64,000 nt of DNA from contig NZ_AWEZ01000043.1 in NCBI RefSeq assembly GCF_000468755.1, positions 62,001 to 126,000 of the forward strand, written 5' to 3'. A program made the position numbers and the translations under genes. This DNA is from Olsenella profusa F0195. Its GTDB lineage: Bacteria; Actinomycetota; Coriobacteriia; Coriobacteriales; Atopobiaceae. Below are positions 1 through 64,000 of this stretch, in pieces; positions within the stretch are counted from its first letter, which is position 1, and the number at the start of each line of letters is the position of its first letter. A model generated the notes under the pieces. The model ran no database searches. It saw only the letters and a program-made list of their open reading frames with translations, and was not told the DNA's origin.

Positions 1-961
1 GCCGCGCCTGGCCACGTCCCTCGATCTGGTCGATGAGGATCTGTGCCGCGCGCTCGCCCATCGTCTGGGTGGGCTGCACGAGCGTGGTGAGCGTCGGGAC
101 GCTGTAGAGCGAGACCTCGAGGCCATCGATGGCCACGAGCGACACGTCTTCGGGAACGCGGCGCCCAGCCTCGGCCAGGGCCTTCATCGAGGCCAGGGCC
201 ATGGCGTCGGATATGGCAAAGATGGCCGTCACATCGCGGCGACGGCCCACAAGGCCGGCCGTCGCCTCGTAGGCGGAGGCCATGGAGAAGCTCCCCGTCT
301 CGAGCACGAGTCCCTCGTCCAGTGGGACCTTGGCCTTCCCCAAGGCGCTCCTGAAGCCCTTGTAGCGCAGCTCGCTGATGGACTGGTCGTCCGTGGCCGG
401 CGTCAGCAGGGCTATCGTACGATGACCCGTATCCAGCAGCAGCTGCGTGGCGCGCTCGGCCTCCGCCACGTCATCGATGGATACGGACGAGTAGGTGCCG
501 CGGTCGAGGCTCCCGAAACAGTTGGTGAAGGTGCAGCAGGCAAAGGGCACGCCGATGACGGCCCCCGTCGACGCGTCGTAGTCGAAGTGGCCGCCCAGCA
601 GGATGACGCCCTTGAGACGCTTTGACTTGACGAGCGCGGCTGCCTGCCCCACCTCGTCGGCGTCGTCGGACAGCTGGCACATGACCATGGTATAGCCGGC
701 GAGCTCGCACACCTCCTCGATGGCACGAACGATAGGCACGTAGAAGGGGTTGTCGGCACCGCGGACGACGACGCCGATGGAATCCCCCTGAGGGTGCACG
801 AGATCCTGGGCGGCCTTGTTGGGCACGTAGCTGAGTTCGTTGATGGCAACATGCACCCTCCTGCGCACCCGCTCGCTCACGTCGGGGTGATCGTTGATGA
901 CACGTGACACCGTGCTCACGGACACGCCGCACTGCTGCGCGACATCCCTGATGGTCACCAT
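1..961 (-). CDS. LacI-family transcriptional regulator (3' end outside window)
   Basis: Sugar-responsive DNA-binding repressor. The first 60 residues form a LacI helix-turn-helix beginning MVTIRDVAQQCGVSVSTVSR, followed by the hinge and a periplasmic-binding-protein-like effector domain (VPNKAAQDL, GVVVRGADNPFYVPIVRAIE, then ISDAMALASMKALAEAGRRVPEDVSLVAIDG). About 320 codons are visible and the protein runs on past the window edge, so its C-terminus is missing. The ATG at 961 is chosen because the HTH starts directly after it. It is divergent from a GH13 amylase, with a LacI-type double operator in between, so it probably represses the amylase and itself. The shared operator pattern at sucrose phosphorylase suggests a wider regulon (inference). 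The inducer cannot be read from the sequence. Confidence 0.93.
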   Translation of the reverse strand, partial: MVTIRDVAQQCGVSVSTVSRVINDHPDVSERVRRRVHVAINELSYVPNKAAQDLVHPQGDSIGVVVRGADNPFYVPIVRAIEEVCELAGYTMVMCQLSDDADEVGQAAALVKSKRLKGVILLGGHFDYDASTGAVIGVPFACCTFTNCFGSLDRGTYSSVSIDDVAEAERATQLLLDTGHRTIALLTPATDDQSISELRYKGFRSALGKAKVPLDEGLVLETGSFSMASAYEATAGLVGRRRDVTAIFAISDAMALASMKALAEAGRRVPEDVSLVAIDGLEVSLYSVPTLTTLVQPTQTMGERAAQILIDQIEGRGQAR

Positions 962-1095
962 GCCTGTCACCCCTTTCGCCTCGACGCCATGCGTGGGGCC
1001 GTATGCGGACACGCACATAGGGCACATCCCTATCATAGGGCATGGAGCCGCATGGCGCGACGACGCGGCCAACACGGGCCATCCCCCAACGTCTC

Positions 1096-1123
1096 CTGGA
1101 AACGTTACTGGTAACGTTTCCAG
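1096..1123. promoter_or_regulatory. Double LacI-type operator in the LacI/amylase intergenic region
   Basis: A near-perfect 28-bp inverted repeat: arms CTGGAAACGTTAC and GTAACGTTTCCAG separated by TG. It can also be read as two overlapping CG-centred LacI half-site pairs, each with an AACGTT core, at 1101-1106 and 1113-1118, so their centres are 12 bp apart. The right-hand unit, TGGTAACGTTTCCA, fits the general LacI/GalR operator shape. It lies 135 bp upstream of the regulator start and about 190 bp upstream of the amylase ATG. The remaining 962-1314 DNA holds no other gene that I can support. Confidence 0.75.
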
Positions 1124-1314
1124 TCCGTAGTTCGCATTTTACGGAGTTCACTTCGGTGTCACGCCAGGATGAGCGCTCGCTCCGTCGAGCGTCACGATTT
1201 CGCCGTCAGACGGTAGTGACGGGAGCGGATGACGCGCTCGTGAGGGCCATCTGGGGCAAGGCCGGAGTAAGCTTGTTGGCACCTACGTTCCTAACCCCCA
1301 CGAAACGGACGCCC

Positions 1315-2601
<1,287 letters not shown>

Positions 2602-2702
2602 GGAAGGCGCAACGACCCACGTCCCGTCCCACGGGATGCCGTTCATGCCGTGGGTGCATGGCGGAACCCGCGCGCCAAGCACCCCGCATGCCACGAGCCA
2701 TG

Positions 2703-3953
2703 CTACGAGAGCGCGGCCACCGCAGCCTTGAGCTCGTCCGTTCGGTTGACGGCCTCCCAGGTGAAGTCGGGATCGGTGCGGCCGAAGTGGCCATAGGCAG
2801 CCGTCTTCCCATAGATGGGGCGGCACAGCCTGAGGTCGCGGATGATGGCGCCGGGACGCAGGTCGAAGACCTCGCTCACGGCTCTGTCGAGCACGGAGTC
2901 ATCGACCGTCGCGGTGCCGAGGCTGTCCACCATGATGGAGAGCGGCTGGCTGATGCCGATGGCATAGGCGAGCTCCACCTCGCACTTGCGGGCAAGGCCT
3001 GCGGCGACGATGTTCTTGGCAACCCAACGGGCCGCATAGGCGGCGGAGCGGTCGACCTTGGTGGGATCCTTGCCCGAGAAGGCACCGCCGCCGTGACGGC
3101 CCATGCCACCGTAGGTGTCGACGACGATCTTGCGGCCGGTGAGACCGGTGTCACCCATGGGACCGCCGACGACGAAGCGCCCGGTGGGGTTCACGTAGAT
3201 GGCGGCGTCCTCCCAGGCGATGCCGACCCCATCCAAGATGGGCCGGATGACATGCGCGATGATGTCCTCGCGGATCTGGCCCAGCTCCACATCGGCGGCA
3301 TGCTGCGTGGAGACCACGATGGCCATGACCTCCTTGGGACGGTCGTGCTCGTAGCGCACCGTCACCTGGGTCTTGCCGTCGGGGCGCAGGTAGGAGAGCG
3401 AGCCGTTCTTGCGCACCTCGGCCAGGCGCTGGGCCAGGCGCTGCGCGAGGTAGATGGGCATGGGCATGAGCACGTCGGTCTCGTCGGTGGCATAGCCGAA
3501 CATCATCCCCTGATCCCCGGCACCGATCCTGTCGATGGCGTCCTCGTCGTCCGCACGCGCGAACGTGCCATCCACGCCCTGCGCGATGTCGGGAGACTGC
3601 TCGTGGATCATGTTGATGACGCCGCAGGTGTCGCAGTCGAAGCCGTACTTGGCGCGGTCGTAGCCAATGCGGCGCAGCGTCTCGCGGACGACCTGCTGCA
3701 CGTCCACGTAGGCCTGGGTACGCACCTCGCCCATCACGGCGATGGTGCCCGTGGTCGTGAAGGTCTCCACGGCGCAGCGCACGTCATCGAGGCGAGCGGG
3801 AATGCCCGTGGGGGAGACGTACCCCCTCTTCTCCAGCCGCGCCTCCTTCTCGAGGATGGCATCGAGCACGGCATCCGATATCTGGTCGCAGATCTTGTCG
3901 GGATGGCCCTCGGTAACGGATTCCGAGGTAAAGAGGTAGTTCTGGTGTGCCAT
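2703..3953 (-). CDS. metK: S-adenosylmethionine synthetase
   Basis: Makes S-adenosylmethionine from methionine and ATP in the cytosol. At 416 aa it is slightly longer than the usual 380-400. Family signatures are clear: the N-terminus [20 protein letters not shown], the ATP-binding [12 protein letters not shown], and the P-loop-like [19 protein letters not shown]. The ATG at 3953 is chosen because homology starts there and GGAAGGGAA lies seven bases upstream; 43 extra in-frame codons upstream are the untranslated leader. That leader contains a SAM riboswitch, so expression should fall when SAM is abundant. Transcribed as a single gene, tail to tail with the amylase. Confidence 0.98.
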
Positions 3954-4035
3954 GAACGTTCCCTTCCGGCGCGACGCGCCTCTTGGGGGCAGAGCCCCAC
4001 CTATATGAGGGGATACCGTGTCACTGGCACCGCTC

Positions 4036-4165
4036 CCCCGTCTTCCAGCGCACGCCCGTGCGCTGCCGAGATGTGGCACCATGCGGATGCTGGTTGCCGG
4101 AGCGTCAACGGGCTCGGTCCCTCGGCTCTATGCGCTGCACCAGGGCATGCGCCTCTCGACGAGCA
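4036..4165 (-). promoter_or_regulatory. SAM riboswitch (SAM-I/IV clan) in the metK leader
   Basis: Read on the minus strand, the leader carries the conserved core in order: GAGGGACCGAGCCC (complement of 4111-4124), TTGACGCTCCGGCAACC (complement of 4092-4108), GGTGCC (4075-4080), then a P4 hairpin with arms CAGCGCAC and GTGCGCTG (4046-4065), followed by GAAGAC. This is the order of P2, J3/4 and P4 in SAM-I aptamers. P1 is only weakly recognised (CGTC near 4159 with GACG near 4038). It ends about 80 bp before the metK start, leaving room for an expression platform. The exact subclass (SAM-I or SAM-IV) is not decided. Confidence 0.85.
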
Positions 4166-4272
4166 GGGCTAAGCCTACGGCAACCTGCCTGTCCTTGTAA
4201 ATAGGCAGGAGCAAGAATTTCGAACCTTGGTCAAAGGCAGGAAGTCGCACGCGCCGCCCAGGACAGGGCTGC

Positions 4273-5010
4273 CTATCTGACGCCGATGCCTTCCATGAGC
4301 TGCCGAAAGAGCGTCGTTCCCAGGCTCTCGGAGCCCGCAGCACGGCCCTCCCGCAACGAGGCACTGATGGTCGCGAAGCTCATGCATCCGCAGAGCATGC
4401 TGGCAGCAAGCTCGCTGTCCACGCTCTCGCTGATGAGACCCTCGCGCTTGCCGCGCTCGACCTGGTCGCAGATGATGGACGTCAGGCCCCCGAAGCGCTC
4501 CTCGATCTGAGGCAGCATGTTGTCACGCGCCTGCAGCAGCTCGCGGATGACCGCGAGCACGAGCGTGCCCTCCCCGATGAGGGACTGCTCGAACGCATCG
4601 CACATGTCGCAGAGGGCATCGCACGCACTCTCTGCACCATCCCCCACCTCGCGCAGACGCTGCGAGAAGTCCTCGAGCGCCTGCGAGAACACGGCCTCCA
4701 CGAGGTCATCCCTGTTGCGGAAGTAATAGTACAGGGCACCCTTGGACATGTGGCACATCTCGGAGATCTCGCTCATCTGGAAGTTGGTGCCCACCCGCCG
4801 CATGATCAGCTTCGAGGCGGCCTTGATGATGCGCTCGCGCGTGGCGGCGCTCTTCTTGGTCTTTGACGAAAAGCGCGGGCTATGGTGCTTGCCGATGCTC
4901 TCGATGTGCCTCTCGATTGCCTGGTGCGTGGCCTCTCGGACGTCGTGCACCCCATCGAGCAGGGTGCCACCGGTGGCGTCCAAGAGGAGGTTCTGTGACA
5001 GGGAACTCAT
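4273..5010 (-). CDS. TetR/AcrR-family transcriptional regulator
   Basis: A 245-aa repressor-type regulator. The TetR helix-turn-helix lies at about residues 55-100 (TRERIIKAASKLIMRR, then FQMSEISEMCHMSKGALYYY), preceded by an unusually long 50-residue N-terminal extension, and followed by an all-helical ligand domain. It is the third gene of an apparent operon with the ABC ATPase and the YhgE-type membrane protein, starting 30 bp after the membrane gene's stop. Self-contained control of this membrane system is therefore likely (inference), possibly through the palindrome upstream of the ATPase gene. The ATG at 5010 follows a G-rich ribosome site; internal starts closer to the HTH cannot be excluded. 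Confidence 0.9.
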   Translation of the reverse strand: MSSLSQNLLLDATGGTLLDGVHDVREATHQAIERHIESIGKHHSPRFSSKTKKSAATRERIIKAASKLIMRRVGTNFQMSEISEMCHMSKGALYYYFRNRDDLVEAVFSQALEDFSQRLREVGDGAESACDALCDMCDAFEQSLIGEGTLVLAVIRELLQARDNMLPQIEERFGGLTSIICDQVERGKREGLISESVDSELAASMLCGCMSFATISASLREGRAAGSESLGTTLFRQLMEGIGVR

Positions 5011-5040
5011 ACCGCAACCCCCTCGCGTAGCCTCGTCGTC

Positions 5041-7929
5041 CTACAGATCAACCAGCGGGTGCAGGTCGTTCATGGTCACGAGACGGCGACGGCGCGCCGC
5101 AAGGCAGGTGATGAGGAACGATATGCCACCAAACAGTAACAGGATAGCCACATCCCCCGTCACAAGGGAGAGGTCAATGCCGCGAGTAGCGATTCTGAGC
5201 GCGTGAACGACGTATGTCATGGGCATGTAGGGACTGATCGCCTGGAAGACGGAGGGCTCCGTCTGGATGGGGAACGTTCCTGCCGCGCTCGTAAGCTGCA
5301 GCATGAGCAGGATGACGGCGACGAACTTTCCGGGGAAGCCCAGAACGGCCGTGATCATCTGAATCATCGCGCAGAACACGGCGCTCGCAAGGATGATGAG
5401 CAGGTAGAAGGCGGCGACGTGGATGATGTCAAGCTGGAGCGGGAACTGAACGACGAGGCCGAGGATGATGGATTGGATGATGCCCACGATGAGCCAGGGC
5501 ACGAGGCCCGAGAACGCGGCGACGACGGGGTTGGCGCCCGAGCAGATGAGCCTGCGATTGAGCGGCTTCAGGATGAACGTCATCACGAGGGCGCCGACCC
5601 AGAGCCCCAAGGCAATGAAGTAGGGGGCGAAGCCCGTGCCGTAGTTGGCGACCGTGGTGTAGTTGTCGGTGGCAAGGGCCACCGGCTGGCTCATCATGCT
5701 GGCCCGCTCGTCAGCGTGGGCCGTCTGGTCGGCCACCGTGGCCGCACCACTCTCCAGGCCGTCGGCAAGGGTCTTGGATCCGTCATATGCCGTGTCGGTC
5801 GCCCCTGCGAGCGTGGTTGCGCCATCGGAGAGTGCCGCGGCACCCTTCGCGAGAGAGGTAGCGCCATCCGCCGCCGTGCCCAGCCCACTCGTGAGCGTGG
5901 CGGAGCCCCGGGACAGCAGGCCAAGGCCGTCGGCGAGGGTGTGGGCGCCCGGGCGAGCGGAGCCCAGGCCCGCGGCGAGCGTGTTCGAGCCCCTGTTCAG
6001 CAGGCCCAATGCCTCGGCGAGGGTGGTCGCGCCCCCTTTCGCGGACTGCGCGCCATCGGAGAGCTGGCGCGCGCCCATCGAGAGCTCCTCCGCCCCACCC
6101 ACGGCGGCCCTCATGTTGTTGTCCACCTGCGTGGCCCCCTGCGAGAGACGTACGATGCCACCGTAGATGGTGGGTGCGCCCGTGCCGTCGGTGGCCTGGG
6201 TAAGCTGCTGGGTCACCGTGGTGGCACCCTTGGCCACCTCCTGTGCGCCATCGGTCAGCTTCTTGAGGTCGTCCTTCTTGTCCGAAAGGCCACTGACGAG
6301 CTTCTGTGCACCGGAAATGGCCTGCTTCGAGCTTTTGAGCAGCTTGCTCGCACCGTCAACCAGCGACGTGGAGCTCTGCTGGATGCCTTCGAGGTCCTTC
6401 TTGAGGCTTTCGAGATCTTGGCTCAGGGAGGATGAGCTCAACGCCTTCATCTTGTCCCCCGCGGACCGCACGGACGCCGCGGACCTCTTTGCACTGTCCG
6501 ACGCGCTGGCGGCACTCTTCTGGGCACTCTGGAGCGCCTGATACTCCGTGGCGGTGATGGTGTAGGTGTTCGTGCCGTCCTTGCTCTGCTGAGGTGAGAT
6601 CTGCGACAGGGCCTGGGCGGCCGCGCCGGCGGACTTCGCGGCATCTCCGGCCTGCGTGCCCGCGCTGCTCAGGTCGCTCGAGGCACCAGCCATGCCCTTG
6701 GTGAGCGCGGCGGCATCGTCGTGGGCCGCCTGCGCATGGCTCTGGAGGGACTTCCCCGATTGCGTGAGGGACTTCCCCGGCCCCTCCTCGAGCTCCCCCA
6801 TCTGATGCTGCAGGTCGGTGGTGGTACTGTCGAGGCTGCTGACCTGATCCTGGAGGCCACCGAGGGTGTCCGAGAGCTCGCTCACGCCATCAGACACCTG
6901 CTGGGCACCGGGCCCAAGCTTGGAGATGGTGTCGCGCTGGGCCATGAGCTGCGCCTGCAGCGCCTGGGCGCCCTGAGCCACCTGTCCGGTGCCCTGTCTC
7001 TGCAGCAGGCTCAGCTTGCTCGCAAGCTCCTTGGAGCCCTGAAATTCGCGACCCAGGCCGTCCATGAGCGTGGTCATGCCACCGGAGAGCTGGGTGGCGC
7101 CATTCGCTGCCGCTGCAGTGCCGCTGGCAAGCGTCTGCGCGCCGGCGGCCGCGGCATCCGTACCGTCCGCAAGGGCACGGGCGCCTTGGGCGGCGGTGTT
7201 CAAGTTGGTCGTTATCCTCTGGGAGCCGGCCTGGGCGGAGCCCACGCCGGCGGCAAGCGCACTCGCACCGTCCCGTGCCGTGCCCGCGCCCTGGGCGAGC
7301 GTGGCGGCACCATCAGAGATTTGGCCCAGCCCGTCCTCGAGGTCGAAGGCCCCATCCGCCGCACGACGGATATCGCGGCCCGACGCGTTGATCTTGTCGA
7401 ATATCTGCACGTAGTAGTTGTCACCCACGGCATAGTTGGTCTGGGCCGTCACCTCGCGAAACACCGACTTGCCCAGGATGGACGAGAGGTAGTTGTTGGC
7501 TTCGTTCGCCACGAACACGAGCTTGGCCTGCGTGGGCTCGCTGCCGTCCGCCGAGGCGATGTTCTGCGAGAAGTCCTGGGGGATGACCACCTTGAGGTAG
7601 TAGGTGCCATCCTCGATGCCGCGCTGTGCCGTGCCGTCATCCACGAAGCTGTAGTCGAGCGACTTGCTGTCACGCAGGCGGGCCACCAGGTCCTCCCCTG
7701 CATGGATGGTGCTGCCATCCGAGAGCGTGGCGCCTTGGTCCTCGTTGACGACGGCCACGGGCAGCGTGTCGAGCTTGCCATAGGGATCGTAGAACGCCAT
7801 GAGATAGAGCACGCCATAGACCAGCGGGATGATGGCGATGGCAGCCATGGCCAGCTTCATGCCAACGTTGGCGCGGGCGGAGTGGAAGTCGAGGAGGGAG
7901 AAGCGCAGTCCCCTGAATGGGTTTTCCAT
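5041..7929 (-). CDS. YhgE/Pip-type membrane protein with long coiled-coil repeat domain
   Basis: A 962-aa envelope protein of the YhgE/phage-infection-protein family. One transmembrane segment lies at about residues 24-46, followed by the family signature LPVAVVNEDQGA. A very long extracytoplasmic region is rich in Gly-Ala-Leu-Ser/Thr repeats of the type GATTLAxGLxxAxxGA (about residues 200-285 and 600-730), with a helical stretch between. Five or six membrane spans fill the last 200 residues. The repeats resemble the ESX-1-associated EsaA/YhgE stalks, and the C-terminus resembles ABC-2 type permeases. AAGGAGG sits at the right distance before the ATG at 7929 and overlaps the end of the ATPase gene, so the two are translationally coupled. 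The substrate or partner is unknown. Confidence 0.9.
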   Translation of the reverse strand: MENPFRGLRFSLLDFHSARANVGMKLAMAAIAIIPLVYGVLYLMAFYDPYGKLDTLPVAVVNEDQGATLSDGSTIHAGEDLVARLRDSKSLDYSFVDDGTAQRGIEDGTYYLKVVIPQDFSQNIASADGSEPTQAKLVFVANEANNYLSSILGKSVFREVTAQTNYAVGDNYYVQIFDKINASGRDIRRAADGAFDLEDGLGQISDGAATLAQGAGTARDGASALAAGVGSAQAGSQRITTNLNTAAQGARALADGTDAAAAGAQTLASGTAAAANGATQLSGGMTTLMDGLGREFQGSKELASKLSLLQRQGTGQVAQGAQALQAQLMAQRDTISKLGPGAQQVSDGVSELSDTLGGLQDQVSSLDSTTTDLQHQMGELEEGPGKSLTQSGKSLQSHAQAAHDDAAALTKGMAGASSDLSSAGTQAGDAAKSAGAAAQALSQISPQQSKDGTNTYTITATEYQALQSAQKSAASASDSAKRSAASVRSAGDKMKALSSSSLSQDLESLKKDLEGIQQSSTSLVDGASKLLKSSKQAISGAQKLVSGLSDKKDDLKKLTDGAQEVAKGATTVTQQLTQATDGTGAPTIYGGIVRLSQGATQVDNNMRAAVGGAEELSMGARQLSDGAQSAKGGATTLAEALGLLNRGSNTLAAGLGSARPGAHTLADGLGLLSRGSATLTSGLGTAADGATSLAKGAAALSDGATTLAGATDTAYDGSKTLADGLESGAATVADQTAHADERASMMSQPVALATDNYTTVANYGTGFAPYFIALGLWVGALVMTFILKPLNRRLICSGANPVVAAFSGLVPWLIVGIIQSIILGLVVQFPLQLDIIHVAAFYLLIILASAVFCAMIQMITAVLGFPGKFVAVILLMLQLTSAAGTFPIQTEPSVFQAISPYMPMTYVVHALRIATRGIDLSLVTGDVAILLLFGGISFLITCLAARRRRLVTMNDLHPLVDL

Positions 7930-7930
7930 G

Positions 7931-8674
7931 TTAGGCAACCTCCTTGTCGTGCTTGCGCGCCCAGGCGGCCGCCTGGGCGCGGGCATCGTCGTTGATGCAC
8001 GTCGCGCCGTCGAAGAGGACGGCGAGGTCGTAATCGGTCACACCGCAGCAGATGGTGGTACCCATCGTGTGGGCAATGCCGCGCAGCTCGCCGATGAGCT
8101 TGTGCGACTGGTGCTCCGTGAGCGAGGATTCGATGTCATCGACCACCAGGAGACGCGGGTCGTGGGCCATGCCCAGCGCGATGCCCAGCCGGTCGAAGGT
8201 GTAGCGATCGAGCTCCTCGATGCTGGTGTCGGCCACGTCGGCGAGGTCCCAGGCCTCCAGGAACGCCTGCGTCGCCGCGTGACCGGAGCGCTTGCCCGCA
8301 AGTCCCAGCTCCGCAGAGGCCACCACATGCACGCGCAGAACCATCTCCACGTCGTTGACGTTCTCGAAGAAGCCCAGGCTTGCAAAGGGTCGCACGTGCG
8401 ACAGCCCGACGAGCGTGTCCGCCGTGACGCCACCCACCGTGAGCGTGCCACGAGTGGGTCGCATGCGCCCTGCGAGCGTGAGCAGAAGCTCGGTCTTGCC
8501 GCTGTTGTCGGCGGCGCACACGGCATGTGCCGTACCGGCGGCAACGTCGATGTCAACGTTCTCGTACGACTTCACGCGCGCACTCAGCTGCGACAGCCCC
8601 CGTGCCCGAATGAAGGGCCTTGCAGCCAAAGCCCCTTGTGGTCTTCTGGCTTCCACGTTCTCCTCCTCGTACAT
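7931..8674 (-). CDS. Degenerate ABC-type ATP-binding protein, partner of YhgE-type protein
   Basis: A 247-aa protein with the ABC ATPase fold but eroded motifs. The Walker A region reads AADNSGKTELL: the GKT is kept but the leading Gly is lost. The LSGGQ signature is replaced by LDRYTF in the alpha-helical part, Walker B is LLVVDDIES with Asp in place of the catalytic Glu, and there is no switch His in the expected place (GTTICCGVTDYD). It can plausibly bind nucleotide, but efficient hydrolysis is doubtful (inference). It is first in the operon with the YhgE-type protein and TetR. GGAGGGG lies upstream of the ATG at 8674. Its stop codon falls inside the ribosome site of the next gene. Confidence 0.85.
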   Translation of the reverse strand: MYEEENVEARRPQGALAARPFIRARGLSQLSARVKSYENVDIDVAAGTAHAVCAADNSGKTELLLTLAGRMRPTRGTLTVGGVTADTLVGLSHVRPFASLGFFENVNDVEMVLRVHVVASAELGLAGKRSGHAATQAFLEAWDLADVADTSIEELDRYTFDRLGIALGMAHDPRLLVVDDIESSLTEHQSHKLIGELRGIAHTMGTTICCGVTDYDLAVLFDGATCINDDARAQAAAWARKHDKEVA

Positions 8675-8737
8675 GCGAGCCCCTCCGCCTTCACAGGGGC
8701 TCCGCGACGGTATCGTGACGAATGCCCAAGAATTTTA

Positions 8738-8768
8738 AATCGAAGTCGAAAATTTTTCAACGTCGATT
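8738..8768. promoter_or_regulatory. 31-bp imperfect palindrome between ABC/YhgE/TetR operon and gltX
   Basis: An A+T-rich inverted repeat with 13 of 15 base pairs matching around a central T. It starts AATCGAAGTCGAAAA and ends TTTTCAACGTCGATT. It is 63 bp upstream of the ATPase start codon and about 70 bp upstream of the probable gltX -10 (TATACT at 8839-8844). Size and symmetry suit a TetR-family operator, and the operon encodes a TetR protein, so autoregulation is the simplest reading. Confidence 0.6.
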
Positions 8769-8878
8769 CAAAAAAAGACAGAGGGGAACACGCGACAATC
8801 CCCAACGCAGCTCGTGCCCTCTCGTCAAGGGAGCAAGCTATACTCAAGTGATTTGCAATCTCGGCGAGAGGCATTGTC

Positions 8879-10369
8879 TTGAGCGACCAGAACACTCCCG
8901 TGCGCGTGCGCTTCGCACCCTCCCCCACCGGCAAGCTGCACGTAGGCGGCGCACGGACGGCCATATACAACTGGGCCTTCGCCCGTGCCAACCACGGTAC
9001 CTTCATCCTGCGTATCGACGATACCGACCCCACCCGCTCCACCGAGGAGAACACGCAGGTGATCCTGCGCGCCATGCGCTGGCTGGGGCTGGACTGGGAC
9101 GAGGGGCCCGCGGTAGGAGGCGACTATGGCCCCTACTGGCAGACGCAGCGCCTCGCCCTCTATCACGAGGCAGCCGAGCGTCTGGTGGCAAAAGACAGGG
9201 CCTATTACTGCTTCTGCACGCCCGAGAGGCTCGCCGCGGACCGGAAGACGGCCGAGGAGCGCCATGATCCCTTCCAGGGGTACCAGCGCACCTGCCGCTC
9301 CATCGATCCCGTCGAGGCACGGCGTCGCGTGGATGCCGGTGAGCCGCACACCATCCGCATCAAGGTGCCCGAGGATCGTGGTGACGTGGCCATCCATGAC
9401 GCCGTGCACGGCACCGTGACCTTCAATGCCCGTGAGCTGGACGACTTCATCATCGTGCGCACCGACGGCACGCCCACCTACAACTTCACGACCGTGGTCG
9501 ATGACACCCTGATGAGGATCACCCACGTCATCCGCGGCGATGACCACCTCTCCAACACGCCGCGCCAGGTGATGGTCTATGAGGCGCTCGGAGCCCCCAC
9601 GCCCGCGTTCGCACACATCTCCATGATCCTGGGGCCTGATGGCAAGAAGCTCTCCAAGCGCCATGGGGCCACCTCCGTGGAGGAGTACCGCGACCGCGGC
9701 TATGATGCCGACGCGCTGGTGAACTACCTGGCCCTTCTGGGATGGGCGCCCGACGGCGAGACCACCATCGTGCCGCGCGACATGCTCGCCCGCGAGTTCT
9801 CCCTGGAGCATGTGTCCAAGAACCCCGCCACCTTCGACTTCAAGAAGCTCGACTGGATCCAGCAGCAGTACGTGCAGGCCATGAGCGACGAGGAATTCGT
9901 GTTCCAGCTGCTCATGCCCGAGCTCGTGGGGGCCGGCCTGGAGCGCGAGGCGGATCCGGCGCATCCCAAGGCCTGGTACCTGCTGCTCGCCAGCATCCTC
10001 AAGCCCCGCACCACCCTCGCGCCCGACGTGGTGGAGAAGTCCCGCTTCCTCTACGAGGGCGAGGACGTGACGTTCGACGAGAAGTCCGTGAGCAGGAACC
10101 TCTCCAGGGACGGAGCGCACGCCGCCCTCGAGGCCGCGCGTGAGGCGCTCCTTGACGTTGCGGCGGACGGCTGGCACGCCGCCGCCATCGACGCCGCCCT
10201 GGAGCCGCTGCCCGAGCGCCTGGGCACCACCAAGCGTAAGTTCTACGGGGCCGTGCGCGTCGCCGTCTGCGGCAACCAGGTGTCGCCACCCCTTGGCGAG
10301 TCGCTGGAGCTTTTGGGCCGCGGCCTTGCGCTCGCGCGCCTGGAGAAGGCGCTGCCGCTCGCACGCTAG
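8879..10369 (+). CDS. gltX: Glutamyl-tRNA synthetase
   Basis: Charges tRNA-Glu with glutamate. A 496-aa class I synthetase with the HIGH-type motif PSPTGKLHVGG at residues 13-23 and KMSKS-type KKLSKRHGA near residue 257, then a helical anticodon-binding C-terminus. No glnS is seen here, and two tRNA-Glu genes plus a tRNA-Gln gene lie 1.8 kb downstream. A non-discriminating enzyme that also charges tRNA-Gln (corrected by GatCAB) is possible but cannot be shown from this window. The start is a TTG preceded by a weak GGCGAGAGG; no better-placed ATG exists. A TATACT -10 lies at 8839-8844. Confidence 0.97.
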   Translation: MSDQNTPVRVRFAPSPTGKLHVGGARTAIYNWAFARANHGTFILRIDDTDPTRSTEENTQVILRAMRWLGLDWDEGPAVGGDYGPYWQTQRLALYHEAAERLVAKDRAYYCFCTPERLAADRKTAEERHDPFQGYQRTCRSIDPVEARRRVDAGEPHTIRIKVPEDRGDVAIHDAVHGTVTFNARELDDFIIVRTDGTPTYNFTTVVDDTLMRITHVIRGDDHLSNTPRQVMVYEALGAPTPAFAHISMILGPDGKKLSKRHGATSVEEYRDRGYDADALVNYLALLGWAPDGETTIVPRDMLAREFSLEHVSKNPATFDFKKLDWIQQQYVQAMSDEEFVFQLLMPELVGAGLEREADPAHPKAWYLLLASILKPRTTLAPDVVEKSRFLYEGEDVTFDEKSVSRNLSRDGAHAALEAAREALLDVAADGWHAAAIDAALEPLPERLGTTKRKFYGAVRVAVCGNQVSPPLGESLELLGRGLALARLEKALPLAR

Positions 10370-10449
10370 GGAACGGTGGACGCGGCGGACGGGCGCCGAC
10401 TGGCGAGCGGCCTAGGCCCACTGTTCTCTCTGCACCAGGCGTGCCTGAC

Positions 10450-10618
10450 GAGTCGTATGCAGTCTCTCGCCCCCATCGCCTGAGTCGTTCGCAATGCTGA
10501 TGGCTCTCAGGATGTTAAAGGCCAGGTAGCCGTAGTGTGGTCACATCATTATCTGCAGATACCGAGTGATAGTCTGCGAACGACTCCCAAACGGGTGGGG
10601 TACTTTTGCGAACGACTC
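10450..10618. repeat. Facing array of 12-bp motif GAGTCGTWYGCA, locus 1 (2+2 copies)
   Basis: Four copies of a 12-bp motif. Two are on the plus strand (10450-10461, 10482-10493) and two on the minus strand (10575-10586, 10607-10618). Each same-strand pair starts exactly 32 bp apart, with unrelated 20-bp spacers, and the two pairs face each other across 81 bp. The whole block is symmetric about 10534. It fills the space between the convergent 3' ends of gltX and the flippase-like gene; the last copy ends 8 bp from the latter's stop. No U-tract terminator is visible in this gap. The role is unknown. Confidence 0.9.
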
Positions 10619-10625
10619 GATGAGG

Positions 10626-11948
10626 CTAGGGACGGTGTCGGGAGATGCGCTTGCGCACGGCGGCCCCGCTCAGTGTGACGCCTCCGGAGGCAGAGCCGCC
10701 CGAGGGCCTACCGGGCCTACCCCTGCCACGACGACGGGCGCGCAGACGCATGCGCAGCTTGCGCACGCGATGGTAGATACTCTCCCCCCCAGTGGAACGC
10801 AGGCCCAGGATGGGGGCGGCCAGAAGCGTGGGGCCGAAGAACGTGACGATGCGCCATACGAGGAAGCCCGCGGATGCCGCCTCCCCGAACAGGCCACCAA
10901 AGAACATGAGGAAGCCGCCCTCGGCACCACCCGTGCCACCGGGCAGCGGCACGGCGGACGCCACCATCTGCACCATGGAGCCTGCCGCCAGGCAGTCCAG
11001 GAAGTCCGCCTCAACGTCAAACGCACGCAGCACGAACCAGGGGATCATGTAGAGGCACGCCAGCTGCAGCATGGTCACCACAAGGGTCAGCCCCATGTTG
11101 GGAAGGTCGCGCGCGGCGTGGCGGAAGGTCTCGGAGAACTCCCGCACCTGCACGTTGACCATGTCATTCCAGTGCTCGGGGTCCTTGAGCCACCTATGAC
11201 GGGTGGCGACGCGCAGCAGGGCGTTGCCCACGCGCATGACGAAGCGGGGACACAGGCATATCACGAAGAGGCCCGCCAGCTCGACAAAGTGCACGCCAAA
11301 CACCACGAGGTTGAGGATGATGATGTCCCCGAACGTCTCGAAGAAGTACTCGAGCTTGGCGACGAGCATGATGGCGGCAAAGAGCACCACGCCAAACTGG
11401 AACATGATGAAGCGCGTGAATTCCGTGGCACCGGCCTCGCCCACATCGAGCCCCGTGCGCGTGAGGCGATAGATCTGTGACGGCACGGCGCCGGCCATCA
11501 TGGGCGTCAGGTTGCCAAAGAACACGCCCGAGCTCTCGACGCTCATGAGGTCGCGCACGCCCACCGGCGAATCGTGGTCGAGGTAGACGGCGATCACATA
11601 GGCGAGCACGCCGAAGATGAAGTAGAGCAGGTAGCACCCGCATGCGGCGACGACCCACGGCAGGGCAACCGATGAGAGCGCGTCCAAGAAGGTGGCCATC
11701 TGGCCGGAGAAGATGAGGTAGACGATGTAGATGCCCACGACGACCGCGAGGAAGAGCGCCCCCTTGCGCGCCTTGGCGTCACGCTCGCGATCGTCAGAGA
11801 CCCCCTCGGGAATGTTCTCGGGGGCGACATGCGGTGCCGCGACCTTGACGGCGACCTTGGGATGCGCCGCCTTCATCTGGGGCCTTGCCGTGGGGTTCTC
11901 TGAGACGGCAGCCTTGACGTCCTGTGCTTTGGGCGTTTCCGTGGACAT
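10626..11948 (-). CDS. Flippase-like integral membrane protein (LPG synthase TM / UPF0104 family)
   Basis: A 440-aa polytopic protein with a hydrophilic, Ala/Pro/Lys-rich N-terminus of about 70 residues, then roughly eight membrane helices (for example ALFLAVVVGIYIVYLIF and WVVAACGCYLLYFIFGVLAYV) and a very basic Arg-rich tail. The motif PLPGGTGGAEGGF near the seventh helix is typical of the lysylphosphatidylglycerol synthetase/glycosyltransferase-associated flippase-like family (Pfam LPG_synthase_TM). No soluble aminoacyl-transfer domain is attached, so lysyl-PG synthesis should not be assumed. A lipid-carrier or polyisoprenoid flipping role is a family-level guess. The ATG at 11948 is chosen over an upstream in-frame start. 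Confidence 0.85.
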   Translation of the reverse strand: MSTETPKAQDVKAAVSENPTARPQMKAAHPKVAVKVAAPHVAPENIPEGVSDDRERDAKARKGALFLAVVVGIYIVYLIFSGQMATFLDALSSVALPWVVAACGCYLLYFIFGVLAYVIAVYLDHDSPVGVRDLMSVESSGVFFGNLTPMMAGAVPSQIYRLTRTGLDVGEAGATEFTRFIMFQFGVVLFAAIMLVAKLEYFFETFGDIIILNLVVFGVHFVELAGLFVICLCPRFVMRVGNALLRVATRHRWLKDPEHWNDMVNVQVREFSETFRHAARDLPNMGLTLVVTMLQLACLYMIPWFVLRAFDVEADFLDCLAAGSMVQMVASAVPLPGGTGGAEGGFLMFFGGLFGEAASAGFLVWRIVTFFGPTLLAAPILGLRSTGGESIYHRVRKLRMRLRARRRGRGRPGRPSGGSASGGVTLSGAAVRKRISRHRP

Positions 11949-12095
11949 GCGTCCCAGCGTCCCCAATCTGCCGGCAGAGCGGCGCAAGAGTTGCAATGAA
12001 TTGACAGTAGAAGTGTACCCTCTCGCGGTGCCTGGGGCGACCGGGCGGCAAGAGTCACGCAGGAGTTATGGACAAAAGATATTCACCCACAACGC

Positions 12096-12124
12096 TTGCG
12101 TACAAGGCACGTTTCCCGTATAGT
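12096..12124 (+). promoter_or_regulatory. Promoter of the tRNA-Gln/Glu cluster
   Basis: A -35 hexamer TTGCGT (12096-12101) and a -10 hexamer TATAGT (12119-12124) are separated by exactly 17 bp. They lie about 34 bp upstream of the first mature tRNA base, which fits a short 5' leader removed by RNase P. Confidence 0.7.
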
Positions 12125-12157
12125 CCCATCTTGCGCTCACGCGCCTGGACACAGCAT

Positions 12158-12231
12158 TGAGCCGTCGTCTAATGGTAGGACAGCGGATTCTGGTTCCGTC
12201 AGTGGGAGTTCGACTCTCTCCGGCTCAGCCA
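12158..12231 (+). tRNA. tRNA-Gln (anticodon CTG)
   Basis: A cloverleaf with acceptor arms TGAGCCG and CGGCTCA, D-arm GTCTAATGGTAGGAC, anticodon loop TTCTGGT within the stem CGGA/TCCG, and T-arm with GTTCGACTC. The discriminator is G and the CCA tail is encoded. The U1-A72 first pair is typical of tRNA-Gln. It leads a three-gene cluster from one promoter. Confidence 0.93.
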
Positions 12232-12255
12232 TGTGTTCCTGTGACAGGCAGATAT

Positions 12256-12332
12256 GGCCCGTTCGTCTAGCGGTTTAGGACGCCGCCCTCTCAAGGCGGA
12301 GATCACCAGTTCGAATCTGGTACGGGCTACCA
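12256..12332 (+). tRNA. tRNA-Glu (anticodon CTC), copy 1
   Basis: Acceptor GGCCCGT pairs with ACGGGCT, including a G1-U72 wobble. The anticodon stem CCGCC/GGCGG encloses loop CTCTCAA, and the T-arm is ACCAGTTCGAATCTGGT. The discriminator is A, followed by encoded CCA. It reads the GAG codon, the preferred Glu codon in this GC-rich genome. Confidence 0.93.
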
Positions 12333-12342
12333 TCTGTTGCTC

Positions 12343-12419
12343 GGCCCGTTCGTCTAGCGGTTTAGGACGCCGCCCTCTCAAGGCGGAGATCACCAGTTCG
12401 AATCTGGTACGGGCTACCA
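12343..12419 (+). tRNA. tRNA-Glu (anticodon CTC), copy 2
   Basis: Identical over its whole 77 bases to the preceding tRNA-Glu and separated from it by 10 bp, so it is a recent or homogenised tandem duplication. It is followed by a strong terminator. Confidence 0.93.
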
Positions 12420-12426
12420 CAAGGTA

Positions 12427-12463
12427 GGCAGGCTATCGGCACAGCCCGATAGCCTGCCTTTTT
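12427..12463 (+). terminator. Rho-independent terminator of the tRNA cluster
   Basis: A perfect 13-bp stem, GGCAGGCTATCGG with CCGATAGCCTGCC, encloses the 6-base loop CACAGC and is followed directly by TTTTT. This is the clearest intrinsic terminator in the window. Confidence 0.93.
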
Positions 12464-12521
12464 GCGGTGGCCGTCATCCTCCGATCTCTGTCAGTTACGA
12501 ACAAGGCAGCAATTCTGATAT

Positions 12522-12858
12522 CTATAGCGTAACAGCCAAATTTAGCCATTCATTCTCAAAGTAGTCAATGTCAAGGCGCTTGACCTCGAAGGAAAACTCG
12601 GTCGAGACGCCCACATATGCGATAGACCCCGCGGGACACACGATCCAAAAGCTTCGCGCGGTTGAGATAGGAGATTGCCCAGCCCACGCGGCTTTCGTAG
12701 ACAGGTACGCCGCTCGACGTGGCCTCCGCAAGCTCGCCTGAGGTGAGGCCTAACCTTTCCGCCGCTAGGTTCCTTACCTGCTTGCGACTGCGCTTCTCTC
12801 CGTCCCCCATATATTTGAGGACAATGCCGAACATGTCCGTCTGGGTTGGTAGCGCCAT
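12522..12858 (-). pseudogene. Remnant of an Mrr-type restriction endonuclease
   Basis: From the ATG at 12858, about 85 codons match the winged-helix N-terminal domain of Mrr restriction enzymes: DMFGIVLKYMGDGEKRSRKQ, then LAAERLGLTSGELAEATSSG, VGWAISYLNRAKLLDRVSRG and VYRI. The reading frame then ends at about 12571. In another frame, VSTEFSFEVKRLDIDYFENE follows at once and resembles the usual C-terminal end of such proteins (EVKRxDxDYFE). The whole catalytic domain (about 200 residues, D-QxK type) is missing and the two ends are out of frame, so this is a deletion derivative. The stretch is visibly less GC-rich than its neighbours and sits directly after a tRNA cluster, suggesting acquired DNA. 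Confidence 0.7.
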
Positions 12859-12998
12859 GACAACCGCTTCTTCCGCTCTCACCGCTGATGGGCGTGACGA
12901 TTGTATGGCACCCCCTCCTTGAAGCGGAAACGCATATTCGCCGGAACGAATAATTTGCCTCGCACTGATCCTTGTGGCACCGGAAATCGCGCGGAGGT

Positions 12999-13181
12999 GC
13001 ACGCTTAGGCCCCAAGTGCGCGATGCTCTGCACGGCGCCGTCCGGATGGGTGACTCTGGATCGCCTCGTATGGCACCATAGCGTGCCCGCGGAGGGGATA
13101 AGACGCCTCTTTTACGGGAGGAACACGGGTCGAAGGACGGGAGACCGTCCGACCCAGCACGCACTTGGGGCCTAAGCGTGC
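12999..13181. repeat. 183-bp element bounded by perfect 22-bp inverted repeats
   Basis: The 22-bp sequence starting GCACGCTTAGGCCCCAAG at 12999-13020 recurs exactly, inverted, at 13160-13181, enclosing 139 bp with no gene. The next bases outside the match differ and I see no convincing target-site duplication. It may be a MITE-like remnant, or a DNA or RNA hairpin next to the decayed Mrr gene. Between 12859 and 12998 I see only the probable upstream region of the Mrr remnant. Confidence 0.8.
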
Positions 13182-13274
13182 CATCGGATCGGAGAACGGG
13201 TTCCACAGGCGTATCCGATGGCAGCGGGGCGCTGGCGGAGGGACGGTTCCGGCAGGGTCCCCGCCCTGGCACGG

Positions 13275-13309
13275 GTGCCCGCCACAAGGCAGCCTGCGCC
13301 AGCGGGCAC
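13275..13309 (-). terminator. Hairpin downstream of trpA, probable operon terminator
   Basis: GTGCCCGC (13275-13282) pairs perfectly with GCGGGCAC (13302-13309) across a 19-base loop, about 35 bp after the trpA stop. There is no U-run, so termination efficiency is uncertain. The DNA from 13182 to 13274 is GC-rich with no supported feature. Confidence 0.4.
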
Positions 13310-13343
13310 CACGGGCCGGCACACGGCACCGCAAGTGCCCCCG

Positions 13344-14141
13344 CTATGCCTGATGGGTGGCCTCGGCCATCCGTCGCACGTACTCCTCCACCACCGGCAC
13401 GCTGCCCTTGCCGTGCTCGGCGACGAGCCGCACGATGGCGGAGCCCACGATGGCACCGTCCGACGATGCGGCCATCATGGCCGCCTGCTCGGGCGTCGAG
13501 ATGCCAAAGCCCACGGCGCAGGGGACGCTCGGGTTTGCCTCGCGGATGAGGGCGACCATGGCATCGATGTCCGTGGTGATCCGGGAGCGCACACCCGTCA
13601 CGCCCAGTGAGCTCACGATGTAGACGAAGCCCTGGGCATCAGCCGCGATCTCGCGGATGCGGTCGTGCGAGGTGGGCGCGATGAGCGAGACCAGCTCCAG
13701 GCCCGCAGCCGCTAGGGGCTCCGCGAACTCGGGCTTCTCCTCGTGGGGGACGTCGGGCAGGATGACGCCATCCACACCCGCCCCGGCCGCGCGGGCGGCA
13801 AAGCGCTCGAGCCCGTAGGAGAAGAGCACGTTGGCATAGGTCATGAACGCCAGGGGCACCCGCACGCCCCGCGCGCGCAGGCGCGCCACCAGCGCAAACA
13901 CGTCATCGGTGGTCACGGCACCCCTGAGCGCACGGATGTTGGCCTCCTGGATGGTGGAGCCCTCCGCCGTGGGGTCGGAGAAGGGGATGCCCAGCTCGAT
14001 GAGGTCGGCCCCGGCGCGCTCCAGGGCAACCACGAGCTCCTCGGTGATCCCGATGGTGGGGTCACCGCAGGTGATGAACGGTATGAAGGCCTTGGCGCGG
14101 CTGCCGTCGGCAGCGGTGAAGGCGGAGGCGATGCTAGTCAT
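13344..14141 (-). CDS. trpA: Tryptophan synthase alpha subunit
   Basis: Cleaves indole-3-glycerol phosphate to indole and glyceraldehyde-3-phosphate within the alpha2beta2 complex. At 265 aa it has the normal length. The barrel motif [15 protein letters not shown] contains the catalytic Glu at residue 49; the second acid, Asp60 of the enteric enzyme, is Glu here, a substitution I recall from other Gram-positive TrpA proteins. Phosphate-binding glycines follow ([19 protein letters not shown]). The ATG at 14141 overlaps the trpB stop by 8 bases, so translation is coupled. It is the last gene of the trp operon. Confidence 0.97.
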
Positions 14142-15333
14142 GAAGATCCTCTCCCCGATAGCGGGCGATGGCCGCGACGTCCTTGTCGCCACGGCCCGAG
14201 AGCGTGACGATGATGACCTGGTCCTTGTCCATGGTGGGCGCGATCTTGATGGCGTGGGCCACCGCATGGGCGCTCTCGATGGCGGGGATGACCCCCTCGG
14301 TGCGGCTCAGGTACTCGAAGGCGTCCACGGCCTCGTCATCGGTGACGGGCACGTACTCCGCGCGGCCGGAGTCGCGCAGCATAGCGTGCTCAGGCCCCAC
14401 GCCCGGGTAGTCCAAGCCGGCACTGATGGAGTACACGGGCGCGATCTGCCCGTACTCGTCCTGGCAGAAGTAGCTCTTCATGCCATGGAAGATGCCGAGC
14501 GACCCCACGGACATGGTGGCTGCCGTCTCGGTGGTGTCCACGCCACGACCGGCCGCCTCGCAGCCGATGAGACGCACGCCCTCGTCATCGATGAAGTGGT
14601 AGAAGCTGCCGATGGCGTTGGAACCGCCGCCTACGCAGGCCAGCACCGCGTCGGGCAGCCTGCCCTCGGCCTCCAGGCACTGCTGGCGCGCCTCGCGCGA
14701 GATGACGGCCTGGAAGTCGCGCACCATCGTGGGAAACGGGTGTGGCCCCATGACAGATCCCAGGCAGTAGTGGGTATCGTCGATGCGGCTCGTCCACTCG
14801 CGGAAGGTCTCGGAGACGGCGTCCTTGAGGGTGCCGGTGCCCGACGAGACCCCGCGCACCTCCGCACCCAGAAGGCGCATGCGATACACGTTGAGGGCCT
14901 GGCGCTCCATGTCCTTCACGCCCATGTAGACCACGCACTCCATGCCGAAGAGGGCCGCGGCCGTGGCGGTTGCCACGCCATGCTGACCGGCACCCGTCTC
15001 GGCGATGAGGCGCGTCTTGCCCATGCGCTGGGCGAGCAGGGCCTGTCCCAGCACGTTGTTGATCTTGTGGGCACCGGTGTGGTTGAGGTCCTCACGCTTG
15101 AGGTAGACCTTGGCGCCCCCAAGGTCGCGCGTCATGTTCCGGGCACAGTACAGCAGGCTGGGACGACCCGCGTAGGTATTGAGCAGGTTCTCGAGCTCGG
15201 CCACGAAGGCGGGGTCGTCCCTGTACCGGTCGTAGGCCTCCTCCAGCTCCAGCACCGCGTTCATCAGGGTCTCGGGGATGTACTGGCCTCCGTGGATGCC
15301 AAAGCGCCCCCGCGAGTCGGGCGAGTTGCTCAT
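14134..15333 (-). CDS. trpB: Tryptophan synthase beta subunit
   Basis: PLP enzyme that joins indole and serine to make tryptophan. A 399-aa protein of the TrpB1 type. The Schiff-base lysine lies in HTGAHKIN at residue 90, and the GGGSNAIG phosphate-binding loop and [12 protein letters not shown]-domain region are intact. The ATG overlaps the trpF stop in an ATGA junction. It works with TrpA, which is encoded immediately downstream. Confidence 0.98.
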
Positions 15334-16004
15334 CGTGCGCTCCTCACTGCGGCCACCGCCGCCTTGATCTTCTGTGGGTCCTTGTGTCGGTTCGTCTCGA
15401 TGCCAGAGCTCATGTCCACGCCCCAGGGTGAGAAGGTGCGTACGGCCTCCCCCACGTTCTCGGGCGTGAGCCCGCCCGCGAGCATGAAGGGACGCCGGAT
15501 GCCGCCAGCGAGCGCCCAGTCGAAGCGCTCCCCCGTGCCCCAGCCGTTGTCCAACAGCACGAGGTCGGCCCCGGAGGCGTTCGCCCGCTCCACATCCCTC
15601 TTCGTGCGCACGCGAAATGCCTGGATGATGGGGGCATCCGTGAGCGTGCGCAGGCGCGCGAGATAGCGCTCGTCCTCACCGCCGTGCAGCTGCACCACCT
15701 CGATGCCCCCCTGCGTGAGCGCCGCCACCCGCTCGGGCTCCTCGTCCACGAAGACCCCCACGGCACAGATGGCAGCTTCCAGGCCCGCCACCAGCTCCCG
15801 CAGGCGCTCCGGCGAGACGCTGCGATGCGAGCGCGGGAAGTCCACGACAAAGCCGCAGAGGTCGGGCGCGGCCTCGTTGACGGCGGTGATGTCCGCCTCG
15901 CGGGACATGCCGCAGAGCTTGACGTGCGTAGCCCCTGGCGTGCCATCCCGCACCGTGGCAAGGAGTTCGTGGGCGCGATCGCGCGCCGCGCTCACGTCCC
16001 TCAT
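15330..16004 (-). CDS. trpF: Phosphoribosylanthranilate isomerase
   Basis: Third committed step of tryptophan synthesis, an Amadori rearrangement of PRA to CdRP. A 224-aa TIM barrel with catalytic Cys in VKLCGM near residue 31, VVQLHGGE in the middle strands, the catalytic Asp in [11 protein letters not shown] and phosphate binding in [11 protein letters not shown] helical N-terminal extension of about 25 residues precedes the first strand. The ATG at 16004 overlaps the trpC stop by four bases; coupling to both neighbours is tight. Confidence 0.95.
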
Positions 16005-16807
16005 CGTGCCTCGCCTCCCGCCACGGTGCGCATCTGGGCGAGCAGGGATACCTTGTCCTCGGCACGCATGAGGAACTCCCCCACCAGCGCGGCGTCGGCG
16101 CCCATGCGGGCGATGGTCGCCACGTCATCCAAGCTCCCCACCCCGCTCTCGGCCACGTAGACGGCATCGGAGGGGATGAGCGCGCGCATGCGCCGTGCGT
16201 TCCCGAAGTCCACGGAGAAGTCGCGCAGGTCGCGGTTGTTGACGCCGATCACGCGGGCACCCACGCCCACGGCACGCCGGACCTCCTCGGCGCTGTAGAC
16301 CTCCACGAGCGTGCCCAGGCCCAGCTCCTCGGCCAGCGCCATCAGCCGCGCCAGCTCCTCATCGTCCAGGATGGCGGTGAGCAGCAGCACCGCCTTGGCG
16401 CCGGCGAGCTTTGCCTCATAGAGCTGGTAGGCGTCCACGACGAAGTCCTTGCGCATGACGGGCACGGGCACCGTCGCGGCAATCTCCCGCAGGTGGTCGA
16501 GGGACCCCCGGAACCACCGGGGCTCCGTGAGGCAGCTGATGGCATCGGCACCGGCCTCCTCGTAGGTGCGGGCGATGTCCACTGGCGAGAAGTCCCGCGC
16601 AATGAGGCCCTTGGAGGGGGAGGCCCGCTTGACCTCGCAGATGAGGGAGAGACCCGGCCCGCACAGCGCACGCTCGAAGGCACGCGGATCTCCTGGGGAC
16701 AGCGCTTGCGCCCGCTCGACCAGCTCGCCCTCACTCACGCGGAGCTTGGCCGCCGCCACGAGCCGGCGGCTGTGTGCGGCGATAGTCTGGAGGATGTTCT
16801 CTGCCAT
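16001..16807 (-). CDS. trpC: Indole-3-glycerol phosphate synthase
   Basis: Ring-closing decarboxylation of CdRP to indole-3-glycerol phosphate. 268 aa. The signature CEVKRASPSKG carries the catalytic Lys and phosphate-binding Ser. MRKDFVVD (second Lys), LVEVYSAEE, GVNNRDLRDFSVD and VAESGVGS follow in the canonical order. The ATG at 16807 is used because it forms a TGATG junction with the trpD stop; an adjacent GTG is in frame but less likely. It is a monofunctional enzyme, not fused to TrpF. Confidence 0.97.
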   Translation of the reverse strand: MAENILQTIAAHSRRLVAAAKLRVSEGELVERAQALSPGDPRAFERALCGPGLSLICEVKRASPSKGLIARDFSPVDIARTYEEAGADAISCLTEPRWFRGSLDHLREIAATVPVPVMRKDFVVDAYQLYEAKLAGAKAVLLLTAILDDEELARLMALAEELGLGTLVEVYSAEEVRRAVGVGARVIGVNNRDLRDFSVDFGNARRMRALIPSDAVYVAESGVGSLDDVATIARMGADAALVGEFLMRAEDKVSLLAQMRTVAGGEAR

Positions 16808-17829
16808 CACGCGTTGCTCTCCCTGACGAAGGCCCCAAGCGTCCTGGTGGCCTCACCGGAGTCGATCTGCGCCTGGGCCAGTGCGATGCCGTCGGCGATG
16901 GTGGAAGCCCGCTCGGCCAGATAGAGGGCCGCGCCGGCATTGAGCACGGCCACATCGCGCTTCGGCCCCGTCTCCTCGCCTGCAAGGATGTCGCGCGTGA
17001 TCTGCGCGTTCTCGGCGGGCGTGCCACCCATCACAGCGGACTTCTGGGCACGCGTGAGGCCAAACTGCTCGGGCGTGATGGTGGTCGTACGGTAGTAGCC
17101 ATCCCTGAGCTCGCAGACCTTGGTGGGCGCCGAGATGGAGATCTCGTCCATCCGGTCCTCGCCATAGACCACGAAGGCACGGCGCACGCCCAGGTCGGAC
17201 AGGACGTTGGCCAAGGGCTCGCAGAGGTAGCCGTCGTAGACGCCCAAAAGGAAGAAGCGAGGCCTGGCGGGGTTGGTGAGCGGGCCCAGGATGTTGAAGA
17301 CGGTGCGGAAGCCCAGCTCCCTGCGGATGGGGCCCACGTACCTCATGGCGGGGTGGTACTTCTGGGCGAAGAGGAAGCTCAGGCCGCAGCCGTCGAGCTC
17401 CGCACGCACCTTGCCCGGGTCCTGGTCCAGGTTGACACCCAGGGCCTCCAGGCAGTCGGCCGTGCCGCTCTGGGAGCTGGCCGCCCGGTTGCCGTGCTTG
17501 GTGACCTTGGCGCCCGCCGCGGCGCAGAGGAGGGCCGCCGTGGTGGAGATGTTGAAGGTGTTGGAGCGGTCACCGCCCGTGCCCACGATCTCGAGGGTCT
17601 CCACGCCCGGATGCTCGACGGGTGTGGCGATCTCGCGCATGGCGCAGGCACAGCCGCTGATCTCCTCGATGGTCTCGGCCCGGGTGTTCTTGGTGGAGAG
17701 CGCCGCGAGGAATGCCGCGTTCTGCGTGGGCGTGGTCTCGCCACGCATGATCTCGCCCATCGTCTGGTAGGCCTCGTCGTAGCTGAGGTCTCCGTGCTGG
17801 ACGACCTTGTCGATGGCTTCCTTGATCAT
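16807..17829 (-). CDS. trpD: Anthranilate phosphoribosyltransferase
   Basis: Transfers phosphoribose from PRPP to anthranilate. 340 aa. PRPP and anthranilate binding motifs are intact: [36 protein letters not shown], and [15 protein letters not shown] with [11 protein letters not shown]. It starts 33 bp after trpG with its own AGAAGGGA. That site is seven bases from the ATG at 17829, so I prefer this start to the ATG two codons upstream at 17835. It is not fused to TrpG. Confidence 0.97.
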
Positions 17830-17862
17830 GGTCATGTCCCTTCTCGTCGTATGGCTCGATGG

Positions 17863-18435
17863 CTAGCGCACGAGCGCCAGGAAGTTCCTGGCCAACTGTG
17901 CGCCTGCGGGCGTGAGGATGGATTCCGGATGAAACTGCAGGCCAAACGTGGGGTGCTCCACGTGCTGCACGGCCATGACCGCGCCATCCTCGGTCTGTGC
18001 CGTCACCTTGAGGCACGGGGGCAGGCGCGTGGCGTCCGCCTCGAGCGAATGGTAGCGTCCCACCTGCATGGGCTGGGCGATGCCGTCGAAGAGCGGGCAG
18101 TCGTCGCGGGCGTGCGCAGGGGATGCCTTGCCGTGCATGATCTCCGCCGCATAGGTGACGACGCCGCCCAGCGCCTCGCAGACGGCCTGATGGCCCAGGC
18201 AGACCCCCAGGATGGGCACGCTCCCCGTCAGGCGACGCACCACGTCCTCGCAGATGCCCGCCGCAGCCGGTCGTCCCGGACCCGGCGAGAGCACGACGGC
18301 CGCGGGCGCGAGCGCGGCGAGCTCATCCACCGCCAGGGCATCGTTGCGCACGACCCTGATGTCCGGACGGACGGCACCCAGGAGCTGGTACAGGTTGAAC
18401 GAGAAGCTGTCGTAGTTGTCGATGAGCACGATCAT
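17863..18435 (-). CDS. trpG: Anthranilate synthase glutaminase component
   Basis: Class I glutamine amidotransferase that supplies ammonia to TrpE. 190 aa. The N-terminus MIVLIDNYDSFSFNLYQLLG and LSPGPGRP are diagnostic. The triad is the Cys in GVCLGHQ and the His and Glu in FHPES. It overlaps the trpE stop in an ATGA junction, as expected for a stoichiometric partner. It could also serve as PabA if the genome has no second copy. Confidence 0.97.
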   Translation of the reverse strand: MIVLIDNYDSFSFNLYQLLGAVRPDIRVVRNDALAVDELAALAPAAVVLSPGPGRPAAAGICEDVVRRLTGSVPILGVCLGHQAVCEALGGVVTYAAEIMHGKASPAHARDDCPLFDGIAQPMQVGRYHSLEADATRLPPCLKVTAQTEDGAVMAVQHVEHPTFGLQFHPESILTPAGAQLARNFLALVR

Positions 18436-19934
18436 CGGTCGAGCCCTCCCTCCGCCTCGTGCAGCGCCTCCACCACGGCGCGCGCCTTGTTCACGCACTC
18501 GCGGTACTCGCGCTCGGGCACCGAGTCCATCACGATGCCCGCGCCGGACTGCACGCACACCTGGCCGTTCTTCTTGTAGGCCAGACGGATGCCGATGCAC
18601 GTGTCCAGGTTGCCGGCAAAGTCCAGGTAGCCGATCGCCCCGCCGTAGATGCCGCGCTTGGCGCCCTCGAGGTCCTGGATGATCTGGCAGGCGCGCAGCT
18701 TGGGTGCCCCCGAGAGGGTGCCCGCCGGCAGGATGGAGTCCACGGCGTCCACGGCATCGGCCTGTGGATCGATCGTTGCGGACACCGTGGAGCCAAGGTG
18801 CATCACGTGCGAGAAGCGCAACACCTGGTGGTAGGCGTCCACGTGCACGGAGCCCAGCGCGGCGATGCGGCCAAGGTCGTTGCGCCCCAGGTCGACGAGC
18901 ATGTTATGCTCGGCAAGCTCCTTCTCGTCGGCACGCAGGTCCTCCTCGAGCCGCGCGTCCTCCTCGGGCGTGGCGCCACGTGGCCGCGTGCCCGCCAGGG
19001 GATAGGTGAAGAGCCGCCCGTCGGTGAGGCGCGCGAGCGTCTCGGGCGAGGCGCCGGCGATCTCGATGTCATCGCTCGTGAAGTAGAACATGTACGGCGA
19101 CGGGTTCATGCTGCGCAGCGCGCGATAGGTGTCGAGGAGGCTGCCCGTGGCGGGCGCGCGCAGGGGGTTCGAGAGCACCACCTGGAAGATGTCTCCCTCA
19201 TGGATGTGGTGCTTGGCCGTGGCGACCATGTCCACATACTCCGCCTCGGAGAGCTCCGGCGTGAGGTCGCCCTCGAGGCGGAGCGGATCGAACTCCGCGC
19301 TCTCACCGTTCCTGATGAGGCTCTCCAGGGCGTCGAGCTGACGTGCGGCCGCCTGATAGGAGGTGGCGACCGCCACGTCGTCGCCCGTCACGTCCACGCT
19401 GGCGATGAGCACGACGCGCTGGCGGTAGGAGTCGAAGACCACGAGCCTGTCGAAGAGCATGAGGTCCATGTCGAGGAAGTCCTCGTGTGCGAGGTCCGGA
19501 TGGCGCAGGGTGGGCTCGGCGTACTTGAGGTAGTCGTAGGCGAAGTAGCCCACGAGGCCACCGCAGAACGGTGGGAAGCCGGAAAGCTGCGGTGCCCGGT
19601 GCTCGGCGAGCACCTGGCGCAGGTAGGTGCCGGGGTGCTCCACCTGGCGCACCTCGAGGGTGGGCTCGCCGCCCTCCACGTTGGTGCGCACGCGCAGCTC
19701 GCCATCCAGGCAGGTGATCTCCCGGCTGGGATCGAAGCCGATGAAGGAGTAGCGGCCCAGGTGCTGGTCGGGCTCGGCGCTCTCGAGCAGGAACACGTGA
19801 TGGCTTACCGCACGCAGGCGCCGACACACCTCGATGGTGGTGAAGGCATCGGCATAGAGCTCGCGTCGCACCGGCACCCGGCAGTAGGGGCCCGAAGCGG
19901 CAATCTCCTTGACCTCGGCAAGGGAGGGATGCAT
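18432..19934 (-). CDS. trpE: Anthranilate synthase component I
   Basis: First enzyme of tryptophan synthesis (chorismate plus ammonia to anthranilate). 500 aa. The regulatory LLES motif, where feedback Trp binds, is present in the N-terminal part (HVFLLESAEPDQHLGRYSF). The chorismate-binding C-terminal half has YPLAGTRPRG, DLGRNDLGRIA, VMHLGSTVSA and GAPKLRACQIIQDLE. AAAGGAGG lies seven bases before the ATG at 19934. It heads trpEGDCFBA and is preceded by a T-box leader, so transcription responds to uncharged tRNA-Trp. Confidence 0.98.
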   Translation of the reverse strand: MHPSLAEVKEIAASGPYCRVPVRRELYADAFTTIEVCRRLRAVSHHVFLLESAEPDQHLGRYSFIGFDPSREITCLDGELRVRTNVEGGEPTLEVRQVEHPGTYLRQVLAEHRAPQLSGFPPFCGGLVGYFAYDYLKYAEPTLRHPDLAHEDFLDMDLMLFDRLVVFDSYRQRVVLIASVDVTGDDVAVATSYQAAARQLDALESLIRNGESAEFDPLRLEGDLTPELSEAEYVDMVATAKHHIHEGDIFQVVLSNPLRAPATGSLLDTYRALRSMNPSPYMFYFTSDDIEIAGASPETLARLTDGRLFTYPLAGTRPRGATPEEDARLEEDLRADEKELAEHNMLVDLGRNDLGRIAALGSVHVDAYHQVLRFSHVMHLGSTVSATIDPQADAVDAVDSILPAGTLSGAPKLRACQIIQDLEGAKRGIYGGAIGYLDFAGNLDTCIGIRLAYKKNGQVCVQSGAGIVMDSVPEREYRECVNKARAVVEALHEAEGGLDR

Positions 19935-19957
19935 CGGTAGGCCTCCTTTCGGGGACG

Positions 19958-20215
19958 AAAAAAGTCCGTCCCCAACGAACTGCGCGTACAGAACGTCAAG
20001 GACGGGCTCTGAGGCTCGCGGTGCCACCTTGATTCACGGTTATCCGTGCACTTTGCGGGATGCCGACACATCCCTGGCAGCTCACGCGTGCCAGACGTCG
20101 CAGGCTACTGGGGCAAGGCCCGTTCGCTGCGCCCTCGGCGGCCCACTCGACGCCCCGCATCTCGGCCCGGATCTCAGCTGCCCGGACTCTCTGTACGCGC
20201 GTGCGACGTCTACCT
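19958..20215 (-). promoter_or_regulatory. T-box leader (tRNA-Trp sensing) with terminator, upstream of trpE
   Basis: On the minus strand the T-box sequence AAGGTGGCACCGCG lies at 20017-20030. Downstream is an intrinsic terminator: CCGTCC (20000-20005) pairs with GGACGG (19966-19971) and is followed by TTTTTT (19958-19963), 24 bp before the trpE start. Upstream are stem I hallmarks in order: AGAGAG, a CCGG-closed stem containing GCTGAGA, then a likely specifier TGG (Trp) within GAGTGGGCC at 20143-20145. The T-box and terminator are certain from sequence; the specifier assignment is by position. Between 20216 and 20348 I see nothing beyond the probable promoter region. Confidence 0.88.
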
Positions 20216-20348
20216 TCCGCCTCACAGGTTTGGTGGAGCTATTCGATTGGCGAGCAGTGTACGGCACGGAGCCACGCCGCGCCACCCCCAGCGGCGCACA
20301 CGTATCCAACGCGAAACAATTCCATAGGCGACGTCCGGCCACGCCCAC

Positions 20349-20538
20349 GAGTCGTACGCATTCCTGGTGGGAGTCGTATGCAAAATATCACGGGCTTTCT
20401 CACCGAAAAGTGAGTATGCACCTCGATGAACTGCGCATTTGCAGATGCAGTTCTCAGAAAAATGCGTACGACTCAATCTAGCGTCGTCGGAAAGTGCGAA
20501 CGACTCGGTCGGATGCCGCCGAGAAATGCGAACGACTC
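20349..20538. repeat. Facing array of 12-bp motif GAGTCGTWYGCA, locus 2 (2+3 copies)
   Basis: Five copies. Plus-strand copies start at 20349 and 20371 (22 bp apart). Minus-strand copies are at 20463-20474, 20495-20506 and 20527-20538, each 32 bp from the next with unrelated 20-bp spacers. The inner copies face across 80 bp, almost the same as at locus 1 (81 bp). The last copy overlaps the stop codon of the CCA-adding enzyme by two bases. The central 80 bp contains small inverted repeats (CTCAC-GTGAG, CTGC-GCAG). Confidence 0.9.
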
Positions 20539-21937
20539 ACCTGCGAAGCGTATGGGCATAGGCGAGAAGGGCACCTCGGTCGTTGGGAACCTCATCGCCT
20601 ATGACGGCCTCGAGCAGGCCCGCCAGCACGTCGCCCACGGCGGGACCCGGCGCCAGGCCCAGCTCGCCTATGACGTCCGCACCGCCCACGGCCAGGTCGC
20701 GTACGCGATAGCAACCGCCCGACGCAAGCTCCCGACGCAGTGCCCTGGTGACGCGGTCAAGCTCCACGGCATAGCCGGCGGCAGCGGGGGCCTTGGACAC
20801 GGCGTCCGCCCGCTTGAGGTCGATGACCTCGAAGGCCAGCTCCGCCGCACGACCGGGACAGGCACGGTCGAGCAGCATCAGGAGCCTCCTCAGCGAGGAG
20901 CGCCTTGCCGTCGTCACGTGGTCGTGGCGGCGGACGAGCGCCACCACGGGATCGACGACCTCGCTGGAGAGCGCCATCCGCCTGAGCACCCCACGCGCCA
21001 CCTGGGCCCCGACCCTGGGATGCCCATAGAAGTGGCCTCTGCCCTTGGCATCCAGCGTGAACGTCTCGGGCTTGGCGATGTCATGCAGGAGCGCCGCCCA
21101 CCTCAGCTCTCGTGACGCCAGCCCACAGGTGAACTCCTCCACCGCAGCACACACGTGGGCCGTATGGGTGAGCACGTCAAAGGCATGGTAGGGGCTGCGC
21201 TGGTCGAAGCCCACACAGGACTCCAGCTCCGGCAGCGCGGCCACGAGCACCGCCGTCTCATGCTCGAGCGCCCAGCCCGCCCGGCCCGAGCTCACGATGC
21301 CGTCCAGCTCCTGTCCGATGCGCTCCCGTGCCACATGGGCGAGCTCTGGCGCGGCCACCTCAAGCGCCCGTTGGGTGGCGGGCTCCACCACAAAGCCCAG
21401 GCGGCAGGCAAAGCGCACGGCACGCAGCACGCGCAGGGCGTCCTCGCCAAAGCGGAGCGCCGGCTCCCCCACCGCACGGATGACGCCACGGGCGAGGTCA
21501 GCCCTCCCACCAAAGGGGTCAAGCAGACCACGCTCGGGATGGAACGCCATCGCATTGATGGTAAAGTCGCGTCGCGCAAGGTCGAGCCGCACGTCGTCCA
21601 CGAAGCTCACGCTGTCGGGATGGCGATGGTCGCTGTAGGCGCCCTCCTGGCGGAAGGTGGTCACCTCGATGGGCATGCCATCGGCCACCACGGTCACCGT
21701 GCCGTGGGCACAGCCCGTCTCGTGCACGACGAGGCCTGCCGATCGCGCCACGCGAGCCGTCTCCTGCCAGGGCGCGCTCGCCGTGACGTCCACATCGTGT
21801 GCGGTGTCGCCCCGCAGCGCGTCACGCACCCAACCGCCTACGACCCACGCCTCGAAGCCCGCCGCCTCAAGGACGCAGAGCACCCGGCGGGCGGCGGGCG
21901 GCAGACCGTGGGCGAGCTCGGCGGCGGACGGGGTCAT
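20537..21937 (-). CDS. cca: CCA-adding tRNA nucleotidyltransferase with HD domain
   Basis: Adds or repairs the 3' CCA of tRNAs. 466 aa of the class II nucleotidyltransferase family. The head domain has VGGWVRDALRG followed by DVDVT (metal-binding Asp pair) and ARRDFTINAMAF. RFGEDALRVLRAVRFACRLG is the neck. An HD domain follows (HAFDVLTHTAH, LLHDIAKPETF), usually a phosphohydrolase for tRNA repair. Since the three tRNA genes here encode CCA, a repair role is enough; poly(A) polymerase activity is an alternative for this family. Single gene; its 3' end abuts a motif array instead of a hairpin terminator. Confidence 0.93.
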   Translation of the reverse strand: MTPSAAELAHGLPPAARRVLCVLEAAGFEAWVVGGWVRDALRGDTAHDVDVTASAPWQETARVARSAGLVVHETGCAHGTVTVVADGMPIEVTTFRQEGAYSDHRHPDSVSFVDDVRLDLARRDFTINAMAFHPERGLLDPFGGRADLARGVIRAVGEPALRFGEDALRVLRAVRFACRLGFVVEPATQRALEVAAPELAHVARERIGQELDGIVSSGRAGWALEHETAVLVAALPELESCVGFDQRSPYHAFDVLTHTAHVCAAVEEFTCGLASRELRWAALLHDIAKPETFTLDAKGRGHFYGHPRVGAQVARGVLRRMALSSEVVDPVVALVRRHDHVTTARRSSLRRLLMLLDRACPGRAAELAFEVIDLKRADAVSKAPAAAGYAVELDRVTRALRRELASGGCYRVRDLAVGGADVIGELGLAPGPAVGDVLAGLLEAVIGDEVPNDRGALLAYAHTLRR

Positions 21938-22097
21938 GAGGCCTCTCCAAGACAGGTGGCACGCAGTGACGCCAAAGGGGTAGAAGGTGCCCTGAGTATA
22001 GCGCTCGGCGCGGCCAGCCGGCGGAGCCTGGTCACGGCGCGTGCGCTATCCTCGACATGTACGCCCGTCCGCCTTCCACCATCCGAAAGGAGTCCCT

Positions 22098-23447
22098 GTG
22101 GACACCATGAAGAGCATCACCCCCGACGACATCACGGCCTCGCGCGAGGCCTTCGACACCGACCGTACCAGCGTCGTCGCCAAGAATGCCGTAAGCTCCG
22201 CCGGCATCCGCACCGCCGCACGCGTGCCCGAGGCCATCGCCAACAACACGCTTCAGTTCGACATCGAGGTCACCCAGGGAGACCGCACCGACCAGGAACG
22301 TTCCGGCCGCTGCTGGATGTTCGCAAGCCTCAACACCATGCGCTACCGCACCATCAAGAGGTTCAACCTCAAGACCTTCGAGCTCTCGCAGGCCTACCCC
22401 CTCCTCTTCGACAAGCTCGAGAAGAGCAACTGGTTTCTCGAGAACATCCTGGACACGCTCGACGAGCCCCTTGGCGACCGCCTGATGGCCCACCTCCTGT
22501 CCGACCCCATCGGCGATGGCGGGCAGTGGGACATGTTCCGGAGCCTCGTGAGGAAGTACGGCGTGGTGCCCAAGGAGGCCATGCCCGAGACCGCCTGCTC
22601 GCGCAACACGCACGAGATGGACGCCTATCTCACGCGCTACCTGCGTGGCGCCACCAGGCGCCTGAGAGAGACGGCCGCCTCCGGCACCGGCGAGGATGAC
22701 CTGCGCGCCATGAAGAAGGAGATGATGGACGAGGTCTATCACCTGCTCGTGACCTGCCTGGGCGAACCTCCCCTCCACTTTGACGTGCGCCTGCGCGACA
22801 AGGACGACAAGGTCGTGCTCTGTGGCACCTTCACGCCCCAGGAGTTCTTCGAGGCGGCCGTGGGCATGGAGCTCGACGACTACGTCTCGCTCATCAGCGC
22901 CCCCACCGCCGACAAGCCCTACCACAGGAGCTTCACCGTGAGCCGCCTGGGCAACGTGTGGGAGGATGGCACCGTGCGCCACCTCAACCTCCCCATCGAC
23001 GAGCTCAAGCGCGTGGCCATCGCCCAGCTCAAGGACGGCCTGCCCGTGTGGTTTGGCTGTGACGTCGATCAGAGCTACCTGCGCGACGAGGGCATCATGG
23101 ATCCGGCGGCCATCGACATCGACACGCTCATGGGCTTCCCCGTGGCCGGCGCACTCGACAGGGGCGAGCGCCTGGACTATGGCGAGAGCCTCATGACCCA
23201 CGCCATGGTGCTCGAGGGCGTGCGCCTGGACGACGCCGGTACGCCCGTCATGTGGAAGGTGGAGAACAGCTGGGGCAAGGACCACGGCCGCGACGGCTTC
23301 GACACCCTCTCCGATGCGTGGTTCGACGAGTACGTCTACCAGGTGGTCGTGGACAGGAAATACCTCACCGACGAGGAGCGCGCCGCCTACGACGCGAAGC
23401 CCATCGAGCTTCTGCCCTGGGATCCCATGGGATCGCTCGCGCACTAG
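22098..23447 (+). CDS. pepC: Aminopeptidase C (bleomycin hydrolase family), copy 1
   Basis: Cytosolic papain-fold cysteine aminopeptidase, normally a hexamer whose C-terminal residue lies in the active site. 449 aa. The catalytic triad is visible: Cys72 in SGRCWMFA, His368 in THAMVL and Asn390 in ENSWG. The start is the GTG at 22098, five bases after AAAGGAG, and not the ATG three codons later. It forms a single-gene unit with a 13-bp hairpin after the stop. A second, divergent copy lies about 20 kb away. Confidence 0.95.
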   Translation: MDTMKSITPDDITASREAFDTDRTSVVAKNAVSSAGIRTAARVPEAIANNTLQFDIEVTQGDRTDQERSGRCWMFASLNTMRYRTIKRFNLKTFELSQAYPLLFDKLEKSNWFLENILDTLDEPLGDRLMAHLLSDPIGDGGQWDMFRSLVRKYGVVPKEAMPETACSRNTHEMDAYLTRYLRGATRRLRETAASGTGEDDLRAMKKEMMDEVYHLLVTCLGEPPLHFDVRLRDKDDKVVLCGTFTPQEFFEAAVGMELDDYVSLISAPTADKPYHRSFTVSRLGNVWEDGTVRHLNLPIDELKRVAIAQLKDGLPVWFGCDVDQSYLRDEGIMDPAAIDIDTLMGFPVAGALDRGERLDYGESLMTHAMVLEGVRLDDAGTPVMWKVENSWGKDHGRDGFDTLSDAWFDEYVYQVVVDRKYLTDEERAAYDAKPIELLPWDPMGSLAH

Positions 23448-23469
23448 CACCATACGCCACGGCGCACGG

Positions 23470-23498
23470 CGGCGCCGCAGGGAACCCCTGCGGCGCCG
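23470..23498. terminator. Hairpin between convergent pepC and sucrose phosphorylase genes
   Basis: A perfect 13-bp GC-only stem (12-bp core arms GGCGCCGCAGGG and CCCTGCGGCGCC, loop AAC) lies between two converging stops, 22 bp after pepC and 31 bp after the opposing gene. There is no T-run on either side, but position and stability suggest bidirectional termination. Confidence 0.6.
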
Positions 23499-23528
23499 TT
23501 CCGGTAGGCGGCCTCCTGCCACGGCTCC

Positions 23529-24959
23529 CTATGAGTGCGAGATCCCGAAGCAACGATGGGCCAGGTCGGCGTCGAGCTGGGCCCAGGCGCCGCCATCGGC
23601 AGAGGTGCGGTGGATGGAGAGCCTACCTTCCTCGGGAATCGTGGCCTCAAAGCCTCCGTCCACGTCGAAGGCGGGATGGCTGTTGCGCAGCTCCATGAGC
23701 CTGATGAGCTCGCGCACCACCGGACGCTCCACCTCGCGGTCGATCTCCTCGCGGCTGTAGTAGTGGCGGTTGATGTTGCGCCCCTCCTTGGTGGCCTCGA
23801 GCAGCTCGAGATCGTTTTTGCCCGCCAGCAGGCCCACGTAGTAGACCATGGGAACGCCCTTGGCAAAGAACTGGATGGCCCGGGCGAGCAGGTAGGCGTC
23901 ATCGTCGTTGCCGAGCGCCGAGTAGTAGGTGGTGTTCACCTGGTAGACGTCCAGGTTGTGGTAGGCCTCGGTGTTGTAGACCTTCTTGACGTTGGCGCCC
24001 TCGGAGAACATCTTCTCCTTCGTGGCATCCACGACGTCGTCGGGCATGAGGTCCCTCACGTCCACGATCCCGATGCCATCGTGGGTGTCCAACGTGGTGA
24101 ACTGATGTGCGGGGCTCATCTCGAGCCACCTCTGAAGGTAGGTGGCGTCCCCGTCGTAGAGGGCGTGCAGCGTGAGCACGGGCAGGGCGAAGTCGTAGAC
24201 CCAGTAGCCCATCTTTGAGACCCTCATCTGCATCGTGTAGTGCTCGTGAATCTCGGGCAGCACCATGGTGCCATAGGGCTCGATGATGCGCTGCATGGCC
24301 TCGAGGAGCTCACCCGTCTCGGGCTGGACGAAGAAGCAGCTGGTGCCGGGCTTCTTGACCGCATAGGCGAAGGCGTCCAGGCGGATGATGCTGGCGTTGT
24401 TCTCGGCCATGGTGGTGAGCGTCTCGGCAAAGAAGCGCTGGGCGCGCTCGCTTCTCACGTTGATGTCGATCTGCTCCTCGCCGAAGGTGCACCAGAGCTT
24501 CTCGGTGGAGCCGTCGGCGAAGGTGGCGTCCACGTAGGGCGCGCGCGGCTTGCGCTTGTAGATGGCATCCACCTGCTCCTGCGTGGGAAAGCCGCCCTCC
24601 GCCGCCCAGAAGTCCTTGTAGCGTATGAAGAAGTCGGCAAACTCCGAGGCGTCCCTCTTGGCCATGAAGTCCTCGAAGTAGGGGCTGTGGCGCGAGATGT
24701 GGTTGATCATGAAGTCGAACATGAGGTAGCGCCGCTCGCCGATGCGCCTGATGTCGTCCCAGCTGCCAAAGGCCTCGTCCACCACGTCGTAGCGCAGGGG
24801 GGCGAAGCCGCGGTCTCCCGAGGAGGGGAAGAACGGCAGGATGTGCACCCCGCCCACGGCCGCATCGAAGTGGCTGTCGAGCACCTCGCGCAGGTCCGTG
24901 AGGTCCTTGCCGAGGCTGTCAGCATAGGTGATGAGCATGATCTTGTTGTTGAGCTTCAT
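23529..24959 (-). CDS. Sucrose phosphorylase (GH13_18)
   Basis: Converts sucrose plus phosphate to glucose-1-phosphate and fructose in the cytosol, saving ATP. 476 aa. The N-terminus (KIMLITYADSLG), HILPFFPSSGDRGF, nucleophile Asp195 in IIRLDAFAY, acid/base Glu236 in LPEIHEHY, DTHDGIG, and VYYVGLLAGKNDLELL with GRNINRHYY all follow the bifidobacterial enzyme in order and spacing. Related GH13_18 enzymes act on sucrose-6-phosphate or glucosylglycerate, so the acceptor is not certain. GGAAGGGA precedes the ATG at 24959. It is divergent from the BMP-like gene across a LacI-type operator. Confidence 0.93.
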   Translation of the reverse strand: MKLNNKIMLITYADSLGKDLTDLREVLDSHFDAAVGGVHILPFFPSSGDRGFAPLRYDVVDEAFGSWDDIRRIGERRYLMFDFMINHISRHSPYFEDFMAKRDASEFADFFIRYKDFWAAEGGFPTQEQVDAIYKRKPRAPYVDATFADGSTEKLWCTFGEEQIDINVRSERAQRFFAETLTTMAENNASIIRLDAFAYAVKKPGTSCFFVQPETGELLEAMQRIIEPYGTMVLPEIHEHYTMQMRVSKMGYWVYDFALPVLTLHALYDGDATYLQRWLEMSPAHQFTTLDTHDGIGIVDVRDLMPDDVVDATKEKMFSEGANVKKVYNTEAYHNLDVYQVNTTYYSALGNDDDAYLLARAIQFFAKGVPMVYYVGLLAGKNDLELLEATKEGRNINRHYYSREEIDREVERPVVRELIRLMELRNSHPAFDVDGGFEATIPEEGRLSIHRTSADGGAWAQLDADLAHRCFGISHS

Positions 24960-25034
24960 GGGGGTCCCTTCCAACCTGACACGTGGGTCACACATCGATG
25001 CTGCAGGGGCACGAGCGCCCTGCTTTGATTATGA

Positions 25035-25048
25035 TGGAATCGATTCCA
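25035..25048. promoter_or_regulatory. LacI-type operator between sucrose phosphorylase and BMP-like gene
   Basis: A perfect 14-bp palindrome, TGGAATCGATTCCA, with the CG centre typical of LacI/GalR sites. It is 76 bp upstream of sucrose phosphorylase and 46 bp upstream of the plus-strand gene, so one protein could control both. It shares the pattern TGGnAnCGnTnCCA with the operator at 1109-1122. Confidence 0.75.
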
Positions 25049-25093
25049 GATTGTCGTCTCAGGGGCGTGGGAGACTCATCCAAAGGGGCAGGC

Positions 25094-27136
25094 ATGGCGG
25101 ACTACTACCACAGGGCACACAGCAGGGGACGGCGAGAGGCGCGCTCCGACATCGCACGGGGGGCATACCCCTATCTGCCCGCGCTCGAGGGCATGGTGGA
25201 CAGCGTCGCCACCATGCACGAGGTACCCCTGGGGACCATGGAGATCCCCCTCTACCTGGTCATTGGCACACGCACGCGCGGCAGGCAGAATGTCTTCTCC
25301 CGGAGCTTCATGCCACTGGCAGACGCGGGAAGCGAGTTCGCGGGAAAGTGGGAGGCCCTCTGCGAGTCCCAGGTCGCCGAGGGCATCCGCGAGCCCATCC
25401 GCGTCTATGAGTACCTCCAGCACTTCTATGTCCTGGAGGGCAACAAGCGTGTCTCCGTAGGCAAGTTTCTGGGGACGCCCACCGTGCACGCCGAGGTCAC
25501 GCGTCTGCTGCCCCATCCCTCCCGTGACCCCTCCTACCGCCTGTACCGGGAGTTCCTTGACTTCTGGCAGGTCTGTCCCCTGTATGGGATCAATTTCACG
25601 CGCGAAGGCTCCTATGCGCTGCTCGCCCGCGAGCTGGGTCACACGCTCACGGAGCCGTGGCCCGAGGACGACGTCCGCGACCTCCACGCGTTTGCGGTGA
25701 CCTTCAGGGAGCGCTTCTGGCATAGGGCGGGGCAGGCCGCTCCCGTGGACCTCACGGATGGGGACGCGCTGCTGATCTATCTCAAGGTCTTTGGCCCCGC
25801 CGCCCTGCACGAGTGCTCTCCCGCGCGCATCGACGAGCACCTTGGTGCCATCTGGGACGAGCTGGCCCTCGGCATGGGCGAGGAGGATGTGGACTTCGTG
25901 GACGTCCCAAAGACCGAGACGGGCGCCGTGTCCCGCATGGTGTCGAGCTTGGTGAGGGTCCATGAGGGGACCGAGCGCAGGCGTGCGCCCCTGCGCATCG
26001 CCTTCCTGTACGAGGGGGACCCTCTGGTCTCGGGCTGGACACTCGCGCATGACGATGGCCGCACATATCTCGAGAAGCAGCTGGGTGACCAGATCGAGAC
26101 CGTGCCCTTCTACGACTGCGACCGTCCCGAGCGCTTCGCGGCGGCCATCGACGCTGCGGTTGCCGATGGTGATGACCTCATCGTCACCACGTCGCCCCGA
26201 CAGATGGAGCTGACTCTCACGGCCGCCATCACGCACCCCGCCCTGGAGTTCCTCAACTGTTCCCTCAATCTGGCAAGCGCGCGCGTGCGCACGCTCTATG
26301 GCAGGATGTACGAGCCCAAGTTCATCCTAGGGGCACTGGCGGCCAGTGCCGCGGAGAACCATCAGATTGGCTACCTTGCCAGCTATCCCGTCTATGGCAG
26401 CGTGGCAGAGGTCAACGCGTTTGCCTTGGGCGCCCAGCTGATTGATCCCCAGGCACGCATACACCTGAGGTGGGCGTCCGTACGGGGCCGTGGCTTGGGC
26501 TGGCGTGAGGACATGCTCGCCGAGGGCGCCCGCGTCATCTCGGGCAGCGACTACTTTGACCCCACGTCGAGTCTGGCCTCGTTTGGCATCTGGCGCGAGA
26601 CGGGCGATGGGCCCCATATGCTCGCCTACCCTCTCTGGGGATGGGGCCGCTGCTATGAGCTGGTCAGTCGCTACCTCATGGAGGACCTTTGGCAGCGGGG
26701 CGGCTCCGTGCGTCGTAGGCCGACAAACTACTGGTGGGGCATGGGCACGGGCGCCGTGGACATTCGCCTCATGGACGACCTGCCCCGCGGCTCGCACACA
26801 CTTGCGACGCTGCTCAAGGAGGCCATCGTCAAGGGCATGCTCTCCCCCTTCGGGGGCGTGATCGACACGCGGCAGGGATCCCTCGGCCATGAGGGATCAT
26901 CGCTCTCGGACGCACAGATCGCCAGTATGCGGTGGCTCGCCCAAAACGTGGAGGGGAGCCTCCCCTCCTACGATGAGCTCACCGACCAGGGAAAGGCGAT
27001 GGTCCGCATCAGCGGCGTCATCGACATCCCACCCGACGAGGCGGTTCTGCGCACCTCGTTGGCGGGCGTACGGAACCATGACGACCCATGCGGCCCCCAG
27101 GACGACGGATACCGACAGGGCGGGGCGACCACATGA
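25094..27136 (+). CDS. BMP-family (PnrA-like) binding protein fused to an N-terminal ParB-like domain, no signal peptide
   Basis: A 680-aa protein in two parts. Residues 1 to about 290 contain a ParB/Srx-like stretch (IPLYLVIGTRTRGRQNVFS, EPIRVYEYLQHFYVLEGNKR, VSVGKFLG). The rest is a basic-membrane-protein (BMP/PnrA) substrate-binding domain (RIAFLYEGDPLVSGWTLAHD, then DLIVTTSP, IGYLASYPVYGSVAEVNAF). There is no signal peptide or lipobox, so the binding domain should sit in the cytosol, unlike transporter-linked BMP lipoproteins. It begins with AAGGGG before the ATG at 25094 and overlaps the next gene by four bases. It may be a ligand sensor for the sucrose/glucoside genes beside it (inference). 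Proteins of this layout occur in gut Firmicutes, to my recollection. Confidence 0.8.
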   Translation: MADYYHRAHSRGRREARSDIARGAYPYLPALEGMVDSVATMHEVPLGTMEIPLYLVIGTRTRGRQNVFSRSFMPLADAGSEFAGKWEALCESQVAEGIREPIRVYEYLQHFYVLEGNKRVSVGKFLGTPTVHAEVTRLLPHPSRDPSYRLYREFLDFWQVCPLYGINFTREGSYALLARELGHTLTEPWPEDDVRDLHAFAVTFRERFWHRAGQAAPVDLTDGDALLIYLKVFGPAALHECSPARIDEHLGAIWDELALGMGEEDVDFVDVPKTETGAVSRMVSSLVRVHEGTERRRAPLRIAFLYEGDPLVSGWTLAHDDGRTYLEKQLGDQIETVPFYDCDRPERFAAAIDAAVADGDDLIVTTSPRQMELTLTAAITHPALEFLNCSLNLASARVRTLYGRMYEPKFILGALAASAAENHQIGYLASYPVYGSVAEVNAFALGAQLIDPQARIHLRWASVRGRGLGWREDMLAEGARVISGSDYFDPTSSLASFGIWRETGDGPHMLAYPLWGWGRCYELVSRYLMEDLWQRGGSVRRRPTNYWWGMGTGAVDIRLMDDLPRGSHTLATLLKEAIVKGMLSPFGGVIDTRQGSLGHEGSSLSDAQIASMRWLAQNVEGSLPSYDELTDQGKAMVRISGVIDIPPDEAVLRTSLAGVRNHDDPCGPQDDGYRQGGATT

Positions 27137-27747
27137 GGATACTTGCCCTATCGGACGTGGAGGAGCCCTGGCTGTACGAGTACCTCGATCGGGATCGCCT
27201 CGACGAGGCCGACCTCATCATCTCCTGTGGCGACCTCTCGGCGGACTATCTGGAGTTCATCGTGACCATGGCGCACGTCCCCCTGCTCTATGTGCCGGGC
27301 AACCATGACGAGGCGTACCTGACGCGCGCGCCCGGGGGATGCACGAGCATCGATGGCAGGCCCTGGGAGGACAGGGGGCTGCGCGTCTTTGGGATGGGCG
27401 GGGCGATGCGCTATCGCGTGGGCCCCTTCCTGTACTCCGAGGCGCAGATGCGCAGGCGCATGCGCAAGCTCAAGGTGAGGTCCGAGCTTGCCCAAGGTGT
27501 CGACATCCTGGTGACCCACGCACCACCCCGTGGCTATGGGGATCTCGATGACCTGGCACATCATGGCTTCGAGGCGTTCAACGAGACCCTGAACCGGTAC
27601 AGGCCCACGCTCATGCTCCATGGGCACATCCACGTGCAGTACGGCCGCATCCAACGGGAGCTCATACACCCCAGCGGCACGAGGATCATCAACGTGTGCG
27701 GCTCCCAGCTCATCGAGTTCCCAAGGAGACAGGAGAGGCAGCCATGA
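27133..27747 (+). CDS. Calcineurin-like metallophosphoesterase
   Basis: A 204-aa phosphoesterase with the di-metal motifs CGDLSADY, PGNHDE, VTHAPPRGYGD and LHGHIHVQYG. The first motif, usually DxH, reads SDVEEP, so the first His ligand is replaced by Glu. The start ATG overlaps the upstream BMP-like gene (ATGA) and the stop overlaps the glucosidase start (ATGA), giving a tightly coupled three-gene operon. The substrate is unknown; the conserved neighbour suggests a role tied to the BMP-like protein. Confidence 0.88.
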   Translation: MRILALSDVEEPWLYEYLDRDRLDEADLIISCGDLSADYLEFIVTMAHVPLLYVPGNHDEAYLTRAPGGCTSIDGRPWEDRGLRVFGMGGAMRYRVGPFLYSEAQMRRRMRKLKVRSELAQGVDILVTHAPPRGYGDLDDLAHHGFEAFNETLNRYRPTLMLHGHIHVQYGRIQRELIHPSGTRIINVCGSQLIEFPRRQERQP

Positions 27748-29513
27748 CAGTCGACACGGTCCCGCAATCCCTCACGACGGAGCGTTGGTGGCAACGCGCG
27801 GTCGTCTATCAGATCTGGCCTCGGAGCTTCCAGGACAGCGACGGCGATGGCGTGGGCGATCTGCGCGGCATCATCAGGCGCCTGCCCTATCTGGCGTGGC
27901 TGGGCGTTGACGTGCTTTGGCTCTCGCCCATCTACCGCTCGCCCATGGTGGACATGGGCTACGACATCAGTGACTATCAAGGCATCGCGCCGGAGTTTGG
28001 CACGATGGCGGACTTCGACGAGCTCCTGGCCCAGGCCCATGGGCTCGGGCTCCGTGTGGTCATGGACCTGGTGGTCAACCATACCTCAAGCGAGCACCCC
28101 TGGTTTGTGGCCGCACGATCGGGCCGGGACAACCCCCTGCACGACCACTACATCTGGCGCGCTGCCGTCGATGGGCACGAACCCAGCAACCTGGGTTCGT
28201 GCTTTGGCGGAAGCGCCTGGGAGTGGGACGAGACCTGCCAGCAGTACTACCTGCACCTCTTTGCCAAGGAGCAACCGGACCTCAACTGGGACAACCCCGC
28301 CGTGAGGGATGACGTGTATGCCATGATGCGCTGGTGGCTGGACAAGGGCGTGGATGGCTTCCGCATGGATGTCATCAGCCTCATCTCCAAGGGGCCGACG
28401 TTCGAGGACGGCACCCCCGGCCCCAGCGGCTACGCCATGGACACCATCCCGTCGAGTGGCCCGCACGAGCACGAGTACCTGCGTGAGATGCGTACGCGGG
28501 CACTGGCAGGGCATGACACCATGTGCGTCGGCGAGTGCCCTGGCGTGGGCATGGAGGAGGCCTGCCGCTATGCGAACCTCGACGGCAGCGAGCTGGACAT
28601 GATCTTCCAGTTCGAGCACACGAGCCTGGGGGATGACGCCACGCATGGCAAGTGGACCTGCGCCCGCCCACGCCTGAGCGAGCTCAAGCAGACGGTGAGG
28701 CGCTGGCAGGAGGGCCTCGAGGGCAGGGCATGGAACAGCCTCTTCTGGGGCAATCACGACCAGCCCCGTGCCGTGTCACGCTGGGGTTTCGACAGCGATG
28801 AGTGGCGCGAGACGAGCGCCAAGATGCTTGCCTGCTGTCTCATGCTCATGAAGGGGACGCCCTACATCTTTCAGGGCGACGAGCTGGGCATGTGCAACTA
28901 CCCCTTTGCGTGCATCGACGACTTCAGGGACCTGGAGTCAAAGGACGCCTGGCGCATGCTCAGGGAGGACTGCGGCGAGGGGGACGAGGAGGCACTGGCG
29001 GCGCTCAGGGCACGCAGCCGCGACAACGCCCGCACGCCCATGCAGTGGGACGCTGGGCACGAGGCGGGCTTCACCTGCGGGACGCCCTGGATGCCCGTCA
29101 ACCCCAACTACCCGTCCGTCAACATGGAGGAGGAGCGCGGACGCACGGACTCCGTGCTCGCGTTCTATCGTATGCTCATCGCCCTGCGCCATGCGAGCGA
29201 CCTCATCGTGCACGGGACGTTCCGCATGCTCGACCCCACGAACGAGGAGAGCCTCACGTACGAGCGCGTCCTCGACAAGCAGGGTCTGTTGGTTGCCTGC
29301 AACTTCTGCGCACACGGGACGACGGTGGGGCTGCCTGTCGCCTATCGCGACGATGGCGCGCTCCTCCTCTCCAACTACCCGGATGGGCCCACAGGGAAGT
29401 GCGCCGACGGACGTCTGGCGCTCAGGCCCTATGAGTCCATCGTCATCGCACATGCCATGACGTACGGGGAGCTCGAGGCCGTCTGCACGGCGGCTGGTGA
29501 CCCCAAGGGCTAA
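27744..29513 (+). CDS. GH13 alpha-glucosidase (oligo-1,6-glucosidase type)
   Basis: Hydrolyses short alpha-glucosides in the cytosol. 589 aa, usual for GH13_31. It opens with the family-typical VVYQIWPRSFQDSDGDGVGD. DLVVNHTSSEHPWF, nucleophile Asp209 in GFRMDVIS, acid/base Glu264 in CVGECPG and WGNHDQPR follow. QGDELGMCNYPF and the RTPMQWDAGHEAGFT sequence near the C-terminal domain are also characteristic. Val-Met-like residues that separate alpha-1,4 from alpha-1,6 specificity were not resolved. It is the last gene of the BMP-like/phosphoesterase operon, with AGGAGAGG upstream. Its stop codon overlaps the galK stop on the other strand. Confidence 0.93.
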   Translation: MTVDTVPQSLTTERWWQRAVVYQIWPRSFQDSDGDGVGDLRGIIRRLPYLAWLGVDVLWLSPIYRSPMVDMGYDISDYQGIAPEFGTMADFDELLAQAHGLGLRVVMDLVVNHTSSEHPWFVAARSGRDNPLHDHYIWRAAVDGHEPSNLGSCFGGSAWEWDETCQQYYLHLFAKEQPDLNWDNPAVRDDVYAMMRWWLDKGVDGFRMDVISLISKGPTFEDGTPGPSGYAMDTIPSSGPHEHEYLREMRTRALAGHDTMCVGECPGVGMEEACRYANLDGSELDMIFQFEHTSLGDDATHGKWTCARPRLSELKQTVRRWQEGLEGRAWNSLFWGNHDQPRAVSRWGFDSDEWRETSAKMLACCLMLMKGTPYIFQGDELGMCNYPFACIDDFRDLESKDAWRMLREDCGEGDEEALAALRARSRDNARTPMQWDAGHEAGFTCGTPWMPVNPNYPSVNMEEERGRTDSVLAFYRMLIALRHASDLIVHGTFRMLDPTNEESLTYERVLDKQGLLVACNFCAHGTTVGLPVAYRDDGALLLSNYPDGPTGKCADGRLALRPYESIVIAHAMTYGELEAVCTAAGDPKG

Positions 29514-30760
29514 CAGATGCGTACCGCTCCCGCCTGGCGTATGCCCATGGGGTGCACGTTCTCGCGGCCGACGCATGAGGAGATGAAGTCCACGTAACCT
29601 GCCGTCTCCCTTTTGGGGAGCGCACACATGATGACGCCCGCAAAGCCCCCGCCGTGCACGCGGCACACGCCAGAGCCAATACGTCTCAGGTACAGCTCCG
29701 TGAGTGCAAGCACGAGCGGGATGGACTGGTCCTGGGCAGAGCCCGGGACCACCGTGTTCTGCAGCCACTTCCAGGAGGAGTTGCCAGATGCGCGCATGAG
29801 ATCGAGTACGCGCCCCTCGTCTCCGGCACCAAGTGCGGCGGCAGCCTCGTCCACACGCCTGCACTCCTCGAAGAAGTGGAACGACCTCAGGATGGCGCGG
29901 TCACATCCCAGCTCCCTCCGCAGGTGCGGCAGGGCCTCAAGCAAGGCATCCTCACTGGTCTGGCAGAGCTGCTCAACGCCAAGGGCATGGGCGACGGCAT
30001 GCATCTCATCGGGAATCGCAGAATACTCGGCGGAGAGATCCGCATGTCCCCTGCCCGTGTTCACGATCACGAGGTCGTAGCCCACGTCGTCAAGGCTGAA
30101 CCTGACCTTCTGGTACCGGGCGCCGTCGCAGAAGTCAAGCAGAATCGTGCCCCCCACACCACAGGCCATCTGATCCATGAGGCCCGATGCCTTGAGCCAG
30201 AAATGATTCTCGGCAAACTGTCCGGCACGCGCGATGGTCGCGCAATCGATGCCTCCCCCGTTGAACAGATGGCTCACGACCGTGCCGACAAGCATCTCGA
30301 ACGAGGCGGACGAGCTGACACCCGCCGAGGGAATGACCTCGGAGGAGACATGGGCATCGAGGCCACCCACCGTGAAGCCCGCCTGCCTGAGCGCCACCAG
30401 CATGCCCGCCACGAGCGTCATGGACCCAGGCCCTGGCTTGACCTCGTCCAGATGGTTCAGGGCGATGACGATGGGCTCGTCGTAGCCCTCGCTCACGATG
30501 CGCACCTGCGATCCTGTCGCGGGGACGGCTACGCAGATGCTGTCCATGGTGATGCTTGCCGCCAGAACCTTGCCCCCGTTGTGGTCGGTATGGTTGCCGA
30601 TGATCTCCGTGCGACCCGGTGCGGAGAAGTACGAGACCGCATCCGTCGGCACGCCGAAGCGCTCCTCGAAGGCACCGGCCAGCGCCTCGAAGCGCGGCAG
30701 GGCACCCACCGCCCCATTGCCATAGACCCTGCCCAGCTCCTCAATGGTGGGAACCCTCAT
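29510..30760 (-). CDS. galK: Galactokinase (GHMP family)
   Basis: Phosphorylates galactose to galactose-1-phosphate. 416 aa. The galactokinase signature is GRTEIIGNHTDHNGG (Arg, His and Asp that hold galactose are kept, Glu of GEHTDYN is Asn). The ATP-binding loop is PSAGVSSSASFEM in place of the usual PxGxGLSSSA, and the C-terminal GHMP motif is RVHGGGFAGVIM. This is a divergent branch of the family, so a related kinase specificity is possible. Coupled to galT by an ATGA overlap. Last gene of the galactoside operon; its stop shares bases with the converging glucosidase stop. Confidence 0.92.
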   Translation of the reverse strand: MRVPTIEELGRVYGNGAVGALPRFEALAGAFEERFGVPTDAVSYFSAPGRTEIIGNHTDHNGGKVLAASITMDSICVAVPATGSQVRIVSEGYDEPIVIALNHLDEVKPGPGSMTLVAGMLVALRQAGFTVGGLDAHVSSEVIPSAGVSSSASFEMLVGTVVSHLFNGGGIDCATIARAGQFAENHFWLKASGLMDQMACGVGGTILLDFCDGARYQKVRFSLDDVGYDLVIVNTGRGHADLSAEYSAIPDEMHAVAHALGVEQLCQTSEDALLEALPHLRRELGCDRAILRSFHFFEECRRVDEAAAALGAGDEGRVLDLMRASGNSSWKWLQNTVVPGSAQDQSIPLVLALTELYLRRIGSGVCRVHGGGFAGVIMCALPKRETAGYVDFISSCVGRENVHPMGIRQAGAVRIC

Positions 30761-32334
30761 CGTTGCCCCTCTCCGTGCCAGCGGTTGACCGTATCGACAA
30801 AGGCATGGAAGGCTGTCCGACCAGCCTCGTCCGCCTTGAAGACGCCGCAGTTCTCGAGCACCAGCGCAAAGACGAGCCCTATCTCCTCCTTGAGGACCGC
30901 GCCCACCACTGCGGGATCTGCACCTTTGCCGATCTCGGGATGGCGCGTCAAGACCTCGCCTACCCATGGGGCATGGTCCGAGACCCCAGGAATCGACGAG
31001 ACGTCCTCGCCCGCACAGATGGCCTCACGCACCCGCGCCATCTCCCCTTTGAGACGCGCAGGCAGCACCGCAAGACCCATGACCTCGATGAGGCCGATGT
31101 TCTCGCGCTTGATGTGATGGTATTTTGCGTGTGGGTGGAAGATTCCCAGGGGGTGCTCCTCGCTCGTGCGGTTGTTGCGCAACACGAGGTCGAGCTCATA
31201 GTCGTCCCCACGTCGGCGCGCGATGGGCGTGATGGTGTTATGGGGCCTGCCGTTCGTCTCGGCCAGGATGCCAGCCGACTCATCGCTATAGGCGCGCCAG
31301 GTCGTGAGGACACGATCCGCCAGCTCGACCAGCCGTGCCGGATTCGCACCATCGAGCCTGATCACCGAGAGCGGCCAGTCCACCACACAGGCATGCACGT
31401 CATCAAAGCCCACGAACGAGAGCCGCTCACGTGCCGCCGCGCGTGCCATGGCAAACTCATAGCGGCCACCTTGGAAGTGCTCGTGCGTGAGGATGGAACC
31501 GCCCACGATGGGCAGGTCGGCATTGGATCCCACCGTATAGTGGGGGAACATCCGCACAAAGTCGAGCAGGCGCACGAAGGCCTGTCGATCGATGAGCATG
31601 GGGGTGTGCTCGCGTGAGAGCACGATGCAGTGTTCGTTGTAGTAGACGTAGGGCGAGTACTGCAGGAACCACTGGCTTCCGCCCAACGTGAGCGGGATGA
31701 GCCTGATGGTCTGGCGCGCTGGGCGATCGAGCGCACCCGCATAGCCCACATTCTCGGGACAGAGCAGGCAGCGGGGGTAGCGCTCGCCGTCTGCCCCCGC
31801 CTTGAGGGCAGCCGCGATGGCGCGTGGATCCTTCTCGGGCTTCGAGAGGTTGATCGTGATGTCGAGGTTGCCATAGGCGGTCTTCGCCACCCAGGTGAGA
31901 TCTCGTGCCACACGGTAGGTGCGAATGTAGTCGGAGTCCTGAGCCAACCGATAGAAGTAGTCGGTCGCGGCCTCGGGGGACCGTTCGTAGCGTTGCCAAA
32001 ACGTACGGATGACCTCGCTCGGACGTGGCGTGAGGCAACCCATGAGACGCGTGTCGAACAGGTCGCGCCGTGTGATGCCGTCCTCGATGACCCCATGCGC
32101 AACGGCGTCGTCCAAGAGGTCCGCCAACATGTCCTCCAGCGGGCGGGCCGTGACCGTCGCCGTAGGGTCGAACGTCGCGGAGGGCCTCGCCTCAAGCACA
32201 TCCAGCAGCTGGTTGGCAACAAGGGTGCGGTCGTCCTCCTTCATCAGCCCCCGTTCGACCCCATACGAGACGAGTTCGAGAACGGTACCCTCGACGTCCC
32301 TGGAAGCCCGTGCATCCCCATCGGTCACACTCAC
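30757..32334 (-). CDS. galT: UDP-glucose-hexose-1-phosphate uridylyltransferase, type 2
   Basis: Exchanges UMP between UDP-glucose and galactose-1-phosphate in the Leloir pathway. 525 aa, the long Firmicutes/bifidobacterial GalT class, not the 350-aa HIT-type of E. coli. Conserved blocks include RYPRCLLCPENVGYAG, YVYYNEHCIVLSREHTPM, GGSILTHEHFQGG and GIFHPHAKYHHIKRENIGL. It lies 15 bp after the alpha-galactosidase gene and overlaps galK. No galE is in the window, so UDP-galactose recycling must be encoded elsewhere. Confidence 0.95.
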   Translation of the reverse strand: MSVTDGDARASRDVEGTVLELVSYGVERGLMKEDDRTLVANQLLDVLEARPSATFDPTATVTARPLEDMLADLLDDAVAHGVIEDGITRRDLFDTRLMGCLTPRPSEVIRTFWQRYERSPEAATDYFYRLAQDSDYIRTYRVARDLTWVAKTAYGNLDITINLSKPEKDPRAIAAALKAGADGERYPRCLLCPENVGYAGALDRPARQTIRLIPLTLGGSQWFLQYSPYVYYNEHCIVLSREHTPMLIDRQAFVRLLDFVRMFPHYTVGSNADLPIVGGSILTHEHFQGGRYEFAMARAAARERLSFVGFDDVHACVVDWPLSVIRLDGANPARLVELADRVLTTWRAYSDESAGILAETNGRPHNTITPIARRRGDDYELDLVLRNNRTSEEHPLGIFHPHAKYHHIKRENIGLIEVMGLAVLPARLKGEMARVREAICAGEDVSSIPGVSDHAPWVGEVLTRHPEIGKGADPAVVGAVLKEEIGLVFALVLENCGVFKADEAGRTAFHAFVDTVNRWHGEGQR

Positions 32335-32349
32335 AGCGTTCCTCCTCCC

Positions 32350-34548
32350 TCAGCCGCCGCATGTGTCACAGCGCAGCAGGTGGTACCTGTGGCTCTGATA
32401 CTCATGCAGGCCGGATGGGAGCGGCACCCCCATGCACATGAGGGCATCGGCCGGATAGATCCCGCCCGTCTCCTCGTCCCTGTAGAGCACGTCCGGCGTG
32501 AGCCCCCGTGGTACCACATAGAGCGACCCCCTGTTGACCTCCATCCTGTTCATGACCACGCTCACGAGCGCCTCCGAGCCATCAGGAGCCACAAACTCCC
32601 AGGCCGTCACGGCATCGCGCAGGGGGTCGGTGAGGCGGTAGTACCTCCCCCGCTGAACGAGGGAGGCATAGCGCCTGAAGTCCCCCACCTGTCCGCGTAT
32701 GGAGTCATGCGCCTCCGCGGGCAGCTCGGCGAGGTCGAGCTCGAAGCCAAAGGTGCCGGCCATGGCCACGCAGGCGCGTGTGGAAAGCGGCACGCTGCGT
32801 CCGCTCATGTGGTTGGGACAGGCAGAGACGTGCGACCCCACCACAGAGCAGGGATAGCCGAACGAGGTGCCGTATTGGATCCTCAGCCGATCGATGGCAT
32901 CGGTGTTGTCACTGCACCAGATCTGTGGCGTGTAGTAGAGCATGCCCGCGTCGAAGCGTCCGCCCCCACCGGCGCAGCCCTCTATGAGCAGCTTGGGATA
33001 GCGGGCGGTGATGCGCTCGAGCATGTCGTAGAGGCCCAGCATGTAGTCGTAGGTAACGCTACCCTGGTCCTTGGCGCACGGAGAGTACACGTCGATGATC
33101 GAACGGTTGTAGTCCCATTTGAGGTACTCGATGTTTCCCTGGTCAAGGAGCCTGCAGACCTGATCGAACAGGGCATCCACGACCTCGGGGCGCGAGAAGT
33201 CGAGCACGAGCTGGCTACGGCCCACCACGGGCTCCTTGCCGGGAATGGTGAGCGCCCAATCGGGGTGGGCGCGGAAGAGGTCGCTGTCCTGGCTCACCAT
33301 CTCGGGTTCCATCCAGATGCCAAACCTGACCCCTAGGTCGTTCACGCGCCCGATGAGGTCCCTCAGCGTCCCGCCAAGCTTCTCCTCGTTGACCCACCAG
33401 TCGCCGAGCGCCCTGTCGTCCGTGCTCCTCCGCGAGAACCAGCCGTCATCCAGAACCAGCATGTCGATGCCAAGCTCGGCTGCCCGCCTGGCCAGCGAGA
33501 CGATGTCATCCCCACTGAAGTCCATGTAGAAGGCCTCCCAGCTGTTCAGGAGGATGGGACGCACCCTGTCCCTCCACCAGCCCCGGCACACGCGCGTGCG
33601 GATGATGTCATGGAGGCTGTGTGAGAGCCGCTCGAAGCCCCGATCGGTGAAGCTCATGATGATCTCGGGACTGGTCACGCTCTGACCGGGGGCAAGCGGA
33701 TAGGAGAACGTCTCCTCCGCCAGCCCCATCTGCAAGCGCGTCTGGTCGTACTGGTCACGCTCCGCCTCCGCACGGAAGGAGCCACTCCAGACGAACTGCA
33801 TGGACCAGCAGCGTCCTGCCGTCTCGGATGTCGTATGGTCGGAGAGGATGAGCATGGGATTGTACTGGTGCGAGGAGGTGCCCCGCCTGCTGCCTATGAC
33901 ATGCAGGCCATGATCGAGATGCTCACGCAGAGGCTGACGCTCCATGGCATGGCGCCCATAGAAGCTCATGAGGTCAAAGTCACCATGCACGAAGTCCAGG
34001 CAGGCGCTGTGCAGCTTGTCAATCGTCACGCCCGCGCCGCCGGCATTCGTCACGCGTGTGGCACGGCAGATGACATCCTGGTGTGGCATCACGCCATAGA
34101 GCAGCTCCACCTCAAGGCCGAGGCGGACGTCGTGCAGCCTCACCCTGAGCGTCTGGGCACCGTCCCCTGGCTCGGCGTACACGGCGGGCATGCCCGGAAG
34201 GGCGTACTTGCCCTCCTCTATCTCGAACCCGGCAAAGCGCAGGTCGCACCCGAAGGCCCCCCGCGCGTCCCGCACGCGGAGCAGGGGGCTGCGACAATCG
34301 CCCCCACCCGCAAAGGGGAACTCCTGGGGCAGCGCATCCAGGGAGTAGCTGCGCCTGTCATGGGCCACCGCCGGATTGGCCGAGGTGCCTCGATCCGCAT
34401 AGGTCAGCAGATAGTCCATGCAGCCTCTGCTTCTGGGACCCCAATAGAGATGCAGCAGATAGCCCATCATATCCACCTGCATCTGATAGCTCGTGTGGTC
34501 TGTGACGAGGGTCAGCGTGCTGCTCTGTTCGTCAACGACGATGGGCAT
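32350..34548 (-). CDS. Alpha-galactosidase (GH36)
   Basis: Releases galactose from melibiose, raffinose or stachyose inside the cell. 732 aa, matching GH36 family length. The N-terminal beta-supersandwich is followed by the barrel with LVLDDGWF, FGIWMEPEMV, the nucleophile Asp479 in YLKWDYNRSI, EGCAGGGGRFD and the acid/base Asp in WCSDNTD. No signal peptide, so transport precedes cleavage. GAGGAGGG precedes the ATG at 34548. A 112-bp gap upstream separates it from the permease genes; an internal promoter is possible but not evident. Confidence 0.96.
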   Translation of the reverse strand: MPIVVDEQSSTLTLVTDHTSYQMQVDMMGYLLHLYWGPRSRGCMDYLLTYADRGTSANPAVAHDRRSYSLDALPQEFPFAGGGDCRSPLLRVRDARGAFGCDLRFAGFEIEEGKYALPGMPAVYAEPGDGAQTLRVRLHDVRLGLEVELLYGVMPHQDVICRATRVTNAGGAGVTIDKLHSACLDFVHGDFDLMSFYGRHAMERQPLREHLDHGLHVIGSRRGTSSHQYNPMLILSDHTTSETAGRCWSMQFVWSGSFRAEAERDQYDQTRLQMGLAEETFSYPLAPGQSVTSPEIIMSFTDRGFERLSHSLHDIIRTRVCRGWWRDRVRPILLNSWEAFYMDFSGDDIVSLARRAAELGIDMLVLDDGWFSRRSTDDRALGDWWVNEEKLGGTLRDLIGRVNDLGVRFGIWMEPEMVSQDSDLFRAHPDWALTIPGKEPVVGRSQLVLDFSRPEVVDALFDQVCRLLDQGNIEYLKWDYNRSIIDVYSPCAKDQGSVTYDYMLGLYDMLERITARYPKLLIEGCAGGGGRFDAGMLYYTPQIWCSDNTDAIDRLRIQYGTSFGYPCSVVGSHVSACPNHMSGRSVPLSTRACVAMAGTFGFELDLAELPAEAHDSIRGQVGDFRRYASLVQRGRYYRLTDPLRDAVTAWEFVAPDGSEALVSVVMNRMEVNRGSLYVVPRGLTPDVLYRDEETGGIYPADALMCMGVPLPSGLHEYQSHRYHLLRCDTCGG

Positions 34549-34660
34549 CGTCCCTCCTCGGGGTTGGTCTTTGCGACAGGCGAACACGCTGCGAAAAGGT
34601 ACGTACGGGGATAGACGCGCCTGCCGTCCGCGCGCGTCGTTGCACGCCCCTGGCTCGGCC

Positions 34661-35512
34661 CTACTTCACGGCGCCGTTCACGACGCCATTGATGATCTGC
34701 CTCTGGGCGAAGACGTAGAAGACCAGCATGGGCAGGAGCGCCAGCAGGTACGAGGCAAAGGCCAGGTTGTAGTTGGTGCCAAACTGCGTCTGGAACGTCA
34801 GCTGCGCGAGGGGCAGGGTGACGATGCCCGAACCGCTCATGATGACCAGCGGTGTCATGACGTCGTTCCATACGCTGAGGGCCGTGATGACGGCAACGGT
34901 CGCATGCATGGGCCTCATGAGGGGGAAGATGATCCTCCAGTACGTCGACCACGTGGAGGCGCCATCCACATGGGCGGCCTCCTCGAGGGCCAGGGGGATG
35001 TTCTTGAGGTAGCCGGTGTACAGAAGGACGTTCATGGGCATGTAGAACACCACGTAGAGAATGATGACACCCACGATGTTGTCGATGTGTAGGTATGCAG
35101 TCTGCTTGATGAGCGGCATCATGAGGATGGCAAAGGGCACGAACATGCCGCTCACGATGTAGTAGTACGACCACTTGAACCAGCGCTTCGCCTGCATGTT
35201 GCGCGCTATGGCATAGCCTGCCAGCGAGTGGATGACAATGGCGAGCCCAACGGTGACGCCCGTGATGACGAGACTCGCACCGAGGGCGCCCCAGAAGTCG
35301 GTGACCTCGATGGCCTGGGCGAAGTTGTCAAAGCTCCAGACCTTGGGCAGGGACAGGATGCCCCCTATGTCGTTCGTCATCTCGCTGGGCTGCTTGAAGG
35401 CGATGACGATGGTCATGTACAGCGGGAACAGGATGGTCACGAGCCCCAGGACGAGCAGGACGGTGACGGGCCAGTTGGTACGCTCTCGAGCGTCCTTGAC
35501 GTGTGCAGACAT
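34661..35512 (-). CDS. Sugar ABC transporter permease (MalG type)
   Basis: Inner-membrane subunit of a CUT1 carbohydrate importer. 283 aa with six predicted helices. The N-terminal LVLGLVTILFPLYMTIVIAF and the cytoplasmic EAA loop EEAAHVDGASTWSTYWRIIF are characteristic of the MalG side. It forms a heterodimer with the preceding permease and docks on the operon's ATPase. The ATG overlaps the preceding stop (TAATG). Confidence 0.95.
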   Translation of the reverse strand: MSAHVKDARERTNWPVTVLLVLGLVTILFPLYMTIVIAFKQPSEMTNDIGGILSLPKVWSFDNFAQAIEVTDFWGALGASLVITGVTVGLAIVIHSLAGYAIARNMQAKRWFKWSYYYIVSGMFVPFAILMMPLIKQTAYLHIDNIVGVIILYVVFYMPMNVLLYTGYLKNIPLALEEAAHVDGASTWSTYWRIIFPLMRPMHATVAVITALSVWNDVMTPLVIMSGSGIVTLPLAQLTFQTQFGTNYNLAFASYLLALLPMLVFYVFAQRQIINGVVNGAVK

Positions 35513-36384
35513 TACAGCTGCTCCTCCCTGGTGCCCAGAACCCTCATCTGGAACACCGAGATGGCGACGATGACGATGAAGAACAGCACGGCGTTGGCAC
35601 TCTGGAAGCCAAACTGCCCCCCGGACATGCCATTGTTGTAGATGAGGTACGAGATGGACTCCGTGGACTGGGCAGGCCCACCGGAGGTCAGGGAGAGGAT
35701 CTGATCGAACACCATCAGGAAGTTCTTCATGCACAGGACCACGTTGATCGTGAAGAAGGGCATGATCAGCGGAAACGTGAGGTGGCGGAACCTGTTCCAG
35801 CCCGTCGCGCCATCAAGCGCGCCCGCCTCGTACACGTCTTCGGGCACCGTCTGCAGGCCCGCGATGTAGATGATCGTGTTCATGGCGATGGACTGCCAGG
35901 CGCACACGATCACGACGGCTATCCAGGCAGTGTTCCTGTCAGCGAGCATGCTGGTCGCCTTGGTGAGAAAGGGCACGATGTAGGTGAAGAAGTAGTTGAA
36001 GACATAGCCCACGACCAAAGATCCCAGGATGGCGGGCACAAAGTACAGCCCCCTGAGCGTGCTCTTGAGGCGAATCCTGCCGTTGAGGGCGAGCGCCAGG
36101 ATGAGGCTCAGCACGTTCACGACGATGGTCGTGACGATGGCCAGCTTGAAGGTGAAGAGGTACGAGTTACCCACGCGACCGTCCGTGAAGAGGTCGGCGT
36201 AGTTCCTGAGGCCAACCCACTCGAAGCTGCCGTAGCCCTTGAAGTTGGTGAAGCTGTAGACGAACCCCTGGATGAGCGGCACCGTATTGAACACGAAGAA
36301 CAGGATGAGGATGGGAACGAGCATCCACCGGAAGGTCCTGCTCCTGTCTGTCGAGCGCTCCTGCGCCCTCTCCTCTTTGCCCAT
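35512..36384 (-). CDS. Sugar ABC transporter permease (MalF type)
   Basis: The other membrane subunit of the CUT1 importer. 290 aa, six helices, with a charged cytoplasmic N-terminus, then WMLVPILILFFVFNTVPLIQ and the EAA loop EAGALDGATGWNRFRHLTFP. It lacks the large periplasmic loop of enteric MalF, as is usual in Gram-positives. The start forms a TGATG junction with the binding-protein gene. Confidence 0.95.
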   Translation of the reverse strand: MGKEERAQERSTDRSRTFRWMLVPILILFFVFNTVPLIQGFVYSFTNFKGYGSFEWVGLRNYADLFTDGRVGNSYLFTFKLAIVTTIVVNVLSLILALALNGRIRLKSTLRGLYFVPAILGSLVVGYVFNYFFTYIVPFLTKATSMLADRNTAWIAVVIVCAWQSIAMNTIIYIAGLQTVPEDVYEAGALDGATGWNRFRHLTFPLIMPFFTINVVLCMKNFLMVFDQILSLTSGGPAQSTESISYLIYNNGMSGGQFGFQSANAVLFFIVIVAISVFQMRVLGTREEQL

Positions 36385-37718
36385 CAGTTGCCTCCCTGGC
36401 CATGCGCTTGGCTGTACTCCTGGACCTTACGGATGACATCACGGTTGTAGCGTGTCCAATCGGCATCGAACTTTGCGAGGAACGCATCGACGTCACCGTC
36501 GATGACAAGCGTCTGCAGCATGGCCGGGACGGACATCTCGTCGGGATAGTGATGGTCCTGGTAGTCGGCGACCTTGGCATCATTGATGTAGTCCCTCATG
36601 CCGTCCAGCATGCCTGGCAGCCGGAAGTCGCCCGTGGAACAGGGCACGGCGTTCTGCTCGTCCACATATCCCTGCTGAGAGCCATGCTCCTGGAAGAAGT
36701 CGAGCACCTCATAGGCGGCCTCCTTGTCCCTGCAGGCAGCGCACACGCAGAACTGGAGGTCGACCCCCGAATTGAGCACGAGCTTGTCCGTGTCATCGGA
36801 TCCCGGCATCACAAAGGAGTCGATGTCCATGTCAGGGTTGGCCGAGAGGATCTGAGGGACCGCATAGGAGCCGATGGGGTACATGGCCGCCTCGCCGTTC
36901 GCGAAGGCCGTGCATGCGGAGTTGTAGTCAAAGGCCACCGGACCGTCCTCGGCATAGGTACAGAGCTTGAGCAACTTCTCCGCAGGCTCACGGTAGTAGT
37001 CGGAGAACGTGGCCCTCCCCTCGTTGACCTGCTGGTAGAGATCGATCGGCGCCAGCTCGACGGCTAGCGCGTTCCACGGCGCCGCACAGGTCCAGGTATC
37101 CTTGAAGCCAAAGTAGATGGGGAGAACCCCCTCCCCCCGAATGCGTTCGCAGAGCTCGCAGAGCTCCGTCCAGGTTCCGGGTAGGGCCCAACCATGCTGC
37201 TCGAACATCTGGCGGTTGTAAAGGATGCCCGCGGCATTGGACATGTAGGGAACGCCAAAGCTTCCCTCCGTGGGCACATACTCCAGGCTCTCGAGGATGT
37301 CCCGATAGGACTGCTTTACGTTGTCAAGGCCCGCATAGTCCGACAGGTCCGCCAGGATGTTGGCATCGACGAAGTTGGAGTAGTTGATATCTCCACCGAT
37401 GCCAATGATGTCCGGATAGTCCTCACGGATGAAGCGCGTCTTGATGACGGTCATGGCATCGTTGGGCGAGGTGATGGTGAGGTGGATGTCATCATGCGTG
37501 GCATTGAACTTTCCCTCAAGCTCCTCGAACACCTTGACTGCCTCGGGCTTGTACTGGATGACCTCGATCTCGGTCCTGCCGGAGGAGGGTCCGCACGCGG
37601 ACAGCCCGACGCTTGCTCCCACGGCGGTCATGCTGGCGGTAAGCCTCATAAGGGAGCGCCTGGTGAGTGATGGCCCTCCCGAGGTGACGGGAACTGTCCT
37701 GTCATCGTGTCTCGTCAT
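36384..37718 (-). CDS. Sugar-binding lipoprotein of the alpha-galactoside importer
   Basis: Extracellular solute-binding protein (family 1) that captures the sugar for the two permeases. 444 aa. The signal region reads LTRRSLMRLTASMTAVGAS then VGLSACG: a lipobox with lipidated Cys at residue 42, preceded by an Arg-Arg pair at 20-21. It may therefore be a Tat-exported lipoprotein. The body shows binding-protein features (FNATHDDIHLTI, DYPDIIGIGGD, NAAGILYNRQMF, AAYEVLDFFQEHG). Raffinose-family sugars are the likely ligand from the neighbouring alpha-galactosidase (inference). Confidence 0.93.
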   Translation of the reverse strand: MTRHDDRTVPVTSGGPSLTRRSLMRLTASMTAVGASVGLSACGPSSGRTEIEVIQYKPEAVKVFEELEGKFNATHDDIHLTITSPNDAMTVIKTRFIREDYPDIIGIGGDINYSNFVDANILADLSDYAGLDNVKQSYRDILESLEYVPTEGSFGVPYMSNAAGILYNRQMFEQHGWALPGTWTELCELCERIRGEGVLPIYFGFKDTWTCAAPWNALAVELAPIDLYQQVNEGRATFSDYYREPAEKLLKLCTYAEDGPVAFDYNSACTAFANGEAAMYPIGSYAVPQILSANPDMDIDSFVMPGSDDTDKLVLNSGVDLQFCVCAACRDKEAAYEVLDFFQEHGSQQGYVDEQNAVPCSTGDFRLPGMLDGMRDYINDAKVADYQDHHYPDEMSVPAMLQTLVIDGDVDAFLAKFDADWTRYNRDVIRKVQEYSQAHGQGGN

Positions 37719-37734
37719 GTCACAGACCCCCAAC

Positions 37735-38841
37735 CTAGTGCGCGATGGCGTACTCGCCAGCCTTGTCAAAGAGGCGGATCTTCTCGAGGTCGAGGCACAG
37801 GCCAACGGTCTGGCCGACGCCCGCCTTGGTCTCCGGACCCACTCGTGCGGAGAGCGAGAGGCCATCGGCGTCGCAGTAGAGCATCACCTCGGCACCCAGC
37901 AATTCGTACACGCTCACCTTTGCGGAAAACGGTTCGCTCAGACGCAGGCCCTCGGTCGTGCCGGCCTCGTGCACGTCCTCCGGACGCACGCCCATGACAA
38001 CGACCTTCCCGTCGTAGGGAGCGAGTGCCCTTGCGCAATCGCCCTCCAAGGTGATGGCATGCGTGCCCACGGTAAGGATTGCCCTGTCGCCCACTAGGCT
38101 CACCTGGACATCCATGAAGTTCATCTGGGGCGACCCGATGAAGCCGGCGACAAAGAGGTTGCTGGGCCTGCCATAGAGGTTCTGCGGGGTATCGACCTGC
38201 TGCACGACACCGTCCTTCATGGCGACGATGCGCGTTCCCAAGGTCATGGCCTCGGTCTGGTCGTGCGTGACATAGATGATCGTTGCCCCAAGACGATCGT
38301 GCAGTCTCGAGATCTCGGTACGCATCTGGACGCGAAGCTTCGCGTCCAGGTTGGAGAGCGGCTCATCCATGAGGAACACCTTGGGATCGCGCACGATCGC
38401 ACGACCCATGGCCACACGCTGCCGCTGACCACCCGAAAGGGCACTGGGTCTGCGCTTGAGCAGCGGCCCAAGGTCGAGGATGCGTGCCGCCTCGCGCACC
38501 TTGCGGTCGATCTCGTCCTTGGGAGTCTTGCGCATCTTGAGGGAGAACGCCATGTTGTCATAGACGTTCATGTGGGGGTAGAGGGCATAGTTCTGAAAGA
38601 CCATCGCGATGTCGCGATCCTTGGGCTCCGTGCCGTTGACGACCCTGCCATCAATCTTGAGCGTTCCCGAGGTAATGCCCTCGAGTCCTGCGATCATGCG
38701 CAGCGTCGTCGACTTGCCACAGCCAGAGGGGCCCACGAGGATGATGAACTCCTTGTCGGCTACGTCAAGATTGAAGTCCTTGACCGCCTCAAACCCATTT
38801 GGGTACGTCTTGCAGACGTGCTCGAGCATAACCTCTGCCAT
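37735..38841 (-). CDS. Sugar ABC transporter ATP-binding protein (MsmK/UgpC type)
   Basis: Energy-coupling subunit for CUT1 sugar importers. 368 aa with intact motifs: Walker [10 protein letters not shown] (residues 37-45), Q-loop [15 protein letters not shown] (135-139), Walker B FLMDE (156-160) and the switch His in [10 protein letters not shown]. It has a C-terminal OB-type regulatory domain (GVRPEDV). First gene of the seven-gene galactoside operon, with GGGGAG before the ATG. ATPases of this type can also serve other importers in the cell. Confidence 0.96.
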
Positions 38842-38909
38842 AGTGCTCTCCCCTTACGTCTACGCCTCCCAAGCAATCGGACTGGCATAAATGTACAAAC
38901 TATGAAGGG

Positions 38910-38943
38910 GATTCCATATAGAATTCTGCTATACATATATAGC
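38910..38943. promoter_or_regulatory. Divergent promoter/operator region of galactoside operon and AraC regulator
   Basis: An A+T-rich patch in the 140-bp divergent gap. It contains a perfect 6-bp inverted repeat GCTATA-CATA-TATAGC (38928-38943) and a second pair ATTC-CATATA-GAAT (38911-38924). It lies 38 bp upstream of the regulator start. These are the best candidate operator or -10 elements for the two divergent units; assignment to the AraC protein is inference. Confidence 0.45.
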
Positions 38944-38981
38944 CAGATGCTAGATTTTCCCGCATGTTCTACGGAGGGGCC

Positions 38982-39842
38982 ATGCCCGACTTCGTGTACA
39001 CCACCTTCATGGGTGGTCACTTCATAGACCTTGTCCCCTACGAATACGGTCATGAGAGCTGCTCCGCCAACCACTCCTTTGGTCCGGCACGGCGCAATCA
39101 CTTCCTCTTTCACTACGTCATCAATGGGACGGGAAGGCTCGACTTCACACGGTCAGACGGTCAGGAGGGCAGCATGCCCATCCATGCGGGCCAGGGATTC
39201 ATAATCTTTCCCCGCGTGGTGACCACCTACCAGGCGGATGGCGACAATCCCTGGCAGTACCTCTGGATCGAGTTCGATGGCCTGCGCATGGCCGAGAGGC
39301 TGTCGCAGGCGGGCTTCTCGCAGGACTACCCCCTCTACCAGCCCACATCCCAGTACGAGCGGGATATGATGATGCAGGAGATGCTCTACATCGTGGCACA
39401 TGGGCGCGAAAGCACCCTAGGCGTGGTCGGCCACGCCTATCTGTTCCTGGATCATCTCATCAGGTCCTCCTTCAAGCCACGGGAGGACACGAACGGCGGC
39501 ATGAGCGAGTTCTATGTGAGGGAGGCGCTGGAGTTCGTGGGGGCGCATTACCAAGAGGACATCACGGTCGAGGACATCGCCGCAAACTCCGGCCTTGACC
39601 GTAGCTACTTTGGCAGCCTCTTCAAGCGCTCCGTGGGAACGACCCCACAGCACTTCCTCATGGGATATCGTATGGATCGCGCTTGCGAACTGCTCGAATG
39701 CACGTCGCTCCCGATTGCGGCCATCGGTCGGGCGGTGGGCTACTCCAAGCAGCTGCACTTCTCGCGCGCCTTCAAGAACGCGCGAGGCGTCTCGCCCCGG
39801 CAGTGGAGGCGACAGACGGACACGACGGAAGGCACGGGGTAG
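38982..39842 (+). CDS. AraC-family regulator of the galactoside operon
   Basis: A 286-aa activator-type regulator. The N-terminal cupin-like sensing half (NHFLFHYVINGTGRLDF, GFIIFPRVVTTYQADGD, WQYLWIEFDG) resembles the MsmR/RafR group. The C-terminal 100 residues form the two AraC HTHs (ITVEDIAANSGLDRSYFGSL, FKRSVGTTPQHFLMGYR, IGRAVGYSKQLHFSRAFK). The ATG at 38982 follows ACGGAGGGG; an upstream in-frame ATG at 38964 has no such site. The divergent arrangement with the importer and alpha-galactosidase operon makes that operon its likely target. Confidence 0.93.
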   Translation: MPDFVYTTFMGGHFIDLVPYEYGHESCSANHSFGPARRNHFLFHYVINGTGRLDFTRSDGQEGSMPIHAGQGFIIFPRVVTTYQADGDNPWQYLWIEFDGLRMAERLSQAGFSQDYPLYQPTSQYERDMMMQEMLYIVAHGRESTLGVVGHAYLFLDHLIRSSFKPREDTNGGMSEFYVREALEFVGAHYQEDITVEDIAANSGLDRSYFGSLFKRSVGTTPQHFLMGYRMDRACELLECTSLPIAAIGRAVGYSKQLHFSRAFKNARGVSPRQWRRQTDTTEGTG

Positions 39843-39960
39843 GTTTCCCGGCATCCAACCGAGGCTCGTGGTTTGGCGCAACCGTGTAATCATTCTCGCC
39901 CCTCCTTCCCTGTGCTGGATACCGTATAGTTCTTGCGAGCTTTTCGACAGAAGGAGCACC

Positions 39961-41442
39961 ATGCCCAACAGCACCTGGAACGTAGGGTTTCACCTTCGCT
40001 CTCCCCGCGCCTGGATGAACGACCCCAACGGCTGCTGCCAGTTCCGCGGCGTCTACCATTTCTTCTACCAGTACGATCACGGCTGGCCCGAGATCGACCA
40101 GAAGGCATGGGGCGAGTTCTCCAGCACCGACCTCATCCACTGGACGTATGACGGCATGCCCCTCGAACCCTCCTGCGAGGATGACAAGCATGGCGTCTTT
40201 ACCGGAACGTCCTACGTGGAGAAGGGCACCGCGTCTGACGGTGGCGACAAGCTGCGCGTGTTCTATACCGGCAACGTGATCTGCCCCGCTCCCGACCACA
40301 ACCACAAGGACTTCGACTTCGTCTATGCCGGCCGTCATGCCGATGTGCTGACCTGCGAGAGCGAGGATGGCACCACCTTCTCGGGCAAGCGTGTCGTCAT
40401 CTCTGCCGAGAAGTATCCCGACATGTGCTCCATGCACGTGCGGGATCCCAAGGTCTGGAAGGAGGACGGCAGGCTCCATATGCTGCTGGGAGCCCGCCAC
40501 ATCGACAACCATGGCATGGTGCTCGTCTATGACTCCACCGATGGGTACACCTGGACGTTCTCGCACGCCATCAACCCCAGGTACTTCTTTGGCTATGTGT
40601 GGGAGTGCCCCAACATCGTGCACATAGAGGGCAACGAGTACCTCGCCGTGAACCCGCAGGGCCTGCCCAGCCTCTATGACCGCTGGCAGAACATGTGGCA
40701 GTCGGGCTACTTCCCGCTGCAGGGCCGTATCCTGGAGACACGCGAGGTGGACGAGCGCCAGTTCGTGGAGTGGGATCATGGCCATGACTTCTATGCGCCA
40801 CAGACCTTCCTGGACGAGCAGGGCCGCTGGATCCTGGTGGGATGGCTGGGCACCTTCGATGGCAACTACTCCGCCACGCCTGACAACCTGGCATGGTGGC
40901 ACTGCCTGACCGTCCCGCGCGAGGTCACCCGCGACGAGGAGACCGACCTGCTCAAACAGAACCCCGTCCCCGAACTCAGGCAGCTCAGGGGCACGCAGTG
41001 CGTGCTGAAGAGCCACGAACCGCTTGACATCGAGGGGCGTCTGGCCGACATCACACTCGAGCAGATCGCCTCCGCCGTGGGGACCCTCACGCTGGATGAT
41101 TCGTTCCAGATCAGCTACGTGCAGGGCCGCCTGGCCATCAACTACCTGGAGGCTAGGCATGCGGCGGGGCGCACGGACCGCTTCATCCGCCTGCAGCGAC
41201 TGACGAGCCTGCGCGTGCTGGTGGATGGCTCGGTCGTGGAGGTCTATGCCAATGGGGGCGAGGAGGTCTTCTCCTGTCGCTGGTTCCCCGACGAGAAGCC
41301 CGACCTCACCGTGGAGACCACGCTGCGCGCGGCACGCAGCTTTGCCTACCCCCTGCAGGACGCGATGGCCGAGATGTACGCGACCGCCAGGACGCCCGAC
41401 ATCAAGATGCCCGGCTGGAACGAGGAGATCCAGCTGGCCTAG
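39961..41442 (+). CDS. GH32 beta-fructofuranosidase (sucrase/fructanase type)
   Basis: Cleaves terminal beta-fructosyl units of sucrose, sucrose-6-phosphate or short fructans. 493 aa. The nucleophile Asp21 sits in WMNDPNG, the stabiliser in HVRDPKV, and the acid/base Glu in WECPNI, all in family order. A C-terminal beta-sandwich follows (LRVLVDGSVVEVYANGGEEV). There is no signal peptide. AGAAGGAG is ideally placed. It follows the AraC gene by 118 bp on the same strand, with a TATAGT at 39925-39930 as a possible own -10. With the alpha-galactosidase it completes raffinose breakdown. Confidence 0.95.
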   Translation: MPNSTWNVGFHLRSPRAWMNDPNGCCQFRGVYHFFYQYDHGWPEIDQKAWGEFSSTDLIHWTYDGMPLEPSCEDDKHGVFTGTSYVEKGTASDGGDKLRVFYTGNVICPAPDHNHKDFDFVYAGRHADVLTCESEDGTTFSGKRVVISAEKYPDMCSMHVRDPKVWKEDGRLHMLLGARHIDNHGMVLVYDSTDGYTWTFSHAINPRYFFGYVWECPNIVHIEGNEYLAVNPQGLPSLYDRWQNMWQSGYFPLQGRILETREVDERQFVEWDHGHDFYAPQTFLDEQGRWILVGWLGTFDGNYSATPDNLAWWHCLTVPREVTRDEETDLLKQNPVPELRQLRGTQCVLKSHEPLDIEGRLADITLEQIASAVGTLTLDDSFQISYVQGRLAINYLEARHAAGRTDRFIRLQRLTSLRVLVDGSVVEVYANGGEEVFSCRWFPDEKPDLTVETTLRAARSFAYPLQDAMAEMYATARTPDIKMPGWNEEIQLA

Positions 41443-41463
41443 GCCCACGACGCCCGCTCAGGC

Positions 41464-41490
41464 GGCAGGGCCCGTCCGCCCGGCCCTGCC
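41464..41490. terminator. Hairpin between convergent GH32 and HAD genes
   Basis: A perfect 9-bp stem GGCAGGGCC/GGCCCTGCC with a 9-base loop fills the 48-bp gap between two converging stops. GC-rich, without a T-run. A bidirectional terminator is likely from position. Confidence 0.55.
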
Positions 41491-42351
41491 TCACTCCCCC
41501 CGCCGGGACGCGGCGTAGGCCTCGTCCCACTTCTCGAAGGCGTCCTCTCCCAGATCGGCAAGATCCTCGAGCGCATGGCCCACGGCGTCCTCGTCGCAGG
41601 GGCCGATGTGATGGCGCGCGATGCCCCTCACCTTGTCGTTGGCGTTGGCGACGGCGACCGAATGGCCCGCGGCCCGCAGGATCTGCGCATCGTTGTCCGA
41701 GTCGCCAAAGCAGACGATCTCGTTGACATCGATGGCCAGCAGGATCTGCAGGACGCGCAGGCCGGACGCCTTCGACCAGCCCCTGGGCACGACATCGAAC
41801 ATGCGCGAGCCCGGCGAGATGAGGTCGAGCTTGGGGCACGCCTCGCGCACCCGCTGGCCCCAGGCGACGTTGTCGACGTCCTCGGAGCCCTCCTCGAAGT
41901 GCAGACCCGCCGTGATGATGGGGAATTCGGGGATGTCATCGGGTGCGCAGAGCTCGCTCGCGCGCTTGGAGCCCCAGAACGTGCCCATGAGGTTCTTGCG
42001 CGTGGTGCCCGAGATGAAGCCACCTGTGTCTCCCCTGCCGCTCACGTACACGCCGGGCAGGTCGTAGACCATATGGGCCATGGTCACCATGCTGTCGCGA
42101 TCCACCGCCGTCTCGTTGATGAGGCACCCGTGGGCGTAGATCTTCTTACCGTTGGAGAGCAGGGCCGTCTGCATGCATCGGCTGTCGCCCCTGAAGGACT
42201 CCAGGACGGAGTCCCAGTCGCGGCCCGAAGCGGGACCGAAGAACACGCCCTGCTCGGTGAGCTGGTGTATGGCGTCGATTGCCCGCTCGCTCGCCGGCTG
42301 CTGAAAGGGCAGCAGCGTGTTGTCCATGTCGGTCAGGATGAGCTTGATCAT
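41491..42351 (-). CDS. HAD-superfamily phosphatase, Cof subfamily (IIB)
   Basis: A 286-aa haloacid-dehalogenase phosphatase. Motif I is LTDMDNTLLPF, motif II is LLSNGKKIY and motif IV is VCFGDSDNDAQILRAAG; a Cof-type cap domain lies between. Such enzymes usually remove phosphate from sugar phosphates, and its place next to GH32 suggests a sugar-phosphate or cofactor-phosphate substrate, which cannot be specified. The ATG at 42351 is preceded by GGGAGCCAGG. Confidence 0.9.
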   Translation of the reverse strand: MIKLILTDMDNTLLPFQQPASERAIDAIHQLTEQGVFFGPASGRDWDSVLESFRGDSRCMQTALLSNGKKIYAHGCLINETAVDRDSMVTMAHMVYDLPGVYVSGRGDTGGFISGTTRKNLMGTFWGSKRASELCAPDDIPEFPIITAGLHFEEGSEDVDNVAWGQRVREACPKLDLISPGSRMFDVVPRGWSKASGLRVLQILLAIDVNEIVCFGDSDNDAQILRAAGHSVAVANANDKVRGIARHHIGPCDEDAVGHALEDLADLGEDAFEKWDEAYAASRRGE

Positions 42352-42551
42352 GGTACCTGGCTCCCATCGTCGCGTTGCGGATGGGCTCATCGTAGCAAGG
42401 TGGAGGCCGATGGGACGTCGCAAACACCCAACGATCCCAAACCACAGGTACGCGGCGGGGCGGCGGCATCCCCCACACGTCCGACCCACGGGCAATGCCG
42501 TATGATGGCGTGGCTACAGAGAGACCGCGCCGCACATCGAAGGGACCAGGC

Positions 42552-44027
42552 ATGACCACCGAACTCGACACCAGCTGGGCAACCGAGCGTAACGACTCCT
42601 TCTCACGGGAGCGCGCCAACCGTGTGGCCCGCAACTCCGTGACCTCCATGGACGTGATGGCCGCCGCCCGCGACATCTCCCAGATGCGCACCTACCATGA
42701 CACCTATGGCATCTCCATCCCCAAGACGGGCGAGGTCACCAACCAGCGCCAGAGTGGCCGCTGCTGGATGTTCTCCGCCTTCAACGTGGCGCGCCAGGCG
42801 ACCATGCGCTTCCTGGACGTCGACAGCTTCGAGTTCAGCCAGGCATACGGCATGTTCTATGACAAGCTCGAGAAGGCCAACGCCCTGTTCGAGCATGTCA
42901 TCGAGACCGCGGACAAGCCCACCGACTCGCGTGAGGTACAGGAGATCCTCCAGGAGGGCATGGGTGACGGCGGCTGGTACCCGTTTGCCATGAACATCAT
43001 CAGGAAGTGGGGCCTGGTTCCCAAGGACGCCATGCCCGAGACCGCCTGCTCCAAGAGCTCCACCCAGATGGATGACCAGCTCGACCGCGTGACGCACAAG
43101 GGCGCCTTCGAGCTGCGCGCGCTGGCCGCCGGCGGCGCGGCTGCAGACGAGCTTGCGGCCAGGAAGCAGGAGCTGCTGGCTGGCGTGCACCAGATCCTCT
43201 GCGTGTGCCTGGGCGAGCCACCGACGACCTTTGACCTGGAGCTCAAGGTGGGCAAGGACTGCAAGGCGGACGCCAGCCGGCTCTCCCCCATCGTGCCTGA
43301 CCCCAAGCCCAGGACGTCCGACACGGGTGACAAGGACGATAGGGATGACGAGAAACCCCAGCAGATCCTGCGCGACGCCCACCTGACGCCGCGCGAGTTC
43401 GTGAGGCGCTACGTGCCGTTCGACCCCGATGCCTACGTGGCGCTCGTCTCCATCCCCTCAAGGCGCTTCCCCTATGGCAGGGTCTACCGCGTGCTGCGCA
43501 GCGACTCCGTCCTCGGTGGCCTCAAGACCCGCTGCCTCAACGTGGCGCCCGAGGTGCTCGAGCGGGCGGCGATCGCCAGCCTGAAGGACGGCAGGCCCGT
43601 GGCGATGGCCTGCGACGTCATGCAGCAGTTCCCTCGCCACATCGAGGACTTCAAGCACGTCCTCTCCACGGACGCCGTGGACGTGAGCGGCCTGTTTGGC
43701 GTCGACCTCGACATGGATCGTGCGGGCATGATCGACGTCTGCGAGACCGAGCTGACCCACGCCATGACCTTCCAGGGCGTCGAGCTGGACGCAAAGGGCA
43801 CGCCCAAGGCCTGGCGCGTGGAGAACAGCTGGGGCAAGGACGCCGGCAAGGACGGCTACCTCATCATGAGCGCCGACTGGTTCCGCCTCTACGGCGGCGA
43901 GGTGGACGCCCATCGCAGCTACGTGAGCGACGAGCTGCTCGAGCTGTGGGATGACGAGAGCAGGGACATCGAGGTCGAGCCCTGGAGTGGCATGGGCCGC
44001 GCCCTGGGCATCAGGCGTCGCATCTAG
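42552..44027 (+). CDS. pepC: Aminopeptidase C (bleomycin hydrolase family), copy 2
   Basis: Second papain-fold aminopeptidase, 491 aa. Cys71 lies in SGRCWMFS, and the His and Asn are in LTHAMTF and VENSWG. Compared with the copy at 22098-23447 it has a hydrophilic insert of about 30 residues in the middle (PDPKPRTSDTGDKDDRDDEK), which may alter oligomer packing or gate the central cavity (inference). It has AAGGGACCAGG before the ATG. Monocistronic; it converges on the VOC gene. Confidence 0.94.
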   Translation: MTTELDTSWATERNDSFSRERANRVARNSVTSMDVMAAARDISQMRTYHDTYGISIPKTGEVTNQRQSGRCWMFSAFNVARQATMRFLDVDSFEFSQAYGMFYDKLEKANALFEHVIETADKPTDSREVQEILQEGMGDGGWYPFAMNIIRKWGLVPKDAMPETACSKSSTQMDDQLDRVTHKGAFELRALAAGGAAADELAARKQELLAGVHQILCVCLGEPPTTFDLELKVGKDCKADASRLSPIVPDPKPRTSDTGDKDDRDDEKPQQILRDAHLTPREFVRRYVPFDPDAYVALVSIPSRRFPYGRVYRVLRSDSVLGGLKTRCLNVAPEVLERAAIASLKDGRPVAMACDVMQQFPRHIEDFKHVLSTDAVDVSGLFGVDLDMDRAGMIDVCETELTHAMTFQGVELDAKGTPKAWRVENSWGKDAGKDGYLIMSADWFRLYGGEVDAHRSYVSDELLELWDDESRDIEVEPWSGMGRALGIRRRI

Positions 44028-44106
44028 GCCCGTCCCAGCATTCGCGTGCGGGCAGACCGCCCGGAGCCACGGGGATCCGAGCAGCCTGTGCATGCCCTGC
44101 GATCGC

Positions 44107-44475
44107 CTACCGCTCCGGCAGGATCTCGATGTACTGGCCGTCGGGGTCACAGATGAAGTACAGCCCCATGGCGGGGTTCTCCCTCTGGATGCAGCCCATC
44201 TCCTCGTGCAGCCTGTGGGCCGCCTCGAAGTCGTCCACCACGAAGGCGATGTGCGTGTCCATGCCACCGTTGTCATAGGGCTCGGTGCGCCCCCGGTTCC
44301 AGGTGAGCTCCAGTTGGAAGCCACTGTGCGGGTCGGTCATGAAGGTGTTGGACCACGAGCCGTCCGCAGGGCCACTCACGTGGTCGACCACCAGGCCGAG
44401 CGCCCGCTCGTAGAAGGTGCGGGTGGCCTCGAGGTCGATGACGTGGGTGCAGCGATGCACGAAGCGAAAGTTCAT
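44107..44475 (-). CDS. VOC-family protein, glyoxalase I-like
   Basis: A 122-aa single-chain glyoxalase/bleomycin-resistance-fold protein with two beta-alpha-beta-beta-beta modules. Metal-ligand positions of glyoxalase I are all occupied: His near residue 7, Glu in FQLELTWN, His in MDTHIAFVVDD and Glu in YIEILPE. Lactoylglutathione lyase-type activity is therefore plausible, although this lineage may use other thiols. Monocistronic, converging with pepC copy 2. Confidence 0.85.
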   Translation of the reverse strand: MNFRFVHRCTHVIDLEATRTFYERALGLVVDHVSGPADGSWSNTFMTDPHSGFQLELTWNRGRTEPYDNGGMDTHIAFVVDDFEAAHRLHEEMGCIQRENPAMGLYFICDPDGQYIEILPER

Positions 44476-44546
44476 GGCGTCCTCCCAAACCTAGGCAACG
44501 GATATCATGGAGCCAACTGACAGCAGTGTATACCAGGGAGGCTGGC

Positions 44547-45197
44547 ATGGCCGTACGCAACGTGGTGCTCGACATGGGGCAGGTGCTCCTGCGCTTCGAC
44601 GGGATGCTCTTCGCGCGCATCTTCACCGAGGGCGAAGAGGACGCCGTACGCCTGGACCAGGCCCTGTTCTCCAGCCCCACCTGGGCGCTGTTGGATGCGG
44701 GCGTGGTGGACGAGGCCACCATGGAGCGCGTGGCGCGGGCGAGCCTACCAAAGCGCCTGTGGGGCAACCTGCATGATGCCCTCAGTGACTGGGACCTCCA
44801 CCAGCCAGCCATTCCCGAGACCAACGCCCTGGTCGAGCGCATCCATGGGGCTGGCCTGGGCCTCTACCTGCTCTCGAACGCCGGCCTGCGCTTCGAGCGC
44901 GCCCACCGGCGCATCCCCACATGGGACCTCTTCGACGGCTGGGTGGTCTCGGCCTTCGAGCGGCTCATGAAGCCCGATGTACGCATCTACGCCCTCCTCT
45001 GCGACCGCTACGAGCTCGATCCCGCCACCTGCCTCTTCGTGGATGACAATCCCAACAACGTGCGGGGTGCCGAGGCCGCCGGCATGCAGGGACACCTGTT
45101 CGAGGGCGCCGATGGGCTCGAGCGGGACCTGCGCGAACGTGACGCCTGGCCCGAGGGGGCAGGGGTCCCGCCCCGTTCGCGCCGAGGGCTATCGTGA
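44547..45197 (+). CDS. HAD-superfamily hydrolase (subfamily IA)
   Basis: A 216-aa HAD phosphatase-like protein. Motif I reads VVLDMGQVLLRF: the second Asp of DxD is replaced by Gln, as in some YihX-type members. The motif II Ser/Asn is in YLLSNAGLRF, the Lys in FERLMKPD and the acidic pair in LFVDDNPNN. The first Asp nucleophile remains, but the acid/base Asp is missing, so catalytic efficiency is uncertain. It starts at an ATG after GGGAGG. Its 3' end overlaps the converging MFS gene by nine bases. Confidence 0.85.
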   Translation: MAVRNVVLDMGQVLLRFDGMLFARIFTEGEEDAVRLDQALFSSPTWALLDAGVVDEATMERVARASLPKRLWGNLHDALSDWDLHQPAIPETNALVERIHGAGLGLYLLSNAGLRFERAHRRIPTWDLFDGWVVSAFERLMKPDVRIYALLCDRYELDPATCLFVDDNPNNVRGAEAAGMQGHLFEGADGLERDLRERDAWPEGAGVPPRSRRGLS

Positions 45198-46421
45198 CGG
45201 CTCGCCGCGCCTCAGGCGCGCAAACGAGGGCAGCGAGGCGACGAGGGCGACGGCATAGGCGACCAGGACGAGCCCCGGCACGCCCAGCACGCTGACGCAT
45301 GCGCCCACATACACCGTCGAGACGGTGACCGCGACGGAGCCGAGGGACTCACGCAGGGCGATGAGGGAGGCGCCCCTGCCAGTGGCGGCGCGCCTCTGCA
45401 GCGCGGTCATGAGGCAGACGTCCTGCATGGAGTTGCCCAGACCGGTCGCGAACAGCAGCGCACAGCGCAGCAGGGGCCCCACAAGCACGCCAAACAGCAG
45501 GTAGGTGGTGAGCGCCCCCACGGTGAGCGCCCGATAGAGCCTGCCCGTCTCGAACCGATAGCCCACAAGCTCAAAGAGCACGTTCCCCATGAGCATGCCC
45601 GCCATGAGCGCGCCGAGAAACCATCCGTAGAGCACGGTGGGGTCGAGCGCCTGGACCTGCGACGCGATGGGCATGAGCGCATTGAGCGAGCCAAAGGCGA
45701 ATCCCGAGGTCGCGTCGATGGTAAGGAGCGCGGCCGTGGATGCTCCGAGCGAGCGGAGGAGGGCCCACGCATGCGGCCGGTGGGCCGTGTCCTCGGGCCG
45801 CGCCTCGCCCCGCCCTCCGAGGCCGTCCCCCTCGGCGGACATCCCATCACCCGCGCTGGATCCCTCTCCCTGAGGCTCCTGTGCCTGCGGCATGAGGTGG
45901 CCAGCGGCAACCGAGGAGACGACCATGAGCGCGAGCGCGCATGCGATCGTGGGCCTCAGACCCCAGGCCGAGAAGAGCGCGGAGCTTACGAGCGGGCCGC
46001 ACACCAAGGCCGCGTTCACGATGGTGAGCAGACGATTGGTTGCCCTCGACACCTGTTCCGGCCTGCACAGGCTCGGCACGAGGGAGAAGTAGCAGGGGGT
46101 CACCAGCGCCTCGACGAGCGCCCATGAGGCGGAGAGCACGTACAGCCACGCCTGTCCCGTCACGAACAGCAGCGGCACATACAGCAGGAGCCGCATCACC
46201 TCACTCACCTGCAGTATGCGCAGGGGCCTGATGCCACGTCGCTTGAGCACAACGAGCACCGCGTTGGCGGGTAGCGCCGGCAGGGAACGGCACAGGATGA
46301 GGAAGGCCATCGCGACCATGCTCCCGCCAATGGAATAGACCATGTTCGGCGTGAGCGTCGACACCATCCAGCTCGCGAGCAGCGAGGCGCCTCTGGCCAA
46401 GAGCAGCACGGCGAGACTCAT
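45189..46421 (-). CDS. Major facilitator superfamily transporter
   Basis: A 410-aa membrane protein with about 11-12 hydrophobic helices and a central hydrophilic loop of about 45 residues rich in Gly, Glu and Asp (residues about 185-225). This gives the two six-helix halves of an MFS carrier. No typical A-motif is clear. It resembles the efflux-type MFS proteins (MFS_1), but the substrate is unknown. AGGGGGTATCCC precedes the ATG. Confidence 0.85.
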   Translation of the reverse strand: MSLAVLLLARGASLLASWMVSTLTPNMVYSIGGSMVAMAFLILCRSLPALPANAVLVVLKRRGIRPLRILQVSEVMRLLLYVPLLFVTGQAWLYVLSASWALVEALVTPCYFSLVPSLCRPEQVSRATNRLLTIVNAALVCGPLVSSALFSAWGLRPTIACALALMVVSSVAAGHLMPQAQEPQGEGSSAGDGMSAEGDGLGGRGEARPEDTAHRPHAWALLRSLGASTAALLTIDATSGFAFGSLNALMPIASQVQALDPTVLYGWFLGALMAGMLMGNVLFELVGYRFETGRLYRALTVGALTTYLLFGVLVGPLLRCALLFATGLGNSMQDVCLMTALQRRAATGRGASLIALRESLGSVAVTVSTVYVGACVSVLGVPGLVLVAYAVALVASLPSFARLRRGEPSR

Positions 46422-46473
46422 GGGATACCCCCTGATCGATCTGAATCGAATCGAGCGCAGCTCCTCCGGAAGC

Positions 46474-47325
46474 TTACGGGACCTGAAAGGGCCCCTCGTG
46501 GCGTACGGTCGCCTTCACGTGGCGCGGGACGGCATAGAGCACGTTGGAGCCAATGACGACGTTCGCGCTCCTCTTGGCCTCCTCGAGGGCGCCGCGAGGC
46601 GCATAGGAGTGCTCGAAGCGCCGCAGCATGGAGAGGTCGTTGCCGCCGTCACCATAGACCGCCACCTCGTCATTGGCAAGGCCCAGCTGCCGCGCAAGCC
46701 AGGCGACGCCCTCCGCCTTGGTGGCCGTAGGATCGGTTATCTCGAACATGCGCCTGCTGAAGGGGGCATTCACGGCCTGGTCCGCATGGGCCGCGACGAA
46801 GGACGCCAGGCGCTCGCGCACCTCGTCATCGCCCGGCTCGGTGCGATAGTTGACCTTCACCACCACCTGCGAGCAGATATCGTCCGGCGTCTGGCCATAG
46901 AGGCGCTCGCCCCTGTCGCGTGTCATGCCGCGCAGGACGATGCGCCGCACGAGGGACATGCGGAGGCGGGCGGCCTCGGACTCCTTTCGCGAGCGGCGCT
47001 CCAGCGTGTGGTCGAGCGTGACAAACTCGAGGGGGAGCTCGGGGAATGCGACGAGCAGCTCCTCGATGAAGGCGGGATCCATGGGCACGTGGTGGACGAT
47101 CGAGCCGTCGCGCCCCAGTATGATGGCACCGTTCGCGCAGACGACCTCCACGGGGATGTCCCCAAAGCCCACGGCCGCGCTCGAACGCACTGTGCGCCCG
47201 GTGGCAAGGGCAAAGTGGCGCCCGGAGTCGCAGGCCATGCGCACGGACGAGAGCACCTCCCTGCCCGCCTGGTGCGTGAGGCCAAAGAGCGTGCCGTCGA
47301 GATCGCTGGCGAAGAGGCCGACCAT
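46474..47325 (-). CDS. HAD-superfamily phosphatase, Cof subfamily
   Basis: A 283-aa phosphatase. Motif I LFASDLDGTLFG, motif II ALATGRTVRS, and motif IV VAVYGDGGNDLSMLRRFEHS are intact, with a C2-type cap between. The substrate is probably a sugar or nucleotide phosphate. Its start overlaps the stop of the YigZ gene by one base, so these two form a small operon. It is unrelated in detail to the other Cof protein at 41491-42351. Confidence 0.9.
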   Translation of the reverse strand: MVGLFASDLDGTLFGLTHQAGREVLSSVRMACDSGRHFALATGRTVRSSAAVGFGDIPVEVVCANGAIILGRDGSIVHHVPMDPAFIEELLVAFPELPLEFVTLDHTLERRSRKESEAARLRMSLVRRIVLRGMTRDRGERLYGQTPDDICSQVVVKVNYRTEPGDDEVRERLASFVAAHADQAVNAPFSRRMFEITDPTATKAEGVAWLARQLGLANDEVAVYGDGGNDLSMLRRFEHSYAPRGALEEAKRSANVVIGSNVLYAVPRHVKATVRHEGPFQVP

Positions 47326-47963
47326 CAGAACTCCCCAAACGCGGGCTCACCCACCAGGCAGAGGTCGCGTCCCGCCGACAGCTCGGCGAGCGCAGACACG
47401 AACGCCTCCTCGGTACCGCTCAGAAACACGCAGTTCATCTGCACGTCCTCGGCGAAGATGGTGTCGCGCACCCTGCCGCCGCACGTGGCCACCAGACGCT
47501 CCACCCTGCCATAGGCGCCGTAGGGTACGGTGGCCGTCACGCGCGTCACGAGCGCCATGCGCACGATGGAGCCTTCCGTGCGCGCCTGTTCGAGCGCTCT
47601 CTGGACAGCGGCCGCGTAGGCCCTCGCAAGGCCCCCTGACCCCAGGAGCGTGCCGCCAAAGTAGCGCGTGACCACGCAGCACACGTCGGCCAGGTCCGCA
47701 CCGTGCAGCACGTCGAGGATGGGCTGGCCGGCCGTGCCCTGTGGCTCCCCATCGTCCGAACGCCGCTCGCGACCATCCGAGAGCGCCCAGGCGGGCACGT
47801 TGTGACGGGCGTCGCGATGGGAGCTGCGCACGGAATCCACGAAGGCGCGGGCCTCGCGCTCGCCCTCCACATGGGTGATGTGCGCGATGAAGCGGCTCCT
47901 GCGCTCCTCCACCTCGCCCCGTGCGACGACGCCTACCGCAATCGTGTCGAACGACCTTCGCAT
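47325..47963 (-). CDS. YigZ/IMPACT-family protein
   Basis: A 212-aa protein of the IMPACT (UPF0029) family. The N-terminal domain carries the diagnostic RRSDDGEPQGTAGQPIL and VTRYFGGTLLGSGGLARAYA, and the short C-terminal domain is ferredoxin-like. Eukaryotic relatives modulate GCN2; the bacterial function is unclear, with ribosome or tRNA-related roles proposed. The ATG at 47963 follows GGGGGAGG; a GTG two codons upstream is less well placed. It is divergent from rnpB. Confidence 0.93.
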   Translation of the reverse strand: MRRSFDTIAVGVVARGEVEERRSRFIAHITHVEGEREARAFVDSVRSSHRDARHNVPAWALSDGRERRSDDGEPQGTAGQPILDVLHGADLADVCCVVTRYFGGTLLGSGGLARAYAAAVQRALEQARTEGSIVRMALVTRVTATVPYGAYGRVERLVATCGGRVRDTIFAEDVQMNCVFLSGTEEAFVSALAELSAGRDLCLVGEPAFGEF

Positions 47964-48118
47964 GTCCACCTCCCCCGCTGCCTACGCTAGCAGAACCGAA
48001 CGACAGAAGTGTACGTTGGATGGCATCCGAGAAATCGCACCTGGGCAGACGTGAGGCTCCCAATCCAACGCGCACGTCCCACCTCCCAGGGCCGTACGAA
48101 CCGTATGGTACAATGCAC

Positions 48119-48475
48119 GCTGCGAGGTGGGCCAGACGACCGCGGGACGTGTGCGTCACGAGGAAAGTCCGGGCTCCTGAGGGCAGGAAGCTGGCTAACG
48201 GCCAGGCGGGGTGACCCGACGGAAAGCGCCGCAGAAAAGAAGACTCCCGCTGTCCCCTTGGGGATGAGAGAAAAGCTGAAACGGTGGTGCAAGAGACCAC
48301 CAGCGCCTGGGCGACCAGGCGGCTTGGCAAGCCCCTTCCGGAGCAAGCGCAAATAGGAGCGCCATGGTGTGGCCCGCACCGCGCTCGGGTTGCGCGCTCG
48401 AGGCCTGCGGCAACGCAAGGCCCTAGATAGATGGTCGTCCACGACAGAACCCGGCTTACCGGCCCGCCTCGCAGC
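48119..48475 (+). ncRNA. rnpB: RNase P RNA (type A)
   Basis: Catalytic RNA that matures tRNA 5' ends. The universal blocks are present: GAGGAAAGTCCGGGCTC near the 5' end, the P4-forming ACAGAACCCGGCTTACCGGC near the 3' end, and CGCAAATAGGAG in the middle. The ends pair over 15 bases (GCTGCGAGGTGGGCC with GGCCCGCCTCGCAGC, one G-T and the rest standard), setting both boundaries at about 357 nt. A -10 box TACAAT lies at 48109-48114. No U-tract terminator follows directly; a motif array begins 60 bp later. Confidence 0.97.
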
Positions 48476-48534
48476 TGCCATCCACACAAGATTGCATGGG
48501 CTGCCGTGCACCGTCGGATTTCCCTGGCCCGGAC

Positions 48535-48660
48535 GAGTCGTTCGCAAACATAGGCGTAGAGGCTTGGACACGGCCGTGAAAACCGTCTCGTTCATGCAGG
48601 TACAAGGGTTGTTGCCCACACGACAATGGAAACTATGCCCTCAAATATTGCATACGACTC
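48535..48660. repeat. Facing pair of 12-bp motif GAGTCGTWYGCA, locus 3 (1+1 copies)
   Basis: One plus-strand copy, GAGTCGTTCGCA (48535-48546), faces one minus-strand copy, TGCATACGACTC (48649-48660), across 102 bp. The start-to-start distance is 114 bp, about two helical turns longer than at loci 1 and 2 (93 and 92 bp). It occupies the gap between rnpB and udk, which otherwise contains only a TATACT (48715-48720) that may be the udk -10. Confidence 0.85.
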
Positions 48661-48745
48661 ATACGGGAGCAGAGGCCGCACGCGTGGGTCATGCGGACGC
48701 CGGCCAATCTGGCCTATACTGGTTGGTCGAAGGGCGGGTCAGAGC

Positions 48746-49387
48746 ATGCAGGCAAACGACACCATCGTCATAGGCATCGCCGGGGGCACCGGCTCGGGCA
48801 AGACCACCATCACCCGCAGGATCCAGGAGCGCTTCGGCTCCGACGTGGTGGTCATCTACCACGACAACTACTACAAGGCGCATCACAACCTCTCGTTCGA
48901 GGAGCGCACCCGCCTCAACTACGACCATCCCGACGCCTTCGACACCGACCTCCTGGTACGCGACCTTGCGGCGCTGCGCCAGGTGCGGACGGTACGGTGC
49001 CCCGTGTACGACTACACCATCCACGACCGCTCGCAGGAGACCCTCACCATCCATCCCGCCAGGGTCATCGTGGTGGAGGGCATCCTCATCTTCCACGCGC
49101 CCGAGCTGCGCGACCAGATGGACATCAAGATCTACGTGGACGCCGATGCCGACGTGCGCATCCTGCGCCGCATCCAGCGCGACGTGCGCGAGCGCGGCCG
49201 CTCGCTCGAGAGCGTCATCTCCCAGTACCTCACCACGGTCAAGCCCATGCACGAGGCCTTCGTCGAGCCCTCCAAGCGCTATGCGGACGTCATCATCCCC
49301 GAGGGCGGCCAGAACGAGGTGGCCATCGACATGCTGATCAACCGCATCGCGGCACACACGGGTGGTGGCGTCTCCCACTCGGCATAG
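48746..49387 (+). CDS. udk: Uridine kinase
   Basis: Phosphorylates uridine and cytidine in pyrimidine salvage. 213 aa. The P-loop is GIAGGTGSGKTT (from residue 10), followed by VVIYHDNYY (substrate Asp), NYDHPDAFD and VVEGILIF, all typical of bacterial Udk. The ATG at 48746 is chosen because homology begins there and a GGGCGGG ribosome site precedes it. A TATACT hexamer 25 bp upstream may be its -10. Confidence 0.96.
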   Translation: MQANDTIVIGIAGGTGSGKTTITRRIQERFGSDVVVIYHDNYYKAHHNLSFEERTRLNYDHPDAFDTDLLVRDLAALRQVRTVRCPVYDYTIHDRSQETLTIHPARVIVVEGILIFHAPELRDQMDIKIYVDADADVRILRRIQRDVRERGRSLESVISQYLTTVKPMHEAFVEPSKRYADVIIPEGGQNEVAIDMLINRIAAHTGGGVSHSA

Positions 49388-49426
49388 TGGCCCCGGACGC
49401 CTGTGTCAGCCTTCTCACTATTCATA

Positions 49427-49438
49427 GAACATGTGTAC
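49427..49438. promoter_or_regulatory. Possible SOS (LexA) box upstream of radical-SAM repair gene
   Basis: GAACATGTGTAC differs by one base from the Gram-positive SOS core GAAC-N4-GTTC. It sits 18 bp upstream of a TATACT -10 (49457-49462), where LexA would block the -35. The two genes downstream belong to a DNA-repair-annotated pair. One-base mismatch and short length keep confidence low. Confidence 0.35.
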
Positions 49439-49499
49439 GTCCTCAGGGCCATCGCCTATACTAAGAAGGCGAACGAGTGTTCCGCATTGGGGAGGGCGC

Positions 49500-50882
49500 A
49501 TGGATGTCATGGACAAGCTCACGATACTGGCGGAGGCGGCCCGCTTCGATGCCGCCTGCACCTCTTCTGGCGCACGTCGCGGGCCCAAGGCGGGGAGGCT
49601 CGGCTGCACCTCCCCTGCGGGCTGCTGTCATAGCTTCACAGCAGACGGCCGCTGCATCACGTTGCTCAAGGTGCTCATGTCAAATGCCTGCAGCTACGAC
49701 TGCGCCTACTGCGTCAACCGATCGGGTGCCCGCTGCCAAAGGGCCACGTTTGCCCCACACGAGCTCGCACAGCTCACGGTTGACTTCTACAGGCGCAACT
49801 ACATCGAGGGTCTCTTCCTCTCCTCCGGCGTCCTGGGCACGCCGGACGCCACCTCGGAGCGCATGATCGCGTGCCTGCGCATCCTCAGGGACGAGCTGCG
49901 CTTCAACGGCTACGTGCACGCCAAGGTCATACCGGGCACGTCGCCCAAGCTCGTGGAGGCCCTGGGCCGCCTGGCGGACAGGCTCAGCGTCAACCTGGAA
50001 CTGCCCAGTGCCGCCTCGCTCACAACCCTCTGCCCCCAGAAGGGCCAGCGAGCCGTGCTTGCCCCCATGCGGCAGATCGCCGAGGGACATGCCCAAGAGG
50101 GGCAGCGCCTCCTTGCGTCCGGGGCCGCCCGCGGGACGGGGATCCCGTCCCATCGCCCGCAGGGGCGTCAGCGCGATGGGCGCTCGCTGCTCGTCAACGC
50201 GAACGCGCTCACCCTGGGCAGGTCCCCCAGCCCCGTGCCCACGGCACGTCGGCGCTTTGCCCCAGCGGGGCAGTCAACCCAGCTCATCATAGGCGCCACG
50301 CCCGAGAGCGACCATCACGTCCTGCGGCTCTCGCAAGCGCTCTACCAGCACTTCGACCTCAAGCGCATCTTCTTCTCCGCCTATATGCCCATGATCGAGG
50401 ATGCCCGGCTGCCCGAGAGGGACACGCCCGTGCCCCTCAGGCGCGAGCACAGGCTCTACCAAGCCGATTGGCTCATGCGCTACTACGGCTTCTCGCCCGA
50501 CGAGCTGGCCACCCCCACCGAGCCTTGGCTCGATCTGGACCTCGATCCCAAGCTCGCCTGGGCGCTCAGGAACATCGCCCGCTTTCCCGTGGAGGTCATG
50601 GATGCCCCACTCCCCATGCTCCTGCGCGTGCCGGGCGTGGGGCCCGTCGGTGCCCGGCGCATCATGAGCGCCCGTCGCGCCCAGCGCCTGGACTTCGGCG
50701 ACCTCAGAAGGCTGGGGGTCACCCTCAAGCGGGCCCGTCACTTCCTCACCTGCTCGGGAGTCCGCGACCGCGAAAGCCCGCTCGACGCCGAGCTCATCCG
50801 ACAGAGGGTGGTGAGCGATGCCACGTCCTCCCGCTACAACCGCGCACGTCGTGCGGCAGAAGGCCAGCTCTCCCTCTTCTGA
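49500..50882 (+). CDS. Putative DNA modification/repair radical SAM protein (TIGR03916 type)
   Basis: A 460-aa radical S-adenosylmethionine protein. The 4Fe-4S motif is CSYDCAYC (CxxxCxxC), preceded by a Cys-rich N-terminus (GCTSPAGCC). The C-terminal HhH DNA-binding motif LLRVPGVGPVGARRI is followed by a helical tail. This combination with the DUF4130 protein encoded downstream is the TIGR03916/TIGR03915 pair, thought to act in DNA repair or modification; no activity has been settled to my knowledge. GGGGAGGG precedes the ATG. A stretch at about residues 195-250 is less conserved in character and Arg/Ser/Pro rich. The stop lies 65 bp inside the next gene. Confidence 0.9.
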   Translation: MDVMDKLTILAEAARFDAACTSSGARRGPKAGRLGCTSPAGCCHSFTADGRCITLLKVLMSNACSYDCAYCVNRSGARCQRATFAPHELAQLTVDFYRRNYIEGLFLSSGVLGTPDATSERMIACLRILRDELRFNGYVHAKVIPGTSPKLVEALGRLADRLSVNLELPSAASLTTLCPQKGQRAVLAPMRQIAEGHAQEGQRLLASGAARGTGIPSHRPQGRQRDGRSLLVNANALTLGRSPSPVPTARRRFAPAGQSTQLIIGATPESDHHVLRLSQALYQHFDLKRIFFSAYMPMIEDARLPERDTPVPLRREHRLYQADWLMRYYGFSPDELATPTEPWLDLDLDPKLAWALRNIARFPVEVMDAPLPMLLRVPGVGPVGARRIMSARRAQRLDFGDLRRLGVTLKRARHFLTCSGVRDRESPLDAELIRQRVVSDATSSRYNRARRAAEGQLSLF

Positions 50883-51774
50883 GGCAGCCGTCCCGCGCAG
50901 GAGGGATCCCCTCTCCCCCATCCTCGAGGACACGGTCCGTGAGCTGGCGGGGCTCCTCGGGCGCGGGTCCCCGGTCGCCGTAGCGGTGGATCCCTCGCTC
51001 GAGGGCATCCTTGCCGCCACGGGCCTGGGGTACCTGGCCCATGCCGACGCTCGCCGCCTGCGCCTGGTCGCACGCGGCGCCGCCCAGCCGCGCATCGGGG
51101 AAGCCTACCTCGAGGCGCCCTCCCCCAGCGAGGAGGGCATGGTGGAGCTGGCCACCCGCGTCCTTGGAGGCTTCCGGCAGCGCTGCGGGGCCACCTGCGC
51201 CCGACGGCTGGTCCTGGCTGCCGCCACGGACGATGCAGGGGCGGCCGAGGCGATCCACCGCTATGTGCGCCTGGGCTTCTCCCGCGGCACGGCCCTCCTC
51301 GACCTCGTGGCGGACGGGCGCTGTCTCGAGCTCAATCGCCTGGCCCGCTCCACCCTCTCCGAGTGCGAGCACACGCGTCAGTTCGTTCGCTTCTCCCACC
51401 TGTCGGATGGCAGCTGGATGGCGCGCTTCGAGCCCACGGCCAACACCATCCCCCTCACCGCACAGCACTTCGTCAGGCGCATGCCAACGGAACGGTTCTT
51501 CATCGTGGATCCCGTGCACCATGTTGCCGCCTTCCACCAGTGGGGTGCCAAGCGGGCGGATCTGCTCACCGTCAGGGGCGCCCTCCTGGATGGCCTCTTG
51601 GATCGTGGACGCCAGGTTGCGGGGGACGAGGAGCTTGCCCGCATGCTCTGGCGCAACTTCTACGGCGCCGTGGCCCTTCCGGGGCGGGACGCCTCGCAGC
51701 GCGGATATGACCTCCGCGTGGGCCTCATGCCCAAGCGCCTCTGGAAGAACCTCACGGAGCTCGCGGACGCCTAG
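50818..51774 (+). CDS. DUF4130 / TIGR03915-family putative DNA-metabolism protein
   Basis: A 318-aa partner of the radical SAM protein. The C-terminal half has the DUF4130 signatures LSDGSWMARFEPTANTIPLT, HFVRRMPTERFFIVDP and HHVAAFHQWG, then LWRNFYGAVALPGR. It overlaps the upstream gene by 65 bases in another frame, so translation is likely coupled. In some lineages this family is fused to a uracil-DNA glycosylase domain, supporting a base-repair role. Function here is inferred from family and context only. Confidence 0.88.
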   Translation: MPRPPATTAHVVRQKASSPSSEAAVPRRRDPLSPILEDTVRELAGLLGRGSPVAVAVDPSLEGILAATGLGYLAHADARRLRLVARGAAQPRIGEAYLEAPSPSEEGMVELATRVLGGFRQRCGATCARRLVLAAATDDAGAAEAIHRYVRLGFSRGTALLDLVADGRCLELNRLARSTLSECEHTRQFVRFSHLSDGSWMARFEPTANTIPLTAQHFVRRMPTERFFIVDPVHHVAAFHQWGAKRADLLTVRGALLDGLLDRGRQVAGDEELARMLWRNFYGAVALPGRDASQRGYDLRVGLMPKRLWKNLTELADA

Positions 51775-51826
51775 CCGCCCCGCCGCGGGGCGGGAGGTAC
51801 CACATGCCTACAACAGGCTGCAACAA

Positions 51827-51857
51827 GGGAGGGACAACGCACCGCGCCGTCCCTCCC
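51827..51857 (-). terminator. Probable terminator of the division operon after divIVA
   Basis: GGGAGGGAC (51827-51835) pairs perfectly with GTCCCTCCC (51849-51857), loop 13 bases. Read on the minus strand, the stem is followed by TTGTTG. It lies about 60 bp after the divIVA stop. A second GC hairpin (CCGCCCCG/CGGGGCGG) follows the DUF4130 stop on the other side. Confidence 0.5.
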
Positions 51858-51915
51858 CAGGAATCCCATCGGGAGGATGTCTGGCTTGGCTGAGACCAGG
51901 CTCGGTGCCCGCCCG

Positions 51916-52614
51916 CTAGTCGAGATCGCTGAAGTTGGTGTCGCTCGCCGCAGGCTGATACGAGGGAACGGTGCCGCCTGCAGTGGGGGCCGCAGCCTGG
52001 GGTTCGGGAATGCTGACGCTGGCGGCAGCGGAGCCGTTGGGAGTCACCAGGCTGCGCTGGGGGAAGACGGAGTCGGCGTCATCGATGAAGTGCTGCAGGA
52101 GCTTCTTGTACTCGTTGCGAAACTCCTCACGCGACTGCTTGAGACGATCGATCTCATCCAGCTCGCTCTGCTTCTCGGCGAGGGCCTGGCGAATGACCTC
52201 ACGCGCCTTCTGGTCGGCCTCGGAGCGTATGGTCTCCGCATTGGCGCGGGCGTCGGAGACGATCTTGTCCGCGCTCTGTTGGGCGACGATGAGCACCTGG
52301 GAAATCTGGCGCTCCGTGGCAGAGAGGCTGCTCTCGCCGGAGGCGGCGGGGGCGGGGGCGGGCACATACTCGACAGCCGGGGCGGCCATGGTCTCGCTCT
52401 GCTGCTCCTGGAGCTGTGCGACCTGAGCTTGGGCAGCGGCAAGCTGCTGCTCGCTGTTGTTCAGACGGCCCTTGAGATCCGCGATCTTCTTGAGCATGGC
52501 ATCGACTTCGGTGGAAACCTGATCGAGGAAGGCATCGACCTCCTCGGTGCTGTAACCGTGCTTCTTGGCCTCAGAGAACGTCATCGACTCGATGTCTGCG
52601 GGAGTGATAGCCAT
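51916..52614 (-). CDS. divIVA: DivIVA-family cell-pole/septum protein
   Basis: A 232-aa scaffold that binds curved membrane at poles and septa. The conserved N-terminus is ITPADIESMTFSEAKKHGYS with EEVDAFLDQV, the membrane-binding domain. A first coiled coil, a Pro/Ala-rich linker (residues about 85-105), a second long coiled coil (about 105-185) and a disordered Pro/Ser tail follow. This matches the actinobacterial DivIVA/Wag31 layout. AAAGGGG precedes the ATG at 52614. It closes the cluster begun by murD. Confidence 0.95.
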   Translation of the reverse strand: MAITPADIESMTFSEAKKHGYSTEEVDAFLDQVSTEVDAMLKKIADLKGRLNNSEQQLAAAQAQVAQLQEQQSETMAAPAVEYVPAPAPAASGESSLSATERQISQVLIVAQQSADKIVSDARANAETIRSEADQKAREVIRQALAEKQSELDEIDRLKQSREEFRNEYKKLLQHFIDDADSVFPQRSLVTPNGSAAASVSIPEPQAAAPTAGGTVPSYQPAASDTNFSDLD

Positions 52615-52685
52615 CTTTGCCCCTTTCGAATTGCGATGGTGCAGCATTCATGCATTACTGACGTCCGACAGTCTATCGCATTTGC

Positions 52686-52925
52686 CTACAGCAAAAGACG
52701 CTGAACGAGCTGCAGCACGATGATAGCAACAAATGGAGAGAAGTCCACAACACCCGCCATGGGGATGAAGCGCCGGAATATGCCCACAAAGGGCTCGACG
52801 ACCTTGCCCAACGTGGCACGGAGCTCCACGAGCGCCCCGCTCGGGGAGGGGATCCACGAGAGCAGCGCCCATACGAAGATGAGGAGCTGATAGGCAGTGA
52901 GCAGACGGCTCAGGAGGACGGGCAT
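52686..52925 (-). CDS. yggT: YggT-family small membrane protein
   Basis: A 79-aa protein with two transmembrane segments (LTAYQLLIFVWALLSWI and FSPFVAIIVLQLVQRLLL) and the conserved FRRFIPMAGVVDFSP between them. YggT/YlmG proteins sit between sepF and divIVA in many Gram-positives and influence division or nucleoid organisation. It starts three bases after the proC stop, so the two are coupled. Confidence 0.93.
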   Translation of the reverse strand: MPVLLSRLLTAYQLLIFVWALLSWIPSPSGALVELRATLGKVVEPFVGIFRRFIPMAGVVDFSPFVAIIVLQLVQRLLL

Positions 52926-52928
52926 GGG

Positions 52929-53750
52929 CTATGCCCTCCCCTTGTCGGCCAGCTGGCCCGTGCGCTCGAGCGCTGCGTCCACGCCCCGTTCGATGGCATC
53001 GAACAGGATGGGCTCCATGGCGCGCAGGCCAGCGGCGGTCGTACCGCCGGGCGAGGTCACACGCTCCATATAGGCGCGCGGATGATCGCCCGACCCCAGC
53101 AGCTGCCGTGAGACGCCACAGATGGTGGAAAGCACCATCTCGCGGGCGGCAGGGGCCGTCATGCCGTGCTCGACGGCGGCGCGCACCATGAGGTCGGCAA
53201 AGAGCGCCACGTAGGCGGGACCACAGCTCACGACGGCGCCCTCGGCGTCCAGCTGGTCCTCGCGCATCACATGGGCAGAGCCCAGGCACGAGAACAGCGC
53301 AACGGCGAGCTCCCCGTCCTGTGGGGTGGCCGTGTCGCCCAGGCAGAGGGCCGTGGCGCCCGAGAGCACCTGCACCGGCAGGTTGGGCAGGGCGCGCACG
53401 AGGCGGGCGCTGGGCACGAGCTCCGTGAGCGTCTCGAGCGAGACGCCAGCGGCTATGGAGATCACGAGCCTGTCCTCCAGCTTGTCCGCGACGTCCTCGA
53501 GCACGGCAGGAAGCACCTGGGGCTTCACGGCCACGACGAGCACGTCGAGGCTACCCGCGAGCATGTCCTGGGCACTTGCGAAGGTCTGGATGCCCAGGAG
53601 CGCCAGGCTGTCCAGCCTGTCCTGGCTGGGGTCGCACGCAAGCACGTGCGCGGCATCAACGGTGTGGGACGCCACCAGGCCCCGGGCGATGGAGCCGCCC
53701 ATCGCACCGGCACCCAGAACGGCAATGGTCTTCTCTGTGGAAGGGGGCAT
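52929..53750 (-). CDS. proC: Pyrroline-5-carboxylate reductase
   Basis: Final step of proline synthesis, NAD(P)H-dependent. 273 aa. The Rossmann loop is IAVLGAGAMGGSIARGL, with VVAVKPQVLP, RALPNLPVQV, and the C-terminal signature RVTSPGGTTAAGLRAM. Its place inside the sepF-yggT-divIVA block is the known Gram-positive arrangement (ylm cluster). Three bases separate it from sepF. Confidence 0.96.
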   Translation of the reverse strand: MPPSTEKTIAVLGAGAMGGSIARGLVASHTVDAAHVLACDPSQDRLDSLALLGIQTFASAQDMLAGSLDVLVVAVKPQVLPAVLEDVADKLEDRLVISIAAGVSLETLTELVPSARLVRALPNLPVQVLSGATALCLGDTATPQDGELAVALFSCLGSAHVMREDQLDAEGAVVSCGPAYVALFADLMVRAAVEHGMTAPAAREMVLSTICGVSRQLLGSGDHPRAYMERVTSPGGTTAAGLRAMEPILFDAIERGVDAALERTGQLADKGRA

Positions 53751-53753
53751 GTC

Positions 53754-54524
53754 CTACCTCTCGATGGTTCCGTCCTGCACGAGCTTGTCGACCTCGGTCT
53801 GCGAGAGCTCGATGCCCTGGGGGATGACGGCGAACACGCGGTCGCCCAGCTCCTCCACGGAGCCAGAGATGCCGCAGGACAGCCCGAAGCAGAAGTCGAG
53901 GATGCGCTTGGCAGTGTCGATGTTGGTGTTCTTGAAGGCAAGCACGACGGGCTGGCCGGTGCGCACGCGGCGCACCACCATCTGGACATCATCGTACGAT
54001 GCGGGCTTGAGCACATAGGGCGGGAGCTTGCCCGAGGTGCTCTGGCGCGGGATGGGCTTGAGGCCGATGTCGGCGGGGGTACTGCCATCGGTGGTGTTAC
54101 CCAGCACGGATGCGCCGTGGGAGGCGACGGGTGCGGTCTCCTCCTGGGTGTAGCCACCCGCGCCATAGGCGTTGTTGTAGTCATTGCGGCGGCTGTATTC
54201 GCGCTCGCGCGGAGCATACTCGCGCTCGGGGGCGCGGCGGGCTGGTGCGGCGGGGCGATAGCCCTCCGCCTGCTGGGCATACGAGCCGCCGCCACGGTTG
54301 TTGTCCACAGGCCTGCCGGAGCGCGTGTAGACGGAGACGCTCTCGGCCTCGGGGCGACGGGTGTTGCCCAAGACACCGGACGTGCCAGGGTCCGGCGACG
54401 CGACACCCCGCCTCGCGGGGCGCGCATCGGATCCCTCGTCGTAGTACTCGTCGTACTCGTCGTCATCATAGTAGCCGTCATCCTGCGGATGGAGCCTGTC
54501 CCTGAGGTTGTCGAAGAATCCCAT
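53754..54524 (-). CDS. sepF: SepF cell-division protein
   Basis: Membrane anchor and organiser of FtsZ, essential where FtsA is missing. 256 aa, longer than the 150-aa Bacillus protein because of a disordered, Tyr/Arg/Asp-rich linker (about residues 20-150). The N-terminal amphipathic helix MGFFDNLRDRL binds membrane. The C-terminal SepF core (KPASYDDVQMVVRRVRTGQP, VVLAFKNTNIDTAKRILDF, GDRVFAVIPQGIELS) binds the FtsZ tail. The ATG at 54524 fits a GGAAGG ribosome site better than the GTG three codons upstream. Confidence 0.95.
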   Translation of the reverse strand: MGFFDNLRDRLHPQDDGYYDDDEYDEYYDEGSDARPARRGVASPDPGTSGVLGNTRRPEAESVSVYTRSGRPVDNNRGGGSYAQQAEGYRPAAPARRAPEREYAPREREYSRRNDYNNAYGAGGYTQEETAPVASHGASVLGNTTDGSTPADIGLKPIPRQSTSGKLPPYVLKPASYDDVQMVVRRVRTGQPVVLAFKNTNIDTAKRILDFCFGLSCGISGSVEELGDRVFAVIPQGIELSQTEVDKLVQDGTIER

Positions 54525-54572
54525 GGTTCCCACCTTCCTTGCCGCGGTGCGGCACCCTCCTCGTGACTAATT

Positions 54573-55301
54573 CTATCCCAGCCGGTATCCATCGCTGAAC
54601 ACGACCCTGCCAAGCCGCACCAGCGTCGACCCCTCCTCGATGGCGATGGGGAAGTCGTCGCTCATCCCACACGAGAGCACATCGAGCGCGAGGCCCGTCT
54701 CACCCCGCAGCCGTTCCGCCAGCTCGCGCAGGCCCGAGAAGGTCCTGCGTGCCCGGTCCGGCTGGTGAGCCGGTGCCATCGTCATGAGGCCACAGATCGC
54801 GATGCCCTCAAGCGACATGAGCGCGTCCATGGCCGCCGTGACCTCATCGGGAGAGAACCCGCCCTTGGACTGCTCCCCACTCACGTTGACCTCCAGCAGC
54901 ACGTCGCACGTGAGCCCACGCGCCCGGGCACGCTTGGAGATGGACGAGGCAAGATGCTCCGAGGAGACTGAATGGATGAGCGCGACGTTACCGATGACCT
55001 GGTTGATCTTGTTGGTCTGCAGGTTGCCGATCATGTCGAAGCGAACGGAGGCCATCTCGGGATGTGCCGCCACGCCGGCCAGCTTGCGCTTGAGTTCCTG
55101 CGGGCGGTTCTCCCCAAAGGCGCGCCATCCCGCCTGCCAGGCCCGAAAGACCTCGTCCGGACCGACCGTCTTCGAGACGGCGAGGGTCGCGACGTCCCCC
55201 GCGCTCCGACCCGAGCGCCGGGCGGCATCGGCGATGCGGCCCATGATCTGGGCCCGTCGCTCACGTAGGAAGGCATCATAGCCCTCCGGACTGTCTGCCA
55301 T
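54573..55301 (-). CDS. YggS-family PLP homeostasis protein
   Basis: A 242-aa PLP-binding protein without known catalysis. The cofactor Lys is in LAVSKTVGPDEV, followed by GENRPQELKRK, DMIGNLQTNKIN, EVNVSGEQSKGG, GLMTMAP and the phosphate cup SCGMSDDFPIAIEEGSTLVR. Located between pgeF and sepF as in other Gram-positive ylm clusters. The ATG at 55301 sits eight bases after GGTAGGG; an ATG two codons upstream is too close. Confidence 0.95.
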   Translation of the reverse strand: MADSPEGYDAFLRERRAQIMGRIADAARRSGRSAGDVATLAVSKTVGPDEVFRAWQAGWRAFGENRPQELKRKLAGVAAHPEMASVRFDMIGNLQTNKINQVIGNVALIHSVSSEHLASSISKRARARGLTCDVLLEVNVSGEQSKGGFSPDEVTAAMDALMSLEGIAICGLMTMAPAHQPDRARRTFSGLRELAERLRGETGLALDVLSCGMSDDFPIAIEEGSTLVRLGRVVFSDGYRLG

Positions 55302-55311
55302 GTTCATCACC

Positions 55312-56115
55312 CTACCCTTCCCTGAAGGCAACGGCCGCATGCCTGCCACAGGCACCCCGCTCCGCTCGGTACGAATAGAAGCGGTCGGTAGCCCGGGGCG
55401 TGGAGATGCCCGTGCCCTCGATGGCCGACTGCGGGAGCCCCGCGTCCACGAGGGCCGTGCGGACGCAGGCCCCCAGATCGAGATGGCGCTCGCTGGCGCG
55501 GGCCCGCGGGCCGAACTTTCCCACGAACCGATCGAGCAGCTCCGCGGACACCTCGTAGTCCTCTCCCATGATGTGGGGTCCGATGTAGGCGCGCGCGTCC
55601 TGGGGTGCGGCGCCCGACCGCTCGCACAGCCTGGCAAGCGCGGTCGCGGCGATGCGCCTGAGCGTTCCCCTCCAACCCGAATGCACGACGGCGTAGCCAT
55701 CAGGAGCGGTCAGCACCACGGGGACGCAGTCCGCAAAGCACAGCATCACGGCGACGTCGGACACGGTGCAGACGATGGCATCGGCACCAGCCGCGGCCTC
55801 CTCGCGTGCCCGCGCGACAGACGCGTCGTCATTCGCGGTGACGCACACCACATGGTCACCGTGCACCTGGCGCGGAACAACCAGCCGCCCGAGGCCACCG
55901 GCAAACCCCATGGCCTCGAGCGCGCGACGACGGTTCTCGGCCACATGCGCCGAATCGTCGCCGCAGGCCGAGCCCAGGTTGAGCGAGGACCACGCCCCTG
56001 TCGAGACCCCTCCCGCACGCTCGGTGAATGCAAGCGTGACCCCACTTGGGCGGTCGGTCCCGCCAAGTAGGGTCACACCATGCCCGCCGTGTCGCTCACG
56101 CAGCATGGAGCACAT
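55312..56115 (-). CDS. pgeF: Peptidoglycan editing factor / multicopper oxidase-like (PgeF, YlmD)
   Basis: A 267-aa protein of the polyphenol-oxidase/DUF152 family. Conserved motifs: NLGSACGDD, RQVHGDHV, CFADCVPV with the metal-binding Cys, VVHSGWRGTLRRI with His, and YIGPHI. E. coli PgeF removes wrongly incorporated residues from peptidoglycan precursors; related proteins show purine nucleoside phosphorylase activity. The start is taken at 56115, one base after the ftsZ stop; an ATG three codons inside is an alternative. Confidence 0.92.
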   Translation of the reverse strand: MCSMLRERHGGHGVTLLGGTDRPSGVTLAFTERAGGVSTGAWSSLNLGSACGDDSAHVAENRRRALEAMGFAGGLGRLVVPRQVHGDHVVCVTANDDASVARAREEAAAGADAIVCTVSDVAVMLCFADCVPVVLTAPDGYAVVHSGWRGTLRRIAATALARLCERSGAAPQDARAYIGPHIMGEDYEVSAELLDRFVGKFGPRARASERHLDLGACVRTALVDAGLPQSAIEGTGISTPRATDRFYSYRAERGACGRHAAVAFREG

Positions 56116-56116
56116 G

Positions 56117-57238
56117 CTAGATGCGGCTCCGCTTGAGGAACTCGGGAATATCGAACTCCTTGTTCTCGCCATTCTGATTGGAGGACGAGGGGCTGGACGT
56201 ACGGGCCTTGGAGGCGGGCGCAGCGGGACGGCTGGCGCTACGGGAGCGATCCGCGGAGAGCGTGGGCAGTGGCTGCTGGATGTTGGCATCCTTGAAGCCC
56301 GTGGCTATGACGGTGACGCGCACCTGGTCGCCCAGGCTCTCATCGACGACCGTGCCGAAGATGATGTTGGCCTCGGGGTCGACGTTCTTGGCAACGACGT
56401 CGGCGGCGTCATTGATCTCCTGGATGCCCAGGTCCTTGTTGCCGGCGATGGAGAGCAGCACGCGTGTGGCCCCATCGATGGAGTTCTCCAGCAGGCGGCT
56501 GGCGATGGCCTCCTCGGCGGCATCGGTGGCGCGGTTGTCGCCAGAGGCGGTACCCACGCCCATCATGGCGGTGCCGGCACCGCGCATGATGGTGCAGACG
56601 TCCGCAAAGTCGAGGTTGATGAGGCCCGGGACCGTGATGAGGTCAGTGATGCCCTGGGTGCCCTTGCACAGCACGTCATCCGCCATGCGGAACGCCTCGA
56701 GGAAGGAGGTCTTCTTCTCGGAGAGGTCGAGCAGGCGGTCATTGGGAATCACGATGAGGGCATCGACGCTCTCGGAGAGCGACTGGATGCCATCGGCGGC
56801 ACGGTTGGAGCGAGGACGTCCCTCGAACGAGAACGGCTTGGTGACGACGCCGACCGTCAGGGCGCCCACATCGTTCTTGGCGATGTCGGCAACGACGGGA
56901 GCGGCACCGGTGCCGGTGCCACCACCCTCGCCCGCGGTGATGAAGACCATGTCGGCACCGGCAAGGGCCTGCTTGATTTCGTCATGCGAGTCCTCGGCCG
57001 CCTCGGCGCCCACCTCGGAGTTGGCACCTGCGCCCAGGCCGCGCGTGATGTCCTGGCCAATGTGCACCTTGATGTCGGCATCGGAGATGGCGAGGGCCTG
57101 CGCATCGGTGTTGATGGCAACGAACTCGACGCCGCGGATGCCCTCCTCGATCATGCGGTTGACGGCATTGGTGCCGCCACCGCCTACGCCCACCACCTTG
57201 ATGACGGCCATGTAGTTGCTCGGAATGTCGTTGTCCAT
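56117..57238 (-). CDS. ftsZ: Cell-division protein FtsZ
   Basis: Tubulin-like GTPase that forms the Z ring. 373 aa. [19 protein letters not shown] opens the GTPase domain; the tubulin signature [15 protein letters not shown] and the T7 loop ([12 protein letters not shown]) are intact. The tail ends [13 protein letters not shown], the binding peptide for SepF. AAGGAGG supports a start at 57238 or the adjacent ATG at 57241. An in-frame ATG at 57373 with TAAGG upstream would add a 45-residue N-terminal extension. It lies after an unusually long 550-bp gap from ftsQ, so it probably has its own promoter. Confidence 0.98.
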
Positions 57239-57791
57239 CATTGCTCCTCCTTGCTCGGCGCCGGCAGCGGAGACGGCCGCCTCTGCCCCCTGGACACTCG
57301 CCAGCCCCTGCTTGGTGGCAAAGCCACGGTTGGCTTCGACATCGAGACGGCGCGCCTTTGTCTTCGACTTCATGGTTTGACCTTACTTCGTGTGCAACGA
57401 ACCTTCCCGCCTGTGAATCGCGCAGCCAACATGCTGGATGAGCAACCCTAAACCTCAGGTAGAACCCTATGGCTTATACAAGGCGCGTCATGTTTGCACA
57501 CCGGAGGCCCTTGTGCTGTCAAATTTGTTCGTTCCATGAAGTCAGCAGGTAGAGTCCTGTTTTTAGAACCCTTGAGTCCCTCAGGCAGGCCTTGAGGGTT
57601 AGGGTTTGCGAGCATCCGAGGGACAGGGATGGCGCATGGCTCGGTGGACGCGCCCCTCCCCCGAGCCTTCCTCACTATGTGGGGAGGGCAGCTCGGTGCT
57701 TGCAGAGGCGGCAAGCCATCTGCCTGTGGGTCTCTGACTTCGATTGCACGTCACATGCGCACGGCCCCGACACCCCACAGCCGTACGTCCC
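57239..57791 (-). other. Long ftsQ-ftsZ intergenic region, probable ftsZ promoter/leader
   Basis: 553 bp without a supported gene inside an otherwise tightly packed cluster. On the minus strand it carries a TTGACA (complement of 57517-57522) without a matching -10 at 17 bp. There is also an imperfect long-range inverted repeat: AACCCTAA near 57443 against TTAGGGTT near 57600, and CCTCAGG against CCTTGAGG. Local repeats of GAACCCT and a GC hairpin CCCTCA/TGAGGG occur too. Short reading frames here look non-coding. Confidence 0.5.
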
Positions 57792-58838
57792 CTAGGTCGC
57801 AGAGCCCGTGGCGCCCGTCCCCGCCTGCACGTCGTCCGAGGCGATGGCCCTATACGTGGGTGACGAGGGCACACGCACATTGATGTACGTCACCTTGTTC
57901 TCGTGCGCGGCGAGGATGGCACCCACGGCCGTCTCCTTGGCCTCGATGTCCGTAGGTGCCCCCAGCGACACCTCCACGCCGCTCGACAGCGTACACGCGA
58001 TCGAATCCAGGCTGGGGACGGAATAACTCACGACCTGCGCGTTCATGGCACTCGAGAAGCCATTGCGATACGAGCTGACGGCCGTGATGACCGAATCGGT
58101 CGCCGTCGTGCCCGCAACGGGACTGACGGACGCCGGCACGTCGGTGATCAGCAGGACTCCCAGCGACTGCGCCTCGCCCAGCGCCACGTCGCCCATCGAC
58201 GAGCCGTCGGGCACGTCGATGGGATAGGGCTCCACCCATACGCCGTCTGCCCCGAGGCACCACGCCACGCTTCCGGTGCCCATGACCACGATGGCCTCGA
58301 TGTCCCGCTCATACACCACGATTCGCAGCCGATCGGGGAACTCGCGCACGTACTCGACCGACCCAACCCAGGGATTCTTGCGCAGGTTGTTCGTGACCTT
58401 GCTTTCGTCCAGGTTGAGGAGGGTCGCGCCGTCATCCACGGCGGCGAGGCGCACGATGGAGTCGGAGTCCATGTGAGCGGTGGCGTCGGCATCGACGCCC
58501 GTGATGGTGAAGACGGGCGTGTACGAGAGGATGAGCACGGCGAGCAGCCCAACGAGCGCAAGGGAGGCGATGACGATGGTGCCGATGATGAGGCGTCGTA
58601 TCGGGAGATACCTCTGGGAGCGCTCGGCACCCGATCCGCGGCGGTCGGGCGTGAGCTCGCGCCTGGCGGAACGACGGTCCCGTTTCGGGTGCAAGCCGCC
58701 CCGGGCGCCCACGCGCCCCACCCGCCTGGGCGCTCCCCCCCGCCTCGTGGGGCGGGAGCTGGTCCTGTGCGTGCTCACGCCCGGGGCAGCACGTGGCCGT
58801 GGGGTGGAGCCGCGCCGTGTGGGTCGCATGCCAGCCAT
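57792..58838 (-). CDS. ftsQ: FtsQ/DivIB-type division protein
   Basis: Bitopic divisome protein that links FtsW/FtsI regulation to FtsB/FtsL. 348 aa. A basic Arg/Pro-rich cytoplasmic tail (about 80 residues) is followed by one transmembrane helix (IIGTIVIASLALVGLLAVLI), then the extracellular POTRA domain (VFTITGVDADA, LLNLDESKVTNNLRKNPWVG with VEYVREFPDRL) and the beta domain. Starts one base after murB's stop. Assignment is by topology, POTRA motif and cluster position. Confidence 0.93.
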   Translation of the reverse strand: MAGMRPTRRGSTPRPRAAPGVSTHRTSSRPTRRGGAPRRVGRVGARGGLHPKRDRRSARRELTPDRRGSGAERSQRYLPIRRLIIGTIVIASLALVGLLAVLILSYTPVFTITGVDADATAHMDSDSIVRLAAVDDGATLLNLDESKVTNNLRKNPWVGSVEYVREFPDRLRIVVYERDIEAIVVMGTGSVAWCLGADGVWVEPYPIDVPDGSSMGDVALGEAQSLGVLLITDVPASVSPVAGTTATDSVITAVSSYRNGFSSAMNAQVVSYSVPSLDSIACTLSSGVEVSLGAPTDIEAKETAVGAILAAHENKVTYINVRVPSSPTYRAIASDDVQAGTGATGSAT

Positions 58839-58839
58839 G

Positions 58840-59763
58840 CTAGGCCCCGAATCCCAGGAACTTAACCTCAGGCGTGAGGTCCGTGCCGTACGTGTCCATG
58901 ACCGCGTCGTGCATGCGCGTCATGAGCCTGATCACGTCGTCAGCCGTGGCTCCACCCGTGTTGATGATGAAGTTGGCATGCCTCTCGCTCACCTGGGCGG
59001 CACCCTCGCGCGCACCCGAGAGGCCACAGCCCTCCACGAGCGACGCGGCGGAACCCTCCGCGGGGTTGCGGAACACGGAGCCACAGGAGGGCCTGCCCAC
59101 GGGCTGCGTGCGCTGTCTGTGGGCGATGAGCGCGTTCATGCGAGCCGAGATGTCCCTCTTGGTGCCACCCCGCAGGCGCAGCGTTGCCTCGAGGATCACC
59201 GACGCGGGGTCGATGGACGTGGTGCGATAGCCCCATGCCACCTCGTCTGCCGACAGGCGGTGCAGCATGCCGTGCAGGTCGCAGGTGACGACGCTCTCGA
59301 TGCACCGCGAGATCCAGTCGCGGCGCGTGCCCGCGTTCATCGAGACGGCACCGCCCAGCGTCCCCGGGATACCAATGCAGAACTCCAGGCCCGCAAGCTC
59401 ATGCGAGAGCGTCTCACGCACGAGCCTGGACAGGGGAACGGCCGCCCCCACCGTCACGATGCCATCGTCCCCGAACGAGATGCGCGAGAACTCCCTCCCC
59501 AACTCGATGACACAGCCATCGTAGCCCCCGTCTGAGACCAGGATGTTGGACCCCTTGCCCAGGATGACCCACTCCACGTGCTCGTGTGCGAGAACGGCAA
59601 GGACCTTCCTGAGCGCCTGAAGGCTGTGAGCGTGACAGAAGAGCGCCGCCGGCCCACCGATGCGGCAGGTCGTGCGGCGCGCCATGCGCTCGTCGCGCGT
59701 GACGTCCGCGTCATACGCCCCCGAGAGGGTCATGTATGCGTTGTAGATGCCCACGTCCCCCAT
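58840..59763 (-). CDS. murB: UDP-N-acetylenolpyruvoylglucosamine reductase
   Basis: FAD/NADPH enzyme that makes UDP-MurNAc. 307 aa. FAD-binding motifs RIGGPAALF, LGKGSNILVSDGGYDG and GIPGTLGGAVSMNAG are present; the catalytic Ser is in PSCGSVFRNP, and a final Glu is in the C-terminal domain (PEVKFLG). It appears to be the type II enzyme lacking the extra loop. The ATG at 59763 is eight bases after the murC stop. Confidence 0.96.
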   Translation of the reverse strand: MGDVGIYNAYMTLSGAYDADVTRDERMARRTTCRIGGPAALFCHAHSLQALRKVLAVLAHEHVEWVILGKGSNILVSDGGYDGCVIELGREFSRISFGDDGIVTVGAAVPLSRLVRETLSHELAGLEFCIGIPGTLGGAVSMNAGTRRDWISRCIESVVTCDLHGMLHRLSADEVAWGYRTTSIDPASVILEATLRLRGGTKRDISARMNALIAHRQRTQPVGRPSCGSVFRNPAEGSAASLVEGCGLSGAREGAAQVSERHANFIINTGGATADDVIRLMTRMHDAVMDTYGTDLTPEVKFLGFGA

Positions 59764-59771
59764 CCAGCCGC

Positions 59772-61196
59772 CTAGGCCCGGGCCGCGGCGTCGGCCTCGT
59801 GCCTGGCCTCGATGAAGGCGGGCCCGATGGCGGTGATGTCGCCGGCACCCTGGGTGATGAGCAGGTCGCCCTCCCGGCACACCGCAAGCAGGCGCTCCAC
59901 GAGCTTGCGTGGGTTGGCGGCAAAGCTCACGTCCGCCACGTGTCCCCGCTCGCTCACCTGGTTGGCGACCACCTTGCCCGAAACGCCGGGGATGGGCGTC
60001 TCCCCCGCCGAGAAGACCTCCGTGACCACCAGCACGTCCGCATCGTCAAAGGCCGTGGCAAACTGGTCGGCAAGGGCCTGGGTGCGGCTGTAGCGGTGGG
60101 GCTGGAACGCGCACACGATCCGCCGGAAGCCCAGCGCCTTGGCGGCAGTGAGCGTGGCCCTGATCTCCGTGGGATGATGGCCATAGTCGTCCACCACGGT
60201 GATGCCATCCACGTCCCCCACGTGGGTGAAGCGGCGATGTGCGCCCTTGAAGCGCGAGAGGGCGCACGCGGCCTCGCCCATGTCGAAGCCGCAGACGTCC
60301 GCGACCGCAAGGGCGGCCGTCGCGTTGGCGATGTTGTGGTCCCCCGGGTTAGCCATGAGGCTCACGTTCACGCTGGTGCCGGCAGGCGTGCGCACGGTGA
60401 GGTCGCTCTCGAGCTTGTGGGCACCCACGACCTTCCTGCGTGCGCAGACATAGTCGCAGGACTCGTCGAAGCCATAGGTGACGACGTGACGCCCCGTGGA
60501 CGTGGCCAGCTCGACATAGTGCTCCACGTCTCCATTGATGATGACGGCGCCATCGTCACCAACGAGGTCCATGAACTTGCAGAACGTCCTCTCGATGTTC
60601 TCGAGCGTGCCGTAGTGATCCAGGTGATCCGCCTCGATGTTGGTGACCACGACCACGTTGGGGTTGAGGTAGAGGAAGGAGCCATCGGACTCGTCCGCCT
60701 CGCACACGAAGTAGCCGCCGTTGCCATTGCGGCCATTGGTCCTGTACTCCTCCACGATGCCCCCGATGAGGAAGGAGGGATCCCTGCCCAGGTGGTCGAG
60801 CATGGTGGCAATCATGGATGACGTGGTGGTCTTGCCGTGCGTGCCCGCGACGGCGATGGTCTCGGCGCCATCCGAGAGCGCAGAGAGCATCTTTGCGCGT
60901 GGCCAGACGGGGATGCCCAGTTCACGAGCGCGTACGACCTCCGGATTGGTCTCGGGGATGGCCGAGGAGATGACCACGACGTCGGGCGCGACCTCGTCGA
61001 CGGTCCCTGCCGCATGGCCGACATACACCTTGACGCCAGCCTCCTCGAGGTCGCGCACATAGCGCGACGACTTGAGGTCGGAACCCGTCACGGCATAGCC
61101 ACGCTCATGGAGCACGAGCGCGATGCCGCTCATGCCCGCACCACCGATGCCGATGAAGTGTGCGCTCTTGAAGTCCTGCGAGGTGGTGATGGACAT
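59772..61196 (-). CDS. murC: UDP-N-acetylmuramate-L-alanine ligase
   Basis: Adds L-Ala to UDP-MurNAc using ATP. 474 aa. The N-terminal Rossmann region is HFIGIGGAGMSGIALVL, the P-loop AGTHGKTTTSSMIATM, the metal and substrate region CEADESDGSFL, then NIEADHLDHYG, and the C-terminal DDYGHHPTEIRATL with FQPHRYSRT. Complete. 83 bp separate it from murG; the junction could hold a weak signal but none stands out. Confidence 0.97.
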   Translation of the reverse strand: MSITTSQDFKSAHFIGIGGAGMSGIALVLHERGYAVTGSDLKSSRYVRDLEEAGVKVYVGHAAGTVDEVAPDVVVISSAIPETNPEVVRARELGIPVWPRAKMLSALSDGAETIAVAGTHGKTTTSSMIATMLDHLGRDPSFLIGGIVEEYRTNGRNGNGGYFVCEADESDGSFLYLNPNVVVVTNIEADHLDHYGTLENIERTFCKFMDLVGDDGAVIINGDVEHYVELATSTGRHVVTYGFDESCDYVCARRKVVGAHKLESDLTVRTPAGTSVNVSLMANPGDHNIANATAALAVADVCGFDMGEAACALSRFKGAHRRFTHVGDVDGITVVDDYGHHPTEIRATLTAAKALGFRRIVCAFQPHRYSRTQALADQFATAFDDADVLVVTEVFSAGETPIPGVSGKVVANQVSERGHVADVSFAANPRKLVERLLAVCREGDLLITQGAGDITAIGPAFIEARHEADAAARA

Positions 61197-61279
61197 GATG
61201 GGGGGATCCTCCCAAAGTCGATGGCAACGTGAGAAGGGGCACTCGGTTGTGCCTTGACTACTCTAGCTCATCGATCGGC

Positions 61280-62410
61280 TTACCCGGCCGTCTGCGCCGC
61301 ACTCTCCACTTGGTCTGCGAGAGCGGAGGCGGCGCGATCCTGACCGAGGCCACGTGCCGCCACACGCATCGCCTCGCGCCGGGCGCCATCATCCACGAGC
61401 GAGAGCAGCTCATGGGAGAACGCGGGCGTATCGATCCGATCATCCGCCAACATGACCGCGGCTCCCACCCCAACGAGGTAGGTGGCATTGGTGGTCTGGT
61501 GGTCAGCCGTGGCATGGGGATAGGGCACCAGCATGCTGGGAACCGCCAAGGCGGCGATCTCGGCGATGGAGGATGCACCGGCGCGCGCGAGCACCAGGTC
61601 GGATGCCGCCAGGACCTCCCCCATCGCATCGATGTAGGGACGCACCTGCCAACGACCTGCCTGCTCGTCCGTGAGGTCGAGGGCACTCACCACATGGTCA
61701 TAGTCCCTCTGGCCCGTGGAGTGGATGAGGTAGAGCCCCTCGCGGCCCAAAAGCTCGTCCTTGAGGGCGATGACGCCCTCATTGAGGTGTGCCGCACCCA
61801 AGGAGCCGCCAAAGACCACAAGCAGCGTGGCGTCGGCCGGGATGTCGTTGTGGGCACGCCCGGCCGCCCCGCTTGCCCTGATGACGCTGGAGCGCACGGG
61901 ATTGCCCGTGACCACGATCTGCGTCGCGGCACCCACGCGCTCCCTGAAGGCGTCAATGGCGACGGGGAGCGACACGCACACGCGCGCGGCCTTGGCCGCA
62001 AGCGCCTTGTTGGCGAGGCCCGGAACGGAGTTCTGCTCATGGAGCACGACGGGGATGCCCTGGCTGGCACACCAGTTGAGGAGGGGAAGCTCGACATAGG
62101 CGCCAAAGCCCACGGCCACGTCGGGACGGCGCGTGGCGGCGAGGTGCCTCCCGATGGCCGCCTGCGCGCGTCGCATGCGCCACAGGGCGGAGACGAGCGT
62201 CCAGGGACGCGCGCGGTCGAAGCCCGTGACCCGTATGGGGGTGAAGTCGAAGCCCGCCTGGGGCACGAGCTGCGCCTCGAGCCTGGTGGCCTGGCCAAAG
62301 AAGTGCACCTCGTGGCCACGGTCCCGCAGTTCCTCGGCAAGTGCCAGCGCTGGGTTGATGTGCCCTGCGGTTCCGCCGGCCGCAATGGCCACACACAGGC
62401 TCTTCGCCAT
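61280..62410 (-). CDS. murG: MurG lipid II glycosyltransferase
   Basis: Transfers GlcNAc to lipid I on the inner face of the membrane. 376 aa. The GT28 motifs IAAGGTAGHINPALALAEEL, VGFGAYVELPLL with LHEQNSVPGLANK, VFGGSLGAAHLNE and ARAGASSIAEIAAL are in order. AAGGGAG precedes the ATG at 62410, which lies four bases after the ftsW stop. Confidence 0.97.
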   Translation of the reverse strand: MAKSLCVAIAAGGTAGHINPALALAEELRDRGHEVHFFGQATRLEAQLVPQAGFDFTPIRVTGFDRARPWTLVSALWRMRRAQAAIGRHLAATRRPDVAVGFGAYVELPLLNWCASQGIPVVLHEQNSVPGLANKALAAKAARVCVSLPVAIDAFRERVGAATQIVVTGNPVRSSVIRASGAAGRAHNDIPADATLLVVFGGSLGAAHLNEGVIALKDELLGREGLYLIHSTGQRDYDHVVSALDLTDEQAGRWQVRPYIDAMGEVLAASDLVLARAGASSIAEIAALAVPSMLVPYPHATADHQTTNATYLVGVGAAVMLADDRIDTPAFSHELLSLVDDGARREAMRVAARGLGQDRAASALADQVESAAQTAG

Positions 62411-62414
62411 GAGA

Positions 62415-63938
62415 TCAGCTCCCTTTGCCACCGCGCGTCCCCCTGACGTGTGGCTTCGAGTCATCGCCGCGCAGGCGGTCGCCTGCATCCGGTCCAAGGT
62501 CTATGCGCGGCGCCCGCGCGTTTCCCAAGCGCACGTTGGCGGGCTTCGTCGGCCGCACGCGAGATGCCACCTCGCCCCCGCCATACATCCGAAAGCCCGT
62601 ACGCCCGACAGGGCGCCCCGAACGCGGCATTGGCGCGCCCGCACCCTCCGTGGGGCCAAGCGGGGTGCCCTGTGCCGCGGTCACGCTCCACGCGCTGCGG
62701 CGCTCATCATACTCCGAGAGGGGCATGCGCGACTCCTTGGAGACCGAGAAGACGAGCCCCACGATCATGATGCTCGACATGATGGAGGACCCGCCATACG
62801 AGACGAAGGGTATGGGCTTGCCCGACAGGGGAAAGATGCCGATGACGCCGCACACGTTGAGCAGCATCTGTATGACCAGGATGGACGAGCAGCCCATGGC
62901 CACGAGCCGGCCGGCGAGGTCGGGCGCATTGATCGCGATGCGATAGCCCGCCCACAGGAGCACGGCAAAGCCCGCGAGCATGCCCACCGTGCCCACGACG
63001 CCGCACTCCTCCCCGATGACGGCGAAGATGAAGTCGTTATGCGCAAAGGGCAGGTAGTTGTACTTCTGCTTGCTCATGCCGATGCCCACACCAAAGAGCC
63101 CACCCGCGCCGAAGGCATAGAAGCCCTGGATGAGCTGGTAGCCGTTGTTGTAGGGATCGGACCATGGATCGAGCATGGCCATGAGGCGCGCACGGGAGTA
63201 GTCGTCCTTGAGCGAGAGCGCCAGGAACACGACGATGCCCACGGCCAAGAACAGCAGGAGATAGCGCACGGGAAAGCCCGCGATGTAGGCCATGACCACC
63301 AGCGAGAGCGCGATGACCATGACCGTGCCCTTGTCGGGCTGACAGATGATGAGGACGAGGGGCACCGCGATGCCCAGGGCCACCCCCCTGAGAAACGTGC
63401 GCTGATCGATGTCACGGGCGACGTAGAAGCGGTCGAAGAGGCGGACGGCCACCAGGATGACCGTGATCTTGGCAAACTCCGAGGGCTGCAGCGAGAAGGG
63501 CCCCAGGGAGATCCAACGGGTCGCGCCGTAGGCGTCCCTGCCGGCAAAGGGCAGCAGCACGAACGCCAGAAGGAGTATGGTCACACCCCAGAGGGGCCGC
63601 ATGAGCCTCCCCAGGAGCCTGTGGTAGCCAAACGCCACGATGGCGGCCGCCCCCAGGATGCCCAGCCCCGCAAACAGCGCCTGGCGCTTGAGGTAATAGG
63701 TGGGGTCATTGCCCAAGGCCGCGCTGGAGAGCGCCGTGATCGACGAGCTGGAATACACCATGAGCAGGCCAAAGGCGAGCAGGGCCAGCGCCGTCACCAA
63801 AAAGACGAGCCGTGGCATCATGATGCGCGCGGGCACGCCCATGATGAGGCGGGCCGAGCGTTCCCCGTACGCGGTGCGGGTGGGGGCCTGCTCGCCTCCC
63901 TTCAAGCGCGCGGTGTCTGTCCGTCGACGGCGTGCCAT
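62415..63938 (-). CDS. ftsW: FtsW SEDS-family peptidoglycan glycosyltransferase
   Basis: Septal peptidoglycan polymerase working with a class B PBP. 507 aa with about ten transmembrane helices. Key SEDS features: GATRWISLGPFSLQPSEFAK, DNGYQLIQ-like YNNGYQLIQGFYAFGAGG, LPFAHNDFIFAVIGEE and SYGGSSIM. The catalytic Asp lies in the large extracellular loop (LDPWSDPYNN). A basic cytoplasmic tail of about 110 residues, rich in Arg, Gly and Pro, is longer than usual. The start follows the murD stop without a gap. Confidence 0.96.
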   Translation of the reverse strand: MARRRRTDTARLKGGEQAPTRTAYGERSARLIMGVPARIMMPRLVFLVTALALLAFGLLMVYSSSSITALSSAALGNDPTYYLKRQALFAGLGILGAAAIVAFGYHRLLGRLMRPLWGVTILLLAFVLLPFAGRDAYGATRWISLGPFSLQPSEFAKITVILVAVRLFDRFYVARDIDQRTFLRGVALGIAVPLVLIICQPDKGTVMVIALSLVVMAYIAGFPVRYLLLFLAVGIVVFLALSLKDDYSRARLMAMLDPWSDPYNNGYQLIQGFYAFGAGGLFGVGIGMSKQKYNYLPFAHNDFIFAVIGEECGVVGTVGMLAGFAVLLWAGYRIAINAPDLAGRLVAMGCSSILVIQMLLNVCGVIGIFPLSGKPIPFVSYGGSSIMSSIMIVGLVFSVSKESRMPLSEYDERRSAWSVTAAQGTPLGPTEGAGAPMPRSGRPVGRTGFRMYGGGEVASRVRPTKPANVRLGNARAPRIDLGPDAGDRLRGDDSKPHVRGTRGGKGS

Positions 63939-64000
63939 CTAGCGGATGCCCTCACGCGAGGCGGCAAGGTCGCTCACGAGCCGCTTGAAGAGCCTGCCGC
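63939..64000 (-). CDS. murD: 3' end of murD (partial)
   Basis: The last 19 codons, ending GRLFKRLVSDLAASREGIR before a TAG, are open in frame and match the usual C-terminus of UDP-N-acetylmuramoylalanine-D-glutamate ligase (F-K-x-L-V). Assignment rests on this short tail and on its position directly upstream of ftsW, where murD normally sits. Confidence 0.7.
   Translation of the reverse strand, partial: GRLFKRLVSDLAASREGIR

Follow-up and report, generated by a model that had tools for sequence, protein, structure and literature searches.

Among described systems, REPIN–RAYT comes closest. As described in PMC3116915, this system consists of short inverted doublets outside genes, each family being tied to one repeat-adjoined protein gene and families differing by gene. 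A second source (PMC6083498) gives EDxHD as one of six homing endonuclease families, and binding to inverted repeats is reported for AbiEi antitoxins in PMC7319586.

The window, by which we mean the whole 64-kb stretch of DNA analysed here, holds three arrays of a 12-bp motif, GAGTCGTWYGCA. Like REPINs, the arrays of this genome are many inverted doublets outside genes (79 copies, 27 facing arrays), and a candidate cognate gene is adjoined by the same repeats, but that gene comes from a different protein family. Unlike in REPIN–RAYT, no Y1 (HUH) transposase of family PF01797 was found in the source genome (G000) or in a second strain (G060), each side of an array is made of phased direct repeats, opposing arms lack covariation, and the candidate partner is Vsr/DUF559-like. 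The missing Y1 transposase and the missing arm covariation argue against REPIN–RAYT membership: by analogy, the element would resemble a REPIN in its working, yet it differs from that system in transposase and in hairpin pairing. Our main reading, to which we assign a probability of about 0.58, is that the arrays are a REPIN-like dispersed miniature element, probably partnered by a non-RAYT nuclease-like gene (G000:C50) and copied through binding and cutting. In the literature searched, which lay mostly outside subscription journals, no description of a system of arrays and nuclease-like gene was found.

Facing arrays in the window and across the genome

The features of the window on which the argument draws are as follows.

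8879–10369, plus strand: glutamyl-tRNA synthetase-like gene, ending 80 bp ahead of locus 1
10450–10618, unstranded: locus 1 element, with two plus-strand arms (10450–10461, 10482–10493) and two minus-strand arms (10575–10586, 10607–10618), 32 bp apart on each side
10523–10528, plus strand: CAGGTA core of locus 1 (motif position)
10626–11996, minus strand: lysylphosphatidylglycerol-synthase-like gene, its 3′ end 7 bp past locus 1
12999–13181, unstranded: second element family, a 22-bp inverted repeat, GCACGCTTAGGCCCCAAGTGCG, around a long loop
20349–20538, unstranded: locus 2 element, with plus-strand arms at 20349 and 20371 (22 bp apart) and minus-strand arms at 20463, 20495 and 20527 (32 bp apart)
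20537–21937, minus strand: tRNA nucleotidyltransferase-like gene, its 3′ end touching locus 2
48124–48474, plus strand: RNase P RNA gene (rnpB; Rfam RF00010, 279 bits), upstream of locus 3
48535–48660, unstranded: locus 3 element, with one plus-strand arm (48535) and one minus-strand arm (48649), 114 bp start to start
48597–48602, plus strand: CAGGTA core of locus 3 (motif position)

A recount of the window returned the same figures as the original prediction: 11 exact copies of GAGTCGTWYGCA against 0.03 expected, with the variable bases TC six times, AT three times and AC twice. None of 100 dinucleotide shuffles reached 11 copies. The geometry claimed for locus 1 was likewise confirmed from the coordinates, with arm starts 32 bp apart, spacers between arms unlike one another, and the two pairs facing across 81 bp (10494–10574). 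The glutamyl-tRNA synthetase-like and lysylphosphatidylglycerol-synthase-like genes converge on it, as had been claimed, and the reported absence of hairpin terminators there agrees with our finding of no strong hairpin and of a single weak one with 5 pairs, where shuffles give 0.2 on average. The copy at 20527–20538 does overlap the end of the tRNA nucleotidyltransferase-like gene by 2 bp, and locus 3 starts 60 bp downstream of the RNase P RNA gene. At gathering score, the only Rfam matches in the window were to RNase P RNA and to three tRNAs, with none over the arrays, which speaks against a known RNA family. To our knowledge, the consensus sequences of parS, matS and DNA uptake sites do not match the arrays, and these were set aside.

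Across G000, 79 exact copies of GAGTCGTWYGCA were counted and the reversed control pattern gave one match, an outcome that goes against chance-level counts, which the original prediction had named as one possible refutation. Genome-wide, the variable bases are TC in 37 copies, AT in 35 and AC in 7, and never TT. The copies form 29 clusters, among which 27 are arrays with both arms when near matches are counted as arms; excluded from these 27 are a lone in-gene copy, at 15618 of L048, and the contig end L047, whose sequence repeats that of L054 (L047 and L054 map to a single G060 place). In all arrays the plus arms lie to the left of the minus arms and point inwards. Neighbouring arms on the same side are spaced 32 bp apart in 34 of 41 cases and 21–22 bp in 5 of 41, and inner arm starts are 92–94 bp apart in 19 of 27 arrays, the others being at 104 (five), 114 (one), 125 (one) and 46 bp (one). 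Among the 15 uncommon spacings, the deviation of 12 amounts to whole 10.5-bp steps, to within 1.5 bp (p = 5e-5), and the remaining three (46, 79 and 90 bp) involve extra head-to-head copies. Steps of 10.5 bp speak against random spacing. A directional CAGGTA/TACCTG core lies within 17 of the 29 clusters. As an additional feature, five head-to-head arm pairs are offset by 14 bp (5116–5141 of L035 and four others), about half a helical turn off the main phase.

The variable bases of opposing arms were alike in 12 of 27 inner pairs (11.5 expected) and in 4 of 17 outer pairs (5.9 expected), demonstrating no covariation. What is kept is thus not pairing between the two sides, and recognition of duplex DNA fits better. 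The earlier proposal of a protein on one face of the DNA fits both the 10.5-bp steps and this lack of covariation.

Position relative to gene ends was also assessed, with gene context taken from a rough gene caller, some neighbours being weak calls and rnpB being entered by hand at locus 3. Every array is adjoined by a called gene 3′ end. The 26 placed arrays lie in 10 converging, 16 tandem and 0 diverging gaps (one more is at a contig end), whereas background gaps of 80–1000 bp at the same loci comprise 16 converging, 57 tandem and 23 diverging (n = 96); the lack of diverging gaps (0/26 vs 23/96, p = 0.002) and the share of converging gaps (10/26 vs 16/96, p = 0.02) both differ from this background. 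The insulator, factor-dependent terminator and nucleoid or segregation roles suggested earlier gained no support beyond this position.

Arrays share with MITEs of DDE transposons a short, non-coding, intergenic form with inverted ends. Unlike MITEs, they lack a target-site duplication: none was found at the 27 arrays, whose own flanks share 3.96 bp on average against 3.85 bp when swapped, with 6 bp or more in 1 of 27 arrays (swapped, 4.4%). This absence argues against a DDE transposon. It may also speak against identity with a known IS or MITE, another refutation raised by the original prediction.

A nuclease-like gene family and the repeats beside it

Outside the window, G000:C50 is the sole gene between two GAGTCGT arrays 1.3 kb apart. 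Its 358-aa protein belongs to no named family, and its C-terminal end resembles DUF559/MTES_1575 below the Pfam cut-offs (26.8 vs 38.2 bits and 16.1 vs 20.6). Pfam matches among 14 homologues are also below cut-off, any one match occurring in just 1 to 3 of the 14. A profile of these 14 sequences matched PDB 3r3p, named 'Mobile intron protein', at E = 2.5e-4 and 3hrl at 0.04, with Vsr far weaker (0.83–0.86); with a wider 42-sequence alignment the 3r3p match fell to E = 0.0073. D264 and H282 are invariant in all 42 aligned homologues. Homologue alignment A1 was built after omitting same-species doubles (L184, L189, L196, L199) and pieces from G003 (L191, L202). Searches of the protein family in PADLOC and NCBIfam gave nothing firm.

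We take 3r3p to be a member of the EDxHD family. Any likeness to Vsr-like/EDxHD homing endonucleases would lie in weak sequence similarity over the nuclease end; unlike those enzymes, the proteins here have a long N-terminal part, no intron or intein was seen, and each genome holds several divergent paralogues, many beside their own repeats. Homologues number 2–5 per genome within the genus and 362 in total within the family, where 53 of 61 genomes carry 1 to 16 each. Single-protein queries found no relatives in viral contigs or phages, and a plasmid search gave one Collinsella aerofaciens record at 24% identity, a search with that protein returning the same record alone. This homologue, together with our own reading of the sequence, hints at Coriobacteriia as the lineage of the source genome and, as a guess, at Atopobiaceae. 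The search for the Y1 transposase domain PF01797 gave 0 matches in G000 and G060, with 5 of 14 control genomes positive, including E. coli. Separately, genes for Y1 transposases (L275–L278) are present in two relatives, G002 and G003.

Many homologue genes are adjoined by facing repeats whose sequence varies from gene to gene. A both-flanks test, on which we chiefly rely, required the same facing 10-mer within 600 bp on each side of the gene. Of 80 homologue rows, which stand for 79 distinct loci (L203 and L198 being one), 19 scored positive, as did 1 of the 434 control genes (p = 9e-16). The rows are mostly the best-scoring of the 362 matches, not a random draw; the controls are ordinary genes from five genomes, and foreign-looking genes might attract repeats generally. 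The rows include the seed (L206/L183), first examined for its place between arrays. The strict test was failed by 61 of the 80 rows; under looser definitions, a repeat on any side was found in 69/80 rows vs 190/434 controls, and any repeat on both sides in 28/80 vs 31/434. Loop lengths of the paired flanking copies are equal within 1 bp in 16 of 19 cases, even where the loops do not align, and the copies are direct in nine cases, inverted in five and unassigned in five. A 12-bp inverted-repeat test was positive at 32/43 homologue loci vs 69/240 control windows and 6/30 rnpB flanks. A looser array detector (16/40 homologue loci vs 37/160 control windows) was dropped because it was too noisy in GC-rich coding DNA.

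Dispersal of the arms was assessed by counting them in stretches of their own genome and of four other genomes, the G000 stretches having been chosen around GAGTCGTWYGCA arrays. Four arm sets are clearly dispersed, and in their own genome only: L183 (87 vs 0–1 elsewhere), L190 (18 vs 0–1), L201 (15 vs 0–2) and L269 (5 vs 0–1). L185, L188 and L193 are weak cases. Arms of L192, L195, L197, L199, L268, L270 and L271 showed no dispersal within the genome stretches examined; for L192 and L197, no further copy turned up in 200 kb of the same genome. Arms sought at L187 and L267 were not found.

An arm sequence is common to homologues at high identity only, possibly as one locus in two species; most homologue pairs at 40–65% identity have no arm sequence in common. 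The core is not enriched beside homologue genes (3/80 vs 13/356; 6/80 vs 13/356; 4/80 vs 9/356). DNA 3′ of rnpB was compared with the arms of homologue genes within each genome (37 pairs); apart from one shared 17-mer in G006 there was no signal, the outcome being like that with other genomes.

Strains, relatives and probable copying

All 29 clusters recur in G060, the second strain, in most cases at about 99% identity, L047 over the array alone and locus 2 as two pieces around an IS. No array was present in one strain and absent from the other (G000 vs G060). Arms have been gained or lost between strains as whole units, of 32 bp at L051 and of 21 bp at L195/L196. Changes between G000 and G060 number 6/1188 in arms, 25/2997 in array interiors and 112/15882 in flanks, with no significant difference in favour of higher arm conservation. 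Within the G060 copy of locus 2, a 1.2-kb insertion of IS1595 type (about 10014–11229 of L055) carries an out-of-frame transposase; this insert was considered as an autonomous element and rejected, being IS1595-type with an 8-bp duplication read by eye.

The original prediction had proposed a count in relatives. The motif stands at all 29 places in the second strain; the 59 other relatives hold 0–4 exact GAGTCGTWYGCA copies each, without arrays among the places listed, and the three of them that are species of the same genus hold 0–2. A search for the paired motif in GTDB contigs, a set from which the source genome was possibly left out, found two unrelated contigs.

Arrays built on other motifs occur in the relatives. 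Facing phased arrays lie 3′ of rnpB at L085, L087 and L111, and possibly at L100, L101 and L112, as judged by eye over 30 rnpB loci. Word counts revealed others in G002, G075 and G080 and nothing clear in G001, and G003 has one with 21-bp steps (L167). A core common to several of these arrays, CGTTTGCGCAGGT, is found in 78 of 121 family genomes (45 times in G002, 14 times in G075) and is absent from G000 and G060, the reversed control giving at most 3 per genome; some of its places are in genes or without arms, so not all are elements. Three G075 copies at different places are 93–96% alike over 103 bp, an agreement between separate places that implies copying. These near-identical copies point to probable dispersal by copying, whereas the G000 copies, whose array interiors are 39% alike against 29% when shuffled, have drifted. 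The GAGTCGTWYGCA arrays look like one species' version of a family-wide repeat element, in which members of a so far undescribed family of nuclease-like proteins appear to have private repeats.

One cassette of homologue gene and arrays (L279 8170–10335 / L280) is only 72–84% alike between G000 and G060, measured over windows of 300 bp. The collinear DNA on either side is mostly 93–100% alike, with 89–95% on the left, 94–100% on the right and 85–88% at the joints, and there is no alignment outside 7142–15403 of L279. This pattern of divergence suggests a possible exchange of gene and arrays between strains.

The mechanism we propose is as follows. Oligomers of the cognate protein would bind the 12-bp arms along a single face of the DNA duplex and, once bound, would hold the element in a fixed geometry with a fixed loop. 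The protein's nuclease end may then nick or cut within the loop or close to it, and repair would copy the element into new places, where copies just 3′ of genes would survive. Arms would drift jointly with their protein, which would give each gene and species its own sequence. More tentatively, at somewhat under even odds, the genes and arrays may constitute a separate class of selfish element: a large Vsr-like family, often with several members per genome, many of which would recognise their own phased facing arms in duplex DNA, copy that element across the genome and co-diverge with it, with no HUH or DDE transposase.

If the pairing is true, it represents a second, unrelated route to REPIN-like dispersed repeats in bacteria, and co-evolution of a DNA-binding protein with its site becomes directly testable. 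Arm sequences differ from gene to gene, so many protein–site pairs could be read directly from genomes; a true selfish-element reading would make them a natural set of many recognition pairs. The linked proteins are unnamed in Pfam, NCBIfam and PADLOC despite their presence in 53 of 61 family genomes. As a caution, a motif that is well spaced and specific to one genome may be the trademark of an element instead of a housekeeping site.

Alternative explanations and further observations

An unlikely alternative is that the arrays serve, at the ends of genes, as functional sites for a host protein peculiar to this lineage, whether as roadblock terminator, as insulator or in the nucleoid, the nuclease-like gene being incidental. 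It would account for the called 3′ end beside each array and for the gap orientations (0/26 diverging, 10/26 converging), for the array after rnpB and for the other-motif arrays seen by eye at that same place in 3 or more of 30 relatives, and for arms that remain exact though interiors have drifted. The spot after genes, however, is the best survival place for any inserted element too; same-arm repeats flank the gene's homologues across many species, the G075 copies point to copying, and three congeneric species hold next to none of the motif. We regard as quite unlikely the proposal that the arrays are landing sites, beside which homing-type nuclease genes insert next to repeats of other origin. 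The mobile-intron name of the best solved relative, 3r3p, is consistent with it, as is the one cassette far more diverged between strains than its surroundings, but the gene lies between whole arrays, none being split in the cases read, and the repeats vary by gene, those of L192 and L197 being absent elsewhere in 200 kb of their own genome.

We give little credence to the idea that the proteins are regulators or toxin–antitoxin or defence parts of AbiEi type, with the repeats as operators. Inverted-repeat binding by AbiEi and two PADLOC AbiEi models, each weakly matching one of 14 members (E = 7e-4 and 6e-3), lend it something; this similarity is very weak and, unlike AbiEi antitoxins, the proteins have a nuclease-like end. 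Copies are dispersed after unrelated genes (rnpB, a tRNA synthetase gene), though the next gene's start is also near in the 16 tandem gaps, and in 19 rows the gene has repeats to either side. Hardly any weight falls on an RNA or single-strand hairpin element (terminator or REP-type hairpin). None of 200 shuffles folded as well as the locus 1 strand (z = −3.6), a result expected of any inverted arms, but opposing arms do not covary, the helical steps suit duplex DNA, and no Rfam family covers the arrays. Of the original prediction, the one-face DNA binder is supported and the insulator, terminator and nucleoid or segregation roles are not; dispersal by copying in a relative and the association with the nuclease-like gene family were missed because they required other genomes.

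Very large composite arrays in G002 (L133–L142) have arms of AATGCGCTTTTCCG type and string together several cores, mostly at steps of 31 and 41–42 bp. No homologue gene with AATGCGCTTTTCCG-type arms was seen among those read.

The second element family in the window (12999–13181) has GGCCCCAAGTGCG in common with the repeats that adjoin L188, another homologue gene in G000. A gapped pattern for this family, with the gap set too short, matched one place, in G060 only. Three tRNA genes lie in a row at 12158–12416 of the window, upstream of the second-family repeat.
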